A DNA stretch of 64,000 bases from Ruegeria halocynthiae (GTDB lineage Bacteria; Pseudomonadota; Alphaproteobacteria; Rhodobacterales; Rhodobacteraceae), in the NCBI RefSeq assembly GCF_000743705.1, contig NZ_JQEZ01000001.1:302070-366069 (forward strand), written 5' to 3'. Shown here piece by piece: positions 1 through 64,000 of the stretch (position 1 is the stretch's first letter; every line of letters starts with the position of its first letter). Position numbers and translations under genes: made by a program. The notes under the pieces were generated by a model. That model did not search any database and had not been told where the DNA came from. It saw only the letters and a program-made list of their open reading frames with translations.

Positions 1-168
1 CTCGTGTCGACCGACTTTAACCATACCGAAGAAAGCTCCATCTTCGCGCCCGATCAGACCCGCGTCGTAGACAACCGCATGGTTCGCGTGCTGGCCTGGT
101 ATGACAACGAGTGGGCCTTCTCGGTTCGCATGGCCGACGTCGCCGTCGCCATGGGCCGGCTTAACTAA
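1..168 (+). CDS. gap: Glyceraldehyde-3-phosphate dehydrogenase, C-terminal fragment (cut by window edge)
   Basis: The open frame enters from the left edge and ends at TAA. Its last 55 residues contain the GAPDH C-terminal signature VRVLAWYDNEWAFSVRM. The enzyme oxidises glyceraldehyde-3-phosphate to 1,3-bisphosphoglycerate in central carbon metabolism. The same region of the complete paralog starting at 466 reads VRVLAWYDNEWGFSNRM, so two related but clearly diverged GAPDH genes lie in tandem. The N-terminal cofactor domain and catalytic Cys lie outside the window, so the NAD or NADP preference of this copy cannot be judged. Confidence 0.95.
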   Translation, partial: LVSTDFNHTEESSIFAPDQTRVVDNRMVRVLAWYDNEWAFSVRMADVAVAMGRLN

Positions 169-194
169 GATCGATTTGAAATCTTGAACCTTTT

Positions 195-224
195 TGCCCG
201 CTCAGGTTATCTGGGCGGGCTTTT
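195..224 (+). terminator. Intrinsic terminator after the first gap gene
   Basis: A 10-bp stem (GCCCGCTCAG pairing with CTGGGCGGGC, one mismatch) with a 5-nt loop is followed by TTTT. It begins about 27 nt after the gap stop codon. Confidence 0.75.
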
Positions 225-239
225 CCGTTCGGGGCCCAA

Positions 240-383
240 ATGACCAATCAAATCGCTATCTGGCTTGGCCTGCTTATTCTTGGCGGGATCATCATCGACT
301 ATATCGTGGTTGGCCCCGAGCATCTGCTGTTCCTCGGCAAGAAACTTTACGCCTTTCTGGATTGGATCGCCTTCTGGCGCTGA
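240..383 (+). CDS. Small single-pass membrane protein (47 aa) between two gap genes
   Basis: This 47-residue frame runs from ATG to TGA. It has one hydrophobic segment (about residues 5-24, including LGLLILGGIIID) followed by a tail containing GPEHLLFLGKKLYAFLDW. The charged and aromatic C-terminal tail and clean ATG-to-stop frame look protein-like. From memory, similar small proteins occur beside gap genes in Rhodobacteraceae, but this was not checked. It lies just downstream of the gap terminator and 82 nt before the next gap gene, and no strong ribosome binding site is evident. Function unknown. Confidence 0.6.
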   Translation: MTNQIAIWLGLLILGGIIIDYIVVGPEHLLFLGKKLYAFLDWIAFWR

Positions 384-465
384 CTGAGGTTTTGCTTGAC
401 TTTTCCGCTGATCCGGCTTTGTTAGCGCTAACTTATCAATGGCCGACACGCGGACGGAGCAGAAA

Positions 466-1470
466 ATGAAACTTAGACTTGCAATCAACGGATTTGGGCG
501 GATTGGGCGCGCCGTACTGCGGGCCACTATGGAAACGGGTCGCAAGGATATTGAAATCGTAGCCATTAACGATCTGGCCAAACCTGAAATCAATGCGCAT
601 CTTTTCGAATTCGACAGCGTGCATGGCCGTTACGCTAAGCCAGTGTCGCTTACCAATGATGGTCTGGACGTGGGCGCTGGTCCGATCCGCTTGTCGTCTG
701 AGCGTGATCCGGAAAACCTGCCTTGGTCCGATGTGGACGTCGTACTGGAATGCACCGGCGTATTTCGCACGCGCGAAGCCGCCGCGCGCCACTTTGCCAA
801 CGGATCGAAAAAAGTTCTGATTTCCGCCCCCGCACGCGGCGATGGGGACGTGAAAACAATTGTTTACGGGGTGAATGAAACCATGTTGACCGCCGCGGAT
901 ACCATCGTCTCGAACGCGTCTTGCACCACCAACTGCCTGTCCCCGGTCGCTGCTGCGTTGGACGTCGGGCTTGGTATCGTTCACGGCAACATGACGACCG
1001 TACACGCCTATACCGCCAGCCAACCTGTCCACGATACAGCGGGCAAAGACCCCTATCTGTCCCGGGCAGCCGCATTGTCGATGATCCCGACAACAACCGG
1101 GGCGGCATCCGCCGTGGGTCTGGTCCTGCCGCAGCTGGCCGGAAAGCTGACAGGCCAAGCCATTCGGGTTCCGACACCGAATGTTTCGGTTGTTGATCTG
1201 GTGACAGAAGTCTCTCGCCCGACGACCGAGGTAGAGGTTAACGCGCTGTTTGTTGAGGCGGCAGCCAAGATCCCCGGCGTATTGGCGGCTGAAAACCGCC
1301 CCCTGATCTCGGTCGACTTTAACCATGATTCCCACAGCTCGACCGTGTCGCTGCCCGAAACCAAAGTCACGGACGGCACGTTGGTTCGTGTACTGGCCTG
1401 GTACGACAACGAATGGGGCTTTTCGAACCGGATGCTAGATACGGCCGCGACGATGGGTGCCCTAAGCTAA
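466..1470 (+). CDS. gap: Type I glyceraldehyde-3-phosphate dehydrogenase (second copy)
   Basis: A full-length 334-residue GAPDH. The N-terminal Rossmann motif is INGFGRIGRAV (about residues 6-16), an Asp near residue 36 sits where NAD-type enzymes have it, and the catalytic Cys153 is in SNASCTTNCLSP. The C-terminal signature WYDNEWGFSNRM is present. I chose the ATG at 466 because GGAGC lies 7 nt upstream and the protein then begins MKLRLAINGFG as in the family. An in-frame ATG at 439 would add nine unlikely residues. The stop codon overlaps the convergent coaD stop by 9 bp. Whether this copy is glycolytic or gluconeogenic cannot be told. Confidence 0.95.
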   Translation: MKLRLAINGFGRIGRAVLRATMETGRKDIEIVAINDLAKPEINAHLFEFDSVHGRYAKPVSLTNDGLDVGAGPIRLSSERDPENLPWSDVDVVLECTGVFRTREAAARHFANGSKKVLISAPARGDGDVKTIVYGVNETMLTAADTIVSNASCTTNCLSPVAAALDVGLGIVHGNMTTVHAYTASQPVHDTAGKDPYLSRAAALSMIPTTTGAASAVGLVLPQLAGKLTGQAIRVPTPNVSVVDLVTEVSRPTTEVEVNALFVEAAAKIPGVLAAENRPLISVDFNHDSHSSTVSLPETKVTDGTLVRVLAWYDNEWGFSNRMLDTAATMGALS

Positions 1471-1953
1471 CCGCTCGCGCAGCGCGGCGTTGACGCGGGG
1501 CGTGACGAATTTCGACACGTCCCCGTCCAGTCGCGCGATCTCTTTGACCAGTTTCGACGCAATCGCCTGATGCCGCGCTTCGGCCATCAAAAACACGGTT
1601 TCGATCGAGTCGTCCAGGACCCGATTCATTCCAACCATCTGAAATTCATATTCAAAATCCGCCACAGCCCGCAGCCCGCGCACGATGATCTGGGCGCCCA
1701 CGTCACGCGCGCAGTTGATCAGCAGGTTTTCAAAAGGATGGGCAACGATTTCCGTTCCGGTCTGCTCGGACAGGTGGGCGCATTCCACCTCTATCATCGC
1801 GACGCGTTCTTCCAACGAGAACAAAGGCCCCTTATCCCGGTTTATCGCGACACCGATTACAAGTTTATCCACCAGGGCCGACGCGCGCCGGATGATGTCG
1901 ATATGACCCAAGGTGATCGGATCAAAAGTTCCGGGATACAATCCAACCCTCAT
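1462..1953 (-). CDS. coaD: Pantetheine-phosphate adenylyltransferase
   Basis: The 163-residue product is the usual length for CoaD, which transfers AMP from ATP to 4'-phosphopantetheine in the penultimate step of coenzyme A synthesis. The nucleotidyltransferase motif PGTFDPITLGH sits at residues 7-17, and the C-terminal ISSS-type region reads IASKLVKEIA. The start MRVGLYPGTF has an AGGAGG ribosome binding site 6 nt upstream; a longer frame reaching 2013 has no support. The gene is convergent with gap and its 3' end overlaps it by 9 bp. Confidence 0.96.
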   Translation of the reverse strand: MRVGLYPGTFDPITLGHIDIIRRASALVDKLVIGVAINRDKGPLFSLEERVAMIEVECAHLSEQTGTEIVAHPFENLLINCARDVGAQIIVRGLRAVADFEYEFQMVGMNRVLDDSIETVFLMAEARHQAIASKLVKEIARLDGDVSKFVTPRVNAALRERLA

Positions 1954-2038
1954 CAGAGCCTCCTGCGCAATAATATTTCTGCGCAAGCAAACATAACTCT
2001 GCCGCAGGTGCAAGAGGTCGCATCACCGGATCAGGGCA

Positions 2039-2476
2039 TCAATGCCCCATTATCATGCCTTCCAACGCGTCTTTTTCCATGGCCAGTTCAGCCAGTTGGG
2101 CCTTGACCACATCGCCAAGCGTTACGATGCCAATCAACTTGCCGTCTTCGACCACGGGCATGTGGCGAAAGCGCCCTTCGGTCATTTGCGACATGATATC
2201 CTGAACGGAATCCTGCTGTTTTGCCGTGACCAGATCGCTGGTCATGTAGGCGCTGACCGGCTGGTTCAGGCACCCGCTGCCGCTGGCGGCCAGTTCGCGC
2301 ACGATGTCACGTTCCGACAGAATGCCCGTTGCCGTCTCGCCGCCATCCTCGGACACAACTACCGTCCCGATCCGCTTATCCGCTAGTATTTTTGAGGCCT
2401 CGGACACCGTGATCGAAGGGCTTACCGTTTCAACCCCTCCAGTGGCCTTGGATTTCAGAATTGCCTGGACAAGCAT
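2039..2476 (-). CDS. CBS-domain protein
   Basis: A 145-residue protein made almost entirely of two CBS repeats. The first is around residues 10-70 (containing GTVVVSEDGGETATGILSER) and the second around 75-135 (containing HMPVVEDGKLIGIVTLGD). Stand-alone CBS pairs bind adenosine nucleotides and usually tune a partner protein. It lies 85 bp upstream of coaD on the same strand. No catalytic domain is present, so the partner is unknown. Confidence 0.9.
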   Translation of the reverse strand: MLVQAILKSKATGGVETVSPSITVSEASKILADKRIGTVVVSEDGGETATGILSERDIVRELAASGSGCLNQPVSAYMTSDLVTAKQQDSVQDIMSQMTEGRFRHMPVVEDGKLIGIVTLGDVVKAQLAELAMEKDALEGMIMGH

Positions 2477-2536
2477 ATGCGTAACCTCCGAAATAACTTC
2501 CTGTTTTCCAAAGCGTTGCCGGAATGTCCAAACCTG

Positions 2537-3439
2537 TCAAGGTGAAGCTTCGGCTTCAAGCCGCTCAACCTCTTCGCGAATGCCCTGCGTCAGGGCCTGG
2601 GCAAACCGGTTCAACCTTTCATTTCGCTGATCCCCCTGATGACGCACCAGATGGAAACTGCGCGTCAGACTCACCTGATCCGTCAGGATTTTCTTCAGGT
2701 TCGGGTGAAAAGGCAGGGTGAAATCATGCGCCACACACACTCCGGATCCCAAAGTAACCTGCCGCAATTGAACCGAGACCGAGTTCGATGCAAGCGCGAC
2801 ACGGTCAACGCCGATTTCCACCAGATAGTCCAACTCACGATCAAAGATCATATCCGGAATGTAACCAATCATCCTGTGGGGTTTCAGCCCTTCCACCGAA
2901 TGGATCGCTGGGTGGCTTTCCAGATACTCTTGCGTCGCGACCAGGTGCAGCTTGTAGTCGCTGATCTTCTGCACCAACAGCTTTCCGGCAGTCGGCGCGC
3001 TGACCGTAACGGCCATGTCCGCCTCGCGCCGCGACAGGTTGATGATCCGGGGCAAAGCCAGGATCTGGATGTCCAGGTCGGGGTTGGCCTTGCATATCTT
3101 CGCGCAGACCTGCGGCAGCAGGTAGTTGGCGCATCCGTCCGGTGCCCCTATCCTGATCTGACCGTTAAGCGTCTTGGACGATCCCGCCAGTGCGCCGGCT
3201 GCGGCGCGCATCGCTTCTTCGGCTTGCAGGCCATGATCCATCAGCCGTTCACCAGCGGGGGTCAGGATATAGCCCTGCTGAGATTTGGTAAAAAGCGGCC
3301 GGTCCAGCGATGTTTCCAGCCGCGCAATCCTGCGCCCAACCGTCGCAGGATCAATCTTCAGCACCCGACCGGCTGCTGACAGGCTGGATTCTCGGGCAAC
3401 GGCCAGAAAAACCCGCATATCATCCCAATTTGGCGTCAC
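2537..3439 (-). CDS. LysR-family transcriptional regulator, divergent from mmsA
   Basis: A 300-residue LysR protein. The winged helix-turn-helix covers residues 4-62 (ESSLSAAGRVLKIDPATVGR) and the substrate-binding domain follows from about residue 90 (GQIRIGAPDGCANYLLP). I chose the GTG start at 3439: it is preceded by AGAGG at 6 nt, and TPNWDDMRVFLAVARESS is a usual LysR N-terminus. The longer frame to 3493 has no homology-like content. It is divergent from mmsA across about 100 bp holding a perfect dyad, so it probably regulates mmsA and itself. The inducer is unknown; a valine-pathway intermediate is an inference. Confidence 0.92.
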   Translation of the reverse strand: MTPNWDDMRVFLAVARESSLSAAGRVLKIDPATVGRRIARLETSLDRPLFTKSQQGYILTPAGERLMDHGLQAEEAMRAAAGALAGSSKTLNGQIRIGAPDGCANYLLPQVCAKICKANPDLDIQILALPRIINLSRREADMAVTVSAPTAGKLLVQKISDYKLHLVATQEYLESHPAIHSVEGLKPHRMIGYIPDMIFDRELDYLVEIGVDRVALASNSVSVQLRQVTLGSGVCVAHDFTLPFHPNLKKILTDQVSLTRSFHLVRHQGDQRNERLNRFAQALTQGIREEVERLEAEASP

Positions 3440-3448
3440 ACCCCACCT

Positions 3449-3466
3449 CTTTGCATTTTTGCAAAG
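3449..3466. promoter_or_regulatory. Perfect dyad between lysR and mmsA (candidate operator)
   Basis: CTTTGCA-TTTT-TGCAAAG is a perfect 7-bp inverted repeat with a 4-bp spacer. It lies 10 bp upstream of the lysR start and 78 bp upstream of mmsA. LysR proteins typically bind such AT-rich dyads in the divergent intergenic region. Confidence 0.5.
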
Positions 3467-3543
3467 CTTCTTTGAATTATTGCCCCTGTTCAACCAATTT
3501 CTGCAAGCCTATTCTGCGCCCAAAATCACCGGAGGAATTCGCA

Positions 3544-5043
3544 ATGAATGAACTGTCCCACTTCATCAACGGCGAGAACGTTGCTGGCACGTCCGGCCGT
3601 TTTGACGACATCTTCAACCCGGCCACAGGCGAGGTGCAGTATAAATGCCCGATGGCCAGTGTTGCCGAAACCAATGCAGCCATTGAAAGCGCAGCAGCAG
3701 CCCAGCCTGTTTGGGGGGCAACCAACCCGCAAAAGCGTGCCCGCGTCATGATGGCGATGGTCGGCCTGATGAATCGCGACATGGACAAACTGGCCGAGGC
3801 GCTGAGCCGCGAGCACGGGAAAACCATCCCCGATGCCAAAGGCGATCTGCAGCGCGGGCTTGAGGTGATCGAATACTGCATCGGCGCACCGCAGATGCTG
3901 AAGGGCGAATACACCGACAGCGCAGGCCCGGGTATCGACATGTATTCCATGCGCCAACCGCTTGGCGTTGTTGCGTCGATCATGCCGTTCAACTTTCCGG
4001 CCATGATGCCCCTGTGGCATGTCGGCCCGGCGCTTGCCTGTGGCAACGCCGTCGTGCTGAAACCGTCCGAACGCGATCCGTCCGTCCCGCTGATGCTGGC
4101 CGAGCTGTTCGTCGAGGCCGGTCTGCCGAAAGGCGTGTTCCAGGTCGTGAACGGCGATAAAGAGGCGGTGGATACTCTGCTGGACAGCGACATCATTCAA
4201 GGCGTGTCTTTTGTCGGATCGACGCCGATTGCGCATTACATCTACTCGCGCGCGACCGCGAACGGGAAACGTGCGCAGTGTTTTGGCGGTGCCAAGAACC
4301 ACATGATCGTCATGCCCGACGCGGATCTGGATCAGGCGGCCGATGCCTTGGTCGGTGCTGGTTTCGGCGCAGCAGGCGAACGCTGCATGGCCGTGTCCGT
4401 CGCTGTTCCCGTGGGTGAGGATACCGCAGACGCCCTTATCGAAAAGCTGGTGCCGCGGATCGAAAAGCTGAAAGTCGGTCCCTACACCGCTGGTGATGAC
4501 GTGGACATGGGCCCCGTCGTGACCGGTGCCGCGAAAGAGCGTATTCTGGGCCTGATCAATTCGGGCATCGAACAAGGCGCCTCGCTGGTTGTCGACAACC
4601 GGGATTTCAGCTTGCAGGGCTACGAAGATGGCTTTTTTGTCGGCCCGCATCTGTTTGACCACGTGACACCCGAAATGGACATCTACAAGCAAGAGATCTT
4701 TGGCCCGGTTCTGTCCACCGTTCGCGCGGGTTCGTATGAAGAGGCGCTGAAGCTTGCCATGGACCACGAATATGGCAACGGGACCGCGATCTTTACCCGC
4801 GATGGCGACACCGCACGCGACTTTGCGTCTCGTGTGAATATCGGCATGGTTGGTGTCAATGTGCCGATCCCGGTTCCGTTGGCCTATCACACGTTTGGCG
4901 GCTGGAAAAAATCCATGTTCGGCGACCTGAACCAGCATGGTCCGGACAGCTTTAAGTTCTATACCCGGACCAAAACAGTGACGGCCCGCTGGCCTTCGGG
5001 GATTAAAGAGGGCGGCGAATTCAACTTCAAAGCCATGGATTAA
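3544..5043 (+). CDS. mmsA: CoA-acylating methylmalonate-semialdehyde dehydrogenase
   Basis: A 499-residue aldehyde dehydrogenase that converts methylmalonate semialdehyde to propionyl-CoA (and malonate semialdehyde to acetyl-CoA) at the end of valine and beta-alanine breakdown. Catalytic Cys281 lies in GAAGERCMAVSV, the oxyanion Asn150 in IMPFNFPAMMPLW, and FVGSTPIAHYIY is typical of the MmsA branch. I chose the ATG at 3544 because GGAGG lies 8 nt upstream; the open frame extends to 3310 only by chance. The rest of the valine pathway, including mmsB, lies 3.6 kb downstream on the same strand. Confidence 0.96.
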   Translation: MNELSHFINGENVAGTSGRFDDIFNPATGEVQYKCPMASVAETNAAIESAAAAQPVWGATNPQKRARVMMAMVGLMNRDMDKLAEALSREHGKTIPDAKGDLQRGLEVIEYCIGAPQMLKGEYTDSAGPGIDMYSMRQPLGVVASIMPFNFPAMMPLWHVGPALACGNAVVLKPSERDPSVPLMLAELFVEAGLPKGVFQVVNGDKEAVDTLLDSDIIQGVSFVGSTPIAHYIYSRATANGKRAQCFGGAKNHMIVMPDADLDQAADALVGAGFGAAGERCMAVSVAVPVGEDTADALIEKLVPRIEKLKVGPYTAGDDVDMGPVVTGAAKERILGLINSGIEQGASLVVDNRDFSLQGYEDGFFVGPHLFDHVTPEMDIYKQEIFGPVLSTVRAGSYEEALKLAMDHEYGNGTAIFTRDGDTARDFASRVNIGMVGVNVPIPVPLAYHTFGGWKKSMFGDLNQHGPDSFKFYTRTKTVTARWPSGIKEGGEFNFKAMD

Positions 5044-5076
5044 TCCGCCCATCCGCGGATTTCCCTTAAAACACAG

Positions 5077-5107
5077 ACCCGGCCCCGACGTGGCCGGGTT
5101 TTTTTTT
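5077..5107 (+). terminator. Intrinsic terminator after mmsA
   Basis: A perfect 8-bp stem (ACCCGGCC/GGCCGGGT) with a 7-nt loop is followed by eight T. It lies 33 bp after the mmsA stop. Confidence 0.93.
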
Positions 5108-5245
5108 CGGCAAAGCTCTGCCAATTCGGGGCGTTCTGGGCGATCTCACAAAAAATTCAGGCTTCAAACTCTGGCAAAATGGTGCGTGCATCAATATTTA
5201 GTCGGAAAAGTTTCTATCGAGCCGTTTTTGAAACCGGAGGCGACA

Positions 5246-5845
5246 TTGTCAAATTCCCGCATCACCCGCCGCTCTGCCCTGTTGGGTGTGGCGTCTATTC
5301 TGGCAACACCGGTCCTTGTGCGCGCGCAAAGCACTGATGCTTTTCCGCAGGACGAAGAAGCCATCAGCACGCAAGCACCGGTCCGGCGAAACGTATCCTC
5401 TTTCTCAAAGCAGAACTGGCAGGACCATTTTGACGAATTGGGCGTCGGTTGCCTGCTGGCGGATATCACCAGCCGCGCCGTCCATTATTGGGGTCCTGAT
5501 GGCACCTACAAGCTGTATCCCAGCTCGGTTCCGCAAAGCGAGGAACTGACCAAACGTGGATACACCAAAGTGGTCAGAAAAAGCGAAAACCCCACCTGGA
5601 CCCCGACCCCATCCATGCGTGAACGCGATCCGACACTGCCAATCCGCATGGAAGGCGGAGAGGCCGGAAACCCGCTGGGCACCCGCGCCATGTATCTGAC
5701 ATGGCCCGCCTATCTGGTGCATGGAACCTATGACACCAGAAAAATCGGTCGCCAAAGTTCATCCGGCTGCATCGGGCTTTATAACGAACATGTCGAGGAT
5801 CTGTACCCGTTGGTCCAAATCGGAACGCAAGTCCGTTTGGTTTGA
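5246..5845 (+). CDS. L,D-transpeptidase (YkuD/ErfK family), exported
   Basis: The 199-residue product has an N-terminal export signal with twin arginines (RITRRSALLGVASILATPV, ending ...VRAQ), so Tat or Sec export is likely. The YkuD catalytic region is C-terminal: HGTYDTRKIG (His159) and SSSGCIGLYNEH (nucleophile Cys175). The usual family motif is SHGCIRM/L; here the Arg is Gly. Such enzymes make 3-3 crosslinks in peptidoglycan or anchor proteins to it. I chose the TTG start at 5246 because GGAGG lies 5 nt upstream and the signal peptide begins there; the open frame back to 5090 overlaps the mmsA terminator. Confidence 0.88.
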   Translation: MSNSRITRRSALLGVASILATPVLVRAQSTDAFPQDEEAISTQAPVRRNVSSFSKQNWQDHFDELGVGCLLADITSRAVHYWGPDGTYKLYPSSVPQSEELTKRGYTKVVRKSENPTWTPTPSMRERDPTLPIRMEGGEAGNPLGTRAMYLTWPAYLVHGTYDTRKIGRQSSSGCIGLYNEHVEDLYPLVQIGTQVRLV

Positions 5846-5855
5846 CGCAAAAAGC

Positions 5856-5882
5856 CCCGATCCCAGCGATCGGGACTTTTTT
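5856..5882 (+). terminator. Intrinsic terminator after the L,D-transpeptidase gene
   Basis: A perfect 7-bp stem (CCCGATC/GATCGGG) with a 5-nt loop is followed by AC and a run of six T. It also lies between two converging genes and may limit read-through into the fasciclin gene. Confidence 0.85.
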
Positions 5883-5899
5883 CTGGTAAAGCCGTTGAT

Positions 5900-6376
5900 C
5901 TATTCCGGCAATATGACGGCATCAATCACATGGATGACGCCATTGCTTGCTTCGATGTCAGCTTGTACAACTTCTGCGCCGTTGACCTTCACACCATTTT
6001 TGGCATTGACGCTCAGACGGTCGCCTTGAACCGTCAGAACCTTTGCACGTTTGCCCGCAATGTCACCTGACATGACCTTTGCCGGAACCACGTGATACGT
6101 CAGAATTTCAACCAGTTGGTCTTTGTTTTCAGGCAACAGCAGGGTTTCCACTGTTCCTTCGGGCAATGCGGCAAAGGCGTCGTCCGTTGGGGCAAATACG
6201 GTGAACGGGCCGTCGCCCTTGAGTGTATCCACCAATCCAGCGGCCTGAACGGCAGCGACCAATGTTGTGAATGAACCGGCCGAAACCGCAGTGTCCACAA
6301 TATCCGCTGCCTGTGCTTTTACAGGCAGGGCAAGTGCAAATGCGGCGGCAGCGCCCATAAGTGTACGGCGAAACAT
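5900..6376 (-). CDS. Secreted fasciclin (FAS1) domain protein
   Basis: A 158-residue protein: signal peptide ([23 protein letters not shown]) and then one FAS1 domain. The domain shows [19 protein letters not shown] near residue 60 and the C-terminal [14 protein letters not shown] box. FAS1 domains mediate adhesion or matrix binding at the cell surface. I prefer the ATG at 6376, with GGAG 9 nt upstream, over the in-frame ATG at 6385, which abuts the purine-rich site. Single-domain bacterial forms of this length are common; the partner is unknown. Confidence 0.93.
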
Positions 6377-6447
6377 GGCTGTCATCTCCTCTCCAGCTTG
6401 TTATGGAAAGGGGTACGGAGGCTTAACCGCGCCGGATCACTTTGAGG

Positions 6448-7299
6448 TCACTTTTCCTTGACCTGAACCCAGATGCTTTGCGCCCGCCCGTCTTTCAAAA
6501 AGGGCAGCGCCTCAACCGCGTCAGGGCGATCCTGTTGCAGGAAGTATCCCGGCCAAAGCATTGAATACGCACCAGATTGCAGCAAAGCGTGCAGCATGTA
6601 CTGCTCACCCCAACCCGGGCAGTCGTAAAAGAACCGCTTGGGGTATTCGTAGGGTAGAAAAACATCGTGTACATGAATTACCACACCAGCTTTCAGCGTG
6701 GGAATGATCCGGCAGAAAAGATGGGCGACATCATTGCTCATGCGGACAACATGGCTGGAATCGATGAACAGCACATCACCTGCCTCAAGCTGTTCGAACA
6801 GCGCGGGGTCGACCTCCTCAAGCCGTTTTTGTTCGAACTGATCGACCACATGGGCGATGTCGGCACGGGGATAAGGATCAATCGCCGTGACCTGCGCTTG
6901 CAAGTCACCATCAAGGATTGCCTGCCTTGTGACGCGGGTAGAGTTGCCGCAGCCAACTTCGATCACGCGCTTGGGTTTGTAACGGCGGATCATAAGATAC
7001 AGCGCGTCCGCATCCGGGCTGTCGTAGTAACCGTTGCCCGCACGATACCCGGTCTTATTGCGCGCGGGGTCTTTCAGGGCCTTTAGATCCTGCGCGTGGG
7101 TTTTGTATTCCTCGGCCAACTGCCCGATGTCGAAATTCGCCATCCCGGGTGAAAGGGCATAGGCAGGTCGGGTCAATCCCCCTGCCCGCTCGAACGCCTC
7201 AAGCCGGGCGCGCTCGTCCCGTTCGGTCACCTTGTCGATCAGCTTCACTCCGAACCGATCAAGAGCGGCATTCAGCCGTGGAAATTTCCTGGGTTTCAC
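6448..7299 (-). CDS. Class I SAM-dependent methyltransferase
   Basis: A 283-residue protein with a methyltransferase fold. The SAM-binding motif I is RVIEVGCGNSTRVT (about residues 110-123), followed by VTAIDPYPR with the acidic residue of motif II, and DVLFIDSSHVV and HVHDVFLPYEYP, which are typical of the Methyltransf_24 type. The substrate cannot be inferred. It is divergent from the ligase gene at 7439 across 139 bp in which I see no clear promoter. Confidence 0.8.
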   Translation of the reverse strand: MKPRKFPRLNAALDRFGVKLIDKVTERDERARLEAFERAGGLTRPAYALSPGMANFDIGQLAEEYKTHAQDLKALKDPARNKTGYRAGNGYYDSPDADALYLMIRRYKPKRVIEVGCGNSTRVTRQAILDGDLQAQVTAIDPYPRADIAHVVDQFEQKRLEEVDPALFEQLEAGDVLFIDSSHVVRMSNDVAHLFCRIIPTLKAGVVIHVHDVFLPYEYPKRFFYDCPGWGEQYMLHALLQSGAYSMLWPGYFLQQDRPDAVEALPFLKDGRAQSIWVQVKEK

Positions 7300-7438
7300 G
7301 CGGGGCTCCGGGTTGGGTCACTGTGTTCCCTGCTCCTTACCCTTGCCGACGGGGGCATCGCAAGAACCCCACGCTCAAACACTTGGCAAAAAGGCAATTT
7401 CCGTATTCACTGATATGCATTGAATAGCGAGGGCCGCC

Positions 7439-8554
7439 ATGCAGCAGGATTACACGCTGGGCATCGAAGAAGAGTATCTGCTTGTCGATCGCGACAGCCT
7501 GCAACTTGCCAAAGCGCCAGCCGCCCTGATGAACGCCTGCCAAACCGATTTCCAGGGACAGGTCAGCCCCGAGTTCCTGCAATGCCAGATTGAGGTTGGC
7601 ACTCGCCCCCACACGACCATCGCAACCGCGCGCGAAGACCTGAAACGCCTGCGATCCTGTGTTGCCCAGCGTGCGGCTGAATATAACCTCGCGCCGATTG
7701 CCGTGTCCTGCCATCCGTTTGCCGATTGGAAGACACAGCACCACACGCGCAAAGATCGGTATGACGCGCTGTATCATGCGCTTGGCGGTGTTGCGCGGCG
7801 CATGTTGATATGTGGAATGCACGTTCATGTCGGCGTTGATGATCCGGCTTTACGGGCCGATCTGATGCCGCAGCTGTCCTATTTCCTGCCACATTTACTG
7901 GCGCTGTCCACGTCCTCACCCTACTGGAATGGCGAGGACACGGGGTTGTCGTCCTATCGCCTGACCGTGTTTGACAATCTGCCCCGCACTGGCCTGCCAC
8001 CGGATTTGGCCAGTTGGACGGATTACGAACGTACCACGGGCATTCTGGTCGAACTGGGCGTGATCGAAGACACATCGAAGATCTGGTGGGATTTACGTCC
8101 CTCACACCGGTTTCCAACGCTTGAAACACGCATCATGGATGTGCAGCCACGAATGGAACACGCGCTGTCGCTGGCGGCGATGGTTCAGGCCCTGACCAGA
8201 ATGCTGTGCCGCCTGAAGGATCGAAATCAGCGTTGGCGTCAATATGATCGGTTTCTGATCGGCGAAAACCGCTGGCGCGCACAGCGTTACGGTGTGGGCG
8301 AAGGGATGATCGACTTCGGCGACCGCTCCATCAAACCCATGCCCGAGCTTATGGGAGAGCTTATGGGTATGTTGGCCGAAGATGCCGAGGCCCTGGGAAC
8401 CATGCCCGAACTTGCCCGGTTGCAGCAAATAGCACAAAATGGGACGTCGGCCACCAGACAACGCCGGGTCCACGCAGAAGCCGCCGCAAGGGACGAAGAT
8501 GCTGGCAAAGCGGTCGTACAGCATTTGATTGATGAATATCACGCCGACTTGTAG
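7439..8554 (+). CDS. Carboxylate-amine ligase of the GCS2 / YbdK family
   Basis: A 371-residue protein that opens with [14 protein letters not shown], the N-terminal signature of the glutamate-cysteine ligase 2 family. [15 protein letters not shown] and [18 protein letters not shown] are further conserved blocks around the ATP and metal site. YbdK of E. coli has weak glutamate-cysteine ligase activity, but the physiological substrate in this branch is not established. The ATG lies after GAGGG. It stands alone between a methyltransferase and the valine-pathway operon. Confidence 0.9.
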
Positions 8555-8684
8555 CCGTTCAGATACTTCGCCGCATATTAGCCCACAACCGATCAGCGCA
8601 AGGAATTGCTGGTCGTGCAAAATTTCTGTAAGGATTGCGAAATAAACACTCGTTCAATTCATCAGGCAGCGTGGGAGGCAAGCC

Positions 8685-9827
8685 ATGGATTTTGCAGCGA
8701 CCGAAGAACAGACCGCGATCTTCGATATGGCGTATGAATTCGGGCAGCAGCACATCGCCCCCTATGCCCGCCAATGGGAAACCGACGGCACCATACCCAA
8801 AGACCTTTGGCCACGTATCGGAGAGCTGGGCTTTGGCGGGCTCTACGTGCCCGAAGACAGTGGCGGATCGGGCCTGACCCGTCTGGACGCCACGCTGGTG
8901 TTCGAGGCGCTGTCGATGGCCTGCCCTTCGGTTGCGGCCTTTCTGTCGATCCACAACATGTGCGCCAAGATGCTGGACAGTTTCGCCAGTGATGCGCTGA
9001 AATCCCGCATCATGCCCGACGTGCTGAGCCTGAAAACCGTGCTGAGCTATTGCCTGACCGAACCCGGATCAGGCTCGGACGCGGCGGCGTTGAAAACCCG
9101 CGCTGAACGTACGAACGAAGGGTACACGCTGAACGGAACCAAGGCGTTCATCTCGGGCGGCGGCTATTCGGACGCCTATGTCTGCATGGTTCGAACCGGT
9201 CCGGACGGCCCCAAAGGCATTTCGACCGTCTATGTCGAGGATGGAACACCCGGCCTCAGCTTTGGCGCGCTGGAACAAAAGATGGGCTGGAAAAGTCAGC
9301 CGACCGCGCAGGTCCAGTTCGACGATTGCAAGATTCCCGCCGACAATCTTGTGGGGATCGAAGGTGACGGTTTCAAATATGCGATGATGGGTCTGGACGG
9401 TGGGCGGTTGAACATTGCGTCCTGCTCGCTGGGTGCGGCGCAGGCCGGTTTGGACATGACCTTGCAATACATGTCCGAACGTCAGGCATTCGGGCAGTCC
9501 ATTGATCAGTTTCAGGCCCTGCAATTCCGGCTGGCAGACATGGAGATCGAGCTTCAGGCCGCCAGAACCTTTCTGCGTCAGGCCGCGTGGAAACTGGATC
9601 AAGGCGCACCTGACGCCACCAAATTCTGCGCTATGGCCAAGAAATTCGTGACCGAGACCGGATCGAAAGTCGTCGATCAATGCCTGCAATTGCATGGCGG
9701 ATATGGCTATCTGGCCGATTACGGAATTGAAAAGCTTGTTCGTGACCTGCGCGTGCATCAGATATTGGAAGGCACCAACGAAATCATGCGCGTGATCGTT
9801 GCGCGCCAGATGCTTGCCCGTCACTGA
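8685..9827 (+). CDS. Acyl-CoA dehydrogenase, probable isobutyryl-CoA dehydrogenase
   Basis: A full-length 380-residue FAD-dependent acyl-CoA dehydrogenase. It shows YCLTEPGSGSDAAALKT (FAD/substrate region), FISGGGYSDAYVCMV, the arginine block ERQAFGQSIDQFQ, and the catalytic Glu in ILEGTNEIMRVI near the C-terminus. It is followed after 7 bp by a hydroxyisobutyryl-CoA hydrolase gene and then mmsB. This context and its resemblance to ACAD8 make isobutyryl-CoA to methacrylyl-CoA the most likely reaction (inference). GGAGG lies just before the ATG. The enoyl-CoA hydratase that should follow in the pathway is not in the window. Confidence 0.93.
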   Translation: MDFAATEEQTAIFDMAYEFGQQHIAPYARQWETDGTIPKDLWPRIGELGFGGLYVPEDSGGSGLTRLDATLVFEALSMACPSVAAFLSIHNMCAKMLDSFASDALKSRIMPDVLSLKTVLSYCLTEPGSGSDAAALKTRAERTNEGYTLNGTKAFISGGGYSDAYVCMVRTGPDGPKGISTVYVEDGTPGLSFGALEQKMGWKSQPTAQVQFDDCKIPADNLVGIEGDGFKYAMMGLDGGRLNIASCSLGAAQAGLDMTLQYMSERQAFGQSIDQFQALQFRLADMEIELQAARTFLRQAAWKLDQGAPDATKFCAMAKKFVTETGSKVVDQCLQLHGGYGYLADYGIEKLVRDLRVHQILEGTNEIMRVIVARQMLARH

Positions 9828-9834
9828 GGATCAA

Positions 9835-10869
9835 ATGCCAGACATCGACATCCGCACCACAGGCCGCGCCGGGCGCATCACATTGTCCCGGCCCAAAGCT
9901 CTCAATGCCATGAGCTACGACATGTGCATGGCCATCGACACCGCCCTGCGCAATTGGCGCGAGGACGACGCGATTGATCTGATCGTCATTGACGCCGAAG
10001 GTGACAAAGCCTTTTGCGCAGGTGGCGACATCGCCGACCTATATGCGTCCGGGATCAAAAAAGACTTTGATTACGGACGCAAATTTTGGCGCGACGAATA
10101 CCGGTTGAATGCGCTGATCTTTGAGTACCCCAAACCCGTGGTCAGTTTTCTGCAGGGTTTCACGATGGGCGGCGGTGTTGGCATCGGTTGCCACGGCAGC
10201 CATCGCATCGTTGGCGAAAGCTCGAAAATCGCGCTGCCTGAATGTTCGATCGGGTTGATCCCCGATATTGGCAGCTCTCTCATGCTTGCCCTCGCCCCGG
10301 GCCGACTGGGGGAATATCTGGGCACCACCGGCCACCGCATGGACGCGGCAGACGCCATCTATGCCGGATTCGCGGATCTCTACATCCCTATCGCCCAATG
10401 GCCCGACCTGATCGAAATGCTTGAGGCATCGGGCGACGCCGGGTTGTTAGCGGATCACGCACAGACACCGCCGGACAGCAAGCTGCAACAGCTACAGCCC
10501 GAGATTGACGTGACTTTCGATGGTGAAACTCTGGGTGACATTCTGACCAATCTACGCCATCGCGATACACTGCCCGACGCGCTGTCCAACATGGGACGGA
10601 ACGCGCCGTTGTCGATGGGCTGCACCGTCGAATTGCTGCACCGCCTGCGAGGAGAGAACCTGACCCTGCGAAAGGCGCTGGATCTTGAATACAGGTTCAC
10701 CTTCCGCGCCATGGAGCACGGTGATTTTCTTGAAGGCATTCGCGCCCAGATCATCGACAAGGATCGCAATCCGAACTGGCAGTTTCAGGATCAAATTGTG
10801 CCCGCTGTAGCCGTTTCAAAGATGCTGCAACCTTTGGGCCCCGATACACTGACATTTGAGGAGGATTGA
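9835..10869 (+). CDS. 3-hydroxyisobutyryl-CoA hydrolase (enoyl-CoA hydratase/isomerase superfamily)
   Basis: At 344 residues this is longer than ordinary enoyl-CoA hydratases (about 260) and matches the HIBCH branch, which releases 3-hydroxyisobutyrate from its CoA ester. The oxyanion-hole region AFCAGGDIADLY and GFTMGGGVGIG are present, and ECSIGLIPDIGSS holds the Glu and Asp expected for HIBCH-like catalysis. The ATG at 9835 has GAGGA 4 nt upstream. It sits 7 bp after the acyl-CoA dehydrogenase gene and 3 bp before mmsB, so translation is probably coupled. Confidence 0.9.
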   Translation: MPDIDIRTTGRAGRITLSRPKALNAMSYDMCMAIDTALRNWREDDAIDLIVIDAEGDKAFCAGGDIADLYASGIKKDFDYGRKFWRDEYRLNALIFEYPKPVVSFLQGFTMGGGVGIGCHGSHRIVGESSKIALPECSIGLIPDIGSSLMLALAPGRLGEYLGTTGHRMDAADAIYAGFADLYIPIAQWPDLIEMLEASGDAGLLADHAQTPPDSKLQQLQPEIDVTFDGETLGDILTNLRHRDTLPDALSNMGRNAPLSMGCTVELLHRLRGENLTLRKALDLEYRFTFRAMEHGDFLEGIRAQIIDKDRNPNWQFQDQIVPAVAVSKMLQPLGPDTLTFEED

Positions 10870-10872
10870 GGA

Positions 10873-11745
10873 ATGAAAATCGGTTTTATCGGCCTGGGCA
10901 ACATGGGCAATCCGATGGCGGCCAATCTTGCCAAGGCCGGGCACGAGGTGACGGGTTTCGACATGGCAGATGTCTCGGTTCCCGGCGTATCCATGGCAGA
11001 GACTGGCGCGCAAGCGGCAACAGATGCCGAGATCGTCATAACCATGCTGCCAAACGGCCAAATTCTGCGCGCAGTCGCGGATGAAATCATTCCGGCGATG
11101 CAGGCGGGCGCGGTATGGATCGACTGTTCGACCGTAGATGTCGACAGCGCTCGTGCCGTTGCGGATCAGGCAAAGGGTGCTGGCGTTCTTGCGGTGGACG
11201 CGCCGGTATCCGGGGGTATCGGCGGTGCGTCGGCCGGTACGTTGACCTTCATGGCAGGCGGAACCGACGCCGCGTTTGCCAAGGCAACCTCGCTGTTCGA
11301 CATCATGGGGCAAAAAGCCGTCCATTGCGGCGAAGCAGGCGCGGGTCAGGCTGCCAAAATCTGCAACAACATGATCCTGGGCGTCACGATGATCGCAACG
11401 TGTGAAGCTTTTGCTTTGGCCGACAAACTTGGGTTGGACCGGCAAAAGATGTTCGATGTTGTCAGCACATCCTCGGGCTATAGCTGGACGATGAACGCCT
11501 ATTGCCCTGCGCCGGGTGTTGGGCCGCAAAGCCCGGCCGACAATGACTATACGCCCGGGTTTGCCGCCGAACTGATGCTGAAGGACTTGCGTCTTAGCCA
11601 GCAGGCAGCCGAAAGTTCGGACGCGGATACGCCCATGGGGCAAGCCGCAACCGCGCTGTATGAACAATTTGTCGAAGCCGAAGGCGGACTGGGCATGGAT
11701 TTCTCGGCGATGCTGCCACGGTTCGAAAAACGCGGCCGGAGTTAG
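10873..11745 (+). CDS. mmsB: 3-hydroxyisobutyrate dehydrogenase
   Basis: A 290-residue NAD-dependent beta-hydroxyacid dehydrogenase oxidising 3-hydroxyisobutyrate to methylmalonate semialdehyde, the substrate of MmsA. The N-terminal Rossmann motif is IGFIGLGNMGNPM, the substrate-binding motif DAPVSGG lies at 109-115, and catalytic Lys162 is in GQAAKICNNM. It is the last gene of the three-gene run. The ribosome binding site GAGGATTGAGG overlaps the end of the preceding gene. Confidence 0.96.
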   Translation: MKIGFIGLGNMGNPMAANLAKAGHEVTGFDMADVSVPGVSMAETGAQAATDAEIVITMLPNGQILRAVADEIIPAMQAGAVWIDCSTVDVDSARAVADQAKGAGVLAVDAPVSGGIGGASAGTLTFMAGGTDAAFAKATSLFDIMGQKAVHCGEAGAGQAAKICNNMILGVTMIATCEAFALADKLGLDRQKMFDVVSTSSGYSWTMNAYCPAPGVGPQSPADNDYTPGFAAELMLKDLRLSQQAAESSDADTPMGQAATALYEQFVEAEGGLGMDFSAMLPRFEKRGRS

Positions 11746-11747
11746 AG

Positions 11748-11813
11748 TTTTTCCGGCGGGAACACGCCCAGAGTCAGGCCATTAGGCTGCGCACTCTTTC
11801 TCAAGCCGGAAAA
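11748..11813. repeat. Widely spaced inverted repeat after mmsB
   Basis: TTTTCCGGC and GCCGGAAAA form 9-bp arms separated by roughly 47 bp, between mmsB and the next gene. It may form the 3' end structure of the mmsB transcript. There is no clean T-run after a compact stem, so this is not a classical terminator. Confidence 0.35.
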
Positions 11814-11854
11814 GATGTGTCAGGTGACGTTCCAGACTTCTACAGGAGCTTGTC

Positions 11855-12235
11855 ATGAAACGCCTGACCATTGCCTTCTTAGTTGCAGGGCTTTCGCTGA
11901 GCCCTGCTGTAACCTTGGCCGGTAACGGAAAAGGCAAGAAAAAGACCTCGGTGAAAATTGAACGGGTTGCGCCGACAAACGTCAACAAGATTGGCCACTG
12001 CCCGCCCGGGCTGGCCAAGAAGGCTGTGCCCTGCGTTCCACCGGGGCAAGTCAAAAAGCTGTACCGAACGGGGGACCGGATTGATCGGGATTACATCCGT
12101 ATCAACGATCCATACCGATACGGATTGAACCGCGGCGGCAACTATGTGCGCGCCGGAGGTTATGTCTACAGGATCGACCCCGACACGCGAAAAGTTCTGA
12201 ACCTAATCGGTGCCGTGGTCGATATCCTCTACTGA
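11855..12235 (+). CDS. Exported small basic protein, RcnB-like
   Basis: A 126-residue protein with a signal peptide (MKRLTIAFLVAGLSLSPAV, cleavage near TLA-G), then a lysine-rich stretch (GNGKGKKK), a CPPGLAKK...CVPPGQ segment and a C-terminal YVYRIDPDTRKVLNLIGA. The last block resembles the C-terminus of RcnB-type periplasmic proteins. Function is not established. AGGAG lies about 8 nt upstream of the ATG. Its stop is 14 bp from the uvrA stop (convergent). Confidence 0.82.
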   Translation: MKRLTIAFLVAGLSLSPAVTLAGNGKGKKKTSVKIERVAPTNVNKIGHCPPGLAKKAVPCVPPGQVKKLYRTGDRIDRDYIRINDPYRYGLNRGGNYVRAGGYVYRIDPDTRKVLNLIGAVVDILY

Positions 12236-12249
12236 TCCGCAAATTCACG

Positions 12250-15108
12250 CTATTCGGCAGCAACTCGTTTCGGGTTCAACATCGGTTTCAGATAGTGTCC
12301 AGTATGGCTGCTAACGCAATCGGCCACCTTTTCCGGCGTACCTTCCGCCACAATCTGGCCGCCGCCATCACCGCCTTCGGGGCCGATATCAATGATGTGA
12401 TCGGCGGTTTTCACCACGTCCAGATTGTGTTCGATCACGACAACGGTGTTTCCCTGATCCACCAGTTCGTGCAGCACTTCCAGCAACTTACGGACGTCTT
12501 CAAAGTGCAGACCGGTCGTGGGTTCATCCAGAATATACAACGTGCGCCCGGTCGAGCGTTTGGACAGCTCTTTCGACAGCTTCACGCGCTGCGCCTCGCC
12601 GCCTGAAAGGGTCGTCGCCTGCTGACCGACCTTGATATAACCCAGACCAACCCGTGCCAGCGCATCCATCTTGTCGCGGATCGACGGCACCGCCTTAAAG
12701 AACTCCTGTGCATCTTCTACAGTCATATCAAGGACATCGGCAATGGACTTACCCTTGAACCTGATCTCAAGCGTCTCGCGGTTGTAGCGCGCGCCCTTGC
12801 AGGTTTCACAGGTGACATAGACGTCGGGCAAAAAGTGCATTTCGATCTTGATGACACCGTCACCCTGACAGGCCTCGCACCGGCCGCCTTTGACGTTGAA
12901 ACTGAACCGTCCGGGTTTATACCCGCGCGCCTTGGCTTCCGGCAGGCCAGCGAACCAGTCGCGGATCGGGGTGAAAGCCCCGGTGTAAGTCGCTGGATTC
13001 GAACGCGGAGTCCGGCCGATGGGGCGTTGATCAATATCAATCACCTTGTCCAGGTGTTCCAACCCTTTGATCGTTTCACAAGGTGCAGGCGTCTGACGCG
13101 CGCCGTTCAACCGCATGGAGGCGGTTTTGAACAGGGTTTCAATCGTCAGCGTCGATTTACCGCCGCCCGACACACCCGTCACGCAAACGAATTTGCCCAA
13201 GGGGAAATTGGCCGTGACCGATTTCAGGTTGTTGCCAGTCGCCTTGACCACCGAAACCTTCTTTTTGTTACCCTTGCGCCGCTTTGCCGGCACGGCAATT
13301 TCACGCGTTCCCGACAGGTATTGCCCCGTCAATGATGCCGCATCCGCCGCGATCTGGTCAGGTGTCCCCTGGCTGACCACCTGCCCGCCATGCACACCGG
13401 CCCCCGGACCAATGTCAAAGACGTAATCCGCCTCGCGGATGGCTTCTTCGTCGTGCTCGACGACAATCACCGTATTGCCCTGATCACGCAAGTTTTTCAG
13501 CGTTCCCAGCAAGCGGTCGTTATCGCGCTGATGCAACCCGATCGACGGTTCGTCCAAAACGTACAATACACCCGTCAGACCAGATCCGATCTGGCTGGCC
13601 AGCCGGATACGCTGGCTTTCACCGCCAGACAGTGTTCCACTTGAACGTGACAGCGTAAGATATTCCAACCCCACGTTATTCAGAAACCCTAGACGTTCGC
13701 GAATTTCCTTAAGAATGGCGCGGGCGATCTCATTCTTTTGGGCAGTCAGTTGGCTTGGCGCGGTGTCGATCCACGCCAAAGCCTCTTTGATCGACATCTG
13801 CACAAGCTGCCCGACATGCATCTTGGCAATCTTGACGGCCAAGGCTTCGGGACGCAGCCGGTATCCGTTACAGGCACCGCAGGGGCGGTTGTTCTGATAC
13901 CGCTCGAACTCTTCCCGTATCCAGGCGCTGTCGGTTTCGCGATAGCGGCGTTCCATATTGGGAATCACGCCTTCGAAACTGCGGGTAACCTGATAGACGC
14001 GCCCACCTTCGTCGTAGCGGAATAGAATTTCTTCATCCCCTGAGCCGCGCAGAAACACTTGTTGAATCTTCTCAGGGATATCTTTCCAAGGCGTGTTCTT
14101 GTCGAACTCGTAATGCCGGGCGATGGATTCAATGGTCTGCAGAAAGTAGGGCGACTTACCTTTGCGCCACGGGGCCAGCGCGCCGTCGTACAGTTTTAGC
14201 GTCTGATCCGGGACCACCAGGCGTTCGTCAAAGAACAGCTCAACACCCAGGCCATCGCAGTCCGGGCACGCACCGAAAGGCGCGTTGAACGAGAACAACC
14301 TGGGCTCGATCTCAGGGATCGTGAAACCGCTGACCGGACAGGCGAAGTTTTCGCTGAACGTAATCCGCTCAGCATCACCTTCGCGGGGTGCTGTTTCCAG
14401 AATCGCGATTCCGTCGGCCAGATCCAGCGCCGTGCGCAAACTGTCCGCCAACCGTGTTTCCATTCCTTCGCGCACGACCAGACGGTCTACGACCACGTCG
14501 ATGTCGTGGCGGTACTTCTTGTCCAGCGTGGGCGGTTCGTCGAGTTCATAGAACTCTCCGTCCACTTTGACCCGCTGAAAGCCCTGCTTGCGCAGTTCCA
14601 AGAATTCCTTTTTGTATTCCCCCTTGCGATCTCGCACGATGGGGGCCAGCAGATAGCCACGGGTGCCCTCCTCCATCATCATGATGCGGTCAACCATGTC
14701 CTGCACCTGCTGTGCCTCAATGGGTTGACCTGTGGCTGGGCTATATGGCGTTCCCGCACGGGCAAACAAAAGACGCAGATAGTCGTAGATTTCAGTGACA
14801 GTGCCAACTGTCGAGCGCGGGTTTTTGGACGTGGTCTTCTGTTCGATCGAAATCGCCGGAGACAGGCCGCTGATGTGATCCACATCCGGCTTTTCCATCA
14901 TGTCCAGAAACTGCCGCGCATAGGCCGAAAGGCTTTCGACATAACGGCGCTGACCTTCGGCATAGATCGTGTCGAAAGCCAATGAGGACTTGCCCGACCC
15001 CGACAATCCGGTGATCACCACCAGCTGATCGCGCGGAATATCCACATCAATGCCTTTGAGGTTATGCTCGCGCGCGCCGCGCACCTCGATATTCTTAAGC
15101 TCAGCCAT
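12250..15108 (-). CDS. uvrA: Excinuclease ABC subunit A
   Basis: A 952-residue damage-recognition ATPase of nucleotide excision repair. It has two ABC modules: Walker [14 protein letters not shown] near residue 31 and [13 protein letters not shown] in the second half, with signatures LSGGESQRI and LSGGEAQRV. Zinc-binding Cys pairs occur at CPVSGF...CPDC and CEACQGDG...CETCKG. I chose the ATG at 15108, giving [20 protein letters not shown], the usual N-terminus; the frame extends spuriously to 15213. A LexA-type box lies 69 bp upstream of the start. Confidence 0.98.
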
Positions 15109-15176
15109 TTTCGGCCCCCAACACACAAGTGTCCTAGAAATAGGCGAGCGGCACCGAGTCTCCAACAGAAAAGTTA

Positions 15177-15191
15177 GAACAAAGTGAGAAC
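15177..15191 (-). promoter_or_regulatory. SOS (LexA) box upstream of uvrA
   Basis: GAAC-AAAGTGA-GAAC matches exactly the alphaproteobacterial LexA operator (direct repeat GTTC-N7-GTTC, or GAAC-N7-GAAC on the other strand). It lies 69 bp upstream of the uvrA start codon, a classical SOS gene. Confidence 0.82.
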
Positions 15192-15284
15192 TGCCGTTTT
15201 TTTGCCAATTCAACCCGACCCAACGCCTGATATAGGCGGTGGTCCCCTGAAGGGGAAGTTTTAGTATTCGTGAAACAAGGAAAA

Positions 15285-15361
15285 TGGCGCGGTTGACGGG
15301 GCTCGAACCCGCGACCCCCGGCGTGACAGGCCGGTACTCTAACCATCTGAGCTACAACCGC
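15285..15361 (-). tRNA. tRNA-Asp (GTC), copy 1
   Basis: A 77-nt cloverleaf: acceptor GCGGTTG/CAACCGC, D-arm GCTC...GAGT, anticodon stem CCGGC/GCCGG with loop CTGTCAC (anticodon GTC), and T-loop GGTTCGAGC. The CCA end is encoded. Confidence 0.97.
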
Positions 15362-15413
15362 GCATTTAGGGTCTATGTCCGATCCATTAACCCGGATCAA
15401 AGGCTGGCAGCGA

Positions 15414-15490
15414 TGGCGCGGTTGACGGGACTCGAACCCGCGACCCCCGGCGTGACAGGCCGGTACTCTAACCAACTGAGCTACAACCGC
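15414..15490 (-). tRNA. tRNA-Asp (GTC), copy 2
   Basis: A second 77-nt tRNA-Asp with encoded CCA, 52 bp upstream of copy 1 in the direction of transcription. It differs from copy 1 at about two bases (one in the D-loop, one in the T-arm). The pair is probably transcribed together. Confidence 0.97.
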
Positions 15491-15702
15491 CCGCTGCCCG
15501 TTCATTGCTGAACGTTGGGGTGTATTATGGCCACGCCCGGACATCGTCAAGCGGCGTTTTGAAGTTTTTTCAAAGAACATGATTTTTTCAGGCGCGATGA
15601 GCGTTCAGAACCTGCCACCGGCAAGATTTTTCTGCGCGAAACACATTTCAGATTCCTGTACTCTTGCGAACCAGAGAAAGTCGCTGTAATAGCACGGCCT
15701 AC

Positions 15703-15777
15703 GGGTGATTAGCTCAGTGGTAGAGCGCTTCGTTCACATCGAAGATGTCAGGAGTTCAAATCTCTTATCACCCACCA
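15703..15777 (+). tRNA. tRNA-Val (CAC)
   Basis: A 75-nt cloverleaf: acceptor GGGTGAT/ATCACCC, D-arm GCTC...GAGC, anticodon stem CTTCG/CGAAG with loop TTCACAT (anticodon CAC), discriminator A and encoded CCA. It is divergent from the tRNA-Asp pair. Confidence 0.96.
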
Positions 15778-15906
15778 TTCCCCCTTTCGCCAGCGTAAAA
15801 CAATCTGTCTCTATCGCTGACAAGTGCTTGTCAGAAAACAATCTTACTGCGTATCCTTTCGCGTACTGCCGTGTGATCAATCGGCGATGGCGGACGGAGT
15901 TGACTC

Positions 15907-17493
15907 GTGGCCAGATTGAAACGGGATATCGGCCTGGTCGGGCTTACCTTCATCTCGGTCGGGGGCATCATCGGGTCCGGCTGGCTGTTTGGGCCGCTTC
16001 TGGCGGTGCAACACGCGGGGCCAGCGGCAATTCTGTCGTGGATCATCGGCGCAGTGGCCATGTTCATTCTGGCGATCACATTTGCCGAGATTTCGGCCAT
16101 GCTGCCAATACCGGGTGGCATCGCGCGGGTGCCGCAGTTTTCACATGGCAATATCGTGTCGATGGCGATGGGGTGGACGGCCTGGATCGGCTATAACACC
16201 ACCGCCCCGATCGAGGTCGAGGCGATGCTTAAATACCTTGCGCCCTATGCCTCGTGGCTGCACGCGGCCGAGACCGGCGACCTGACCGGCGCAGGCATTG
16301 CCGTTGCGCTGATCCTCATGCTGCTGTTCGTTGCGGTCAATGCGTTGGGCGTCAAGTTTTTCACGCAGGTGAACGCGACACTGACATGGGCGAAAATCGC
16401 AATTCCTATCATTCTGACGGTCCTGCTGATTGCCAGCCGGTTTGACACCCAGAACTTTACCCACCCGGATGGCTTTGCGCCCTATGGGTTGCAAGGCATC
16501 CTGGCCGCAGTTTCGACCGGAGGGGTGATCTTTTCCTTTATCGGGTTTCGCCACGTGGTCGACATGGCCGGCGAGGTCCGCAATCCCAAATTCGCCATCC
16601 CCGCCGCGCTGGTCCTGTCGATCGTGTTATGCGCCGCCATCTACCTGGGCCTGCAGATCGCCTTTATCGGGGCGTTGGAGCCCGACATGGTCAAAGGCGG
16701 CTGGCATGCCCTCAGCTTTGGCGCTCAGGGCCCGTTGGACGGCGTCATAATCTCGGTTGGGTTGGTCTGGTTTCTGAGTGTCCTGAACATTGGATCGGTG
16801 ATTGGCCCATTCGGCAATGGGCTTGTTGCGACCGGATCAAACGCGCGGATCGCCATGGCCTTGTCGAAAAACGGGTTTCTGCCAGAACGATTGAGGGTTT
16901 TGTCCTCATTCGGCGTTCCGCTTTGGGCTCTGGCGCTGAATTTCCTAATCGGAATCCTGTTTCTGTTGACGGTTCCTTTCACCACGGTCATTGCACTGAA
17001 TGGGGCCGCGATCGTGCTGTCATTTGCGGTTGGTCCCATCGCCGTTGTGTGCCTGCGCCATCTGATGCCGGATCACCCCCGATCCATCCGAATCCCCGCC
17101 GTGAAACTTGTTGCGGTTTCAGCCTTCGCCATCGCGACGTTGATCGTTTACTGGAGCGGCTGGGACACGGTCTGGCGTCTGGGCATCGCGCTGGTCATCG
17201 GGATGGTCCTTTTGCTTGTCCGGTTCCGCAATCGACTGGACGAGATGGACGTGACCGAGGCGCTGTGGCTGGCACCTTATTTTATCGGGATCGGGCTTTT
17301 GTCCTATCTTGGACAATTCGGAGATAGTGCGTTGAAGCAAATCCCATTCGGCTGGGATATCACGCTTTGCGTTCTGTTTTCGGCAGCGATCTTCGGCTTG
17401 GCGGTGCGTTCCGCCCTGCCCCGGGAAAAATTCCAGAAATACATCGCCGAAGAAGAGATTCTGGACCCGAAAAAACCCGTCATCGGGTTGTAA
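15907..17493 (+). CDS. APC-family amino acid permease
   Basis: A 528-residue, strongly hydrophobic protein with about twelve membrane segments. The first helix carries the APC signature ISVGGIIGSGWLFGP, where the GxG break binds the substrate amino group, followed by FAEISAMLPIPGGIARV. The substrate is not predictable. The start is GTG, with GGAG 7 nt upstream. It ends at a strong hairpin shared with convergent lon. Confidence 0.9.
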   Translation: MARLKRDIGLVGLTFISVGGIIGSGWLFGPLLAVQHAGPAAILSWIIGAVAMFILAITFAEISAMLPIPGGIARVPQFSHGNIVSMAMGWTAWIGYNTTAPIEVEAMLKYLAPYASWLHAAETGDLTGAGIAVALILMLLFVAVNALGVKFFTQVNATLTWAKIAIPIILTVLLIASRFDTQNFTHPDGFAPYGLQGILAAVSTGGVIFSFIGFRHVVDMAGEVRNPKFAIPAALVLSIVLCAAIYLGLQIAFIGALEPDMVKGGWHALSFGAQGPLDGVIISVGLVWFLSVLNIGSVIGPFGNGLVATGSNARIAMALSKNGFLPERLRVLSSFGVPLWALALNFLIGILFLLTVPFTTVIALNGAAIVLSFAVGPIAVVCLRHLMPDHPRSIRIPAVKLVAVSAFAIATLIVYWSGWDTVWRLGIALVIGMVLLLVRFRNRLDEMDVTEALWLAPYFIGIGLLSYLGQFGDSALKQIPFGWDITLCVLFSAAIFGLAVRSALPREKFQKYIAEEEILDPKKPVIGL

Positions 17494-17520
17494 AAAAGGC
17501 GGGGTTTCCCCCGCCTTTGG
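17494..17520. terminator. Bidirectional terminator between the APC permease gene and lon
   Basis: A 10-bp stem (AAAGGCGGGG pairing with CCCCGCCTTT) with a 4-nt loop. A-rich and T-rich flanks on either side let it serve both converging genes. Confidence 0.82.
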
Positions 17521-17525
17521 TAAGT

Positions 17526-19934
17526 TTAATGCGCTGTCGCGGATGGTCCTGTGCGTTCAGCTGCTTTCGCCGCAGCGGCGGCAGCTTCTTCCGCCGCTTC
17601 ATCCCATTCGACCGGCTCAGGCTCGCTGACCAAAGCGTGCTTCAGAACTTCTGAGACATGCGTGACCGGGATGATCTCCAACCCTTCTTTCACGTTGTCC
17701 GGAATTTCCGCCAGATCCTTTTCGTTTTCTTCCGGGATCAAAACGGTCTTGATGCCACCGCGAAGTGCAGCCAGCAGTTTTTCCTTCAACCCACCGATTG
17801 GCATCGCGTTACCACGCAGCGACACCTCGCCGGTCATTGCGATATCCTTGCGCACCGGAATGCCGGTCAGTACGGACACGATCGACGTCACCATCGCCAG
17901 ACCAGCCGACGGCCCGTCCTTGGGCGTCGCCCCATCGGGCACGTGGACGTGAATATCCAACGTGTCGAACTTCGGCGGCTTCACCCCGATTTTCGGCGAA
18001 ATCGACCGCACATAAGACGCCGCTGCATCGATGGATTCCTTCATCACATCGCCCAGCTTACCCGTGGTCTTCATCCGGCCCTTACCGGGCAGTTTCAGCG
18101 CCTCAATCTGAAGCAGATCACCGCCCACAGACGTCCAGGCCAGGCCAGTCACGACCCCAACCTGATCATCCTGTTCGGCCAGACCATAACGGAATTTCGG
18201 CACGCCCAGAAACTCATCCAGATTGTCTGGCGTCACAGTAACTGAATCCGCCTCTTTCTTGATGATCTTGGTGAGCGATTTCCGCGCCACCTTGGCAATC
18301 TCACGCTCAAGGTTCCGCACACCCGCCTCACGGGTATAGGTGCGGATGATGGATTGAAGCGCCTCATCGGTCAGTTCGAATTCCTTGCCCTTGAGGCCAT
18401 GATTCTTGACCTGTTTGTCGATCAGATGCTGCTTGGCGATCTCACTCTTTTCGTCTTCAGTGTAACCAGCCAGCGGGATGATCTCCATCCGGTCCAGCAA
18501 AGGCCCAGGCATGTTATAGCTGTTGGAGGTAGTCAGAAACATCACGTTGGACAGGTCATATTCGACCTCAAGATAGTGGTCCATGAACGTGCTGTTCTGT
18601 TCAGGGTCCAGCACCTCGAGCATCGCCGAGGCCGGGTCGCCACGGAAATCCTGCCCCATCTTGTCGATCTCATCCAACAAGATCAGCGGGTTCGTGGTCT
18701 TCGCCTTTTTCAGCGCCTGGATGATCTTGCCCGGCATCGAACCGATATAGGTCCGCCGGTGGCCGCGAATCTCGGATTCGTCGCGCACGCCGCCCAACGA
18801 AATGCGAATGAACTCACGCCCTGTGGCCCGCGCAACCGACTTACCAAGCGAGGTTTTACCCACACCCGGAGGGCCAACAAGGCACATGATCGGGCCCTTC
18901 AGCTTTTTTGAGCGTTGCTGAACGGCCAGATATTCGACGATCCGCTCTTTGACTTTTTCAAGACCATAGTGATCATCGTCCAGGATATCCTGCGCCCGGC
19001 CCAGATCCTTTTTGACGCGGGATTTGGTGCCCCACGGCAACGCCAGGATCCAATCCAGATAGTTGCGCACAACGGTCGCTTCGGCCGACATCGGGCTCAT
19101 GTTGCGCAGCTTCTTCAGCTCGCCTTCGGCCTTTTCACGCGCCTCTTTCGACAGTTTGGTCTCGGCGATCTTGGCTTCCAGCTCGGCCACTTCGTTGCTG
19201 CCGTCCTCGCCATCGCCCAGTTCCTTCTGAATGGCCTTCATCTGCTCATTCAGATAGTATTCGCGCTGCGTCTTCTCCATCTGGGTTTTGACGCGGGTTT
19301 TGATCTTTTTCTCGACCTGCAGAACCGACATTTCGCCCTGCATCAGGCCATAGACCTTTTCAAGCCGTTCGCTGACGGACAGGGTTTCCAGCAGTTCCTG
19401 TTTTTGCTCGACCTCGATGCCCAGATGACCCGACACAAGGTCGGCCAGCTTGGCGGGCTCGGCGGTCTCGCCCACGGCAGTCAGCGCTTCTTCGGGGATG
19501 TTTTTGCGCACTTTTGCGTAACGCTCGAACTCATCCGCAACGGTGCGCTGCAGTGCTTCGGTCGTGGTCACATCGCCCGGAATCTCAGTCAGGTATTCGG
19601 CACGAGCTTCAAAGAAGTCTTCGTTTTCAAGGAATTCATTGATCTGCACCCGCGCCTGACCTTCGACCAACACCTTGACGGTGCCATCGGGCAGTTTCAG
19701 CAGTTGCAGTACATTTGCCAGAACGCCAGAACGATAGATCCCATCCATGGTCGGGTCATCGTCACCCGGGTCAATCTGGCTGGACAGCAAAATCTGCTTG
19801 TCGTCCTGCATCACCTCTTCCAGTGCGCGGACAGATTTTTCACGACCCACAAACAACGGCACGATCATATGTGGGAAAACCACGATATCACGCAACGGAA
19901 GTACCGGGTACGAGGAATTCAGAGGCTCTTGCAT
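17526..19934 (-). CDS. lon: ATP-dependent Lon protease
   Basis: An 802-residue cytosolic AAA+ protease that degrades misfolded and regulatory proteins. The N-terminal LON domain starts YPVLPLRDIVVFPHM, Walker A is GPPGVGKTSL, and the serine-lysine dyad is in PKDGPSAGLAMVT and GGLKEKLLAALRGG. The ATG at 19934, with AAGGA 6 nt upstream, is preferred over the in-frame TTG two codons earlier. The C-terminus is extended by an Ala/Glu-rich tail (AAEEAAAAAAKAAE). A heat-shock-type promoter lies upstream. Confidence 0.98.
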   Translation of the reverse strand: MQEPLNSSYPVLPLRDIVVFPHMIVPLFVGREKSVRALEEVMQDDKQILLSSQIDPGDDDPTMDGIYRSGVLANVLQLLKLPDGTVKVLVEGQARVQINEFLENEDFFEARAEYLTEIPGDVTTTEALQRTVADEFERYAKVRKNIPEEALTAVGETAEPAKLADLVSGHLGIEVEQKQELLETLSVSERLEKVYGLMQGEMSVLQVEKKIKTRVKTQMEKTQREYYLNEQMKAIQKELGDGEDGSNEVAELEAKIAETKLSKEAREKAEGELKKLRNMSPMSAEATVVRNYLDWILALPWGTKSRVKKDLGRAQDILDDDHYGLEKVKERIVEYLAVQQRSKKLKGPIMCLVGPPGVGKTSLGKSVARATGREFIRISLGGVRDESEIRGHRRTYIGSMPGKIIQALKKAKTTNPLILLDEIDKMGQDFRGDPASAMLEVLDPEQNSTFMDHYLEVEYDLSNVMFLTTSNSYNMPGPLLDRMEIIPLAGYTEDEKSEIAKQHLIDKQVKNHGLKGKEFELTDEALQSIIRTYTREAGVRNLEREIAKVARKSLTKIIKKEADSVTVTPDNLDEFLGVPKFRYGLAEQDDQVGVVTGLAWTSVGGDLLQIEALKLPGKGRMKTTGKLGDVMKESIDAAASYVRSISPKIGVKPPKFDTLDIHVHVPDGATPKDGPSAGLAMVTSIVSVLTGIPVRKDIAMTGEVSLRGNAMPIGGLKEKLLAALRGGIKTVLIPEENEKDLAEIPDNVKEGLEIIPVTHVSEVLKHALVSEPEPVEWDEAAEEAAAAAAKAAERTGPSATAH

Positions 19935-20009
19935 GCTCAATCCTTATCATTGGCAAGACGGCTCTGGTCCCTCCATGAGGCAACGCCCGGCCGTCTCCTG
20001 TCTTGGACA

Positions 20010-20042
20010 ATAAAGGTGGGGCCTCATCGCCCTTTTTCAACC
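20010..20042 (-). promoter_or_regulatory. Probable sigma-32 (RpoH) promoter of lon
   Basis: Read on the minus strand, GGTTGAA (-35) is followed after 14 bp by CCCCA and CCTTTA (-10). This matches the CTTGAA-N14-CCCCAT heat-shock pattern with one change. It would give a 5' leader of about 75 nt before the lon start. Confidence 0.55.
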
Positions 20043-20157
20043 TTACCGCCGTGTATCGTAGCCCAGAATGACAAGAGCTATTACGGACTGCAAGGCATCC
20101 GGCGGACATATCCACCGAAATCGCCGAAACATGCGGATACATTCATAATTCCGCCCG

Positions 20158-20571
20158 CTAGAACACGCGTTGAACCGCGCGGGATAGAAAAAAGCCATGG
20201 CCGTCCTCGTTTTTGCATTCCAAACCCTTTTTCGAGGAATGGCACACAAATCCGCCAAACTTTCCGGTCACGCCGTATTCAGCCCGGTCATACCCATCAC
20301 GATTGCGGTTAAGCGGTCCGCACTGCATTTGAACCGGCCCGGTATTCAGCATAAGAAAATCATGCCCCCAATCCGATTGGCAATCGGCCGGGCGCGGCAA
20401 GGCTGGCGTGCCTCGGCGTTCGATTATCGTACAGAAAATGTCGGATACGCCCGCCCCTTGACCGACAGAACACTGGATGTTTTCAGATGGTGTCTCGAAC
20501 GTCCAGACGTCCGCCTGTGAACCTGATGCAAAAACAATTGATAGACAAAGAAGGACAAAGAAACGAGGCAT
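20158..20571 (-). CDS. Exported DUF6636 protein
   Basis: A 137-residue protein with a signal peptide (MPRFFVLLCLSIVFASGSQA) followed by a DUF6636-type domain: WTFETPSENIQCSV, DWGHDFLMLNTGPVQMQC and the terminal block GLECKNEDGHGFFLSR. Several Cys suggest periplasmic disulfides. Function is unknown. I chose the ATG at 20571 because the signal peptide begins there. Confidence 0.8.
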   Translation of the reverse strand: MPRFFVLLCLSIVFASGSQADVWTFETPSENIQCSVGQGAGVSDIFCTIIERRGTPALPRPADCQSDWGHDFLMLNTGPVQMQCGPLNRNRDGYDRAEYGVTGKFGGFVCHSSKKGLECKNEDGHGFFLSRAVQRVF

Positions 20572-20663
20572 CGAAACCCCCTGCAAAAAATCTGAAAATA
20601 CCTTGAGCAATCTGTGGCCAGACTATCAAAATACCTGTGATTTGTCACCAAGGGCCCCGCATG

Positions 20664-21794
20664 TCAGAGCGGCTCGATGTCCCCTTGCGCCCTCTGCACG
20701 TGGAACTCAGCCTGCCACGCTTCAAACGCCCCCGCCGCAATCGCATCGCGCATGCCCTGCATAATCTCTTGAAAGTAATGCAGGTTGTGCCAGGTCAGCA
20801 GCATGCCCGAGATCATCTCGTTCGAGCGGAAGACGTGGTGCAGATACGCACGGGAATAGCTTGAACAGGCCGGGCATGAGCACGCCTCGTCCAGCGGGCG
20901 TGGATCGTCAGCGTGGCGGGCGTTTTTGATGTTCACCACACCATGTCGGGTGAACACCTGCCCGGTACGCCCTGAGCGTGACGGCAAAACGCAATCCATC
21001 ATGTCGATACCCCGCGCGACCGCGCCGACGATATCGTCGGGTTTGCCGACACCCATCAGGTATCGCGGCCTGTCGGCGGGCAGGAAATCAGGCGCATAGT
21101 CGAGGCATCCGAACATGGCCTCTTGCCCCTCACCCACAGCCAGACCGCCGACCGCGTAGCCTTCGAACCCGATGGATTTCAGCGCCTCGGCGCTTTCCTC
21201 ACGCAAATCCTGTTCCAGACCGCCCTGCATGATGCCGAACAACGCGTGGCCCGGGCGATCCCCGAATGCCTCGCGTGAGCGGTCGGCCCACCGCATCGAC
21301 AGGCGCATCGAGTCCGCGATGCGGTCGCGGTCTGCGGGCAAGGATGGGCATTCGTCGAAACACATAACAATGTCCGACCCCAGCAGGCGCTGAATCTCCA
21401 TCGATCGTTCCGGTGTCAGCTCATGCTTGGAGCCATCGACATGAGATTTGAAGGTAACGCCCTTTTCGGTCAGCTTGCGCAGACCGGCCAGCGACATGAC
21501 CTGAAACCCGCCCGAATCCGTCAAAATGGGGCGTTCCCAATTCATGAATTTATGCAATCCACCCAGCCGGTCGATCCGTTCAGCCGTCGGGCGCAGCATC
21601 AGGTGATAGGTGTTGCCCAGCAGGATATCCGCCCCCGTTGCGCGAACGCTTTCGGGCATCATCGCCTTGACCGTTGCCGCCGTGCCCACAGGCATGAAGG
21701 CCGGCGTACGCACCTCGCCGCGCGGTGTGTGGATCACGCCGGTTCTGGCCTTGCCGTCCGTGGCTTTCAGGTCAAAGGAAAAACGGTCTGTCAT
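20664..21794 (-). CDS. tgt: tRNA-guanine transglycosylase
   Basis: A 376-residue enzyme that exchanges guanine-34 for preQ1 in tRNAs with GUN anticodons during queuosine synthesis. It has Asp93 in [24 protein letters not shown], the substrate-switching PRYLMGVG, and the zinc site [16 protein letters not shown]. The start [11 protein letters not shown] is chosen; the frame upstream to 22040 is non-homologous. The tRNA-Asp (GTC) genes of this window would be substrates. Confidence 0.97.
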
Positions 21795-21858
21795 TGGGTC
21801 GCCTCGGGGTCGCTGAACCGGGCAGGATTTGCCCGATCCGCGCCGCGTTTGCAACCCG

Positions 21859-22770
21859 TCAGGGCAACGACGCCACCCGTTCGGTGAACAGGCTGACGAC
21901 CCCTGCCCCATCCACGTCGCGGCACACACGTATCCCGGGCCTTGAGGGATCAGGTCGTGTCGCGCCGATCTCGGCGCCGTCGACAACCACCTGAAGGCCG
22001 GTTTCCACCATGCCGAACATGGGCGCGTGCGTGCAGGCAATCACTGCGGTCGAATCGTGCAACCCGCACCCTTCGAGCCCGCCGATTTCCTTGTAAAACT
22101 TCAGATAGAACCGGGAGATATCGCGCAGAAACCCACCAATATCCGTTGAGTGGCCAGCTAGCGCCTCAAAATCAGCGGCCTCGTAGAGGGTCTGCAGGGT
22201 AACGTCCAAACCAACCAGAACAGTCTCTGGCGGCGCGGCAAAGACCTCATCCGCGGCAATTGCGTCGTGATAGATATTCGCCTCGGCGTGTTCCGTGATA
22301 TTACCCGGGCAGAAAACCGCGCCCCCCATGATCACCAAACGCTTGATATTACGCGTGAACGCGGGGTCCAGTTGCATCGCGTCAGCGATATTGGTCAGGG
22401 GGCCAACGGCACATACCACCAATTCACCTTTGTGTTCGCGTGCCATGGCAACCAGAAACTCGGCCGCGGTCAGGCTATGATTGGATCCGATCTGAGGAAC
22501 ATCCGTGAAATCCCCGAACCCCTCTGACCCATGGACATGTGCCGAAGGATCGTGGCTGCCGGCCCCACGTGCGCAACGGGCACCTTCCGCCACGGGCACG
22601 TCCAAACCCAGTTTATGCACCAGGAACCGGGCGTTCCGGCTGGACTGATGAACATGCGTGTTGCCAAAGACGGTCGTCAAACCGATCAGGTCGATTTCGG
22701 GGGCGGCAGCAGCGTAGGCAATCGCCATGGCGTCGTCGATGCCGGGATCAGTGTCGATTATCAGTTTCAT
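21859..22770 (-). CDS. Nucleoside hydrolase (inosine-uridine preferring family)
   Basis: A 303-residue protein opening with [12 protein letters not shown] (residues 6-17), the calcium-binding Asp cluster of the family. [15 protein letters not shown] and [13 protein letters not shown] are further family blocks, and [13 protein letters not shown] carries the C-terminal His-Asp pair. It cleaves the N-glycosidic bond of nucleosides for salvage. It is 64 bp upstream of tgt on the same strand, and divergent from the SPFH gene. Confidence 0.93.
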
Positions 22771-22945
22771 CCCTGCCCGATAGCGCAGTCGCGACTGGAT
22801 GCAAAGCGGTCACATTCTGAAAATTCCGCCTCTCATCCATAAGTTCATAGATTTGCATCCACGCACGTACAATCCATACCAGAGTTGAAATCGGGCGACT
22901 CAATCCCCAAATGTATACTATAGTACACAATAAAAGAGGACAGAC

Positions 22946-23836
22946 ATGACAGAAGACCAGATCATTGGACTGCTGACGTCGAACATCATTTTCATATTGG
23001 CGGCGGTACTGATCGTTGTCGTTATTCTCAAAGGCATCAAAATCGTCCCGCAATCCGAAAAATACGTGGTCGAACGGTTCGGTCGCCTGCATTCGGTGCT
23101 TGGCCCAGGCATCAACTTTATCGTTCCTTTTCTGGATGTTGCGCGCCACAAGATATCCATCCTTGAACGCCAGCTACCCAATGCGACGCAGGATGCGATC
23201 ACCAAGGACAACGTTCTGGTGCAAATCGACACCTCGGTGTTTTACCGTATTCTGGAACCAGAAAAGACTGTGTACCGCATCCGTGACGTAGATGGTGCGA
23301 TTGCGACAACCGTTGCTGGGATCGTGCGGGCCGAAATCGGTAAAATGGATCTGGATGAGGTTCAATCGAACCGCGCGCAGTTGATCAGCCGCATTCAGGA
23401 AGCCGTCGAAACTGCCGTCGATGACTGGGGCATTCAGGTGACCCGCGCCGAGATTCTGGACGTGAACCTGGATCAAGCCACCCGCGACGCAATGCTCCAG
23501 CAGTTGAACGCCGAACGCGCCCGCCGTGCCCAAGTGACCGAGGCCGAAGGTCAGAAACGCTCGGTCGAGCTTCAGGCGGATGCCGAGCTTTACGCCGCCG
23601 AGCAAACCGCCAAAGCGCGCCGTATTCAGGCCGAGGCCGAGGCTTACGCGACTGGCGTTGTTGCCAAAGCCATTCAGGACAACGGCATCGAGGCCGCGCA
23701 ATATCAGGTTGCCCTGAAACAGGTCGAAGCCCTGAACGCACTGGGCAATGGTACCGGTTCGCAAACCATCGTTGTTCCTGCCAACGCGCTTGAAGCCTTT
23801 GGCGATGCCTTTAAGATGCTGAAAGGAAGAAAGTAA
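22946..23836 (+). CDS. SPFH/stomatin-like membrane protein (QmcA type)
   Basis: A 296-residue protein with an N-terminal membrane anchor (about residues 11-29), then an SPFH/PHB domain (VPQSEKYVVERFGRLHSVLGPG) and an Ala/Glu-rich coiled coil (about 190-245). Stomatin-like proteins form membrane ring assemblies and often partner with NfeD proteins. The downstream gene is an NfeD protein and overlaps it by one base (TAATG), so the two are co-translated. Confidence 0.94.
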   Translation: MTEDQIIGLLTSNIIFILAAVLIVVVILKGIKIVPQSEKYVVERFGRLHSVLGPGINFIVPFLDVARHKISILERQLPNATQDAITKDNVLVQIDTSVFYRILEPEKTVYRIRDVDGAIATTVAGIVRAEIGKMDLDEVQSNRAQLISRIQEAVETAVDDWGIQVTRAEILDVNLDQATRDAMLQQLNAERARRAQVTEAEGQKRSVELQADAELYAAEQTAKARRIQAEAEAYATGVVAKAIQDNGIEAAQYQVALKQVEALNALGNGTGSQTIVVPANALEAFGDAFKMLKGRK

Positions 23837-24114
23837 TGGCCGACCCCTTTTGGCTGACATGGTGGATATGGCTTGCCGGGGCTTTGGCCCTTGGCATACT
23901 TGAGATCGTGTTGCCGGGATTCATCTTTCTTGGCTTTGCCATCGGGGCAGCCGTTACCGGTGTTTTGCTGATCATCCCCGGTGTCACGCCCTCGCTTCCG
24001 ATCCTTCTGCTGATATTTGCGGTTCTATCGCTGATTGCGTGGTTGGTTCTGCGGCGTATGTTCGCCCTGCCTCACGGTCAGGTGAAGACCTTTCGGCACG
24101 ACATCAATGATTAA
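23836..24114 (+). CDS. NfeD-family membrane protein (short form)
   Basis: A 92-residue protein with three hydrophobic segments (WWIWLAGALALGILEIVLPG, the following helix, and LPILLLIFAVLSLIAWLVL) and a short charged tail. It lacks the ClpP-like protease domain and, apparently, most of the soluble OB-fold domain of long NfeD proteins. The start codon overlaps the stop of the SPFH gene. Confidence 0.87.
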   Translation: MADPFWLTWWIWLAGALALGILEIVLPGFIFLGFAIGAAVTGVLLIIPGVTPSLPILLLIFAVLSLIAWLVLRRMFALPHGQVKTFRHDIND

Positions 24115-24121
24115 ACTTTGC

Positions 24122-24142
24122 TGGCGCCCTTAACGGGCGCCA
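24122..24142 (+). terminator. Hairpin after the NfeD gene
   Basis: A perfect 8-bp stem (TGGCGCCC/GGGCGCCA) with loop TTAAC lies 7 bp after the stop. It lacks a T-run, so it may be a weak or Rho-assisted terminator or a 3'-end stabiliser. Confidence 0.5.
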
Positions 24143-24209
24143 TTGCACCACTGGACGCTGCGACTGCCATTCCCTATATAAACTCTCAGGAAACAGACCC
24201 GAGGCACGA

Positions 24210-24572
24210 ATGACTCATCCGAGTGAACAGTTCGAAGGCAGCCCCCTGATTGCGCCTTCAACCATTGAGCACCCCCTTTATGAATCGGTGGTGGAAGCCT
24301 GCCGATCGGTCTTTGACCCTGAAATTCCCGTGAATATTTACGATCTCGGCCTGATCTACACGATCGACATCGCCAATGATAACGCGGTGAAGGTCATCAT
24401 GACGCTGACCGCGCCGGGTTGCCCCGTTGCCGGTGAGATGCCCGGCTGGATTGTCGAAGCTATAGAACCCGTTGCAGGCATAAAAGAAGTCGACGTCGAA
24501 CTGACCTGGGAACCGCCCTGGGGAATGGAAATGATGTCCGACGAAGCACGCCTTGAGCTTGGATTCATGTAA
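24210..24572 (+). CDS. SufT / MIP18-family iron-sulfur assembly protein (DUF59)
   Basis: A 120-residue protein with the DUF59 core: VFDPEIPVNIYDLGLIYTI near residue 35, and TLTAPGCPVAGEMPGW, whose Cys is the conserved one. The C-terminus VELTWEPPWGMEMMSDEA is typical of SufT. It helps Fe-S cluster maturation. It stands apart from a suf operon here, though an A-type carrier gene lies about 0.8 kb downstream. Confidence 0.92.
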   Translation: MTHPSEQFEGSPLIAPSTIEHPLYESVVEACRSVFDPEIPVNIYDLGLIYTIDIANDNAVKVIMTLTAPGCPVAGEMPGWIVEAIEPVAGIKEVDVELTWEPPWGMEMMSDEARLELGFM

Positions 24573-24656
24573 GATCTGCATCATCTTTTCGGCCCAACCA
24601 TCTGTCATTAAACGTTTATCCCGCTGTCATATGACTGCTGGAAATTCGTTACAATA

Positions 24657-24788
24657 ATCAAGGATAGTTCTCCGAAGCCGGTGTATTTTTCTGAGAGGTA
24701 TCGCTGGCCGTCCGGGCCGACCAATCGCTTACCCCCCAAATTTACGGCCTGAAACAGGGGCCGCCCTTGCCCGAGGGCGGCCTTTTTT
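24657..24788 (+). ncRNA. Candidate small RNA ending at a strong terminator
   Basis: No gene of usable length occupies 24573-24807. A TACAAT (-10-like) element at about 24649-24654 precedes a segment with an internal hairpin (TGGCC...GGCCGA) that ends at the terminator 24759-24788. The terminator is 187 bp beyond the nearest + strand gene, which suggests a separate short transcript of about 130 nt. No good -35 element was found. It does not match tmRNA, SRP RNA or 6S RNA as far as I can see. Confidence 0.35.
24759..24788 (+). terminator. Strong intrinsic terminator
   Basis: A perfect 8-bp stem (GGCCGCCC/GGGCGGCC) with an 8-nt loop is followed by six T. It is oriented for + strand transcripts, either the SufT gene with a long 3' UTR or a separate small RNA. 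Confidence 0.9.
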
Positions 24789-24807
24789 CGTCCCTCGGCC
24801 AGGGCGG

Positions 24808-25128
24808 CTACTTAATATTGCATTTCGTTTTGATTTCATCAGCTCTGTCATCCAAAGCTTTGACGTAATCACCTGATAACATGGATAATCTTTTGTTTTC
24901 AGTACCCGTGATCAACCCCAGCAATGCCCCTGCAGGCAAAATTGAAACAACGCTTTCGACCTGCTGATCTTGTGCGTGCTTCTTTTCTGCCGCAATCGCG
25001 CGCAGATCTCCGTCGGCAGTGGCGCAGTTAACCGGGTGTCGGTCCGCCTGTGTTTCGGCCGAAGCAGCATTGGCGACAACAACCGCCGCCAGTAAAACAC
25101 ACCTTGCAGATGCTTGAAAATAATTCAT
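24808..25128 (-). CDS. Exported hypothetical protein (106 aa)
   Basis: A signal peptide (MNYFQASARCVLLAAVVVANAASA) is followed by a small soluble domain with two Cys (NCATADGDL near residue 35 and the terminal KTKCNIK) that could pair. A mid-region GALLGLITGTENKR is present. I do not recognise the family. Confidence 0.65.
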   Translation of the reverse strand: MNYFQASARCVLLAAVVVANAASAETQADRHPVNCATADGDLRAIAAEKKHAQDQQVESVVSILPAGALLGLITGTENKRLSMLSGDYVKALDDRADEIKTKCNIK

Positions 25129-25347
25129 TTTTTAACCTTTCATCAATCTGCCCGAGCTTTATCGCCGCCCTGGGATATCGTTTTCAGGCTAAAGTCACCT
25201 TGCTTCAAAACGCAAGTCCCAACGTGTTGGCAATTGGCCCGAAATTCACTGCCGCAAGGTAAATCTTAGGTAAGCATCGTTGCTATGTCTTGAGCCTGCC
25301 GCCCCTGAGCACTAAGTTAGAAGCAACGCGCGACAACGGAGATCACC

Positions 25348-25713
25348 ATGTTCGGCATTCCCGGCAAACAGGCTGTGACGATAACAGCCAAAGCTGCAGA
25401 GCAGATTGCGCGCCTGATGGTGTCAGGCGGTCATGCTGGCCTGCGCATTGGTGTCAAAAAGGGCGGTTGCGCCGGCATGGAATACACCATGGACTATGTC
25501 GACGAACCCGACACGAATGACGAAGTTGTCGAACAGGACGGCGCGCGGGTTATGATTGCGCCGATGGCGCAGATGTTCCTGTTCGGAACCGAGATCGACT
25601 ACGAAGTGTCGCTGCTCGAATCCGGTTTCAAATTCCGCAACCCCAATGTCGTAGATGCTTGCGGATGTGGCGAGTCGATCAAATTCGCCGAGGAACTTTC
25701 CCCCCGGACCTAA
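25348..25713 (+). CDS. HesB/IscA-type (SufA) iron-sulfur carrier
   Basis: A 121-residue A-type carrier with the three conserved Cys: one in KKGGCAGMEYTM and two in the C-terminal CGCGES. It delivers Fe-S clusters to apoproteins. GGAGA precedes the ATG by 7 nt. Its stop codon overlaps the end of a degenerate minus-strand oxygenase frame. Confidence 0.95.
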   Translation: MFGIPGKQAVTITAKAAEQIARLMVSGGHAGLRIGVKKGGCAGMEYTMDYVDEPDTNDEVVEQDGARVMIAPMAQMFLFGTEIDYEVSLLESGFKFRNPNVVDACGCGESIKFAEELSPRT

Positions 25714-25901
25714 GCCACCGCCTTGAGGTACAGATGCGTCTCATTAAAACGAGTTAGGTGCGTGTCCGCGCGAATGGGTTCGCCTGGGTCGGGCGGGACT
25801 ACTTTTATGTCGCAGGACGGGAAAAGGAACAGCGGAACAGAAAGCCGTTCATGCCCCCCGTAAACGACGCGGTAAAGCGTCGCCTTAGCCTGCCCGACGG
25901 T
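25710..25901 (-). pseudogene. Remnant of a 2OG-Fe(II) oxygenase (C-terminal part)
   Basis: The minus-strand frame, open from after a TGA at 25902-25904 to TAG, encodes about 63 residues. It contains LYRVVYGGHERLSVPLFLFP, the HRVV...R(Y/L)S(I/V)P(F/L)F signature of isopenicillin-N-synthase-like oxygenases: the Arg that binds 2-oxoglutarate and the residues after the last iron-binding His, which is replaced by Tyr. The N-terminal two-thirds are missing. A normal stop and C-terminal tail suggest decay of a once complete gene. Confidence 0.5.
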
Positions 25902-26044
25902 TCAGATTGTCGATCATAGCATTCCCACTTCATCCATGCAGAACCTGCCGTTTTGCGGCATGGCTCTCAACCGGAATTGTCAGGCCGCACTGGTGGTGAT
26001 ATCCGGTCTTCAGAATACAAAGAACTCTTTGGGGAGAACGCAAA

Positions 26045-26794
26045 ATGCGGCGCAGGCTGGCGGCTGGAAATTGGAAGATGAACGGAACCGCCGCGGCGCT
26101 GACCGAGTTGAAGGCTCTGGCAGGTGCATTTCCTTCAGCTTCGGTTGATGTGTTGATCTGCCCGCCTGCCACTTTGCTGCACCGAGCGGCCGAAGTTGCC
26201 GGGGATACCGGTATCACGGTCGGCGGGCAGGATTGCCACGCCGCAACTTCGGGCGCGCATACCGGTGATATCAGTGCGGACATGCTGGCTGATGCGGGCG
26301 CAAGCGCAGTTATCCTCGGCCATTCAGAGCGCCGCACCGATCATGCAGAGCAAAACGAGGACGTCCGCGCCAAGGCGCGCGCGGCGATGGATGCCGGGCT
26401 GACGACGATTATCTGCGTTGGTGAAAGCCTGGAACAGCGCGAGGCGGCCAATACGCTGGACATAATCGGCGGGCAGATGTCGGGTTCCATTCCCGATCAG
26501 TCAACGGGCGAAAATCTGATCGTCGCTTATGAACCCATCTGGGCCATCGGCACTGGCAAGGTCCCTACACTGGACGAAATTGGCGAAGTTCACGACTTTA
26601 TCCGTTCCCGGTTAGAGCGGCGCTTTGGCGAGGGCGTAGGCCGTTCGGTTCGCTTGCTATATGGCGGTTCAGTCAAACCGAGTAATGCCGCGGATATCTT
26701 TGGCGTTTCAAATGTGGACGGCGCATTGGTCGGTGGTGCCAGCCTGAAAGCACAGGACTTTTCAGGTATCATTGACGCCCTCGAAAGGGTTTGA
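26045..26794 (+). CDS. tpiA: Triosephosphate isomerase
   Basis: A 249-residue TIM barrel interconverting dihydroxyacetone phosphate and glyceraldehyde-3-phosphate. Catalytic residues are visible: Lys11 in GNWKMNG, His93 in ILGHSERR and Glu163 in [11 protein letters not shown]; the phosphate-binding [11 protein letters not shown] follows. It is monocistronic here, with unassigned sequence on both sides. Confidence 0.97.
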
Positions 26795-27131
26795 AACCGT
26801 CGGCTTGAAACTTCAGTTCGCCTGGCCGTCCTATTGGGTAAAGACGCATCGTCACCGACAAGGCGTTCTATCTATCCGGGGATTTCCAGCAAAAAAGTAA
26901 ATTGCGTGTACTACGCCGGGATTGAATTCCTCAGAAAACCCTGAAATTTAGTAACCCCGGTCGAAAACAATATCGACATCGGGGTCACCCATCCACGCCC
27001 GAGTTGCCGATTGCGATCCGTCGTTCAGTTAAACCTGCGGGTTTTGATCGTGTGGAATAGCTGCCCCCGGTCCGGACCGCGTCCATGGGCAGCTTAATCC
27101 TGTTATCCAAAATCTTGAGGCCATCGCCCGT
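26795..27131. other. Intergenic region with no recognised gene
   Basis: This 337-bp stretch between tpiA and the convergent guanidinium exporter gene has no convincing reading frame on either strand. An imperfect hairpin (AACCCCGGTCGA...TCGACATCGGGGT, near 26953-26983) is the only structure noted; it lacks a T-run. Confidence 0.6.
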
Positions 27132-27443
27132 TCAGGCCAGTTTCATTGTGATCAGACCCGCCAGGATCAACGTCGCGGCGAAAATTCGCATCGGGGTAAT
27201 CGCTTCGCCCAAAAGCATGATGCCCACCAGAAACGCGCCAACTGCACCGATACCGGTCCAGATTGTATAGGCGGTTCCCAGCGGCAGATCCCGCATTGCC
27301 AACGCCAGCAACCCGAACGAGCCCACCATAGACACGCCCATGATGGTTGTCGGCCACATGCGTGTGAAACCCGCCGATTGCTTCATGGCCACGGCCCAAA
27401 CAATTTCGAGCAGACCGGCGAATAACAGTAAAATCCAGGGCAT
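27132..27443 (-). CDS. gdx: Guanidinium exporter of the small multidrug resistance family
   Basis: A 103-residue protein with four membrane helices. The essential Glu is in LLEIVWAVAMKQSAGFTR, the Gdx (formerly SugE) form of the SMR signature, and GTAYTIWTGIGAVGAFLVG is the conserved third-helix region. Gdx proteins exchange guanidinium for protons. The identification is strongly supported by a guanidine-II riboswitch directly upstream. The ribosome binding site AAGG lies 7 nt before the ATG. Confidence 0.95.
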   Translation of the reverse strand: MPWILLLFAGLLEIVWAVAMKQSAGFTRMWPTTIMGVSMVGSFGLLALAMRDLPLGTAYTIWTGIGAVGAFLVGIMLLGEAITPMRIFAATLILAGLITMKLA

Positions 27444-27445
27444 AA

Positions 27446-27507
27446 GGACACCTTTTGTCTATTCGGGTCGTCCCGAATGGTCAGCCAGACATGGTGAGGT
27501 CGTCCTC
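27446..27507 (-). promoter_or_regulatory. Guanidine-II (mini-ykkC) riboswitch controlling gdx
   Basis: On the minus strand two hairpins with ACGA tetraloops occur: GAGG-ACGA-CCTC (27496-27507) and ATTCGGG-ACGA-CCCGAAT (27461-27478), separated by 17 nt. The second ends 6 nt before the AAGG of the ribosome binding site. Two tandem ACGR-loop hairpins just before the start codon define this riboswitch class; guanidine binding lets the loops kiss and frees the ribosome binding site. Confidence 0.92.
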
Positions 27508-27553
27508 GGGCTTAGATTTAAGCATGTTGGGCTATGTTTCAATGCATTGGCAC

Positions 27554-27583
27554 AAAAAAACCGGGCAGATTGCTCTGCCCGGT
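27554..27583 (-). terminator. Intrinsic terminator after dctM
   Basis: A perfect 10-bp stem (ACCGGGCAGA/TCTGCCCGGT) with a 4-nt loop is followed, in the minus direction, by seven T. It closes the dctPQM operon and separates it from the gdx riboswitch. Confidence 0.95.
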
Positions 27584-27604
27584 CAGAATACGCGTTAGCG
27601 CGCG

Positions 27605-28981
27605 CTAGTTGGTCACAATCTCTGGCCCCATGAAGGTATTGGGCAGGAAGGTCGAAATCCACGGAATGTAGGTCACCATGATCAGGAAGACGAACAACAC
27701 GGCCAGGAACGGCAGTGCCGCCTTGACGACACTCATCATCGGCATCCCAGCCACGCCCGAAGTCACGAACAGGTTCAACCCGACCGGAGGCGTGATCATC
27801 CCGATCTCCATGTTGACCACCATGATGATGCCCAGATGGATCGGATCGATGCCCAACTCGATGGCGATCGGGAACACCAAAGGTGCTACGATGACCAGCA
27901 GGCCCGAAGGTTCCATGAACTGACCGCCAATCAGCAGGATGACGTTAACGACGATCAGGAAGGTCACCGGTCCCAGACCCGCCGACAGCATGGCTCCGGC
28001 GATATGCTGCGGCACCTGCTCGTCAGTCAGAACATGCTTCAGGATCAATGCGTTGGCGATCACGAATAGCAAGGTAACAGTCAGCTTGCCCGCCTCGAAC
28101 AGCGTGTGCTTGGTATCCGGGTGGAAGAAGGCCGTGATCAACGCATATGGCTTCTTCAACAGCGAAATATTCTGTGCGTCGCCAGCGGTGCTAAGCGGCC
28201 CCATATCCTTGTAGACGAAGCAGGCGATAAAGAACGCATACACGGCGGCAACTGCTGCGGCTTCTGTCGGCGTAAAGATACCACCATAGATTCCGCCCAG
28301 AATGATCACGATCAGGAACAAGCCCCATCCGGCTTCGCGTGCCGATTTAAAGACCTCGCCCCACCCTTCCCAATTGCCTTTGGGCAGGTTCTTGACCTTG
28401 GCCATAACATAGATGGTGATCATCAGCATCAAACCCGCCATCAACCCGGGAATGACGCCTGCAAGGAACATCCGCCCGACCGAGACCTCGACCGCTGCGG
28501 CGTAAACCACCATCACGATGGACGGTGGGATCAGGATGCCCAGCGTACCAGCGTTACAGATCACACCAGCGGCAAATTCTTTGGAGTAGCCGACCTGACG
28601 CATACCCGCGATAACGATAGAGCCGATGGCCACCACAGTTGCCGGTGAAGACCCGGACAAAGCCGCGAACATCATGCAGGCAAAGACGCCAGCAATGGCC
28701 AAACCACCCGGTAAGTGCCCCACACAGGCAATCGAAAACCGGATGATCCTGCGCGCCACGCCGCCCGTCGTCATGAAGGAAGACGCCAGAATGAAGAACG
28801 GGATCGCCAGAAGGGTGAAATGCCCCTCGAACGCCTCGAACAGCGTGCCCGCAACCGAGGCCAGCGAACTGTCAGAATAGATCAGCAGGAACAGGGTCGA
28901 GCTGAGGCCCAAAGACACCGCAATCGGAACACCGATCAGCAGCATGCCGATGACCATCGAGAAAAGAAGAATTACGTCCAT
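27605..28981 (-). CDS. dctM: TRAP transporter large membrane subunit DctM
   Basis: A 458-residue membrane protein with about twelve helices. Family features include FALSGSSPATVVAIGS, GTLGILIPPSIVMVVYAA and MEIGMITPPVGLNLFVTS. It couples sodium influx to uptake of a substrate delivered by DctP. The ATG overlaps the dctQ stop (ATGA). A cytoplasmic or loop stretch around residues 255-300 makes it slightly longer than the usual 425-430 residues. Confidence 0.96.
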   Translation of the reverse strand: MDVILLFSMVIGMLLIGVPIAVSLGLSSTLFLLIYSDSSLASVAGTLFEAFEGHFTLLAIPFFILASSFMTTGGVARRIIRFSIACVGHLPGGLAIAGVFACMMFAALSGSSPATVVAIGSIVIAGMRQVGYSKEFAAGVICNAGTLGILIPPSIVMVVYAAAVEVSVGRMFLAGVIPGLMAGLMLMITIYVMAKVKNLPKGNWEGWGEVFKSAREAGWGLFLIVIILGGIYGGIFTPTEAAAVAAVYAFFIACFVYKDMGPLSTAGDAQNISLLKKPYALITAFFHPDTKHTLFEAGKLTVTLLFVIANALILKHVLTDEQVPQHIAGAMLSAGLGPVTFLIVVNVILLIGGQFMEPSGLLVIVAPLVFPIAIELGIDPIHLGIIMVVNMEIGMITPPVGLNLFVTSGVAGMPMMSVVKAALPFLAVLFVFLIMVTYIPWISTFLPNTFMGPEIVTN

Positions 28982-29658
28982 CAGTCATGCTCTCCTTGCT
29001 GGGCACGGACCTCTTCGATCTCGTCCTCTACTTCGTGGCTGGCGACAAGGCGGTCCGTCTCGCCACGCCAGACCTGCATCGCGACCTGCGTGAAACGGGT
29101 CACCAGCAACACCATCGACACCGGCAAGACCAGATAGGGAATGACTTTGGGCAGCTTCTCATAGCCCTCGCCATAGTTGATCAAACCCTCCAGAAACCGC
29201 AGGGGTGCGACCATGGGGATGTCATCGACCTCGTAAAAGCTTTGACTGCGTGCGCTTGTGTCGAATCCGGTCGGGAACCAACGGCCAGATGTTGGTGGCA
29301 GATCGGCGAAAACAGCCCAATAATCATATGCACCTTTCAGCAACAGCAATGAAAACGCCAGACAACACGCCACCGAAATCAACGCCAGAATACGGCGCGG
29401 CGCCGGGGCCAACATGTTCAGGATGGCATCAACCCCCAGATGGGCGTGCTTCTTCACCGCATAGGATGCACCCAACAGAACCAACCAACCGAACATGAAC
29501 ACTGTCAGCTCAAGCGCCCATAATATGTTGGAATTGAAAAAGAACCGCGCGATCACATTGGCAAATGTCACGGCCGTCATAAGGCCCAACAGCAACGCAA
29601 TCACGGTTTCTTCGATATGGTCGACCAACCCGCCTTGGCCGGATTTCGCACCAGACAT
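28981..29658 (-). CDS. dctQ: TRAP transporter small membrane subunit DctQ
   Basis: A 225-residue protein with four membrane helices. The DctQ motif NSNILWALELTVFMFGWLVL lies near residue 42, followed by GASYAVKKHAHLGVD. A loop of about 60 residues between helices 3 and 4 (LPPTSGRWFPTGF...) is typical of the C4-dicarboxylate subgroup. The C-terminus is acidic (VEDEIEEV). It is translated together with dctM. Confidence 0.94.
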   Translation of the reverse strand: MSGAKSGQGGLVDHIEETVIALLLGLMTAVTFANVIARFFFNSNILWALELTVFMFGWLVLLGASYAVKKHAHLGVDAILNMLAPAPRRILALISVACCLAFSLLLLKGAYDYWAVFADLPPTSGRWFPTGFDTSARSQSFYEVDDIPMVAPLRFLEGLINYGEGYEKLPKVIPYLVLPVSMVLLVTRFTQVAMQVWRGETDRLVASHEVEDEIEEVRAQQGEHD

Positions 29659-29694
29659 CTATTTGTCCCCGCATTTTTTGTGATGAGAGTAATA

Positions 29695-29718
29695 GCGGGC
29701 GAGCCATTTTTGGCCCGC
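29695..29718 (-). other. Intercistronic hairpin between dctP and dctQ
   Basis: GCGGGC and GCCCGC (extended by TGG/CCA) form a stem in the 114-bp gap between dctP and dctQ. Such hairpins often protect the upstream mRNA segment so that the abundant binding protein DctP is made in excess over the membrane subunits (inference). Confidence 0.45.
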
Positions 29719-29772
29719 CCGGCCAACGCGTCGATAACTCCCCAGTCCCCAGACGCGCGGCCTTGACCCGGA

Positions 29773-30774
29773 TCAGAACCCGGCGTTGATCGCCTGTGCG
29801 GCGTCGATCTTGTCCTGACCCACGTCACCGGCAAACTGATCCCAAACGGGCTTCATCGCATCGACCCAGGCCTGACGCTGCTCGGGGTTCAACTGGCGAA
29901 TGATGCCACCCGCGTCCGTGATCGAGGCTTTGGCTGCTTCGTTCACTGCAAAGGCTTCCTTGTTCCGCTGCTCGGACACTTCGGACAGGATGGTCAGGAA
30001 CTGCTCGCGCACTTCGGGGTCCAGGCTGTCCAGCCAGTCAACATTGGTCACAACCAGATAGTCGATGATGCCGTGGTTGGTCTCGGTGATGCCGTCCTGC
30101 ACCTCAAAGAACTTCTTGCCATAGATGTTCGACCAGGTGTTTTCCTGTCCGTCAACAACACCCTGTTGCAGCGCGCCGTAAACTTCCGAAAACGCCATCT
30201 TTTGCGGGCTGCCACCGATGGCTTCCATCTGCGCCACCAGAACGTCCGAAGACTGTACGCGGAACTTCAGGCCGTCCGCATCCGAGGGATCTTCCAGCGG
30301 CTTGTTGGCCGACATCTGCTTCATGCCATTGTGCCAGAACGCCAGCCCCTGCAGGCCGCGGCGCTGCATGCTGTCCTTCATCGCCTGACCATCAGCCGAG
30401 GCCTGGAACGCGTCCACTGCTTCAATGTTCTTGAACATGAACGGCAGGTCGAACAGGCGGAATTGCTTGGTGAACTTTTCGAACTTTGACAGCGATGGCG
30501 CGGCCAGTTGCACGTCGCCCTGCAACATCGCCTCCAACACTTTGTCGTCGTTGTACAGGGTCGAGTTCGGATAGACCTCGATACACATTACGCCATTCAT
30601 CTCATCGTTCACGCGCTGTTCCAGCAGCGAAGCGGCGATACCCTTGGGGTGTTTGTCGGTGTTGGTCACATGTGCGAACTTGACGACGATTTCGCCATCA
30701 TCGCAGGCCGCCATGCCTGCGGTTGCGGTTACGGTCAGTGCAACTGCTGTTGCGGCCGTTGTCAGGAATTTCAT
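29773..30774 (-). CDS. dctP: C4-dicarboxylate TRAP transporter substrate-binding protein DctP
   Basis: A 333-residue periplasmic binding protein with a signal peptide (MKFLTTAATAVALTVTATAG). Substrate-contact regions are seen: VVKFAHVTNTDKHPKG, GLKFRVQSSDVLVAQM with the carboxylate-binding Arg, and VVDGQENTWSNIYGKKF. These match the succinate/malate/fumarate subgroup. The ATG at 30774 has GGGAGG upstream; the longer frame to 30816 has no signal peptide start. Tandem palindromes lie 190-240 bp upstream. Confidence 0.96.
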   Translation of the reverse strand: MKFLTTAATAVALTVTATAGMAACDDGEIVVKFAHVTNTDKHPKGIAASLLEQRVNDEMNGVMCIEVYPNSTLYNDDKVLEAMLQGDVQLAAPSLSKFEKFTKQFRLFDLPFMFKNIEAVDAFQASADGQAMKDSMQRRGLQGLAFWHNGMKQMSANKPLEDPSDADGLKFRVQSSDVLVAQMEAIGGSPQKMAFSEVYGALQQGVVDGQENTWSNIYGKKFFEVQDGITETNHGIIDYLVVTNVDWLDSLDPEVREQFLTILSEVSEQRNKEAFAVNEAAKASITDAGGIIRQLNPEQRQAWVDAMKPVWDQFAGDVGQDKIDAAQAINAGF

Positions 30775-30964
30775 CAGTCTTTTCCTCCCGGGCTTCTTTA
30801 ATCTTCCACCGGGCACCGGTTCAGCGCCCCATGCCGCGAAGTGAACCGAATCAATGGTGTTCGCTCAACTTTTTGTTGCAGCGCCACTGGATTAAGTTTT
30901 TATTGTTTATTTACAAACTATTACGGAAATTTCTTGCCAGCGCAGCAATGACAAAAACCCAATC

Positions 30965-31014
30965 TGTGCGGAATTTCGCACATCGACAGGGCCAGTTGTG
31001 CGATTTTCCGCACT
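30965..31014 (-). promoter_or_regulatory. Tandem DctD-type binding sites upstream of dctP
   Basis: TGTGCG-GAATTT-CGCACA (30965-30982) is a perfect dyad and TGTGCG-ATTTTC-CGCACT (30997-31014) a near-perfect one. Their centres are 32 bp apart, about three helical turns, so both lie on one DNA face. The form resembles the paired DctD activator sites described upstream of rhizobial dctA. I found no good sigma-54 -24/-12 element between them and dctP. Confidence 0.7.
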
Positions 31015-31063
31015 TACTTCGAATCATCGGCGGCGATTCGCGACAGTTGCTGTTTCCGTGACC

Positions 31064-31120
31064 GCAGGCCGCGTCAGCGGCCTGCTGGGCCCAACGTCTT
31101 TAACCGCATGAAAATGCGGT
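31064..31120 (-). other. Two perfect hairpins after dctD
   Basis: ACCGCAT-GAAA-ATGCGGT (31103-31120; 7-bp stem, stable GAAA tetraloop) and GCAGGCCGC-GTCA-GCGGCCTGC (31064-31085; 9-bp stem) follow the dctD stop in the minus direction. Neither has a T-run. They probably form the 3' end of the dctBD transcript, ahead of the dctP control region. Confidence 0.5.
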
Positions 31121-31143
31121 CAAAGGCAGCGGGAGGCTTTGAC

Positions 31144-32373
31144 CTACCTGCGATAGTCTTCTGGTCGAATCTGGTAGCGGGCCAGCTTGTCATAGAATGT
31201 CTTGCGTGGCAGCTTCAGCGCTTTTGCAGCATCCGACGCCTTGCCGTTGTGTCTGCCCAATGCCGCAATCAGCAACGAGCGTTCGACCCGCGCCATTTGC
31301 TCACTCAAACCCAGATCAGTGGCCTGCGCGACCTCTTCCGGCATTCCCAACACAAACCGCATCGCCGCCGACATCAAAGACCGCGCGTTTCCCGGCCAAT
31401 CGCTGGCCATCAATGTCGCCATGTGCTCGGATGTGACCTCGGGCTCCGGGATACCGGCCTGCTCTGCGGCCTGCGCAACATAGTGGCGAAAGATCACCGG
31501 TATATCTTCGGGTCGTTCCGCCAGCGAAGGGATGCGCACCCGCATGACGTCCAGCCGATAGAACAAGTCGGCATGGAACACTCTGTCCGGGGGCAGTTTG
31601 GCCAGATCAGCTGTCGTTCCCGCCAGCATTCTGACCCCGGTGCCCTGTTCCAACATCTCAAGCACCGCATATTGCGTGGCCTCCGGCATCGCCGAGATTT
31701 CGTCAAGAAACAAGGACCCGCCAGCGGCGTCATCGCACAGGCGCATCAGATCATCAGGCGTCATACCCGATGAGGGTCTTTTGACGAACGGCCCCTGCCC
31801 TTGCGGCGACATCAGATGAACAACCTCGGCGACCTTGGATATACCACTTCCGGCAGGCCCGGTGACCAGAACCTCGGCGTTGGTGGGGGCCACGGATCGA
31901 ACCCGCTCCCTCAGCGCTTCGGCCTGTGGCGACAGGCCAAACAGCAATCGGGCGGCAGGGTCACCACGCTCAAGCTCGTGCTTCAAGGCGCGTTGTTCCA
32001 GAACCTGCCTGCGCGTGGCGAACGCTTTGCTCAGCACCTCAAGCAGATCAGCGGCGGCGCATGGTTTTTCAAGGAAATCAAACGCGCCTTTCCCCATGGC
32101 CTGCACCGCCATCGGAATGTCGCCTTCGCCAGTCAGCAGAATAACCGGCAGATCCCGGTCGATTTCATGGGCATAGGCCAGCAGGTGAAATCCGTCTCGC
32201 CCGGGCATCCGGATATCCGAAACAATCACCCCTGGAAAATCAGCCTGGATATGATCCTTAGCTGCCACAAATGACCCAGCCGTGACCGGGGCGTAATCCG
32301 CCAGTTCGAGGGTCTGCGCCAGCGCCTCGCGCACTGCGGCATCGTCATCGACCAAAAGAACTTTCTGAGTCAT
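31144..32373 (-). CDS. dctD: DctD-like response regulator of the NtrC family with a degenerate AAA+ domain
   Basis: A 409-residue regulator in three parts: receiver (residues 1-120, phospho-acceptor Asp53 in SDIRMPGRDG), AAA+ domain (about 145-350) and a Fis-type helix-turn-helix at the C-terminus (NGKASDAAKALKLPRKTFYD). The AAA+ domain is unusual: Walker A reads GPAGSGISK, with the Lys of GxxGxGK replaced by Ile. The segment that should hold GAFTGA is short and lacks it, although Walker B LFLDE and the arginine-finger region DLFYRL remain. It therefore cannot be a standard sigma-54 activator. ATGA overlap with dctB. Confidence 0.93.
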   Translation of the reverse strand: MTQKVLLVDDDAAVREALAQTLELADYAPVTAGSFVAAKDHIQADFPGVIVSDIRMPGRDGFHLLAYAHEIDRDLPVILLTGEGDIPMAVQAMGKGAFDFLEKPCAAADLLEVLSKAFATRRQVLEQRALKHELERGDPAARLLFGLSPQAEALRERVRSVAPTNAEVLVTGPAGSGISKVAEVVHLMSPQGQGPFVKRPSSGMTPDDLMRLCDDAAGGSLFLDEISAMPEATQYAVLEMLEQGTGVRMLAGTTADLAKLPPDRVFHADLFYRLDVMRVRIPSLAERPEDIPVIFRHYVAQAAEQAGIPEPEVTSEHMATLMASDWPGNARSLMSAAMRFVLGMPEEVAQATDLGLSEQMARVERSLLIAALGRHNGKASDAAKALKLPRKTFYDKLARYQIRPEDYRR

Positions 32374-34103
32374 GGGTCTTTGTCTTCCGTGAAGTGCTCC
32401 AATTCAACGGTGAATGTCGCGCCTGGGTTCGAGTTCGCACCACGGATATTACCACCAAAACTTTGGACCAGACCATATGAGATGGACAGGCCAAGCCCCA
32501 TCCCTTCGGATGAGCCGACAGCCTTGGTCGTATAGAACGGTTCGAACAGCTTTTCCGTGTTTTCAATGCCCGGTCCGATATCGCGCACTGTTACGGCCAA
32601 ACGGTCCCGGGTGTTGAGCTCAATGCGAATAAGCCGGTCGTCCTGCTGGCTCATTGCGTCGGCGGCATTGTTGATCAGGTTCACGAACACCTGAACCAGC
32701 CGCACCTCTCCACCCCAGGCAAAAGCAGGATCGGCGGGCGGTGTCCAGTCCATCGTGACACCTTCGGCACGCAGGCGCGCTTCGGTCAGTTCCACGGCGG
32801 TGTTGATGACCAGCACCAGATCGACCTTGCCCATAGGTTCGCTTTCATTTCGGGCAAAGGCGCGCAGGTTTTTGATAATCCGCGCCATCCGGGCCGCCAT
32901 GTCCGAAATGCGGTTCAGGTTCTCGGCTGCATTCCCTTCCTTTCCGCGCGACAAAAACGCGGTTCCGTTGTCAGCGAATTGTCTGATGGCCATCAGCGGT
33001 TGGTTCAATTCGTGACTGATCCCCGCCGACATCTGCCCTAGCGCGCTCAACTTACCTGCTTGAATCAGTTCCTCTTGCGCGTGTTTCAGGGCGGCCTCTG
33101 CCTCTTGCCGTTCGCGCACCTCACGCCGCAGCGCGGTGTTGGCTGCGGTCAAAGCGCGGGTGCGCCGTGCGACACGGGTTTCCAGCACTGTGTTGACCTC
33201 TGCCAGCGCGCGTCGGCGTTCTGTCGCCAGAAATAGCAGCGCCCCAAAGGCCAGACAAATTGCGGCAACGGTCGCGGCCTGCAGCCCGGCCAGACGCCGT
33301 GCCGGGGCCACGTCCACCAGCACTTCGGCGGTCATGTCGATCACCGGCAGGTCAAGCATCAGGTGCAGAGCACGGCGCGGCAGATAGCGGCCCCAATTCA
33401 GCGTCCACAGCTCGTGCCGGCCGACCTGAACCGTTGCGAAATCCACAGAACCTTTGCCCGGCGGTGCAAGGCCCCGTTGCCCATCAGCACGGTGCCAGAA
33501 CAGCAGATCGGACCGGTTCGAGATAAAGACCACCCCGTCGCCATCAATGAAAAAAACCGCCTCGGTGCTGCCACGCCAGGTCTGTTCCACATCCTGCACA
33601 TCTGCGACGACCATCAACACACCATCGACCTGCCCCGTGGCATCAAAGCTTGGTGCCGCATAGGAATAGATCCGGTCCCCACTGATCGGCAGGACACCAT
33701 GCGCATTGCCCAACGCACCCTGCAGGGCACGCTGAAAGGCGGGATGCTCGGCCATATTGCGCTGTGCCACTGGTTGAGCTGCAACCAGAACCTGCCCGTT
33801 CTGATCCAAATACACCATGTTGACCGCCGCAGTCTTGTCCGCCACGTCCAACAGCATCGCTTGTGCCATCCGTCGCTGCACCGGGGTATCAAGCGACTGC
33901 AGGACGGGATGATTTGCCATCAGCACCGCCAGTTCCTGATACACCTGCATCTGCGTGCTCAGCCGGTCAGCGGCCAGTTCCAGATCAGCCTCGGCCTTTT
34001 CGCTTAGCTGCGACAGCGCCTGCCGATAGCCATAGGACCAGACCCCGGCGGCCAACAGCCCGACGGCAAACAGAAATCCCAGGATCACCCAAACCCTTTG
34101 CAT
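32370..34103 (-). CDS. dctB: C4-dicarboxylate sensor histidine kinase DctB
   Basis: A 577-residue membrane kinase: N-terminal membrane helix (VWVILGFLFAVGLLAAGVW), a periplasmic sensor of about 240 residues, a second helix (AATVAAICLAFGALLFL), a coiled coil, the HisKA box MSAGISHELNQPLMAIRQF, and an ATPase domain with NNAADAMS and DIGPGIENTEKLFEPFYTTK. It phosphorylates DctD. I chose the ATG at 34103 (MQRVWVIL) because the first helix begins there. It overlaps dctD by 4 bp. Confidence 0.94.
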   Translation of the reverse strand: MQRVWVILGFLFAVGLLAAGVWSYGYRQALSQLSEKAEADLELAADRLSTQMQVYQELAVLMANHPVLQSLDTPVQRRMAQAMLLDVADKTAAVNMVYLDQNGQVLVAAQPVAQRNMAEHPAFQRALQGALGNAHGVLPISGDRIYSYAAPSFDATGQVDGVLMVVADVQDVEQTWRGSTEAVFFIDGDGVVFISNRSDLLFWHRADGQRGLAPPGKGSVDFATVQVGRHELWTLNWGRYLPRRALHLMLDLPVIDMTAEVLVDVAPARRLAGLQAATVAAICLAFGALLFLATERRRALAEVNTVLETRVARRTRALTAANTALRREVRERQEAEAALKHAQEELIQAGKLSALGQMSAGISHELNQPLMAIRQFADNGTAFLSRGKEGNAAENLNRISDMAARMARIIKNLRAFARNESEPMGKVDLVLVINTAVELTEARLRAEGVTMDWTPPADPAFAWGGEVRLVQVFVNLINNAADAMSQQDDRLIRIELNTRDRLAVTVRDIGPGIENTEKLFEPFYTTKAVGSSEGMGLGLSISYGLVQSFGGNIRGANSNPGATFTVELEHFTEDKDP

Positions 34104-34150
34104 GACATAGGGTCTTGCATTCGGCGCGCCGCATGGCAAGTCTGCGGCGC

Positions 34151-35323
34151 ATGAAGACGGTGTTTCAATCTCCGGTCGATCCGGAATTCGTGCAAAACCC
34201 CTATCCTTTTTATGACAACGCCCGCGCGCAGGGCGACCTTGTCTATTGGAGTGATTACAAAAAAGTCGCGGCCGTGTCGCACCGAGCGGTGCAGGCCCTG
34301 TTGAAAGACCGCCGCTTTGGCCGTGAGGTTCCCGCAGAGATGCAACGCCCCGGGCCCGCGCGTCTGGCGCCCTGGCTGACTGTCGAGGCGCATTCCTTGC
34401 TGGAGGCCGAACCGCCCCGGCACACGCGGTTGCGCGCGCTGGTCATGCGGGCCTTTACGTCCCGCGCGATTGCAGCATTGGAGCCCGCGATTTTCGACCT
34501 CAGCCACAGGCTGATCGACCGCTTTCCGGACGGGCCATTTGACCTGTTGGACACATTTTGCACCCAAATACCGGTGATCACGATCTGTCGCCTTCTGGGC
34601 GTGCCCGAAGAAATGTCGCCAGATCTGCTGCGCTGGTCCCATGCCATGGTGGCAATGTATCAGGCCAGCCGCACGCGCCAGACCGAAGACGCGGCCGCAG
34701 CCGCCGCGCGGGATTTCACAGCCTTTCTGGATGACTACATCGAACAGCGCCGCACCGATCCGCAGGACGATTTGATCACCCGCCTGATCGCCGCCGAGGA
34801 AGATGGCGAAAAACTCTCACGCGATGAACTGGTCGCCACTTGCATCCTGCTGCTGAACGCCGGGCATGAAGCCACGGTTCATTCGCTTGGAAACGGCGTG
34901 AAAACGATCCTGCAACTGGGGTTGAACCCTATGACCTGCCCGCCGGACGGGCTGGTCGAGGAAATCCTGCGCTACGACCCACCGCTGCATATGTTCACGC
35001 GCTACGCCTATGAGGATGTTGAGGTTTACGGCCACAACTTCAAGCGCGGCGATGAAGTCGCACTGTTGCTGGGGGCCGCGAACCACGACCCTTCGGTGTG
35101 GCGCGATCCGAACCGCTTTGATCCCTCACGTCCGATTGTCACCAACACCAGTTTCGGCGGTGGCCTGCATTTCTGCGTCGGAGCCCCGTTGGCGCGGTTG
35201 GAGATGCGAATAGCACTGCAGGCACTGTTCGACCGGTGCCCGAACCTGCGTCTGAGCGCCGACCCGGATTATTCGAACACATATCATTTCCACGGATTGA
35301 CCCGGCTGATGGTTCAGGTCTGA
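34151..35323 (+). CDS. Cytochrome P450
   Basis: A 390-residue soluble bacterial P450. The I-helix is LLNAGHEATVHSLGNG (acid-alcohol pair altered to Glu-Ala-Thr), the ExxR motif is in EILRYDPPLHMFTR, and the heme-ligand Cys342 lies in FGGGLHFCVGAPLARLE. The substrate is unknown and no dedicated ferredoxin gene is adjacent. I chose the ATG at 34151 (MKTVFQSPVDPEF); starts at 34115 and 34133 are possible. It is divergent from dctB by 47 bp. Confidence 0.93.
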   Translation: MKTVFQSPVDPEFVQNPYPFYDNARAQGDLVYWSDYKKVAAVSHRAVQALLKDRRFGREVPAEMQRPGPARLAPWLTVEAHSLLEAEPPRHTRLRALVMRAFTSRAIAALEPAIFDLSHRLIDRFPDGPFDLLDTFCTQIPVITICRLLGVPEEMSPDLLRWSHAMVAMYQASRTRQTEDAAAAAARDFTAFLDDYIEQRRTDPQDDLITRLIAAEEDGEKLSRDELVATCILLLNAGHEATVHSLGNGVKTILQLGLNPMTCPPDGLVEEILRYDPPLHMFTRYAYEDVEVYGHNFKRGDEVALLLGAANHDPSVWRDPNRFDPSRPIVTNTSFGGGLHFCVGAPLARLEMRIALQALFDRCPNLRLSADPDYSNTYHFHGLTRLMVQV

Positions 35324-35329
35324 GTGGCC

Positions 35330-35809
35330 TCAGCTTTCAATCAGTGCATTCAGCGGCAGCATGGTGGTGGACTTGATCTCTTCCATCGACAACAAGGCTG
35401 TGACGTTGTGTACGCGCACCTCGGAAATCAGTGTCTGGTAGAATACGTCATAAGCCCGCGCGTTTTTGACTCGGACCTTTAGGATGTAATCAATGTCCCC
35501 CGCCAGGCGGTGCGCCTCCTGCACCTCGGGCCGGTCGCGCAGCGCCTTTAGGAATTTGCGCTGCCAGTCGGCCTCATGTTCGGACGTGCGGATCAGAACA
35601 AAGAACGTCGCCTCGAACCCCAGCGCCTCGGCATCCAGCAGAACGGTTTGCTGGCCGATGACACCGGCACCGCGCAGCTTGCGGATGCGATTCCAGACCG
35701 GGGTCTTGGAACTGCCGACGCGCGCTGCTATTTCGTCCAGCGATTGGCTTGCGTCGCGCTGTAGCTCGACCAGAATTTTCCGATCCGTGTCATCAATCCG
35801 CACCGACAT
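35330..35809 (-). CDS. Lrp/AsnC-family regulator, divergent from the sulfite assimilation operon
   Basis: A 159-residue Lrp protein: helix-turn-helix at residues 5-50 (ILVELQRDASQSLDEIAARV, then KTPVWNRIRKL) and a RAM ligand-binding domain (LAGDIDYILKVRVKNARAYD). I chose the ATG at 35809 (MSVRIDDTDRKI). It is divergent from the SUMT gene across 142 bp, so control of the cys operon is likely. That region holds GAAC-GAGT-GTTC (35861-35872), a small dyad. The effector, possibly a sulfur amino acid, is not shown by the sequence. Confidence 0.92.
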   Translation of the reverse strand: MSVRIDDTDRKILVELQRDASQSLDEIAARVGSSKTPVWNRIRKLRGAGVIGQQTVLLDAEALGFEATFFVLIRTSEHEADWQRKFLKALRDRPEVQEAHRLAGDIDYILKVRVKNARAYDVFYQTLISEVRVHNVTALLSMEEIKSTTMLPLNALIES

Positions 35810-35951
35810 TCCAATTTTCCCTTTGTTTCGAAACCAGCGTTCCACTTGGCGACCACCACGGAACGAGTGTTCTTATTTATACACCCATATGGCGCAATAC
35901 CGGGAATATTTCCTATATTGCAAGTCAAGTCAAACCAACCTGGAACGAAAC

Positions 35952-36728
35952 ATGCAGCTTACGCATTCATATGATGGCACAGGACACGTCGACTTTGTCG
36001 GCGCGGGTCCGGGCGATCCGGAATTGCTGACGCTCAAGGCGCTGAAAGCGTTCGAGCGCGCGGATGTCGTGCTGCATGACCGCCTGATCAGCGCCGAGGT
36101 TCTGGAGCTGGCTGGCAAGACCGCTGTTCTGGTCGATGTCGGCAAGGCCGGGTTCGGCCCGTCGTGGAAACAGGAAGATATCGACGCCCTGCTGGTTCAG
36201 CACGCCCTGAACGGTCAACGCGTCGTGCGCCTGAAATCGGGCGATCCCACTGTGTTCGGACGGCTGGACGAAGAGATCGAGGCCGTCGAAGCCACAGGCA
36301 TCCCGTGGCGGATCGTGCCTGGCATCACCGCCGCCTCAGCTGCTGTTGCGGGAATTGGCCAAAGCCTGACGCGACGCGGGCGCAATTCTTCGGTTCGCAT
36401 TCTGACCGGGCACGACATGAAAGGCTTTGCCGATCACGACTGGAACGCGCTGGCCCGCGCCGGATCAATCGCGGCAATCTATATGGGCAAGAAATCCGCC
36501 CGTTTCATTCAGGGTCGCCTGATCATGCATGGTGCCGACCGGGATACGCCGGTGACGCTGGTGGAAAACGCCTCGCGCCCGGATCAGCGTGTTCTGGCCA
36601 CCACGCTGGACCAGCTGCCCGCTGACCTGACCGCCGCCGATATGGACGGCCCCACCCTGACTTTCTATGGCCTCGCCCCGCGCCAAGCGGCCACGGCCCT
36701 GACCGATTTCAAGAAGGAGCACGCCTGA
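35952..36728 (+). CDS. cobA: Uroporphyrinogen-III C-methyltransferase (SUMT)
   Basis: A 258-residue SAM-dependent enzyme making precorrin-2 for siroheme, the sulfite reductase cofactor. The SUMT signature VGAGPGDPELLT is at residues 16-27, and LKSGDPTVFGRLDEE and TLVENASRPDQRV follow. Unlike CysG of E. coli there is no N-terminal dehydrogenase/ferrochelatase half, so another protein must finish siroheme. It is the first gene of the cys operon; the next gene overlaps it (ATGA). Confidence 0.94.
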   Translation: MQLTHSYDGTGHVDFVGAGPGDPELLTLKALKAFERADVVLHDRLISAEVLELAGKTAVLVDVGKAGFGPSWKQEDIDALLVQHALNGQRVVRLKSGDPTVFGRLDEEIEAVEATGIPWRIVPGITAASAAVAGIGQSLTRRGRNSSVRILTGHDMKGFADHDWNALARAGSIAAIYMGKKSARFIQGRLIMHGADRDTPVTLVENASRPDQRVLATTLDQLPADLTAADMDGPTLTFYGLAPRQAATALTDFKKEHA

Positions 36729-37042
36729 TGGCCCGCGCTTTTACCCCCAAAGTGGTGACCGCCAACGACCTGTTGGAAGGTGACGTTATCTATCTGACCG
36801 AAGACGACCGCTGGTCGCGTGAATTGTCCGAGGCCGAGTTGATCACCGACGAAGCCCACGCGCAGGTTCGCCTGCTGGATGCCGCACGTCAGGCCAGCAA
36901 AATCGTCGGTGCCTATCTGGCCGACGCCGTGGCCGGTAATAACGGTCCTGAACCCACCCATTTCCGGGAAGATTTCCGCCGCGCTGGCCCGTCCAACTAT
37001 GCCCACGGCAAACAGGAAACTTCCCCGCAGCCCCGGACCTGA
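36728..37042 (+). CDS. DUF2849 protein of the sulfite assimilation operon
   Basis: A 104-residue soluble protein beginning ARAFTPKVVTANDLLEGDVIYL and ending FREDFRRAGPSNYAHGKQ, the two conserved blocks of DUF2849. The family is regularly found next to sulfite reductase genes in Rhodobacteraceae (from memory). The biochemical role is unknown; an accessory role in siroheme or sulfite reduction is an inference. It overlaps the SUMT stop by 1 bp. Confidence 0.88.
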   Translation: MARAFTPKVVTANDLLEGDVIYLTEDDRWSRELSEAELITDEAHAQVRLLDAARQASKIVGAYLADAVAGNNGPEPTHFREDFRRAGPSNYAHGKQETSPQPRT

Positions 37043-37110
37043 CCTCTGGCCCGTCTCTCTCCCCTTTTCAAGGCCCCTAGGTTCGGGGCTGCAACTAAGG
37101 ACAGCTAATC

Positions 37111-38775
37111 ATGTATCGCTACTCCGAGTTCGACACAGCATTTTTGGCAGAACGCAACGCGCAGTTCCGCGCCCAGGTCGAGCGCCGCATTGACGGCTCG
37201 CTGACTGAAGATGAATTCAAGCCCCTGCGCCTGATGAACGGCCTGTATCTGCAGCTGCACGCCTATATGCTGCGGGTCGCCATCCCTTATGGCACGCTGT
37301 CTAGCGCGCAGATGCGCCAGCTGGCCCTGCTGGCCGAAAAGTGGGACAAGGGCTATGGCCATTTCACCACGCGTCAGAACATCCAGTACAACTGGCCGAA
37401 ACTGAACGACGTGCCGGATATGCTGGACGCGCTGGCCGAGGTTGGCATGCACGCCATCCAGACCAGCGGCAACACCATCCGCAACGTGACTGCCGACCAT
37501 TTCGCCGGTGCCGCCGCCGATGAGGTCGCCGATCCGCGCCCCTATGCCGAACTGCTGCGCCAGTGGTCGACCGACCACCCGGAATTCCAGTTCATGCCGC
37601 GCAAGTTCAAGATCGCCATCACCGGCGCGGAAAACGACCGCGCCGTGATCAAGGCGCATGACATCGGCCTTCAACTGGTCGAGCGTGACAGCGTTCTGGG
37701 AGCCCGCGTGATCGTGGGTGGTGGCCTGGGCCGTACACCGATGATCGGCAAGGAACTGTCCGAGTTTGTCGCCTTTGACGACCTGCTGGCGTACCTTGAG
37801 GCCACCGTTTCCGTGTGGAACCAGATCGGCCGCCGCGACAACAAATACAAAGCACGCATTAAGATCACCGTGCACGAGCATGGCATCGACGCCATCCGCG
37901 CCAAGGTTAACGAGCGTTTTCTGAAAGTCCGCCCGCAGTTCAAGGGCGCTGACATGAACCTGTTGGAAGAGATCAAGGGCCACTTTGCCCCGCCCGCCTT
38001 CCGCGACGGCTCGGTCGCGTCGTTCGAAAGCGCATACACCAACGATCCGGTTTTCCGGTCGTGGGTCGATACCAACATCGCACCACACAAGAACGCGGAC
38101 CACGCGATTGTTACGATCTCGATCAAGAAACATGGTGCAACGCCCGGTGATGCAACCGCTGAACAGATGCGCGTGATGGCCGATCTGGCCCAAGAGTTCG
38201 CCTATGACGAGCTGCGCATCAGCCATGAGCAAAACGTGATCCTGCCGCATGTCCACAAATCGGACCTGCCCGCGATCCACGCCAAGCTGAAGGAACACGA
38301 ACTGGCCACCGCCAATATCGGCCTGATCAGCGACATCATCGCCTGCCCCGGCATGGACTACTGCGCGCTGGCCACGGCCCGCTCGATCCCGGTTGCACAG
38401 GAAATCGCAACCCGGTTCGAAGACCTGAAGCTGGAGCACGATATCGGTCACCTGAAAATCAAGATTTCGGGCTGCATCAACGCGTGCGGTCACCACCATG
38501 TGGGCCATATCGGCATTCTGGGTCTGGATCGTGCAGGCGTCGAAAACTACCAGATCACTCTGGGCGGTGACGGCACTGAGACGGCCGCCATTGGCGACCG
38601 GACCGGACCGGGCTTTGCCTATGACGAAATCGTGCCTGCCGTGGAACGTATCGTGGATACATATCTGGAACAGCGTGACAACGCCGAGGAAACCTTTTTG
38701 GAAACCTACCGCCGTGTCGGCATGGCCCCATTCAAGGCAGCGTTGTACCCCGAGGCGCAGGCCAATGCCGCTTGA
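37111..38775 (+). CDS. cysI: Sulfite reductase (siroheme/4Fe-4S subunit)
   Basis: A 554-residue nitrite/sulfite reductase-family protein reducing sulfite to sulfide. The cluster-siroheme cysteines are Cys412 and Cys418 (ACPGMDYC) and Cys455 and Cys459 (SGCINACGHHH). Two ferredoxin-like half-domains repeat (HFTTRQNIQYNWPKL and RISHEQNVILPHVH). No CysJ flavoprotein is encoded nearby. The ferredoxin-NADP reductase at the end of the operon may supply electrons through a ferredoxin. cysH starts inside its last codons. Confidence 0.95.
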   Translation: MYRYSEFDTAFLAERNAQFRAQVERRIDGSLTEDEFKPLRLMNGLYLQLHAYMLRVAIPYGTLSSAQMRQLALLAEKWDKGYGHFTTRQNIQYNWPKLNDVPDMLDALAEVGMHAIQTSGNTIRNVTADHFAGAAADEVADPRPYAELLRQWSTDHPEFQFMPRKFKIAITGAENDRAVIKAHDIGLQLVERDSVLGARVIVGGGLGRTPMIGKELSEFVAFDDLLAYLEATVSVWNQIGRRDNKYKARIKITVHEHGIDAIRAKVNERFLKVRPQFKGADMNLLEEIKGHFAPPAFRDGSVASFESAYTNDPVFRSWVDTNIAPHKNADHAIVTISIKKHGATPGDATAEQMRVMADLAQEFAYDELRISHEQNVILPHVHKSDLPAIHAKLKEHELATANIGLISDIIACPGMDYCALATARSIPVAQEIATRFEDLKLEHDIGHLKIKISGCINACGHHHVGHIGILGLDRAGVENYQITLGGDGTETAAIGDRTGPGFAYDEIVPAVERIVDTYLEQRDNAEETFLETYRRVGMAPFKAALYPEAQANAA

Positions 38776-39526
38776 TCTGATCCAGACCGAACTGGGAAAG
38801 GACCGCAGCGCACTGACCGAAAAGGTCGAGGCGCTGAACGCCCGGTTCCGCCACCACAGCGCGCATGACGTGATGCATGGCGCGATTGAAGAGATCGACG
38901 AGCTTGCCCTCGTCTCAAGCTTTGGGGCGGAATCGGTTGTGTTGCTGCACATGGTCGCCGTGGTCAACAAGGCCACGCCGGTGTTGTTTATCGACACTCA
39001 GATGCTGTTCACCGAAACGCTGGAATACCAGCATGAGGTCAGCGAGCGTCTGGGCCTGACGAATGTCCGCATCATCCGCGCGGATGAAGATGATGTGCGA
39101 CGCGACGACCCCTATGGCGCGCTGCATCTGCGGGATACCGATGCGTGCTGCAACCTGCGTAAGACGTTTCCTTTGCAGCAGGCATTGTCGGGCTATTGCG
39201 GCTGGATCAGCGGGCGCAAACGCTTTCAGGCGGGCACCCGCGCTGCGCTCGATTTCTTTGAGGTCGAAGACGGCACAGGTCGCATAAAGGTCAATCCGCT
39301 TGCCCATTGGGCACCCGAGGATGTCCGCGCCTATATGGACGAAAACCGCCTGCCCCGGCATCCGCTGGTGGCCAAAGGATACCCTTCGATCGGCTGTGCG
39401 CCCTGCACCTCGCCGGTCAAAGAGGGCGAAGACCCCCGCGCCGGACGCTGGCGCGACCAGAACAAGGAAGAATGCGGCATCCATTTTGTCGATGGCAAAA
39501 TGGTGCGCGCCGGAGAGAAAACATGA
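38765..39526 (+). CDS. cysH: Assimilatory adenylyl-sulfate (APS) reductase
   Basis: A 253-residue thioredoxin-dependent sulfonucleotide reductase releasing sulfite from APS. Cys128-Cys129 (TDACCNLRK) and Cys211/Cys214 (GCAPCTSPV) are the four ligands of the 4Fe-4S cluster that mark APS rather than PAPS specificity. The catalytic Cys237 is in EECGIHF. The start at 38765 overlaps cysI by 11 bp, with GAGG upstream. The stop overlaps the next start (ATGA). Confidence 0.95.
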   Translation: MPLDLIQTELGKDRSALTEKVEALNARFRHHSAHDVMHGAIEEIDELALVSSFGAESVVLLHMVAVVNKATPVLFIDTQMLFTETLEYQHEVSERLGLTNVRIIRADEDDVRRDDPYGALHLRDTDACCNLRKTFPLQQALSGYCGWISGRKRFQAGTRAALDFFEVEDGTGRIKVNPLAHWAPEDVRAYMDENRLPRHPLVAKGYPSIGCAPCTSPVKEGEDPRAGRWRDQNKEECGIHFVDGKMVRAGEKT

Positions 39527-39930
39527 ACGTAATCGTATCGGATACGGGGTTTGCCCCCGATGACTGGACCGACGGCTTTGTCACTCTGGAAGACGCCGCC
39601 AATGACGTAGTCGCGCTGGACGTGGCGTCGGACACTGACCCGGATGAACTGATTGAACGCCTCGGCAATGCACAGATGGTGCGCGTGGATTTCCCGTCGT
39701 CAGCGGATGGGCGCGGCTTTACCATTGCGCGCGTCCTGCGCCTGAAAGGTTTTACTGGCCGCTTGCGTGCCAAGGGTCACATTCTGGCCGACCAATACGC
39801 CATGGCCCGCCGCAGCGGCTTTGACGAGGTCGAGATCGAAGACGCATTGGCAACCCGTCAGCCCGAAGATCAGTGGTTGGCCCGCGCCAACTGGAAAGAC
39901 AACAACTATCAGGCCCGCCTGCGCGGCTGA
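39523..39930 (+). CDS. DUF934 protein of the sulfite assimilation operon
   Basis: A 135-residue protein with the DUF934 core: RVDFPSSADGRGFTIARVLR, GRLRAKGHILADQYAMARR and FDEVEIEDALATRQPEDQW. The family is consistently linked to assimilatory sulfite or APS reductases, and an accessory electron-transfer or assembly role has been suggested but not proven. It overlaps cysH by 4 bp. Confidence 0.92.
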   Translation: MNVIVSDTGFAPDDWTDGFVTLEDAANDVVALDVASDTDPDELIERLGNAQMVRVDFPSSADGRGFTIARVLRLKGFTGRLRAKGHILADQYAMARRSGFDEVEIEDALATRQPEDQWLARANWKDNNYQARLRG

Positions 39931-40037
39931 TACCGCCATCGCCAGCTGGTTGGGAAACGGGGGCAATCTGTCCCCTTTTCCTGCCTTGCAACAACGTTTA
40001 AACGGAGACGCCGGTCGCATCGACCGACAGTGAAACC

Positions 40038-40871
40038 ATGACAGAGATGAAGCCCGTGACCGAAGCAACTGCCGTTAAGGCCCCCGTCCTGCCGGACGCC
40101 CAGACCGTCACCGAAGTGAAACATTGGACCGACAGCCTGTTTTCGTTCAAAGTGTCACGCCCTGCGTCCCTGCGCTTTCGCTCGGGCGAGTTCGTGATGA
40201 TCGGTTTGCTGGGCGACAACGGCAAACCGCTGCTGCGCGCCTATTCCATCGCCTCACCGTCCTGGGACGAAGAGCTGGAGTTCTATTCGATCAAGGTGCA
40301 GGACGGCCCGCTGACCTCGAAACTTCAACACATCAAGGCTGGCGATCAGATCATCCTGCGGCCCAAGCCCGTTGGTACGCTGGTGCATGACGCGCTGCTG
40401 CCCGGTAAGCGCCTGTGGTTCTTTGCCACCGGCACCGGCTTTGCCCCGTTCGCCTCGCTGCTGCGCGAGCCGCAGACCTATGAGGATTATGACGAAATCA
40501 TCATCACCCATACCTGCCGCGAAGTGGACGAGCTGGAGTATGGCCGTCACCTGATCGAAGACATCCGCCAGGACGAAATGCTGGCCGAGTTGATGGGCGA
40601 AGGTTTTGCGGATAAAATCCGTTACTACCCGACCACCACCCGGGAAAAGAGCCCCAAGATGGGCCGCATCACCGAGTTGCTGAAAGACGGCACCGTCTTT
40701 GCCGATTTGGGAATCGACGGCGGCATCAAACCCGATACCGACCGGGCGATGGTTTGTGGTTCGCTGGCGTTCAACCTGGACATCAAGGAGATTCTGGAAG
40801 GGTTCGACCTGCGCGAAGGTGCCAATTCCGAGCCCAAGGAATTTGTGATCGAAAAGGCCTTTGTGGGCTGA
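40038..40871 (+). CDS. Ferredoxin-NADP reductase
   Basis: A 277-residue FAD protein of the Fpr type. The FAD-binding RAYSIASPS is near residue 75, the NADP region is ATGTGFAPFASLLREP, and the C-terminal half carries MVCGSLAFNLDIKEIL. It would pass electrons between NADPH and ferredoxin; here it probably feeds CysI. It follows the DUF934 gene by 107 bp, a gap with only a weak GGGG/CCCC hairpin. Confidence 0.93.
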   Translation: MTEMKPVTEATAVKAPVLPDAQTVTEVKHWTDSLFSFKVSRPASLRFRSGEFVMIGLLGDNGKPLLRAYSIASPSWDEELEFYSIKVQDGPLTSKLQHIKAGDQIILRPKPVGTLVHDALLPGKRLWFFATGTGFAPFASLLREPQTYEDYDEIIITHTCREVDELEYGRHLIEDIRQDEMLAELMGEGFADKIRYYPTTTREKSPKMGRITELLKDGTVFADLGIDGGIKPDTDRAMVCGSLAFNLDIKEILEGFDLREGANSEPKEFVIEKAFVG

Positions 40872-40878
40872 TCTGACT

Positions 40879-40910
40879 GCGCCGGTCACCGGAATGATCG
40901 TGACCGGCGC
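40879..40910 (+). terminator. Long hairpin after the ferredoxin-NADP reductase gene
   Basis: GCGCCGGTCA and TGACCGGCGC form a perfect 10-bp stem with a 12-nt loop, 8 bp after the stop. There is no T-run, so it could be a Rho-dependent end or mRNA stabiliser. Confidence 0.5.
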
Positions 40911-41030
40911 GCATACTTGTTCTGAAACATGTGAATTTCAGTGGTTTCGGCGCGGTTGGCGCTTGAAACAACTGACGTGGCAGTCTAAATTCCGGGCTTG
41001 AAATTCGGCAATCATCAAAGGAATGAACCC

Positions 41031-41579
41031 ATAGCTCGCAGACCTCACAACGCGCCGCCGCAAAGAGACACCGGACCGCGCGTCAATGACAAGATCCGTG
41101 CCCCCGAAATTCGCCTGATCGGCGCCGAAGGTGAAAATGTCGGGGTGGTTCATCCCGCTAAAGCCATGCAACTTGCTGCTGATGCCGGCCTTGATCTGGT
41201 CGAGATTTCGCCCAACGCGAACCCACCAGTCTGCAAGATTATGGATTTTGGCAAATTCAAGTACGAGACGCAGAAACGCGAAGCCGAAGCGCGTAAAAAG
41301 CAGAAGATCATCGAAGTAAAGGAGGTCAAGTTCCGGCCCAACACCGACACGCATGACTATGATGTCAAAATGCGCAACGTGTTCAAGTTTCTGGAAAACG
41401 GCGACAAGGTCAAAGTGACCCTGCGTTTCCGTGGCCGTGAAATGGCGCACCAGAATCTGGGTCGCGAATTGCTGGAGCGTGTGGCCGTCGACACCAAGGA
41501 AATCGGCAAGGTCGAAAACATGCCCAAGATGGAAGGCCGTCAGATGATCATGATGATCGGCCCCCTTCCGCAAAAGTAA
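41031..41579 (+). CDS. infC: Translation initiation factor IF-3, with ATA start
   Basis: A 182-residue IF-3 that monitors start-codon selection on the 30S subunit. It has the N-terminal domain ([20 protein letters not shown]), a Lys/Glu-rich linker ([11 protein letters not shown]) and the C-terminal domain ([12 protein letters not shown]). The natural N-terminus [14 protein letters not shown] begins right after an ATA codon, with AAAGGA 8 nt upstream. No ATG or GTG occurs in frame there; the in-frame TTG at 40998 lacks a ribosome binding site. Rare starts are known to let IF-3 repress its own translation. rpmI and rplT do not follow. Confidence 0.93.
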
Positions 41580-41603
41580 GTTTGTCTTCTACGCAAGACG
41601 ATT

Positions 41604-41636
41604 AAGCCCCCTCAACCCGAGGGGGCTTTTGTTTTG
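41604..41636 (+). terminator. Intrinsic terminator of infC
   Basis: GCCCCCTC-AACCC-GAGGGGGC is a perfect 8-bp stem (10 bp counting flanking A-T pairs), followed by TTTTGTTTT. Confidence 0.93.
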
Positions 41637-41657
41637 CCCGAGGGGGCTTTTGTTTTG
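41616..41657 (+). repeat. Perfect 21-bp tandem duplication of the terminator's 3' half
   Basis: CCCGAGGGGG-CTTTTGTTTTG occurs twice without a gap (41616-41636 and 41637-41657). The second copy repeats the 3' stem arm and T-tract, so the single 5' arm could pair with either copy. Confidence 0.9.
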
Positions 41658-41668
41658 CGCGGGCCTTT

Positions 41669-42985
41669 TTAAATTACCGCCGCCAGTGCCTTGCTTAGTT
41701 TTCCAATCAATTCTTCAATCTGATGCTCTTCGATGATGAAGGGCGGTGCCAAAAGGATGTGATCCCCAAGCCGCCCGTCGCGGGTGCCGGACATTGGGTA
41801 ACAGATCAACCCTTCGGCCATCGCGGCCTTTTTAATCTGACCGGCAATCCCCGCGCCTGGGTCAAATGGCACCTTCCGATCCCGATCGGAGACCAACTCG
41901 ACCCCGCGAAACAGCCCCCGGCCGCGTATATCGCCCACATTGGGATGTTGCCCGAATTCCGCCTGTAGCGCTTGCTGCAGCTTTTCCCCCATCAAACCCG
42001 CCTGCGCAGGCAATTCCCGATCCGTCAATTCCTGCACAACCGCCAATGCCGCCGCCGTGGCAACCGGATGCCCGATATAGGTATGCCCGTGCTGAAAGAA
42101 CCCCGAGCCATCGCGGATGGCGTCAAAAATCCGGCTGGAACAAAGCATCGCGCCAATCGGTTGATACCCGGCCCCCAACCCCTTGGCGATACACAGGATA
42201 TCTGGCGCCACCCCATCATGGTCGCAGGCAAACAGATGCCCGGTGCGCCCCATGCCGCACATCACCTCGTCCAGTATCAGCAGCACACCATATTGATCGC
42301 AGATGTCGCGGATACGTTTGAAATACCCCTCGACCGCGGGCACTGCCCCCAAAGTCGCGCCAACAACCGGCTCAGCGATAAAAGCCATGACCGTCTCGGG
42401 GCCCAGCCGCAGGATTTCAGCCTCCAACTCATTGGCGACGCGCTGACCGTAGTCCTGACTGCTCTCACCTTCGGGCTTTTCCGCATATTCATAGCAGGGC
42501 GCAATATGGGTCATCTCGATCAGCATCGGCGCAAACTGCGCCCGCCGCCACGCATTCCCACCTGCGGACAATGCGCCCAAAGTGTTGCCGTGGTAGCTCT
42601 GCCGCCGCGCAATCACACGCCGTCGGTCGGGTTGGCCGATTTCCAGATAATATTGCCGGGCCAGCTTGATCGCCGCCTCGGTCGCTTCGGACCCGCCCGA
42701 AACAAAATACACCCGGTCCAGATCACCGGGCGCATTTTCAATCAGCAGGTCCGCCAAAGCCTCGGCCGGTTCCGAGGTCATGAACCCCGTATGCGCAAAA
42801 GCGATCTGTTCAACCTGATCCTGCACAGCCCGGATGACGGCCGGGTTGGAATGACCAAGGCACGAGACGGCGGCATCGCCGCAATCCAAATAGCGCTTTC
42901 CCTGCGCGTCAATCAGGTAACACCCGTCCCCGCCTGCCGCCACAGGCAGGTCAGCTTTGGTATGACGCGGAAATACGTGACTCAT
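41669..42985 (-). CDS. Class III (omega-type) PLP aminotransferase
   Basis: A 438-residue fold-type I aminotransferase. The cofactor region reads FVSGGSEATEAAIKLA, the PLP Asp is in LLILDEVMCGMGRTG, and the Schiff-base Lys is in LCIAKGLGAGYQPIGAM. The C-terminal Arg region is SGTRDGRLGDHILLAPPF. I chose the ATG at 42985 (MSHVFPRHTKADLP), which overlaps the BKACE stop (ATGA), so the two are co-translated. The amino donor and acceptor are unknown; the partner suggests a beta-keto acid product. Confidence 0.92.
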   Translation of the reverse strand: MSHVFPRHTKADLPVAAGGDGCYLIDAQGKRYLDCGDAAVSCLGHSNPAVIRAVQDQVEQIAFAHTGFMTSEPAEALADLLIENAPGDLDRVYFVSGGSEATEAAIKLARQYYLEIGQPDRRRVIARRQSYHGNTLGALSAGGNAWRRAQFAPMLIEMTHIAPCYEYAEKPEGESSQDYGQRVANELEAEILRLGPETVMAFIAEPVVGATLGAVPAVEGYFKRIRDICDQYGVLLILDEVMCGMGRTGHLFACDHDGVAPDILCIAKGLGAGYQPIGAMLCSSRIFDAIRDGSGFFQHGHTYIGHPVATAAALAVVQELTDRELPAQAGLMGEKLQQALQAEFGQHPNVGDIRGRGLFRGVELVSDRDRKVPFDPGAGIAGQIKKAAMAEGLICYPMSGTRDGRLGDHILLAPPFIIEEHQIEELIGKLSKALAAVI

Positions 42986-43761
42986 TTCAATACCCTTTCC
43001 AACGAAGCAATCAGCGCCGATACCGACGCCGCATTGCTGTCCCAAGCGTTTCCGTTTCTATCCGTCAAACTGTTCTCAAACCCGACCCGAACATCCCCGC
43101 CGCGCCGGGCGGCCTGTTCCAGACAGGCGTGTTCCTGCGTCCCAAACGCGCAAACCATCCACCGCGACGCGTCGGCGGGGAATTGATCCATGTCTTGCGG
43201 ATTGGATTCCTGACCCGTTGCATAGCGGCCCAACACCAACAAGCGATCCGTCTGTTCCTTGCGGACAATCCCGACCTCGTACCAACGTGCCAACAGCGCG
43301 GCATCATCCGCATCATACAAAATATGCTGAACCCTGGTTCCCTGATCGGCACACAGGCCATAAATCTGTCCCGCCAATTCAGGGCTACGCGCAACCTCAC
43401 GCACCGAGATTGAGGCCCACTCCGGGCGTACATTCTGTACACAGGCGATCTGCGCAGGAACATCGAACACGCCCGCTGCTTCGGTTGTGATCTGAATATC
43501 CATGTCTGGCACAACCTGCCGCAGCTCGGCCATCGCCTCCTGATAAAGACCCGCATCCAAAGAATGCTGCCCATTGCCGTCGCGAACGTGCAGGTGAATT
43601 CCCCCGGCACCCGCTTTGAAACAGACCCGCGCAGTTTCCACAATCTGACCGATGGAGACCGGAATCTCTGAATGGTCGGCCCGACCCCGCCGCGCGCCAT
43701 TCGGCGCCACCAAAACATAAGGGGATTGGGCGGTTACGCGTTGCGTCAAAGTTCCTGACAT
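42982..43761 (-). CDS. BKACE (DUF849) beta-keto acid cleavage enzyme
   Basis: A 259-residue TIM-barrel protein of the beta-keto acid cleavage family. The zinc-binding HLHVRD is near residue 57, ITTEAAGVFDV and VRVGFENSLTD are further family blocks, and the C-terminal stretch ends normally. Family members condense a beta-keto acid with acetyl-CoA to give acetoacetate and an acyl-CoA. Known substrates range from 3-keto-5-aminohexanoate to dehydrocarnitine; the one here is not determined. It is first in its operon, divergent from an RpiR regulator. Confidence 0.9.
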   Translation of the reverse strand: MSGTLTQRVTAQSPYVLVAPNGARRGRADHSEIPVSIGQIVETARVCFKAGAGGIHLHVRDGNGQHSLDAGLYQEAMAELRQVVPDMDIQITTEAAGVFDVPAQIACVQNVRPEWASISVREVARSPELAGQIYGLCADQGTRVQHILYDADDAALLARWYEVGIVRKEQTDRLLVLGRYATGQESNPQDMDQFPADASRWMVCAFGTQEHACLEQAARRGGDVRVGFENSLTDRNGNAWDSNAASVSALIASLERVLK

Positions 43762-43816
43762 CGGCTTACCTCTGGAATGCCTTTCTCATCTAATTCAGGT
43801 GGTGTTGTTTTTTAGT

Positions 43817-43832
43817 TGTTATTTTCATAACA
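43817..43832. promoter_or_regulatory. Perfect dyad between the BKACE and rpiR genes (candidate RpiR operator)
   Basis: TGTTAT-TTTC-ATAACA is a perfect 6-bp inverted repeat with a 4-bp spacer. It lies 17 bp before the RpiR start and 55 bp before the BKACE start, in an 88-bp AT-rich divergent region. Confidence 0.55.
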
Positions 43833-43849
43833 TTTGTTTTTCTTCCGGT

Positions 43850-44749
43850 ATGAAGAACACATCCAACCAGCTGACCGACCACCTACGCCAAACCATCGAC
43901 CAGATGCCGTCTGGCCTGCAGGCCGCAGCGAAATACATCATCGACAATCCCGGTGACTTCGGTCTGGACCCGATCCGTGTGTCCGCTTCAAAAATCGGTG
44001 TCAGCTCAAACGTGCTGGTCCGTCTGGCGCAGCGGCTGGGATTTGACAGCTTCGAAGCGTTCCGAGCGCCCTTTCGGAATGCGCTGGTAACAGATCGCGA
44101 GGCTGATCTGGGCCAGGACTGGCTGACCACATTGCAAACGTCTGATGAGTTCAGCAAAGCGCAGGCCAGGTTCGCGCAGAACGAACAAAACGTCGTTGCG
44201 CGTTCCCTGCGACTTATGAAACCACAAGCCGTCCACCAGGCGGTTGATCATATCACCTCATCACGCCGATGCTTTGTGACGGCGACACGCGCAAGTTATG
44301 CTTTGGCATATTATTTTTCCTATACCGGGCGTATGGCGCATCCGGGTATTCAATTGGTTCCCAGACATGTGGGATCAGCAGCCGACGATCTTCTGGATGC
44401 CGATTCCCAAGACTGCCTGATCGCCATCACAGTTCACCCCTATTCTGCCGACACGATCCAATCCGTGCGCTTTGCAAAACAACAGGGGCTCAAGATCATT
44501 CTTATCTCGGACAGCGAAGTTATCGCGCCCGGGGTCGATCCCGACGTGTTGTTTACGGTCAGCACCAGAGCCTTACATCACTTTTCCTGTCTTACTGGAG
44601 CCATGGCCGTTCTGGACTGTTTGCTGGGGCATCTCTTTGATGCCGGTGGCGACGCCGCGCGCAGACGGGTTGATGACTACCAAAAGGCGCGCGAGGACAC
44701 CGGGGCATATTGGCAACCCGCAAAACCGCCGAAAATACGACGCAAATAA
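43850..44749 (+). CDS. MurR/RpiR-family transcriptional regulator
   Basis: A 299-residue regulator: RpiR helix-turn-helix at residues 1-80 (RVSASKIGVSSNVLVRLAQR) and a SIS domain at about 120-260 (RRCFVTATRASYALAYYFSY, then DCLIAITVHPYSADTI). SIS domains usually bind phosphosugars, but RpiR proteins also control amino-acid and amine catabolism. I chose the ATG at 43850 (MKNTSNQLTDHL). Its divergent position points to control of the BKACE/aminotransferase operon. Confidence 0.92.
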   Translation: MKNTSNQLTDHLRQTIDQMPSGLQAAAKYIIDNPGDFGLDPIRVSASKIGVSSNVLVRLAQRLGFDSFEAFRAPFRNALVTDREADLGQDWLTTLQTSDEFSKAQARFAQNEQNVVARSLRLMKPQAVHQAVDHITSSRRCFVTATRASYALAYYFSYTGRMAHPGIQLVPRHVGSAADDLLDADSQDCLIAITVHPYSADTIQSVRFAKQQGLKIILISDSEVIAPGVDPDVLFTVSTRALHHFSCLTGAMAVLDCLLGHLFDAGGDAARRRVDDYQKAREDTGAYWQPAKPPKIRRK

Positions 44750-44778
44750 AATGCCCCGGTATTTAGCCGGGGCTTTGA
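44749..44778. terminator. Bidirectional terminator between rpiR and coxM
   Basis: GCCCCGG-TATTTAG-CCGGGGC is a perfect 7-bp stem. It is followed by TTTG on the + strand and by ATTTTATTTG on the minus strand, so it fits the end of the cox-type operon best. Confidence 0.8.
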
Positions 44779-44781
44779 TGT

Positions 44782-45573
44782 TCACATACAGGCTTCGATA
44801 GCCCGTTTGGTCATAACGCCTACAAGATGCGCGCGGTACTCCTTGCTGCCATGTAGATCGCTGATCATGTTCATCGGATTGATGCTCAACCCCATCAGGG
44901 CATCTGTACGAAATGCCCCGTTCAATGCCTGCTCGGCCTCAGACCACCGGAAAACACCGTCCTCGCTGGCACCGGTGACGGCGACGCGGACACCATCGGC
45001 AAACCGCGCCAGATACACCCCCACCAGCGCAAAACGCGAGGCTGGTTGCAGGAACTTCTGATAGCTGGCCGCCTGCGGCACCGGAAACCGGACTGCGGTG
45101 ATAATCTCACCCTCATCCAGCGCGGTCGAGAACATACCCTCGAAAAAATCATCCGCGCCGATCTGGCGTGTATTGGTGACGATCGTCGCCCCCGACCCCA
45201 GCGCGCCGGCCGGATAACAGGCCGCCGGATCGTTATTCGCAATCGACCCCCCAATGGTGCCACGATTGCGCACCGCCGGATCACCGATCTGCCCGGCAAG
45301 CGCCGCCAGCGCTGGATAACTACTGGCCGCCTCAGCCGCCACAGTTGCATGGGTCGTTGCGCCACCGATGGAAACCGAACCATCATCGTCGACACAAACA
45401 CCTTGCATCTCGGCAATACCGTTCAGCGATATCAGCGCCGATGGCGACGCCAACCGTTGCTTCAGCGTCGGGATCAAGGTCTGCCCGCCACCCAGCGCCT
45501 GCGCGTCCTCAGACCCCAGCGCCGCAACCGCGTCAGCAATGGTCGAGGGCTTCTCAAACTCGAAATTATACAT
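44782..45573 (-). CDS. coxM: FAD-binding medium subunit of a CO-dehydrogenase-like molybdenum hydroxylase
   Basis: A 263-residue FAD protein of the CoxM/xanthine-dehydrogenase family. The FAD motif is ALGGGQTLIP near residue 35, and a second region reads RNRGTIGGSIANNDPAACYP. It takes electrons from the 2Fe-2S subunit. AAGGA precedes the ATG at 45573, which I prefer to the longer frame. Last gene in the operon. At 263 residues it is slightly shorter than form I CoxM (about 288). Confidence 0.93.
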   Translation of the reverse strand: MYNFEFEKPSTIADAVAALGSEDAQALGGGQTLIPTLKQRLASPSALISLNGIAEMQGVCVDDDGSVSIGGATTHATVAAEAASSYPALAALAGQIGDPAVRNRGTIGGSIANNDPAACYPAGALGSGATIVTNTRQIGADDFFEGMFSTALDEGEIITAVRFPVPQAASYQKFLQPASRFALVGVYLARFADGVRVAVTGASEDGVFRWSEAEQALNGAFRTDALMGLSINPMNMISDLHGSKEYRAHLVGVMTKRAIEACM

Positions 45574-45635
45574 TTCGTCTTCCTTTCCGAAAGGCGCGGA
45601 TCCGCCCTTCATCTGGCTATAAATATCCCGGGGGT

Positions 45636-45654
45636 CTGGGGGCAGAGCCCCCAG
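45636..45654 (-). repeat. GC-rich perfect inverted repeat between coxL and coxM
   Basis: CTGGGGGC-AGA-GCCCCCAG is a perfect 8-bp dyad, preceded by CCCGGGGGT. It may be a REP-like element or an mRNA processing hairpin in the 94-bp gap. Confidence 0.75.
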
Positions 45655-45667
45655 CCTTCCCCACGTC

Positions 45668-48028
45668 TCACCCGTTCATCGCTGCCCAGACACGCGACGG
45701 GCTCACCGGCATATCGATTTGATCGACCGCCTTGCCCCCCGAATTCATCGCATCCAGCACCGCATGGACCACCGCCGGCGGTGATCCGATTGCACCGGCC
45801 TCGCCACAGCCTTTCACGCCCAGCGGGTTATGCGTACAGGGTGTCTGACTGGAATGGTCCACCGCATAAAACGGCAGATCATCGGCGCGCGGCATCGCGT
45901 AATCCATGAAGGACGCGCTCAGCAATTGGCCATTCTCGTCATAGGCGCAGTTCTCCAGCAGAGCTTGGCCGATGCCCTGACCAATGCCACCATGAACCTG
46001 ACCATCAACGATCATCGGGTTGATGATATTGCCAAAATCATCCGCCGCGGTGAACTTTTCAACACTCACCTGCCCGGTCTCGGGGTCGATTTCGACCTCG
46101 CAGGCATAAGCCCCCGACGGGAAGGTAAAGTTCGCCGGGTCATAAAACGCGGTCTCCTCCAGACCGGGCTCCACCTCCAGCGGATAGTTGTGCGGCACAT
46201 AGGCCGTCAGGGTCACATCGCCCCAGGCCACCGATTTATCGGTACCTGCCACGCTGAACTGACCGTCCTTCAGCTCGATATCGGCCTCTGACGCCTCAAG
46301 CAGATGCGCCGCGATCTTCTTGGCCTTCTCGATCACCTTCTCGGTCGCCTTGACCATGGCCGAGCCACAAACGGCCAAAGACCGCGAGCCATAGGTGCCC
46401 ATGCCAAACGGAATTTTCGAAGTGTCGCCATGCACGATTTCGATCATCGACTCGTCGATGCCGATCATGTCGGCCACCACTTGCGGAAAGGCAGTCTCAT
46501 GCCCCTGCCCGTGGCTGTGCGCACCGACCATGACACTGATCGAGCCAGTGGCATTCACCCGCACCGTCGCCGCATCGTAAAGACCCGCGCGCGCGCCCAA
46601 CATGCCAACGATGTTCGACGGAGCAATCCCGCAGGCCTCTATGTAACAGTTGATGCCCAGACCGCGCAGCTTGCCTTTGGCTTCGCTTTCCGCACGGCGC
46701 GCGGCAAAACCCGCCAGATCGGCCGCAGCCTCAAGCTTGTCCATCGTCCCGTTGTAATCGCCGGTGTCATAAGTCAGTGCAACCGGCGTGTCATAAGGAA
46801 ACTGAGTGATAAAGTTCTGACGCCGCAGGGCAATCGGATCGACGCCCAGCTCACGCGCGGCTTTGTCCACGACACGCTCCAGCTGATAGGTCGCCTCGGG
46901 GCGACCCGCGCCGCGATAGGCATCCACCGGCACCGTATTGGTGAACATCGCCTTTACGTTCACCTGAATGACCGGCGTCTTGTAGTTGCCCGCCATCAAC
47001 GTACCGTGCAGCCAGGTCGGAACCGAGCTGGAAAACGTCGACAGATACGCGCCGAGGTTTGCATAGGTATTCGTGCGCAAACCGACAAAGTTATTGTCCG
47101 CATCCAGTGCCAGCTCAATCGTGCTGACATGGTCACGGCCATGGGCATCCGACATGAAGGCCTCAGACCGGCTGGAACTCCACTTGACCGGGCGGTTACA
47201 CGCCTTGGCCGCGAAGGTACAGAATGCCTCTTCCGCATAGTGGAATATCTTGGTACCGAAACCGCCGCCCACATCCGGGGCGACAACGCGGACCTTGTGT
47301 TCCGGCAGACCCAGCACAAAGGCGCACATCAACAGCCGGATCACATGCGGGTTCTGCGAGGTGGTATAAAGCGTATAATCCTCGGTCCCCCGGCTGTATT
47401 CGGCCACCGCCACACGTGGCTCCATCGGGTTGGCGACAAGGCGGTTGTTGACCAGATCCAGCGTGGTCACATGGGCCGCATTGGCAAAGACCTCGTTGAC
47501 CTTGGCGTCGTCAGCCTCGCCCAGCTGCCAGTCATAGCAGATATTGTTTTTCAGATCGTCATGAACCAGCGTCGCGCCATCTTGCGCCGCCGCTTTCATA
47601 TTCATGACGGCGGGCAGAACCTCGATATCCACGTCGATGGCTTCGGCGGCATCGCGCGCCTGTTCAAGGCTGTCGGCCACAACTGCGGCAATCGGGTCAC
47701 CCACATGGCGAACCTTGCCCTGCGCCAGAATCGGATGCGGAGGCTCCTGCATGGGCGCGCCATGCTTGTCGGTGACTTCCCAGCCGCAGGGTATCCCGCC
47801 CACGCCTTCAAAATCCTTGCCAGTGAATATTTTGACCACGCCCGGCATGCCTTCGGCCGCCGAAGTGTCCACGCTCTTGATCCGGCCATGCGCGATGTCG
47901 GACCGCAGGAAATGCACATAGGCCTGACCACGTACATTGATGTCGTCGGTGTAATTGCCTGCTCCGGTCAGAAAGCGCACGTCCTCGCGCCTTTTGGAAC
48001 TGGCTCCGATGCCACTGTCTTTGGGCAT
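45668..48028 (-). CDS. coxL: Molybdopterin-binding large subunit, form II CoxL-like
   Basis: A 786-residue xanthine-oxidase-family catalytic subunit. The active-site loop reads AYRGAGR (residues 370-376), the form II signature; true (form I) CO dehydrogenases have AYRCSFR with a Cys that binds copper. VVAPDVGGGFGTKI is a cofactor contact and the conserved Glu of the family lies in VKGCGEAGAIGSPP. The substrate is therefore uncertain and may not be CO. I chose the ATG at 48028 (MPKDSGIGASSKRRED). The upstream 53 bp hold a perfect palindrome. Confidence 0.95.
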   Translation of the reverse strand: MPKDSGIGASSKRREDVRFLTGAGNYTDDINVRGQAYVHFLRSDIAHGRIKSVDTSAAEGMPGVVKIFTGKDFEGVGGIPCGWEVTDKHGAPMQEPPHPILAQGKVRHVGDPIAAVVADSLEQARDAAEAIDVDIEVLPAVMNMKAAAQDGATLVHDDLKNNICYDWQLGEADDAKVNEVFANAAHVTTLDLVNNRLVANPMEPRVAVAEYSRGTEDYTLYTTSQNPHVIRLLMCAFVLGLPEHKVRVVAPDVGGGFGTKIFHYAEEAFCTFAAKACNRPVKWSSSRSEAFMSDAHGRDHVSTIELALDADNNFVGLRTNTYANLGAYLSTFSSSVPTWLHGTLMAGNYKTPVIQVNVKAMFTNTVPVDAYRGAGRPEATYQLERVVDKAARELGVDPIALRRQNFITQFPYDTPVALTYDTGDYNGTMDKLEAAADLAGFAARRAESEAKGKLRGLGINCYIEACGIAPSNIVGMLGARAGLYDAATVRVNATGSISVMVGAHSHGQGHETAFPQVVADMIGIDESMIEIVHGDTSKIPFGMGTYGSRSLAVCGSAMVKATEKVIEKAKKIAAHLLEASEADIELKDGQFSVAGTDKSVAWGDVTLTAYVPHNYPLEVEPGLEETAFYDPANFTFPSGAYACEVEIDPETGQVSVEKFTAADDFGNIINPMIVDGQVHGGIGQGIGQALLENCAYDENGQLLSASFMDYAMPRADDLPFYAVDHSSQTPCTHNPLGVKGCGEAGAIGSPPAVVHAVLDAMNSGGKAVDQIDMPVSPSRVWAAMNG

Positions 48029-48047
48029 TGCTTGTTCTCCTCCCTGA

Positions 48048-48072
48048 AAAGAATTTTCGTCGAAAATTCTTT
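48048..48072 (-). repeat. Perfect 25-bp palindrome between coxS and coxL
   Basis: AAAGAATTTTCG-T-CGAAAATTCTTT: two 12-bp arms with one central base. It fills nearly half of the 53-bp coxS-coxL gap and lies 20 bp upstream of the coxL start. Confidence 0.9.
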
Positions 48073-48081
48073 GTGGCCGCG

Positions 48082-48567
48082 TTACTCGGCGGCGATTTGG
48101 CTTACGTCCTGACCGGATGCGGCCATGATCGCCTTGACGATGTTGTGGTAACCGGTACAGCGGCACAGGTTCCCTTCGAGGTACTTTCGAATCTCGGCCT
48201 CGGTCGGGCGCGGATTATCTTTCAGCAGCGCCGCCGTGCTCATCACCATGCCCGGCGTGCAAAACCCGCATTGCAGACCGTGATGATCCTGAAACGCCTG
48301 CTGGATCACGTTCAGCGAGCCATCAGCATTGGCCTGCCCCTCGATCGTGCCGATATCTGCGCCGTCAGCTTCCATCGCCAGCATATTGCAGGACTTTATC
48401 GCCTCGCCATTCACATGCACCACACACGCACCGCATTGTGCTGTATCACAGCCAACATGTGTGCCAGTCATCGACAGGTGTTCGCGCAGAAAACCGGACA
48501 GCAATGTCCGGCCCTCGACGTCTCCGCTCACGGGTTTACCGTTCACGGTCATTGAGACCTGTGTCAT
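48082..48567 (-). CDS. coxS: 2Fe-2S small subunit of the CO-dehydrogenase-like enzyme
   Basis: A 161-residue protein with two clusters: a plant-ferredoxin-type 2Fe-2S site (Cys40, 45, 48, 60; [16 protein letters not shown]) and the helical-bundle site (Cys100, 103, 135, 137; [17 protein letters not shown]). It is the first structural gene; the order S-L-M is characteristic of form II operons, whereas form I operons are M-S-L. Confidence 0.96.
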
Positions 48568-48615
48568 TAGCTCCTCCCAATTGGTATTTCTCCCTGCTCC
48601 GAGTTAAGCACGGGA

Positions 48616-48637
48616 ATTTTTGTTTGAGAACAAAAAT
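48616..48637 (-). promoter_or_regulatory. Perfect AT-rich dyad upstream of coxS (candidate operator)
   Basis: ATTTTTGTT-TGAG-AACAAAAAT has 9-bp arms and a 4-bp spacer and lies 49 bp upstream of the coxS start, where a regulator or promoter is expected. Confidence 0.55.
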
Positions 48638-48718
48638 ATTTACCGATTATTTCAGCCGGTTACGCGCCTAACTTTTTTGAGATAAAGCGATGCACCAAGA
48701 AAGCAAATTCTTGCTGCG

Positions 48719-49720
48719 TCAACTTTTGCGCGAGGCCCTTGGCTGTGGCCGGGTCGGGATTTCCTTGAGCAACCCACCAACCCCCATTCCGGCAATATCC
48801 GCACCTGTGGTTTCGATCCCGCAAGCGACGCGCGACAATACCCAGTCCGCGCCATTCAACGCCGGAGACCGCGCGCACCCTGGCAACCCGATCACCGGCT
48901 GCATCCCAAGGGCGCCAAGAAACAACAAATTACCTGGATCAACAGGCATACCGAACCTGTCCACCTGCCCGCCCGCTGCGCGCACGGCCTGAGGCGCCAC
49001 GTCAAATACGTCTGAGGTCGCCGAACCAGTCAGGATCATCACCACATCGCCCTGCGCGCTGGTTATTGCGCTTGTCAGCGCATCGGTCTGATGCGGAACG
49101 ATACGAACTTCGCTCAACTCCATACCCAACGCTTCAACCCGCCCACGAATGGCGGTGATACCTTTTTCGTTGGGTGGTCCGCCGGGAATTTCAGTCACGA
49201 TCAACGCGGCGTTTCGGTAAACGGGTGCGGCCAAACGGATGGCCCCTTGCGCCAGACGCGCAGCGCGCAGGACATCGGCCCCCGGCACCGCATATGAAAT
49301 CACCTTGATCGTCGCCACCATCCCGCCCGCGTTCATCTGCTGAAACTGCGGCACTGTCGCTACGGTGATCATCGGATTGACCCGGTTGAAGTCTTCCAGC
49401 GCGCCTATGTCCAGCACCGCAACACCCGGTCCGTCTGCCAGCAGGTTCACGCGCCCGGTGAACGGTGCGGTCACCCTCAACTTGGCTGTAACCGGATCGG
49501 GTGTCAGTGCATCAGCCAGCATTCGGGCGGCTTCGTCTTCATGGCAATCGCCGGGATCAAGTCGGGCCACGGTGACCGATTTGTAACCCGCCTTCGCCAA
49601 CTGGGATTGATGTTCGGGCGTCAGGACCATGCCTTTGCGCAGCTTGACCTTATCCGCCTGCACCGAATGGGCCAGAATGGCGCCAACTGCTTCGCCAAGA
49701 GGAACGGGGCCGAATTTCAC
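48719..49720 (-). CDS. Molybdopterin-binding protein (MoCF_biosynth domain)
   Basis: A 333-residue protein. The N-terminal part (GEAVGAILAHSVQADKVKLR) resembles the first domain of MoeA/CinA-like proteins, and the C-terminal MoCF domain (about 170-320) holds VVMILTGSATSDVFDVAPQA and the Gly-rich LFLGALGMQPVIGLPG. It probably handles molybdopterin for the hydroxylase encoded downstream. The start is GTG, overlapping the XdhC stop (GTGA). Confidence 0.87.
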   Translation of the reverse strand: MKFGPVPLGEAVGAILAHSVQADKVKLRKGMVLTPEHQSQLAKAGYKSVTVARLDPGDCHEDEAARMLADALTPDPVTAKLRVTAPFTGRVNLLADGPGVAVLDIGALEDFNRVNPMITVATVPQFQQMNAGGMVATIKVISYAVPGADVLRAARLAQGAIRLAAPVYRNAALIVTEIPGGPPNEKGITAIRGRVEALGMELSEVRIVPHQTDALTSAITSAQGDVVMILTGSATSDVFDVAPQAVRAAGGQVDRFGMPVDPGNLLFLGALGMQPVIGLPGCARSPALNGADWVLSRVACGIETTGADIAGMGVGGLLKEIPTRPQPRASRKS

Positions 49721-50685
49721 GCCTTGCCCCGCAGAACCGCAGTCATTTGCGCCAATACAGCGACCGCGATTTCCGATGGCCCCGCAGCGCCGATATCCAG
49801 ACCGATGGGGCCGTGAATTCGGGCAAGCTGGTCATCGTTAAAACCCGCTTCTTTCATGCGCGCCAGCCGCTTGGCATGGGTGCGTGTGGACCCCAAAGCG
49901 CCAATATAAAAGACCTCGGCCCGCAGCGCGGATATCAATGCCGGGTCGTCAAGCTTTGGATCATGCGTCAACAGAACGACGGCTGTACGCGAATCCAGAC
50001 CCAGTTTATCAACCGCCTCGTCCGGCCAATCAGTCAGTATCTTTTCGCCAGGAAAACGCGCGCCGGATGCAAAGGCATCACGCGGGTCGATTATCGCCGG
50101 GTCATATCCGGCAATCCGGGCCATTGGCACCAGCGCCTGCGCGATATGTACCGCACCCACGACAATCAATCGTAAAGGTGCGTTGTGAACCGCCACAAAT
50201 GTCTGGCCATCGTCCTCGAACCCTGACCGATCCATACGCAAGCGGCCTGCATACGCATTGCGGCGCAAGGCCCGGTGACCGGTTTCGATATTGACCTCAT
50301 AGGCCACGGGTTCGCGCCGCGCGCGAGCATCAACCAATTCGCGTAACATGGGTTCAGGCAGCACCTTGCCCACCGGTTCGACCAGAACGCGGATCGTGCC
50401 ACCACAGGCCAGACCCACGGCAAAGGCGTCATCGTCGCTGACGCCGAACTCCAGCAGCCGCGCCTCGCCTTCGTCGATCGCCTCAAGCGCCTCGACCACG
50501 ACCGCGCCTTCGACACAGCCCCCCGAAACCGAACCTTCGATGCGGCCATCCCCGCCGATCACCAGCTGTGCGCCCACGCGACGCGGAGCGCTGCCCCAGG
50601 TTTCAACGACCGTGGCCAGGGCCGTCGGGCGACCTAGGCCATACCAGCGAAGCGCCGTTTCCGGGCTGTTGTCGAATCTATCCAT
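49717..50685 (-). CDS. XdhC/CoxI-family molybdenum cofactor maturation protein
   Basis: A 322-residue protein. The N-terminal XdhC/CoxI domain carries TVVETWGSAPRRVGAQLV and GSVSGGCVEGAVV; the C-terminal Rossmann-like domain has LIVVGAVHIAQALVPMA and YIGALGSTRTHAKRL. XdhC proteins bind molybdenum cofactor, promote its sulfuration and insert it into xanthine-oxidase-family enzymes. It is co-translated with the molybdopterin-binding protein. Confidence 0.93.
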   Translation of the reverse strand: MDRFDNSPETALRWYGLGRPTALATVVETWGSAPRRVGAQLVIGGDGRIEGSVSGGCVEGAVVVEALEAIDEGEARLLEFGVSDDDAFAVGLACGGTIRVLVEPVGKVLPEPMLRELVDARARREPVAYEVNIETGHRALRRNAYAGRLRMDRSGFEDDGQTFVAVHNAPLRLIVVGAVHIAQALVPMARIAGYDPAIIDPRDAFASGARFPGEKILTDWPDEAVDKLGLDSRTAVVLLTHDPKLDDPALISALRAEVFYIGALGSTRTHAKRLARMKEAGFNDDQLARIHGPIGLDIGAAGPSEIAVAVLAQMTAVLRGKA

Positions 50686-50919
50686 TGCACCCTCCCCAAG
50701 CGTTCTGGTTCAACATAGGCAGGTTTAACCGGATGAAAAGGAATCCGCACACCGGTCCCGCCGTGCAGGGGCGGAAAAACTGAACATTCGGCGCGATTAA
50801 GCCGAGATTTCCGCAGTTTACGCAAAGGATTGATTGTCAGTGAACCTGATTCTAGCTTACACGCGCGACTGCTGCATTCCAGTATGCGCATATATATTTT
50901 TCAAAAGGGAGACAAAGAC

Positions 50920-51420
50920 TTGAAACGTATTTTTTCACTCGGAATGGCAATTGGGCTGCTGGCATCGACCGCGGTTAGCGCGGACACATACCTGCGTTAT
51001 GGTGAGGTCGAGGGCTGGAAGGTATTCATCGACGAAGACAAGAAATCCTGCTTGATCGAGGCCGTGGATGACGCGGAAAACGTGGTGCAGATGGGTCTGA
51101 CTCAGGACCGTGGCGTTGGCTATGTCGGTGTTTTCACCAAAGCCAAGACCGATATCAAACGCGGTGACAAGGAAGCTGTGGCGATCCTGCTGGGTGACAA
51201 CCTTTATCTTGGCGAAGCCACCGGCATGAAGGGCAACATCACCAAAGGGTATTCCGGCGGCTATGTCCTGTCCGATGATCCTGCGTTCGCCGAAGACATC
51301 GCGAAAAAGAAGGTCATGGTTGTGTTCCCGGAAAAGGAATTTGCCTTTACCGTCGATCTGACCGGCACCTACAAGGCCATGGAAATGGCCCGCAAGTGCA
51401 ACGAAGAACAACTGAGCTGA
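50920..51420 (+). CDS. Exported hypothetical protein inside the cox-type cluster
   Basis: A 166-residue product with a signal peptide (LKRIFSLGMAIGLLASTAVS, cleavage near SA-D) and a soluble domain including YLRYGEVEGWKVFIDEDKK and a late AMEMARKCNEEQ. Two Cys could form a disulfide. I prefer the TTG at 50920, with AAGGGAG about 9 nt upstream; an ATG at 50884 is possible. It is transcribed against the surrounding maturation genes. I do not recognise the family. Confidence 0.78.
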   Translation: MKRIFSLGMAIGLLASTAVSADTYLRYGEVEGWKVFIDEDKKSCLIEAVDDAENVVQMGLTQDRGVGYVGVFTKAKTDIKRGDKEAVAILLGDNLYLGEATGMKGNITKGYSGGYVLSDDPAFAEDIAKKKVMVVFPEKEFAFTVDLTGTYKAMEMARKCNEEQLS

Positions 51421-51423
51421 GGT

Positions 51424-52680
51424 TCAGCCCGAAAGCGCGGTCATCAGCCGCGCTTTCTCACCCACGTCATCGGGTTTCGAGATGACGGCGGCCAGATCCT
51501 CCAAAGACGCAATCGAATGGCCCGCGCGGAAGCTGTCCACATGTGGCAGCATCGCCGCCACACCCTGCGCTTTGGGCGCAAACCCATCCCAACGCAACAG
51601 CGGGTTCAGCCAGATCAGGCGGCGCGCCGACAGGTGCAGCCGTTCCATTTCTTTTCCCAGCGCCTCGGGCTCGCCCCGGTCCAGACCGTCCGAGATCAAC
51701 AGCACCACAGCCCCCTGCCCCATGACACGGCGCGACCAGTCGCGGTTGAAGGCGTGCAGGCATTCGCCGATCCGGGTGCCGCCTTCCCAATCCTGCGCTT
51801 CGGCACCCGCTGCGGCCAGTGCCGCATCCACATCGCGCTGTTGCAGATGCCGGGTAACGTTGGTCAGCCGCGTGCCAAAGGTGAACGCGTGGACCCTGGC
51901 CCAACCTGCGCCTTTGGCGTTTGAGACCGCGTGCAGGAAATGCAGGATGATCCGGCTGTATTGACTCATCGAGCCGGAGATATCGCAAAGCACAACAAGG
52001 TTCGGCCAGCGCGGCTTTGGTTTGAGACGGGCGATGTCGCGCAGCTCACCCCCCTGACGCATTGCGGCGCGCAGGGTGCGGGCGCGGTCGATGCGATGCC
52101 CCAGATGGCTGGCCTGCCCGCGCCGCGATTCGATCGGTTTCACCGGCAAGGTCAGACGTGCAAGCAGACGCTTGGCTTGCGCGACCTCGGCCGTGCTCAT
52201 CTGTTCAAAGTCGAGGCTGCGCAGACGTTCCTCGGACGACGCGGTTTGCGAGGCGTCGATTTCAAGGTCAGTGCCGTCCTCCTGCTCGGTGGTTTCGGGC
52301 AGATCGCGATCCACCCCGTCCAGCAACGCCTCAGCCGCGCGTTTTTCGGCTGCATCGGCCTTGCGCTCTTCCTGTACGCCGCGCAGGGCGGGCAGCATCA
52401 TGGACATCATGTGTTCAAGATATCGCGGGTCACGCCAATACAGGCGAAAGACCTGCGCAAACACCATGCGATGTTCCGGCCGGTTCACGAAACAGGCGTG
52501 AAGCGTCCAGTAGAAATCGCGCCTTTCAGTAAACCCGGCGGCCTGCACGGCCCGGATCGCATCCACCACCCGCCCCGTTCCAATGGGCAACCCCGCCTTG
52601 CGCAAGGCGCGTGCAAAATGGGTGATGTTCTGCGCCAGCTTGGGGTCGCCCGGAACATCAAGCACCAGCTGCTCGGTCAT
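51424..52680 (-). CDS. coxE: CoxE-type von Willebrand factor A domain protein
   Basis: A 418-residue protein with an acidic central region (TTEQEDGTDLEIDASQTASS) and a C-terminal VWA domain whose MIDAS motif is DISGSMSQYS, with a matching GGTRIGE threonine. In Oligotropha CoxE acts with the AAA+ protein CoxD to build the active-site cluster of CO dehydrogenase. It is adjacent to the MoxR/CoxD gene with a 1-bp overlap (TGATG). Confidence 0.92.
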   Translation of the reverse strand: MTEQLVLDVPGDPKLAQNITHFARALRKAGLPIGTGRVVDAIRAVQAAGFTERRDFYWTLHACFVNRPEHRMVFAQVFRLYWRDPRYLEHMMSMMLPALRGVQEERKADAAEKRAAEALLDGVDRDLPETTEQEDGTDLEIDASQTASSEERLRSLDFEQMSTAEVAQAKRLLARLTLPVKPIESRRGQASHLGHRIDRARTLRAAMRQGGELRDIARLKPKPRWPNLVVLCDISGSMSQYSRIILHFLHAVSNAKGAGWARVHAFTFGTRLTNVTRHLQQRDVDAALAAAGAEAQDWEGGTRIGECLHAFNRDWSRRVMGQGAVVLLISDGLDRGEPEALGKEMERLHLSARRLIWLNPLLRWDGFAPKAQGVAAMLPHVDSFRAGHSIASLEDLAAVISKPDDVGEKARLMTALSG

Positions 52681-53588
52681 CAGACCGGCTCTAACGAGGC
52701 TTTGGCATCATCCAGAATCCGCTTGGCCTCGGACCCTTGAAGTTTCTGAATGTCGTCCTGGTATTTCAGGATCGCGCCCAACGTGTCGCCGATCACCTCG
52801 GGGCTGAGGTTGATCACGTCCAGCGCCAGCAGGCATTTGGCCCAGTCTATGGTCTCGGCCACACCGGGTTTCTTGAACAGATCCTCGGTGCGCAGGTGTT
52901 GAACAAAGGCCACAACCTCGCGGCTGAGCGCCTCGGCGGCCTCGGGGGCGCGGGCGTGCAGGATTTCGATCTCGCGGTCGAAATCGGGATAATCGACCCA
53001 GTGATAAAGACACCGGCGTTTCAGCGCATCATGCACCTCGCGCGTGCGGTTCGACGTGACGATCACGATGGGCGGCTCTGACGCTTTGATCGTGCCCAAT
53101 TCGGGGATGGTGACCTGAAAATCGCTCAACGCTTCGAGCAGGAATGCCTCGAACGGTTCGTCGGTGCGGTCAAGCTCATCAATCAACAAAACGGGTGCGC
53201 CATGCTCGTCCGGGCGCATCGCTTGCAACAAGGGGCGTTCGATCAGGTATTCGTCCGAGAACAGCTCGGATTGCAGGGCGCCGCGTTCGGCACCGCCCGC
53301 AGCCTCGGCGGTTCGGATTGCCACCATCTGCGCCGGGAAATTCCATTCGTAGACGGCTGATGAGGCATCCAGACCCTCGTAGCATTGCAGCCGGATCAGA
53401 CGCCGGTTCAGCCCGGCGGACAGGGCCTTGGCAATCTCGGTCTTGCCGACGCCGGCCTCACCTTCCAGAAACAGCGGGCGGCCCAGTTTCAGCGACAGGA
53501 ACACGACCGTGGCCAAAGCCCGCCCGCAGACATAGCCCTGCGCGCCCAGCATGGTCTGAACGGCGTCGATGGAATTTGGCTGTGTCAT
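52680..53588 (-). CDS. coxD: MoxR/CoxD-type AAA+ ATPase
   Basis: A 302-residue AAA+ chaperone: Walker [13 protein letters not shown] near residue 40, Walker [14 protein letters not shown], sensor 1 [12 protein letters not shown] and the arginine-finger region [14 protein letters not shown]. With CoxE it matures the molybdenum enzyme. I chose the ATG at 53588 ([11 protein letters not shown]); the open frame further upstream runs antisense to pyrC and is discarded. Confidence 0.93.
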
Positions 53589-53724
53589 GTTCTTGTCTCT
53601 CCCTCGCCACAACAGGTCATGGCTGTACGCGCGCGTCAAGACCATGGTCTTTCCGGGATTTACGGCGATCGCACGCGTTGACAAGGTCTTTTCCGGCAGC
53701 CGCCTGTGTGTTAGCCGGGGCGCC

Positions 53725-54762
53725 ATGACCGATAGCATCACGATCCGCCGCCCCGACGACTGGCATCTGCATCTGCGCGATGGCGCGATGTTGCAGGCCG
53801 TCCTGCCCGAAACCGCGCGCCATTTTGCCCGTGCGATCATCATGCCGAATCTGGTGCCGCCCGTTGTGCGCGGCGATCAGGCCGTCGCCTATCGCGACCG
53901 CATCATGGCCGCCCTGCCCGACGGCCAGGCGTTCGAGCCGCTGATGACCCTGTATCTGACCGAAGATACCGACGCCGAAGACGTGGCCGCCGCCCATGCC
54001 AGCGGGTTGATCAAAGCCGTCAAACTGTACCCGGCCGGGGCCACCACCAACTCGGCTTCAGGTGTGCAGGATTTCGAAAAAGTGCGCCCGGTGCTTGAGA
54101 AGATGGCCGAGATCGGCCTGCCCCTGTGCGTGCACGGCGAAGTCACCGATGCCGAGATCGACATCTTTGACCGCGAGGCGGTGTTTATCGACCGCGTTCT
54201 TGATCCGATCCGCAGGGCAACGCCGGGTCTCCGCGTGGTAATGGAACATATCACCACCGCCAACGGCGTGGACTACGTGAAATCCAATGACACTGATCTG
54301 GGCGCGACCATCACGGCGCATCACCTGATCATCAATCGCAATCACATTCTGGTTGGCGGCATCAAACCGCATTACTATTGCCTGCCTGTCGCCAAGCGGG
54401 AAGAACACCGTCAGGCCCTGTTGGCTGCCGCGACCTCGGGCGATGCGCGGTATTTCCTGGGCACCGACAGTGCGCCGCATACGGATGCCAACAAGGAAAT
54501 GGCCTGCGGGTGTGCGGGATGTTTCACCGCGACGAACACCATGTCCCTCGTGGCTGAGATGTTCGAACGCGAAGGCGCGTTGGACAAGCTGGAAGGGTTT
54601 ACCTCGCTGAACGGCCCGGCTTTTTACCGCCTGCCGGTTAACGAGGACACGATCACTCTGACCAAGGGCGACCCGGTGGAATACCCCAGCAAAATCGAAA
54701 CTGAAGACGGCCCCGTCACGGTATTTGAGCCGGGCTTTCCACTGTACTGGCGCGTGGTTTAG
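53725..54762 (+). CDS. pyrC: Dihydroorotase (class II)
   Basis: A 345-residue zinc amidohydrolase of pyrimidine synthesis. Metal ligands His14 and His16 are in WHLHLRDG, the carboxylated Lys100 in [13 protein letters not shown], and the catalytic Asp in [15 protein letters not shown] chose the ATG at 53725 ([13 protein letters not shown]). The last 47 bp overlap the 3' end of the convergent MmgE/PrpD gene. Confidence 0.96.
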
Positions 54763-56053
54763 CGGCCAGCATTTGTGACAGGTCGCGGGCGCGGCCACCG
54801 GTGCGCAGCATCGACCAGATCGCGTCCGCCTGATCGCTGCCGATCAGCTTGGTCGCCTTGCCACGCACGCGATCCTCGCGATCCGACAGGGTCATGGGGG
54901 TCAGCAGGTCATGTGTTGCCTCGGGCCGGGCACCATCCCGGCGCAGCAAGGTCAGATGCGCCTGCGTTTCCGACAGGGCCTCATCTGCCTCAACAGAAAC
55001 TCGGTCGCGCAGAGATTTCAGGCGCGGGTCGGCGCAGACCATATCGGTGTAGCTGCCCGGCAACGCCGTGTCATATCCAAGCGCCTGCATGGCGATCACA
55101 GTGCGATACGAGAACTTGGCCCCCAGCCCGGTGGTCGGAGACACCTGATTGCACACGCTCATCCAGCGCGGATGGGTCTTGACCCTGATTTCGGCCACTT
55201 CAGGGCCGGCAACATCCAGATCCCGCGCCGCCTCAAGCGCGGCGTGCAGACCGTGGCAGCAGGCGTGGAACTTGTGGCTGACGCTGTCGAACAGCCATTC
55301 ATCGCCCAACCCATCCAGCGCGGCCTGACTGTCCCCTGCGCCCATATGGGTTGCGCCGAACCCGTAAGGTCCTTCCAGCGCATCCATGTTTGGTTCAAAC
55401 CCTTTGGCGATCAGCAACGCCACCTCAACCCCGGCCGAGGCCGCAAGCCCTGCGTTGTAAGGTTTGCCCATGGTTCCGAATTGCGCCTTCAGCCCCGCCG
55501 CACGCGTCGCCGTCAACCCAAGCGTTTTACGCATCTGTTCAACGTCAAACTTCAGGATGCGCCCCGCTGCTACTGCTGCGCCAAACGCACCGGCAGTGGC
55601 AGTCTGGTGAAACCCCGCCTGATAGTGATTGCGCCCCAGCCACAGCCCCATTCGGGCCGAAACCTCCATCCCCACCAACGCGGCCTCAAGGAAATCGACC
55701 AGGATGCGATCATCCCATTCGCTCAGCGCCAGCGCGGCGGGCAGAACCGCCACCGAGGGGTGGCCGATATGGGCGAAATGGGTGTCGTCATAATCCAGCG
55801 CGTGGGACACGGTGCCGTTGACCAAAGCGGCACCGCGCAACGGGGCCGCACCGCCGCCGAACAGATGTGCCTGTGCGGCACCCTCTTCGCCCAACACAAG
55901 GTTGCGCACAGCTTTCGCGACCGGCTCATCAATTCCGGCACGCCCAACGGCCATCCAGTCCAGAACGGACAGACAGGTGACGATCCGTGTCTGTTGCGTT
56001 GTCGTGACAGGTCCTGCGGCGAACCCGGCCAAAGATATGGAAAAATCGTTCAT
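54716..56053 (-). CDS. MmgE/PrpD-family protein
   Basis: A 445-residue protein of the 2-methylcitrate dehydratase fold. Conserved blocks are [18 protein letters not shown] near residue 75, [31 protein letters not shown] and [14 protein letters not shown]. The family includes PrpD and cis-aconitate decarboxylase as well as many members of unknown substrate. No prp genes are nearby, so the reaction is open. The C-terminal 15 codons overlap pyrC. Confidence 0.9.
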
Positions 56054-56090
56054 AAGGGCAGTTTAGCGCGCGACCCTATCGGGTAAAGGC

Positions 56091-56537
56091 CTAGTCGTAC
56101 AAATCCGCAGCGCGGGTTTCGAACGCCTGCACGACCCGGTGCATGGCCTCGTTGAAGACAACCCCGATGATGCCTTGCAGGATGGCATTCTTGAATTCGA
56201 AATCCACGTGGAACGACACGTTGCAGCCCCCATCGGGCGCATCCTGAAACTGCCAGTCGGATTTCATGTATTTGAACGGGCCGTCCAGATATTCCGTGTC
56301 GATCTTCATTTGATCGGGAAACAGCGTCACCCGGCTGCCGAATCTTTCGCGGAACACCTTGAACGAGATCACCAGATCCGCCTCCATCACCTGCGCCTCG
56401 CCCGCCGCATAGGTCCGGCGAATTCGGGCGGCGGCGCACCAGGGCAGAAACTCGGGGTATTTGGCCACATCCGCGATCAGGTCGTACATCTGCTGAGCAG
56501 TGTACGGCATGCGACGGGTTTCGGAATGTGTAGGCAT
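56091..56537 (-). CDS. COQ10 / RatA-like START-domain protein
   Basis: A 148-residue polyketide-cyclase/START-fold protein: MYDLIADVAKYPEFLPWC at the N-terminus, LVISFKVFRERFGSRV and the C-terminal helix FNEAMHRVVQAFETRA. Bacterial members are often named RatA, but COQ10-like ubiquinone binding is the broader family function. No antitoxin gene is adjacent. I chose the ATG at 56537. Confidence 0.9.
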   Translation of the reverse strand: MPTHSETRRMPYTAQQMYDLIADVAKYPEFLPWCAAARIRRTYAAGEAQVMEADLVISFKVFRERFGSRVTLFPDQMKIDTEYLDGPFKYMKSDWQFQDAPDGGCNVSFHVDFEFKNAILQGIIGVVFNEAMHRVVQAFETRAADLYD

Positions 56538-56609
56538 GGCGTCCGGTTTTAAAAGGTGACAATGGCGCGTCATGTCGTATGTTGCGCGCCAAAGATCAAG
56601 GGGGCAGCG

Positions 56610-57152
56610 ATGAGCGACCGCGCATATGTGATAGATGAGATGATCTCGGCCAAGGCAATCGCCGCCAAGATCGAAGAATTGTGTCGCGAAATCACCGCAG
56701 AATTCGGGGATACGGACAAGCTGATCGTAGTCGGCCTGTTGCGCGGCAGCTTTGTTTTCATCGCCGACCTTGTGCGCGAACTGGACCTGCCGATCGAAGT
56801 GGATTTCCTTGAGGCGTCATCTTATGGCGATTCGATGGAAAGCAGCCGAGAGGTTCGCATTCTCAAGGACTTGCGCGGCGCAATTGAAGGGCGTGACGTA
56901 TTGGTCGTCGAAGATATCGTCGACACCGGTCACACGCTGAACCACGTGACCAAACTGTTGCGCAGCCGCAAACCCGCGCGTCTGAAATCCATCGCCCTGC
57001 TGGACAAGCCCAGCCGGCGCGAAGTTGATTTCCGCTCGGACTGGATCGGGTTCGAGATCCCGGATGAGTTTGTGGTGGGCTATGGTATCGACTACGCTCA
57101 GCGTAATCGAAACCTGCCGTTCATTGGCAAGGTGCGCTTTACCGAGGACTGA
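56610..57152 (+). CDS. hpt: Hypoxanthine phosphoribosyltransferase
   Basis: A 180-residue purine-salvage enzyme. The PRPP-binding loop is [14 protein letters not shown], with [15 protein letters not shown] and [13 protein letters not shown] as further family blocks; the C-terminal [17 protein letters not shown] contacts the base. The ATG at 56610 has a G-rich site (GGGGGCAG) upstream. A small membrane-protein gene follows after 11 bp. Confidence 0.95.
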
Positions 57153-57163
57153 GCGAGACCCGC

Positions 57164-57337
57164 ATGAACCCGCGTCACCTACTTCGAATGTCTCAATGGG
57201 CCCGCAATCCTCCGTCAGAGAAGCGGGTCAAGCTGGTGTTCGGCATTATACTCCTGTGCCTTGCGATTGGCGGTATCGAGTACATGGGCTGGTGGCCGGA
57301 CTGGGCCAAGGGCGAATGGACAAGGTTCAAGCCCTGA
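57164..57337 (+). CDS. Small membrane protein (57 aa) downstream of hpt
   Basis: ATG-to-TGA frame of 57 residues. A basic N-terminus (MNPRHLLRMSQWARNPPSEK) is followed by one membrane helix (KLVFGIILLCLAIGGIEYM) and a Trp-rich tail (GWWPDWAKGEW). It follows hpt by 11 bp in the same direction, ends directly against the convergent amidohydrolase stop, and looks protein-like throughout. From memory, similar proteins sit next to hpt in other Rhodobacteraceae. Function unknown. Confidence 0.75.
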   Translation: MNPRHLLRMSQWARNPPSEKRVKLVFGIILLCLAIGGIEYMGWWPDWAKGEWTRFKP

Positions 57338-58480
57338 TCAGCCCAACACCTGCCGAATGGCCGTCAGAAAAATCCCGCTGCCCACGGGTATCAACGCATC
57401 CGGAAAGTCATAATCGGGGTTGTGTAGCTGCGGTTGATCCCGCCCTGCCCCCAACCAGAACATCGCCGTTTTCGCGCCTTTGGCGAATTGCCCGAAGTCC
57501 TCGGAAAACTTTTGTGGGTACTGCGTAAGGGTACAAGAAACGCCACGCTGGGCACAGGTGGTTGCGACTGTTTCAACCGCTTCGCCATGATTGACACATG
57601 CTTCGAAAACATCGTCATACGTGATCTCGGCGGTCAACCCTGTCGCTTTCGCGGCCTGCATCACCAAAGCCTCGGCCGCCAGGATCAGACGTTGCATGCA
57701 CGCGTCTGAAACCGTGCGCAAAGTCACCCACAGTTCGGCCCGGCCCGGAGTTACACCAAATGTCCGCTCGCCCAGATTGGCATGTGTCACTGTGGTCAGC
57801 GCGAATTCAGCGTCCAAATCACCGCCCCGACCCAACTGTGCCAATTGCGGTATCAGCGTGGACAGCGCCATCGCCGGGGAAACCCCATCCTCGGGGGCCG
57901 CCGCGTGTGAGGTCCTGCCGGTCAGGATCACCCTCATCCCGCGCGAGGCGCAATTGGCCGCCGCTTCGCAGACCTCAACCGTGCCCAGTTCCAGCCCCGG
58001 CAGGTTGTGCAGTGAAAACACGTAATCCGGCGCAATCTGTTCAAACCGCGGGTCCGCGCGAAAGGCGGTTGCGCCCTGCCCGGTTTCTTCGGCTGACTGA
58101 AAGATCAGAACCACCCGACCCTTCAAAGTGCGATTGCGCCCAAGCTCTTCGGCGACGCCCAGCACCATGGCCATATGCCCGTCGTGGCCACACAGATGAC
58201 CGTGCCCGGTGACCCGCGATACATAGGGTACATCCGTGATTTCCTGGATCGGCAGCCCGTCCAGTTCGCAACGAACAGCTACGGTCGGTCCGGCCTGCCC
58301 GCTGTCATATACAGCCGCAACGCCATGCCCCCCAAGCCCGGTCAGCACCTGATCTGCACCGAATTCTTGCAACTGCTCTGCCATACGGGCCGCAGTTTCG
58401 CGTTCCTGCCCCGAAAGTTCGGGGGTCTGGTGCAACTCGTGGCGCAGCTTGGTCAGCCGCGCCAGCGTTTCCGGCGTCAC
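57338..58480 (-). CDS. M20-family amidohydrolase (N-acyl amino acid / hippurate hydrolase type)
   Basis: A 380-residue zinc or manganese peptidase-like enzyme. Metal ligands are in [17 protein letters not shown] and the SAEETGQGA block (catalytic Glu pair); the dimerisation domain is in the middle ([15 protein letters not shown]). It removes N-acyl groups from amino acids or related amides; the substrate is not predictable. The GTG start overlaps the lipA stop (GTGA). Confidence 0.92.
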
Positions 58481-59427
58481 CCCTGCTCCAACTTCTTTTG
58501 ACGCGCATCACGCAACCGGGCGAAATCGTCACCCGCATGATAAGACGACCGGGTCAGCGGCGTCGCAGATACCATAAGGAACCCTTTGCCAAAGGCCGCC
58601 TTTTCGTAGGATGCGAATTCCTCAGGCGTGACGAACCGATCCACGCCATGATGTTTGGGGGTCGGTTGCAGATATTGCCCGATGGTCAAAAAGTCGATGT
58701 CGGCGGCGCGCATATCGTCCATGACCTGCCGGACCTGCTGTGCATCCTCACCCAGACCGACCATGATACCGGACTTGGTAAAGATCGACGGGTCCAACTC
58801 CTTGACGCGCTGCAGCAGACGCAGCGAGAGGAAGTAGCGCGCGCCAGGGCGGACCTCGGGGTACAGGCCGGGAACGGTTTCCAGATTGTGATTGAAGACG
58901 TCCGGCTTGGCCTCGACCACGACCTCAAGCACCGAAGGATCGCATTTCAGGAAATCCGGCGTCAGAATCTCAATCGTAGTCTTGGGCGACCGGTGCCGGA
59001 CCGCGCGAATGGTCTGCGCAAAATGCTCGGCCCCGCCGTCGCCAAGATCGTCACGGTCGACCGACGTGATAACAACGTGGTTCAGCCCCAGCTTTTGCAC
59101 TGCATGGGCAACACGACCGGGTTCAAAGGTATCCAGCATATCAGGACGGCCAGTGGCGATGTTGCAAAAGGTGCAACCGCGCGTACAGATGTCCCCCATG
59201 ATCATCATCGTGGCGTGACCCTGGCTCCAGCATTCGCCGACATTCGGGCACCCGGCCTCTTCGCATACTGTGACCAGATTGTTGTCACGCATGATCCGGC
59301 GCGTATCGGCATATCCCTTGCCGCCGGGGGCTTTGACGCGAATCCAGCTTGGCTTTTTTGGCTGCGCATTGTCGGGACGATGCGCTTTTTCGGGGTGACG
59401 TTGTTCGGGGATCTTCAGATCACGCAC
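58477..59427 (-). CDS. lipA: Lipoyl synthase
   Basis: A 316-residue radical SAM enzyme inserting two sulfurs into octanoyl-lipoyl domains. The auxiliary cluster is bound by Cys55, Cys60 and Cys66 ([12 protein letters not shown]) and the radical SAM cluster by Cys81, Cys85 and Cys88 (CTRGCTFC). The conserved Ser of the C-terminus is in [11 protein letters not shown]. No lipB is adjacent. Confidence 0.97.
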
Positions 59428-59689
59428 GGTCGGCTTTCCTGACTTTGGGTCAATTTGCTTTTGCCTAACATAAACCGAGCGCCGGAACTACGCCAGCCAT
59501 GCATACCAGCTATGACCACCGACTGTGCATATGCAGTATATTGATCCAAAGGACGTACCAGATTTCAATATTATCAACGCTCTGGCGGAAATTTTCCGGT
59601 TTTGCAATCGCGGCATATCCACCATTGAAGCCCTTTTAGAACTGTTTTAAGCCCCCCTGAGTTCACACATGAATCACAGGAGCTTGAGC

Positions 59690-60238
59690 ATGAAAACTGG
59701 CGCCACATTGCCGGACGTCACCTTTCACACCCGCGTGCGCGACAAGGCGGTCGAAGGACCGAACCCGTTCCGCTGGGAAGACAAGACAACCGCGGATTAC
59801 TTCGCAGGCAAGCGTGTCATTCTGTTCTCGCTTCCCGGCGCGTTCACGCCCACGTGTTCGACTTACCAACTGCCCGGTTTTGAAAACGGCTATGCCGATT
59901 TTGGCGCACAGGGCATCGACGATATCTATTGCATGTCGGTGAATGACAGCTTTGTCATGAACAAATGGGCGCAGGATCAGGGTCTGAAAAACGTCAAGGT
60001 CATCCCCGATGGTTCGGGCGAGTTCACCCGCAAGATGGGTATGCTGGTCGACAAGGACAATCTGGGTTTCGGTATGCGGTCCTGGCGCTATGCCGCAATC
60101 ATCAACGACGGAGTTGTCGAGGCATGGTTCGAGGAACCCGGCCTGATGGATAACTGCCCCGAAGACCCCTATGGCGTGTCGTCCCCGGAAAACGTGATGA
60201 AGCATCTGGCAGACGCCAAAGAACCAGCGCTGGCGTAA
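59690..60238 (+). CDS. Peroxiredoxin of the Prx5 type
   Basis: A 182-residue thiol peroxidase. The peroxidatic Cys56 is in PGAFTPTCSTYQLPGF, with the preceding Pro and Thr of the active site. WRYAAIINDGVVEAWFEEPG is typical of the Prx5 branch, and a further Cys lies in LMDNCPEDPYG. GGAG lies 7 nt before the ATG; an upstream in-frame ATG at 59669 is less likely. It is convergent with oxyR. Confidence 0.95.
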   Translation: MKTGATLPDVTFHTRVRDKAVEGPNPFRWEDKTTADYFAGKRVILFSLPGAFTPTCSTYQLPGFENGYADFGAQGIDDIYCMSVNDSFVMNKWAQDQGLKNVKVIPDGSGEFTRKMGMLVDKDNLGFGMRSWRYAAIINDGVVEAWFEEPGLMDNCPEDPYGVSSPENVMKHLADAKEPALA

Positions 60239-60260
60239 GCGCGCTGAGTTTCGAAATCGA

Positions 60261-60287
60261 AAGGCCCGCTTTTGGCGGGCTTTTCCC
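60261..60287 (+). terminator. Intrinsic terminator after the peroxiredoxin gene
   Basis: GCCCGC-TTTTG-GCGGGC is a perfect 6-bp stem followed by TTTTCCCTTTT, between converging genes. Confidence 0.82.
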
Positions 60288-60290
60288 TTT

Positions 60291-61214
60291 TCAGCCTCGG
60301 GTCGCTGAAACGATGCCTTCCCCGACCTGGCGAATGACGTCTGCCAGCCCCCTGAACCACTCTTCCTCACCAGTAGAGGAACGGCGCACCAATCCCACGG
60401 TTCGGGCCGGTTGCGGGGCGGTAAAGCGCAACAGTTTCAACCCGGGCACTGCGTCCGCTTCGGCGCGCGCGGCAAGTTCCGGCATCAGGGTCAGGCCGAA
60501 CCCCTCGGCCACCAGCCGCGACAGGGTCGCCAGCGAAGACGCGCCCATGTTGATCAAGCCGCTGCTTCGGTCCTGACCACAGACTTCAAGGGCCTGATCG
60601 GTCAGGCAGTGACCATCATCCAGCAGCATCAGTTGGGCTGTCTGCAAATCCAACGGGCGCAAGGCCTCGGGGTCGCTGGCCATATTCTGAATGCGCGTGG
60701 AACTGCCAGCAAGCAGAAAGCGGTCTTCGAACAGGGGCACCTCGAACAGCTCGCTGCCCCCCGCTGGCAATGCCACGACACCGGCGTCGATCTCTCCGGC
60801 GCGCAGCATCGACAAAAGACGCTCTGTCCTGGCCTCACGTATCTGCACCCTGAGCGATACGTCGGTGGCCCGCAATCCCGCCAGCACACCGGGCAGCAGG
60901 TACGGCGCAATCGTTGGAATAATCCCGATCGACAGCGACCTGTGCCCGCCCGAGTGGTCCTTGGCAAACTGATCCAGACTATTGGCCGCCCCAAGAACCT
61001 GACGGGCATGGTCCAACACATCGCGCCCCAACGGCGTCAGAAGGATATCGCGGGCCTTACGCTCGAACAGCGCGCCGCCCAGCGTTTCCTCCAGCGCCTT
61101 GATTTGCACCGACAAAGCGGGTTGCGAGACATGACAGACCTGCGCCGCCCTGCCAAAGTTACGCTGCTCGGCGACGGCGTTGAAATATTGGAGTTGCCTG
61201 AGGGTAAAGTTCAT
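60291..61214 (-). CDS. oxyR: Hydrogen peroxide sensor OxyR
   Basis: A 307-residue LysR-family regulator: helix-turn-helix at residues 1-60 (NFGRAAQVCHVSQPALSVQI). The two redox Cys that form the peroxide-induced disulfide are Cys203 and Cys212 in GHCLTDQALEVC, with the 9-residue spacing of E. coli Cys199/Cys208. It ends next to the peroxiredoxin gene, a plausible target or functional partner. Confidence 0.95.
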   Translation of the reverse strand: MNFTLRQLQYFNAVAEQRNFGRAAQVCHVSQPALSVQIKALEETLGGALFERKARDILLTPLGRDVLDHARQVLGAANSLDQFAKDHSGGHRSLSIGIIPTIAPYLLPGVLAGLRATDVSLRVQIREARTERLLSMLRAGEIDAGVVALPAGGSELFEVPLFEDRFLLAGSSTRIQNMASDPEALRPLDLQTAQLMLLDDGHCLTDQALEVCGQDRSSGLINMGASSLATLSRLVAEGFGLTLMPELAARAEADAVPGLKLLRFTAPQPARTVGLVRRSSTGEEEWFRGLADVIRQVGEGIVSATRG

Positions 61215-61271
61215 AACCCCTGATTATCACTTACCCCCGAAATCGCAACGGCAACATATCACCGCGTGTCT

Positions 61272-62393
61272 CTACCCGATCAGGCGATTGCGCTCTGACT
61301 GGGTCTCATAGTGCCGATTGAGCCTTTGCAATGCGATCCGCAGTACGATCTTTCCGGAACGGGCCGACCACCCCATGCGTTTTTCCGCAAGTTCCAGACC
61401 TTCAAGATAGCAGCAACACCGCAGGGCTACATCACTTAACCCCGGACCAAGATCCGACAGCGCGTGGGCCACCCGGTCACGCGCGTCAGAAGACCCCCGC
61501 CCCCCGTGCGAGTCGCTGTCAAAACTTCCGCGCCCTCCGGCGGTCAGAAAATGATCCCAGTTTTGCGCAACCTGAGGACCGATCTGCGCCAGTTCAAAAT
61601 CCTCGCGCAAGCGTTCACCTGCAGCCACAAGCGTTTCATCCAGAAATGGCTTTCCGTCCCGGTCCCGTCTGCGCGCCAATGCAATCAGCGGGCTTTCTGC
61701 AACGCTGTATCGGATGCGTCTTGGCCGTTCGGCTTTTTCCCCGGTCCCGCCCACCCGGTCCATTTGAGGGTGAAACGGCGTTTGCGCTTCGGCCATGCCA
61801 AACTCACTGCGCGCCCGCGCCTTGTTTTCCGCCTCGGCGACCAGACGGCTAAGGGCCGTACGTCCCGACGTCGAAATTCGATAACGGGAAATGCGCCCCG
61901 GATTGTCGCAGGAAATCCAGTCTTTCAGGGCCAGTGCCTGTGCGATCCCGCACTCGACCACAGCCGTTCGCGTCGCCCCGCTGTCGCCTGTGTCGCGCAC
62001 CACCACGGCCTTGTCCATTTCCTCGGCGACGGCCAGAACCGACCCGGTTTCGCATAGCCGGCGCAAAATCCGTAACGCTTCGCGGTTGAATTCCTCATCT
62101 TTCGCGGCGGCCGCCTCTTCGGGGGATGTGGACACAGCCCCCCTGACCGAAGCCTCGGTCCGATCCCCAGCTTCGGCAAAATGCGTTTCGGCCAACGATT
62201 GAAGCGCAGCATCCACCAACGGATCATCCCTGCGCATTTCGATACGTCGAATTTGTCTGAGTATGGTTGAAGCATGGCACCCTGCGGATCGCGCTATATC
62301 GCGGATCGACTGGCCGGTTTCCGTGTGGGCCAGATATCGTTGCGCCCCCTCAGGTACCCAAGCCGGAATGGTGAAAGCCATGTTATTTTCCAT
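61272..62393 (-). CDS. DUF6456 helix-turn-helix protein, GafA-like
   Basis: A 373-residue protein. The N-terminal HTH (SIRDIARSAGCHASTILRQI, then RRIEMRRDD) resembles the DNA-binding domain of DnaA. A middle region looks winged-helix-like (RTAVVECGIAQALALKDW), and the conserved C-terminal DUF6456 block includes LEGLELAEKRMGWSARSG. From memory, GafA, the direct activator of the Rhodobacter gene transfer agent, has this layout; assignment here is inference. I chose the ATG at 62393; an ATG four codons later is possible. It is divergent from a DUF6477 gene. Confidence 0.82.
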   Translation of the reverse strand: MENNMAFTIPAWVPEGAQRYLAHTETGQSIRDIARSAGCHASTILRQIRRIEMRRDDPLVDAALQSLAETHFAEAGDRTEASVRGAVSTSPEEAAAAKDEEFNREALRILRRLCETGSVLAVAEEMDKAVVVRDTGDSGATRTAVVECGIAQALALKDWISCDNPGRISRYRISTSGRTALSRLVAEAENKARARSEFGMAEAQTPFHPQMDRVGGTGEKAERPRRIRYSVAESPLIALARRRDRDGKPFLDETLVAAGERLREDFELAQIGPQVAQNWDHFLTAGGRGSFDSDSHGGRGSSDARDRVAHALSDLGPGLSDVALRCCCYLEGLELAEKRMGWSARSGKIVLRIALQRLNRHYETQSERNRLIG

Positions 62394-62478
62394 AGTTAGT
62401 TGCCCTCGTCGACAAAACAATCTGCTATCAATCGCCCCCGGTGAATTTGTTAACCAATTCTAACTAGAGTCGCTTTCG

Positions 62479-62493
62479 TTACTCGTTCGTTAA
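62479..62493. promoter_or_regulatory. Candidate CtrA box between the DUF6456 and DUF6477 genes
   Basis: TTAC-TCGTTCG-TTAA fits the CtrA consensus TTAA-N7-TTAA with one mismatch and is followed by C as in the extended TTAAC form. A further TTAACC lies at 62450. The region between the two genes is markedly AT-rich. Confidence 0.45.
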
Positions 62494-62633
62494 CCCGCAG
62501 AGACAAGGACCAGATTTGATTCAAAAACATAAACAGTCATGAAGTCATAGTTCGGCGAGAACTAAATTGAGGCAACACCCGCCTAGGTTGTGTGACAAAC
62601 AGGGTCCTTCCACTCGGAAAAGAGGACCCGAAT

Positions 62634-62933
62634 ATGCAAGACCTGATGACCATGATCAAAACCCTACGCCGTCCCCGCCTGCTGGTGCGGGCTGCAAAGC
62701 TTGGCGCACAGGATTACGATCGGGACAGGCATTTGCAGCGGACACTGGGGTATGGTTCCCTGCCCGGCACGGGCACGGCGCTGGTCCGGCTGATGGAAAT
62801 GGAAAAAGAAGTTAACGCGCAAAGGCTGGCCGAGGATGCCACCTATTCGCTGGTCCGGCATCTGGACCTGCTGATTGCACTGTTGGGCGAGGCGCAGCTG
62901 TTCCAGGCCAGCCGCGCCCCGCTAAGTCCATGA
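62634..62933 (+). CDS. DUF6477 protein
   Basis: A 99-residue, mostly helical protein: MQDLMTMIKTLRRPRLLVRA at the N-terminus and YSLVRHLDLLIALLGEAQLF near the C-terminus match DUF6477. GAGGA lies 7 nt before the ATG at 62634. It is divergent from the DUF6456 gene and ends directly against the MttB stop. Function unknown. Confidence 0.85.
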   Translation: MQDLMTMIKTLRRPRLLVRAAKLGAQDYDRDRHLQRTLGYGSLPGTGTALVRLMEMEKEVNAQRLAEDATYSLVRHLDLLIALLGEAQLFQASRAPLSP

Positions 62934-64000
62934 TCAGACGAACGCATCCGGCATCGAGTCTTTCTTTGCAGCCACGTATTCATTCAGCGCGGCGTTAATC
63001 TCGGGGTCGAGTTGCGGCTGCTGGTAATTCGCCAGCAGATACTCGACCCGCGAGGATGCAAGCGTCCGCGTGTCACGCGCGCCTTCGTCTTCCCAGGTCT
63101 CATACGGCTTGTAATCCAGCAGATCGGATTTCCAGAAGGCCTCTTTGAAATGCGCCTGGGTATGTGCGCAGCCCAGATAGTGACCGCCCGGACCAACCTC
63201 GCGGATTGCATCCATGGCCTGGGCGCTTTCATCATAGGTCACACCTTTGGCCAACCCGTGCAGTACCCCAAGCTGATCCGCGTCCATGACGAATTTCTCA
63301 AAGTCCGCAACAAGGCCGCCTTCGAGCCATCCACAAGCGTGCAGCATGAAGTTCACACCCGACATCAGCCCCATGTTCAACGAGTTCGCGGTCTCATAAG
63401 CCGCCTGTGCATCAGGCAATTTCGAGCCACAGAACGACCCGGACGAGCGGAACGGCAGGTTCAATCGCCGCGCCAACTGACCAGCACCATAGGTAACGTG
63501 CGAAGCCTCGGGCGTACCGAAAGTTGGCGCACCCGAATTCATGTCGATAGAGGTCACCATCGCACCGAAAATCGCAGGGGCACCGGGGCGAACAAGCTGG
63601 CTATAGGCGACACCGGCCAGAACTTCGGCCAGTACCTGCGTCAGTGTTCCCGCCACGGAAACCGGCGCCATCGCACCGCCAACGATAAAGGGCGAAATGA
63701 TGCAGGCCTGATTGTTCTTTGCATAGACTTCCAGCGAGCCCATCATCACATCGTCGAAAGTCATCGGCGAGTTGATGTTGGTCAGCGAGGTCATGACCGT
63801 GTTTTCCTGAACGAACTCTTTGCCGAACAGAATCTCGCACATTTCGACCGAATCCTGCGCGCGGCTGGGATCAGTGACCGACCCCATGAACGGCTTGTCC
63901 GACAAGGTCATATGCGCCATCAGCATGTCCAGGTGGCGCTTGTTCACTGGTACATCCGTCGGTTCGCAAACGGTGCCGCCGGAATGATGCAACCACTTGG
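62934..64000 (-). CDS. MttB-family (trimethylamine methyltransferase-like) protein, partial
   Basis: The frame runs off the right edge; about 355 C-terminal residues are present of a family usually near 500. Motifs are LDMLMAHMTLSDKPFMGSV, PFRSSGSFCGSKLPDAQ and MLHACGWLEGGLVADFEKF. No in-frame TAG is seen in this part, so no pyrrolysine can be assigned here. Non-pyrrolysine relatives such as MtgB demethylate glycine betaine or other quaternary amines, passing the methyl group to a corrinoid protein. The substrate is unknown. Confidence 0.92.
   Translation of the reverse strand, partial: KWLHHSGGTVCEPTDVPVNKRHLDMLMAHMTLSDKPFMGSVTDPSRAQDSVEMCEILFGKEFVQENTVMTSLTNINSPMTFDDVMMGSLEVYAKNNQACIISPFIVGGAMAPVSVAGTLTQVLAEVLAGVAYSQLVRPGAPAIFGAMVTSIDMNSGAPTFGTPEASHVTYGAGQLARRLNLPFRSSGSFCGSKLPDAQAAYETANSLNMGLMSGVNFMLHACGWLEGGLVADFEKFVMDADQLGVLHGLAKGVTYDESAQAMDAIREVGPGGHYLGCAHTQAHFKEAFWKSDLLDYKPYETWEDEGARDTRTLASSRVEYLLANYQQPQLDPEINAALNEYVAAKKDSMPDAFV

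Follow-up and report, generated by a model that had tools for sequence, protein, structure and literature searches.

Gene pair and divergent promoter region

Near one end of the 64-kb stretch of DNA analysed here (the window), two divergent genes raise the question of whether they form the switch of a gene transfer agent (GTA) whose structural genes lie elsewhere in the genome. The first (61272–62393, minus strand), taken here as the orthologue of gafA, encodes a protein of 373 aa with a putative N-terminal helix-turn-helix (HTH) and a C-terminal DUF6456 domain, the latter recognised by Pfam at residues 228–363 (E 2.1e-61; 206 bits, against a cut-off of 26.3). The second (62634–62933, plus strand) encodes 99 aa, has the position and orientation of rcc01866, and belongs to DUF6477 (Pfam E 4.5e-36), a family named in no paper of the searched literature. 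Both proteins had been predicted from the sequence, with these lengths and families, and the profile matches bear this out. The gafA start is placed at the ATG at 62393; a TTG further upstream would give 382 aa. In the N-terminal part, generic HTH families match below threshold (HTH_38, residues 26–50, 23 bits, cut-off 27) and no DnaA family is among the Pfam matches, the label ‘DnaA-like’ for this HTH being one used in the literature. GafA has no relative among PDB sequences up to E 1, and an Rfam scan of the last 6 kb of the window gave no match.

The divergent promoter region between the two genes (62394–62633) is 240 bp long and, at 45% G+C, distinctly AT-rich relative to the window (58%). 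It contains a TTAC-N7-TTAA site at 62479–62493, the sole occurrence in the whole window with both strands considered, so that the original prediction of an AT-rich gap with such a site holds. On the minus strand, this is a CtrA-type box, TTAAC-N6-GTAAC (62478–62493), the form given for the CtrA site of the R. capsulatus gafA promoter (Fogg 2019, PMC6363796), and it would supply the CtrA site expected of a GafA gene. Its proximal end lies 84 bp from the gafA ATG, about 15 bp beyond the 65–71 described as usual in the same paper (PMC6363796). Such a box is present no more than 160 bp upstream of gafA in 39 of 50 genes, where mononucleotide shuffles lead to an expectation of 0.65, and is therefore more frequent than chance would allow; 38 of the 39 have the form TTAA-N7-GTAA in the orientation of gafA. 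(Of 51 gafA loci given, 50 were counted, L077 having no N-terminal match.)

Genomic neighborhood and the remote GTA cluster

The order of genes is lipA, peroxiredoxin gene, LysR gene, gafA, the divergent DUF6477 gene, mttB and guaA. The lipA gene (lipoyl synthase; 58477–59427, minus strand) is recognised by its Radical_SAM and LIAS_N domains, the mttB-family methyltransferase gene (62934–63998, minus strand; Pfam MTTB E 1.2e-170) is cut by the window end, and guaA follows beyond it (L073:7193-8752). Published descriptions have gafA flanked by lipA and the gene for GMP synthase (PMC6363796), with rcc01866 divergent from it (PMC9638019), and the neighborhood seen here agrees with them in both respects, as the proposed synteny check on the DUF6477 neighbour had asked. 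Place and orientation suggest that rcc01866 is itself a DUF6477 family member. Relative to R. capsulatus, known to us by description, the LysR and peroxiredoxin genes here separate gafA from lipA, and mttB separates the DUF6477 gene from guaA.

A GTA cluster was also to be sought elsewhere in the genome, and there is one. The single GTA_TIM gene (E 1.5e-154) is on contig 2, in a cluster where Pfam recognises terminase, portal, prohead protease, capsid, head-completion, tail-tube, baseplate-hub and Rcc01698-type proteins (nine proteins scanned, one without a match). A profile search finds just one DUF6456 gene in the source genome. This leaves no rival for the role of GafA and, an RcGTA-like cluster being present, makes the gene described here the single best candidate. 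With the CtrA-type box and the lipA/guaA flanks, this supports the GafA-like activator reading proposed at the outset. The locus is very probably that of gafA, in what is likely a species of Ruegeria, its mechanism being drawn mostly from R. capsulatus. As a type it is not new, and hardly so for the genus, as over-expression of the gafA of a Ruegeria is described by Fogg 2019 to have raised GTA production (PMC6363796).

Proposed mechanism and known systems

In R. capsulatus, CtrA is described as turning on gafA, while GafA autoregulates, binds to the promoters of GTA genes, makes contact with the omega subunit of RNA polymerase, and is required for GTA production (PMC6363796, PMC9638019); at the RcGTA promoter, Fogg reports no CtrA binding (PMC6363796), and PMC9765227 is cited among the literature that supports the gafA reading. 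From these reports we infer CtrA control, promoter binding and polymerase contact for the present organism. CtrA would bind the box upstream of gafA and start its transcription, after which GafA would raise its own expression and bind the promoter of the structural cluster (contig 2 here) as well as other GTA promoters. By bringing RNA polymerase to these promoters it would cause particles to be made, and lysis to occur, in a few cells. The divergent DUF6477 gene, as the putative counterpart of rcc01866, would be needed late, in particle maturation or lysis.

The closest likeness, again by description, is to R. capsulatus gafA (rcc01865) and rcc01866, shared features being a full-length DUF6456 protein, the divergent small gene, TTAAC-N6-GTAAC, the lipA/guaA flanks and a remote GTA cluster. 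Dinoroseobacter shibae, a member of another genus, is described as having the same pair (Dshi_1584/Dshi_1585), with predicted CtrA sites on both and control by quorum sensing (PMC6473078). In Caulobacter crescentus, GafZ is reported to be a homologue of the GafA C-terminal part (PMC11150451), and the DUF6456 profile matches the Caulobacter control genome. There, however, GafY and GafZ are two genes, which RogA represses and which depend on IHF (PMC11150451), whereas here there is one protein and a CtrA box.

Upstream of TerL, the pattern GTTGC-N5-7-GTTGC-N5-11-TTGA occurs in all seven full Ruegeria clusters, in seven of eight Ruegeria fusion loci (see below) and in none of 83 other loci (98 loci in all). 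In the source genome a slightly wider GTTGC pattern has five matches (control, none), but only one is recognisably before a GTA gene, so the pattern yields no regulon. Upstream of TerS (L072:15962-15990, minus strand), a pair of GTTGC repeats, spaced by about 11 bp, stands beside a TTGAC -35 element, a candidate GafA or polymerase element.

Conservation across the order and genomes without a full GTA

Among 195 genomes of the order (completeness at least 95%), DUF6456 is present in all 195, DUF6477 in 192 (absent in G005, G056 and G162), GTA_TIM in 186 and the GTA capsid in 175, or 173 if the weak matches in G078 and G110 are set aside. A GTA cluster is thus found both in this organism and, judged by its capsid, in most of the relatives surveyed. 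Twenty genomes have neither the capsid nor a full-strength GTA_TIM, eight of them without any GTA_TIM match and twelve with a weak one, a count that omits G091, which has the capsid but no GTA_TIM, as well as G123 and G137, for which the reverse holds. A DUF6456 match is found in every one of the 20 and a DUF6477 match in 18, so that two of the three cases of DUF6477 absence fall among them (Fisher p 0.028), an association in favour of the gafA reading. Unexpectedly, and as a point against that reading, gafA and DUF6477 outlast the GTA particle genes in these relatives, which have often lost the latter by a deletion with identical end points.

As a separate observation, in G055 (L093), where GTA genes are present, gafA is apparently frame-shifted within DUF6456 and the capsid match has an internal TAG.

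A recurrent TerL::g15 fusion

In 12 of the 20 genomes without a full GTA, the cluster has collapsed to one gene, TerL(1-185)::g15(~666-1319). With the source genome's own terminase as query (searched against the 20 genomes and G091, G123, G137 and G055), the TerL match reaches only to residue ~186 in these 12, and in ten of them the frame continues to 831–893 codons. The junction W-x-D-E-x-G-C is identical in 11 of the 12, and the twelfth, G102, breaks at the same TerL point, out of frame. Of the other eight, G168, G005 and G001 (L107, L108 and L109) carry different deletions, G010 has a TerL match only and four show no TerL. In each of these three deletions, and in a further non-identical one in G091 (L195), the right end is inside g15.

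A degenerate DNA pattern for the junction finds 64 loci in 84,980 species genomes. Judged by their titles, these are mostly Rhodobacterales, together with Chelativorans, Mesorhizobium and Phyllobacterium, and include isolates and metagenome-assembled genomes (MAGs). The pattern detects one junction only, so that the frequency of other junctions is shown by the sample of 195 genomes and not by the 64, and eight of the 64 loci are from the same genomes as eight of the 12. Within the source genus the pattern is present in 10 of 54 species, with none for the reversed-pattern control, and it has no match in IMG/VR. Overall, the fusion loci (L095-L106 and L111-L174; for example L115:2089-4593, minus strand) have TerL joined in frame to g15, with gafA mostly kept. 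In the four Ruegeria fusion loci displayed, the fused gene occupies the place of the GTA cluster and its flanks match, and seven aligned Ruegeria fusion loci retain the promoter block.

Fusions and full clusters are interleaved: by parsimony, the state changes 24 times on a tree of 106 rows and 21 times on one of 98. In Ruegeria (eight fusions, six full clusters) clustering is no better than with shuffled labels, which gave a value as low in 405 of 500 (g15) and 176 of 500 (TerL) cases, and a single clade of Ruegeria fusions is rejected (AU p 5e-99 for g15, 0.0018 for TerL).

In four full clusters of genus g8 (L189, L190, L191 and L199), g15 has an insertion of ~140–190 codons, in two sequence types, near residue 650 and shortly before 666.

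State of the fused gene

Closed frames of at least 780 codons are found in 40 of the 64 loci (one of them, L125, with an apparent shift over the first 60 residues). Another 20 run off the fetched sequence (L118 and L126 of these look broken) and three are closed but short (L123, L154 and L157), with L162 outside the frame assessment. Mean column conservation is similar in fusions and full clusters (TerL 0.760 vs 0.767; g15 0.624 vs 0.648). Residues invariant in full clusters are kept in at least 95% of fusions at 46 of 49 positions in TerL but only 61 of 90 in g15; the fusion set covers more taxa. Pairwise dN/dS of fusions is mostly 0.04–0.3, and up to 0.47, compared to 0.03–0.15 for the full pairs computed. 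Walker A is invariant in 39 aligned intact fusions, while the acidic pair of Walker B is prescribed by the search pattern and so is uninformative. Decay is seen in the small terminase, where the matched region contains an in-frame stop in 7 of the 40 fusion loci that have a match and in none of 34 full clusters (75 fusion loci, duplicates included, and 41 full clusters were searched).

In an AlphaFold model of the fused protein, pLDDT falls below 50 at residues 47–86, 184–225 and 255–293. The confident parts are blocks from residue 531 on (mostly >90) and residues 91–160 (~80–91). The best Foldseek matches of the model are phage and GTA baseplate proteins, i.e. they reflect the g15 part.

Retention of gafA and alternative roles of the locus

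The DUF6477 gene is open in all 12 fusion genomes, gafA in 11, and the box is present in nine; the exception for gafA is G002, where it has an internal stop and the fused gene is also interrupted. In the other eight genomes without a full GTA, DUF6477 is absent in two and broken in two, gafA is truncated in one (G162) and the box is found in two. Comparing the 12 with the eight, Fisher's test gives p 0.014 for DUF6477. For the box, with G162 (where it could not be sought) counted as being without, p is 0.065. Both tests are post hoc, small and ignore kinship. For comparison, the box is present in 28 of the 31 other gafA loci examined. The lysis-type GH108 family, which we take to be linked to the GTA endolysin, is kept in 11 of 12 fusion genomes and in all eight others, and DUF2793, presumably linked to the head spike, in 10 of 12 and six of eight. 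Most of these peripheral genes thus persist in either group, as would be expected if the losses were recent, and equally if the genes were still in use.

Two other views of the pair can be set against that of a GTA activator. GafA and its partner could serve an extra purpose, such as lysis, stress response or DNA uptake, which, and not the GTA, would explain the near-universality of the pair in the order, and would suit the presence of DUF6456 even in the 20 genomes without a full GTA, the open gafA in 18 of these and the lysis-type GH108 family in 19. Retention may merely reflect recent losses, however, and the locus decays in the eight genomes without the fusion, so we regard an extra purpose as unlikely. 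Far less probable still is that a phage left behind a pair of prophage regulators. A tblastn search with GafA does match three phage records, weakly: a DUF6456-like stretch in a 103-kb freshwater phage (MW462191.1:76100-76534) is 40% identical to residues 226–370, and two RDJL Phi 1 records match residues 14–181 at 28%. The DUF6477 protein, on the other hand, has no match in the phage records searched, DUF6456 is universal in the sampled genomes, and none of the five neighbours scanned is a phage gene; the setting between lipA and guaA largely refutes a prophage origin.

Explaining the fixed junction

The deleted span runs from the codon of the Walker B glutamate (TerL residue 184) to that of a glutamate at residue 669 of g15, within the TIM-barrel domain. 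What remains is a fused gene of ~830–845 codons, which in Ruegeria is still under the GTA promoter, and a remote gafA system that is mostly intact. It is quite possible, if somewhat short of probable, that the order loses its GTA clusters repeatedly by this one precise in-frame collapse, the fused product being selected or else an ancient null allele segregating alongside the full cluster in many species. Reading GTA loss and pseudogenisation as cheating is already published (PMC10883770). No mention of a TerL::g15 fusion was found in the searched literature, which did not extend to many subscription papers, and the word ‘fusion’ was not found in PMC10883770, PMC7947584 and PMC11841831.

Several explanations for the constant junction find no support. 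As to a homology-driven deletion hot spot, exact matches at the shared codon span 1–7 nt in 39 full clusters and score no better than those at most or many other registers of the two genes; the best two rank within the top 15%. Against horizontal spread of one allele, Ruegeria fusions do not form one clade and, up to the junction, are about as near to full clusters as to each other. No signal of foreign DNA is seen near the junction, in windows of seven codons that have low power; over g15 670–676, divergence is higher for fusions (0.159) than among full clusters (0.087). A folded hybrid domain is unsupported since the predicted structure has pLDDT below 50 across the junction. The fused product may nevertheless be under selection, for instance if it blocks GTA production or lysis in cheaters with GafA on, consistent with the invariant Walker A and low dN/dS, although the low model confidence at the junction and the best structural matches, which reflect the g15 part, speak against it. 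It may instead be an old null allele that exists beside the full cluster within species and is evened out by recombination, or the junction may stem from a mutational process of unrecognised kind. A database artefact may also be considered, but it sits poorly with isolates and MAGs from many projects, a one-contig genome (G002) and broken copies.

Significance

The locus itself is a further well-supported instance of an activator already known, the likely commander of this genome's GTA cluster. The by-product could matter more, namely a switch that is kept in relatives without particles, and a loss that takes a standard form. How GTAs persist despite the death of the producing cells is a long-standing question, and a recurrent, defined form of loss, found by the junction pattern in 10 of 54 species of the genus, would allow producers to be measured against non-producers in nature and in culture. 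If the fusion is indeed selected, or a segregating null allele, GTA cheating would be a genetically defined and testable state.
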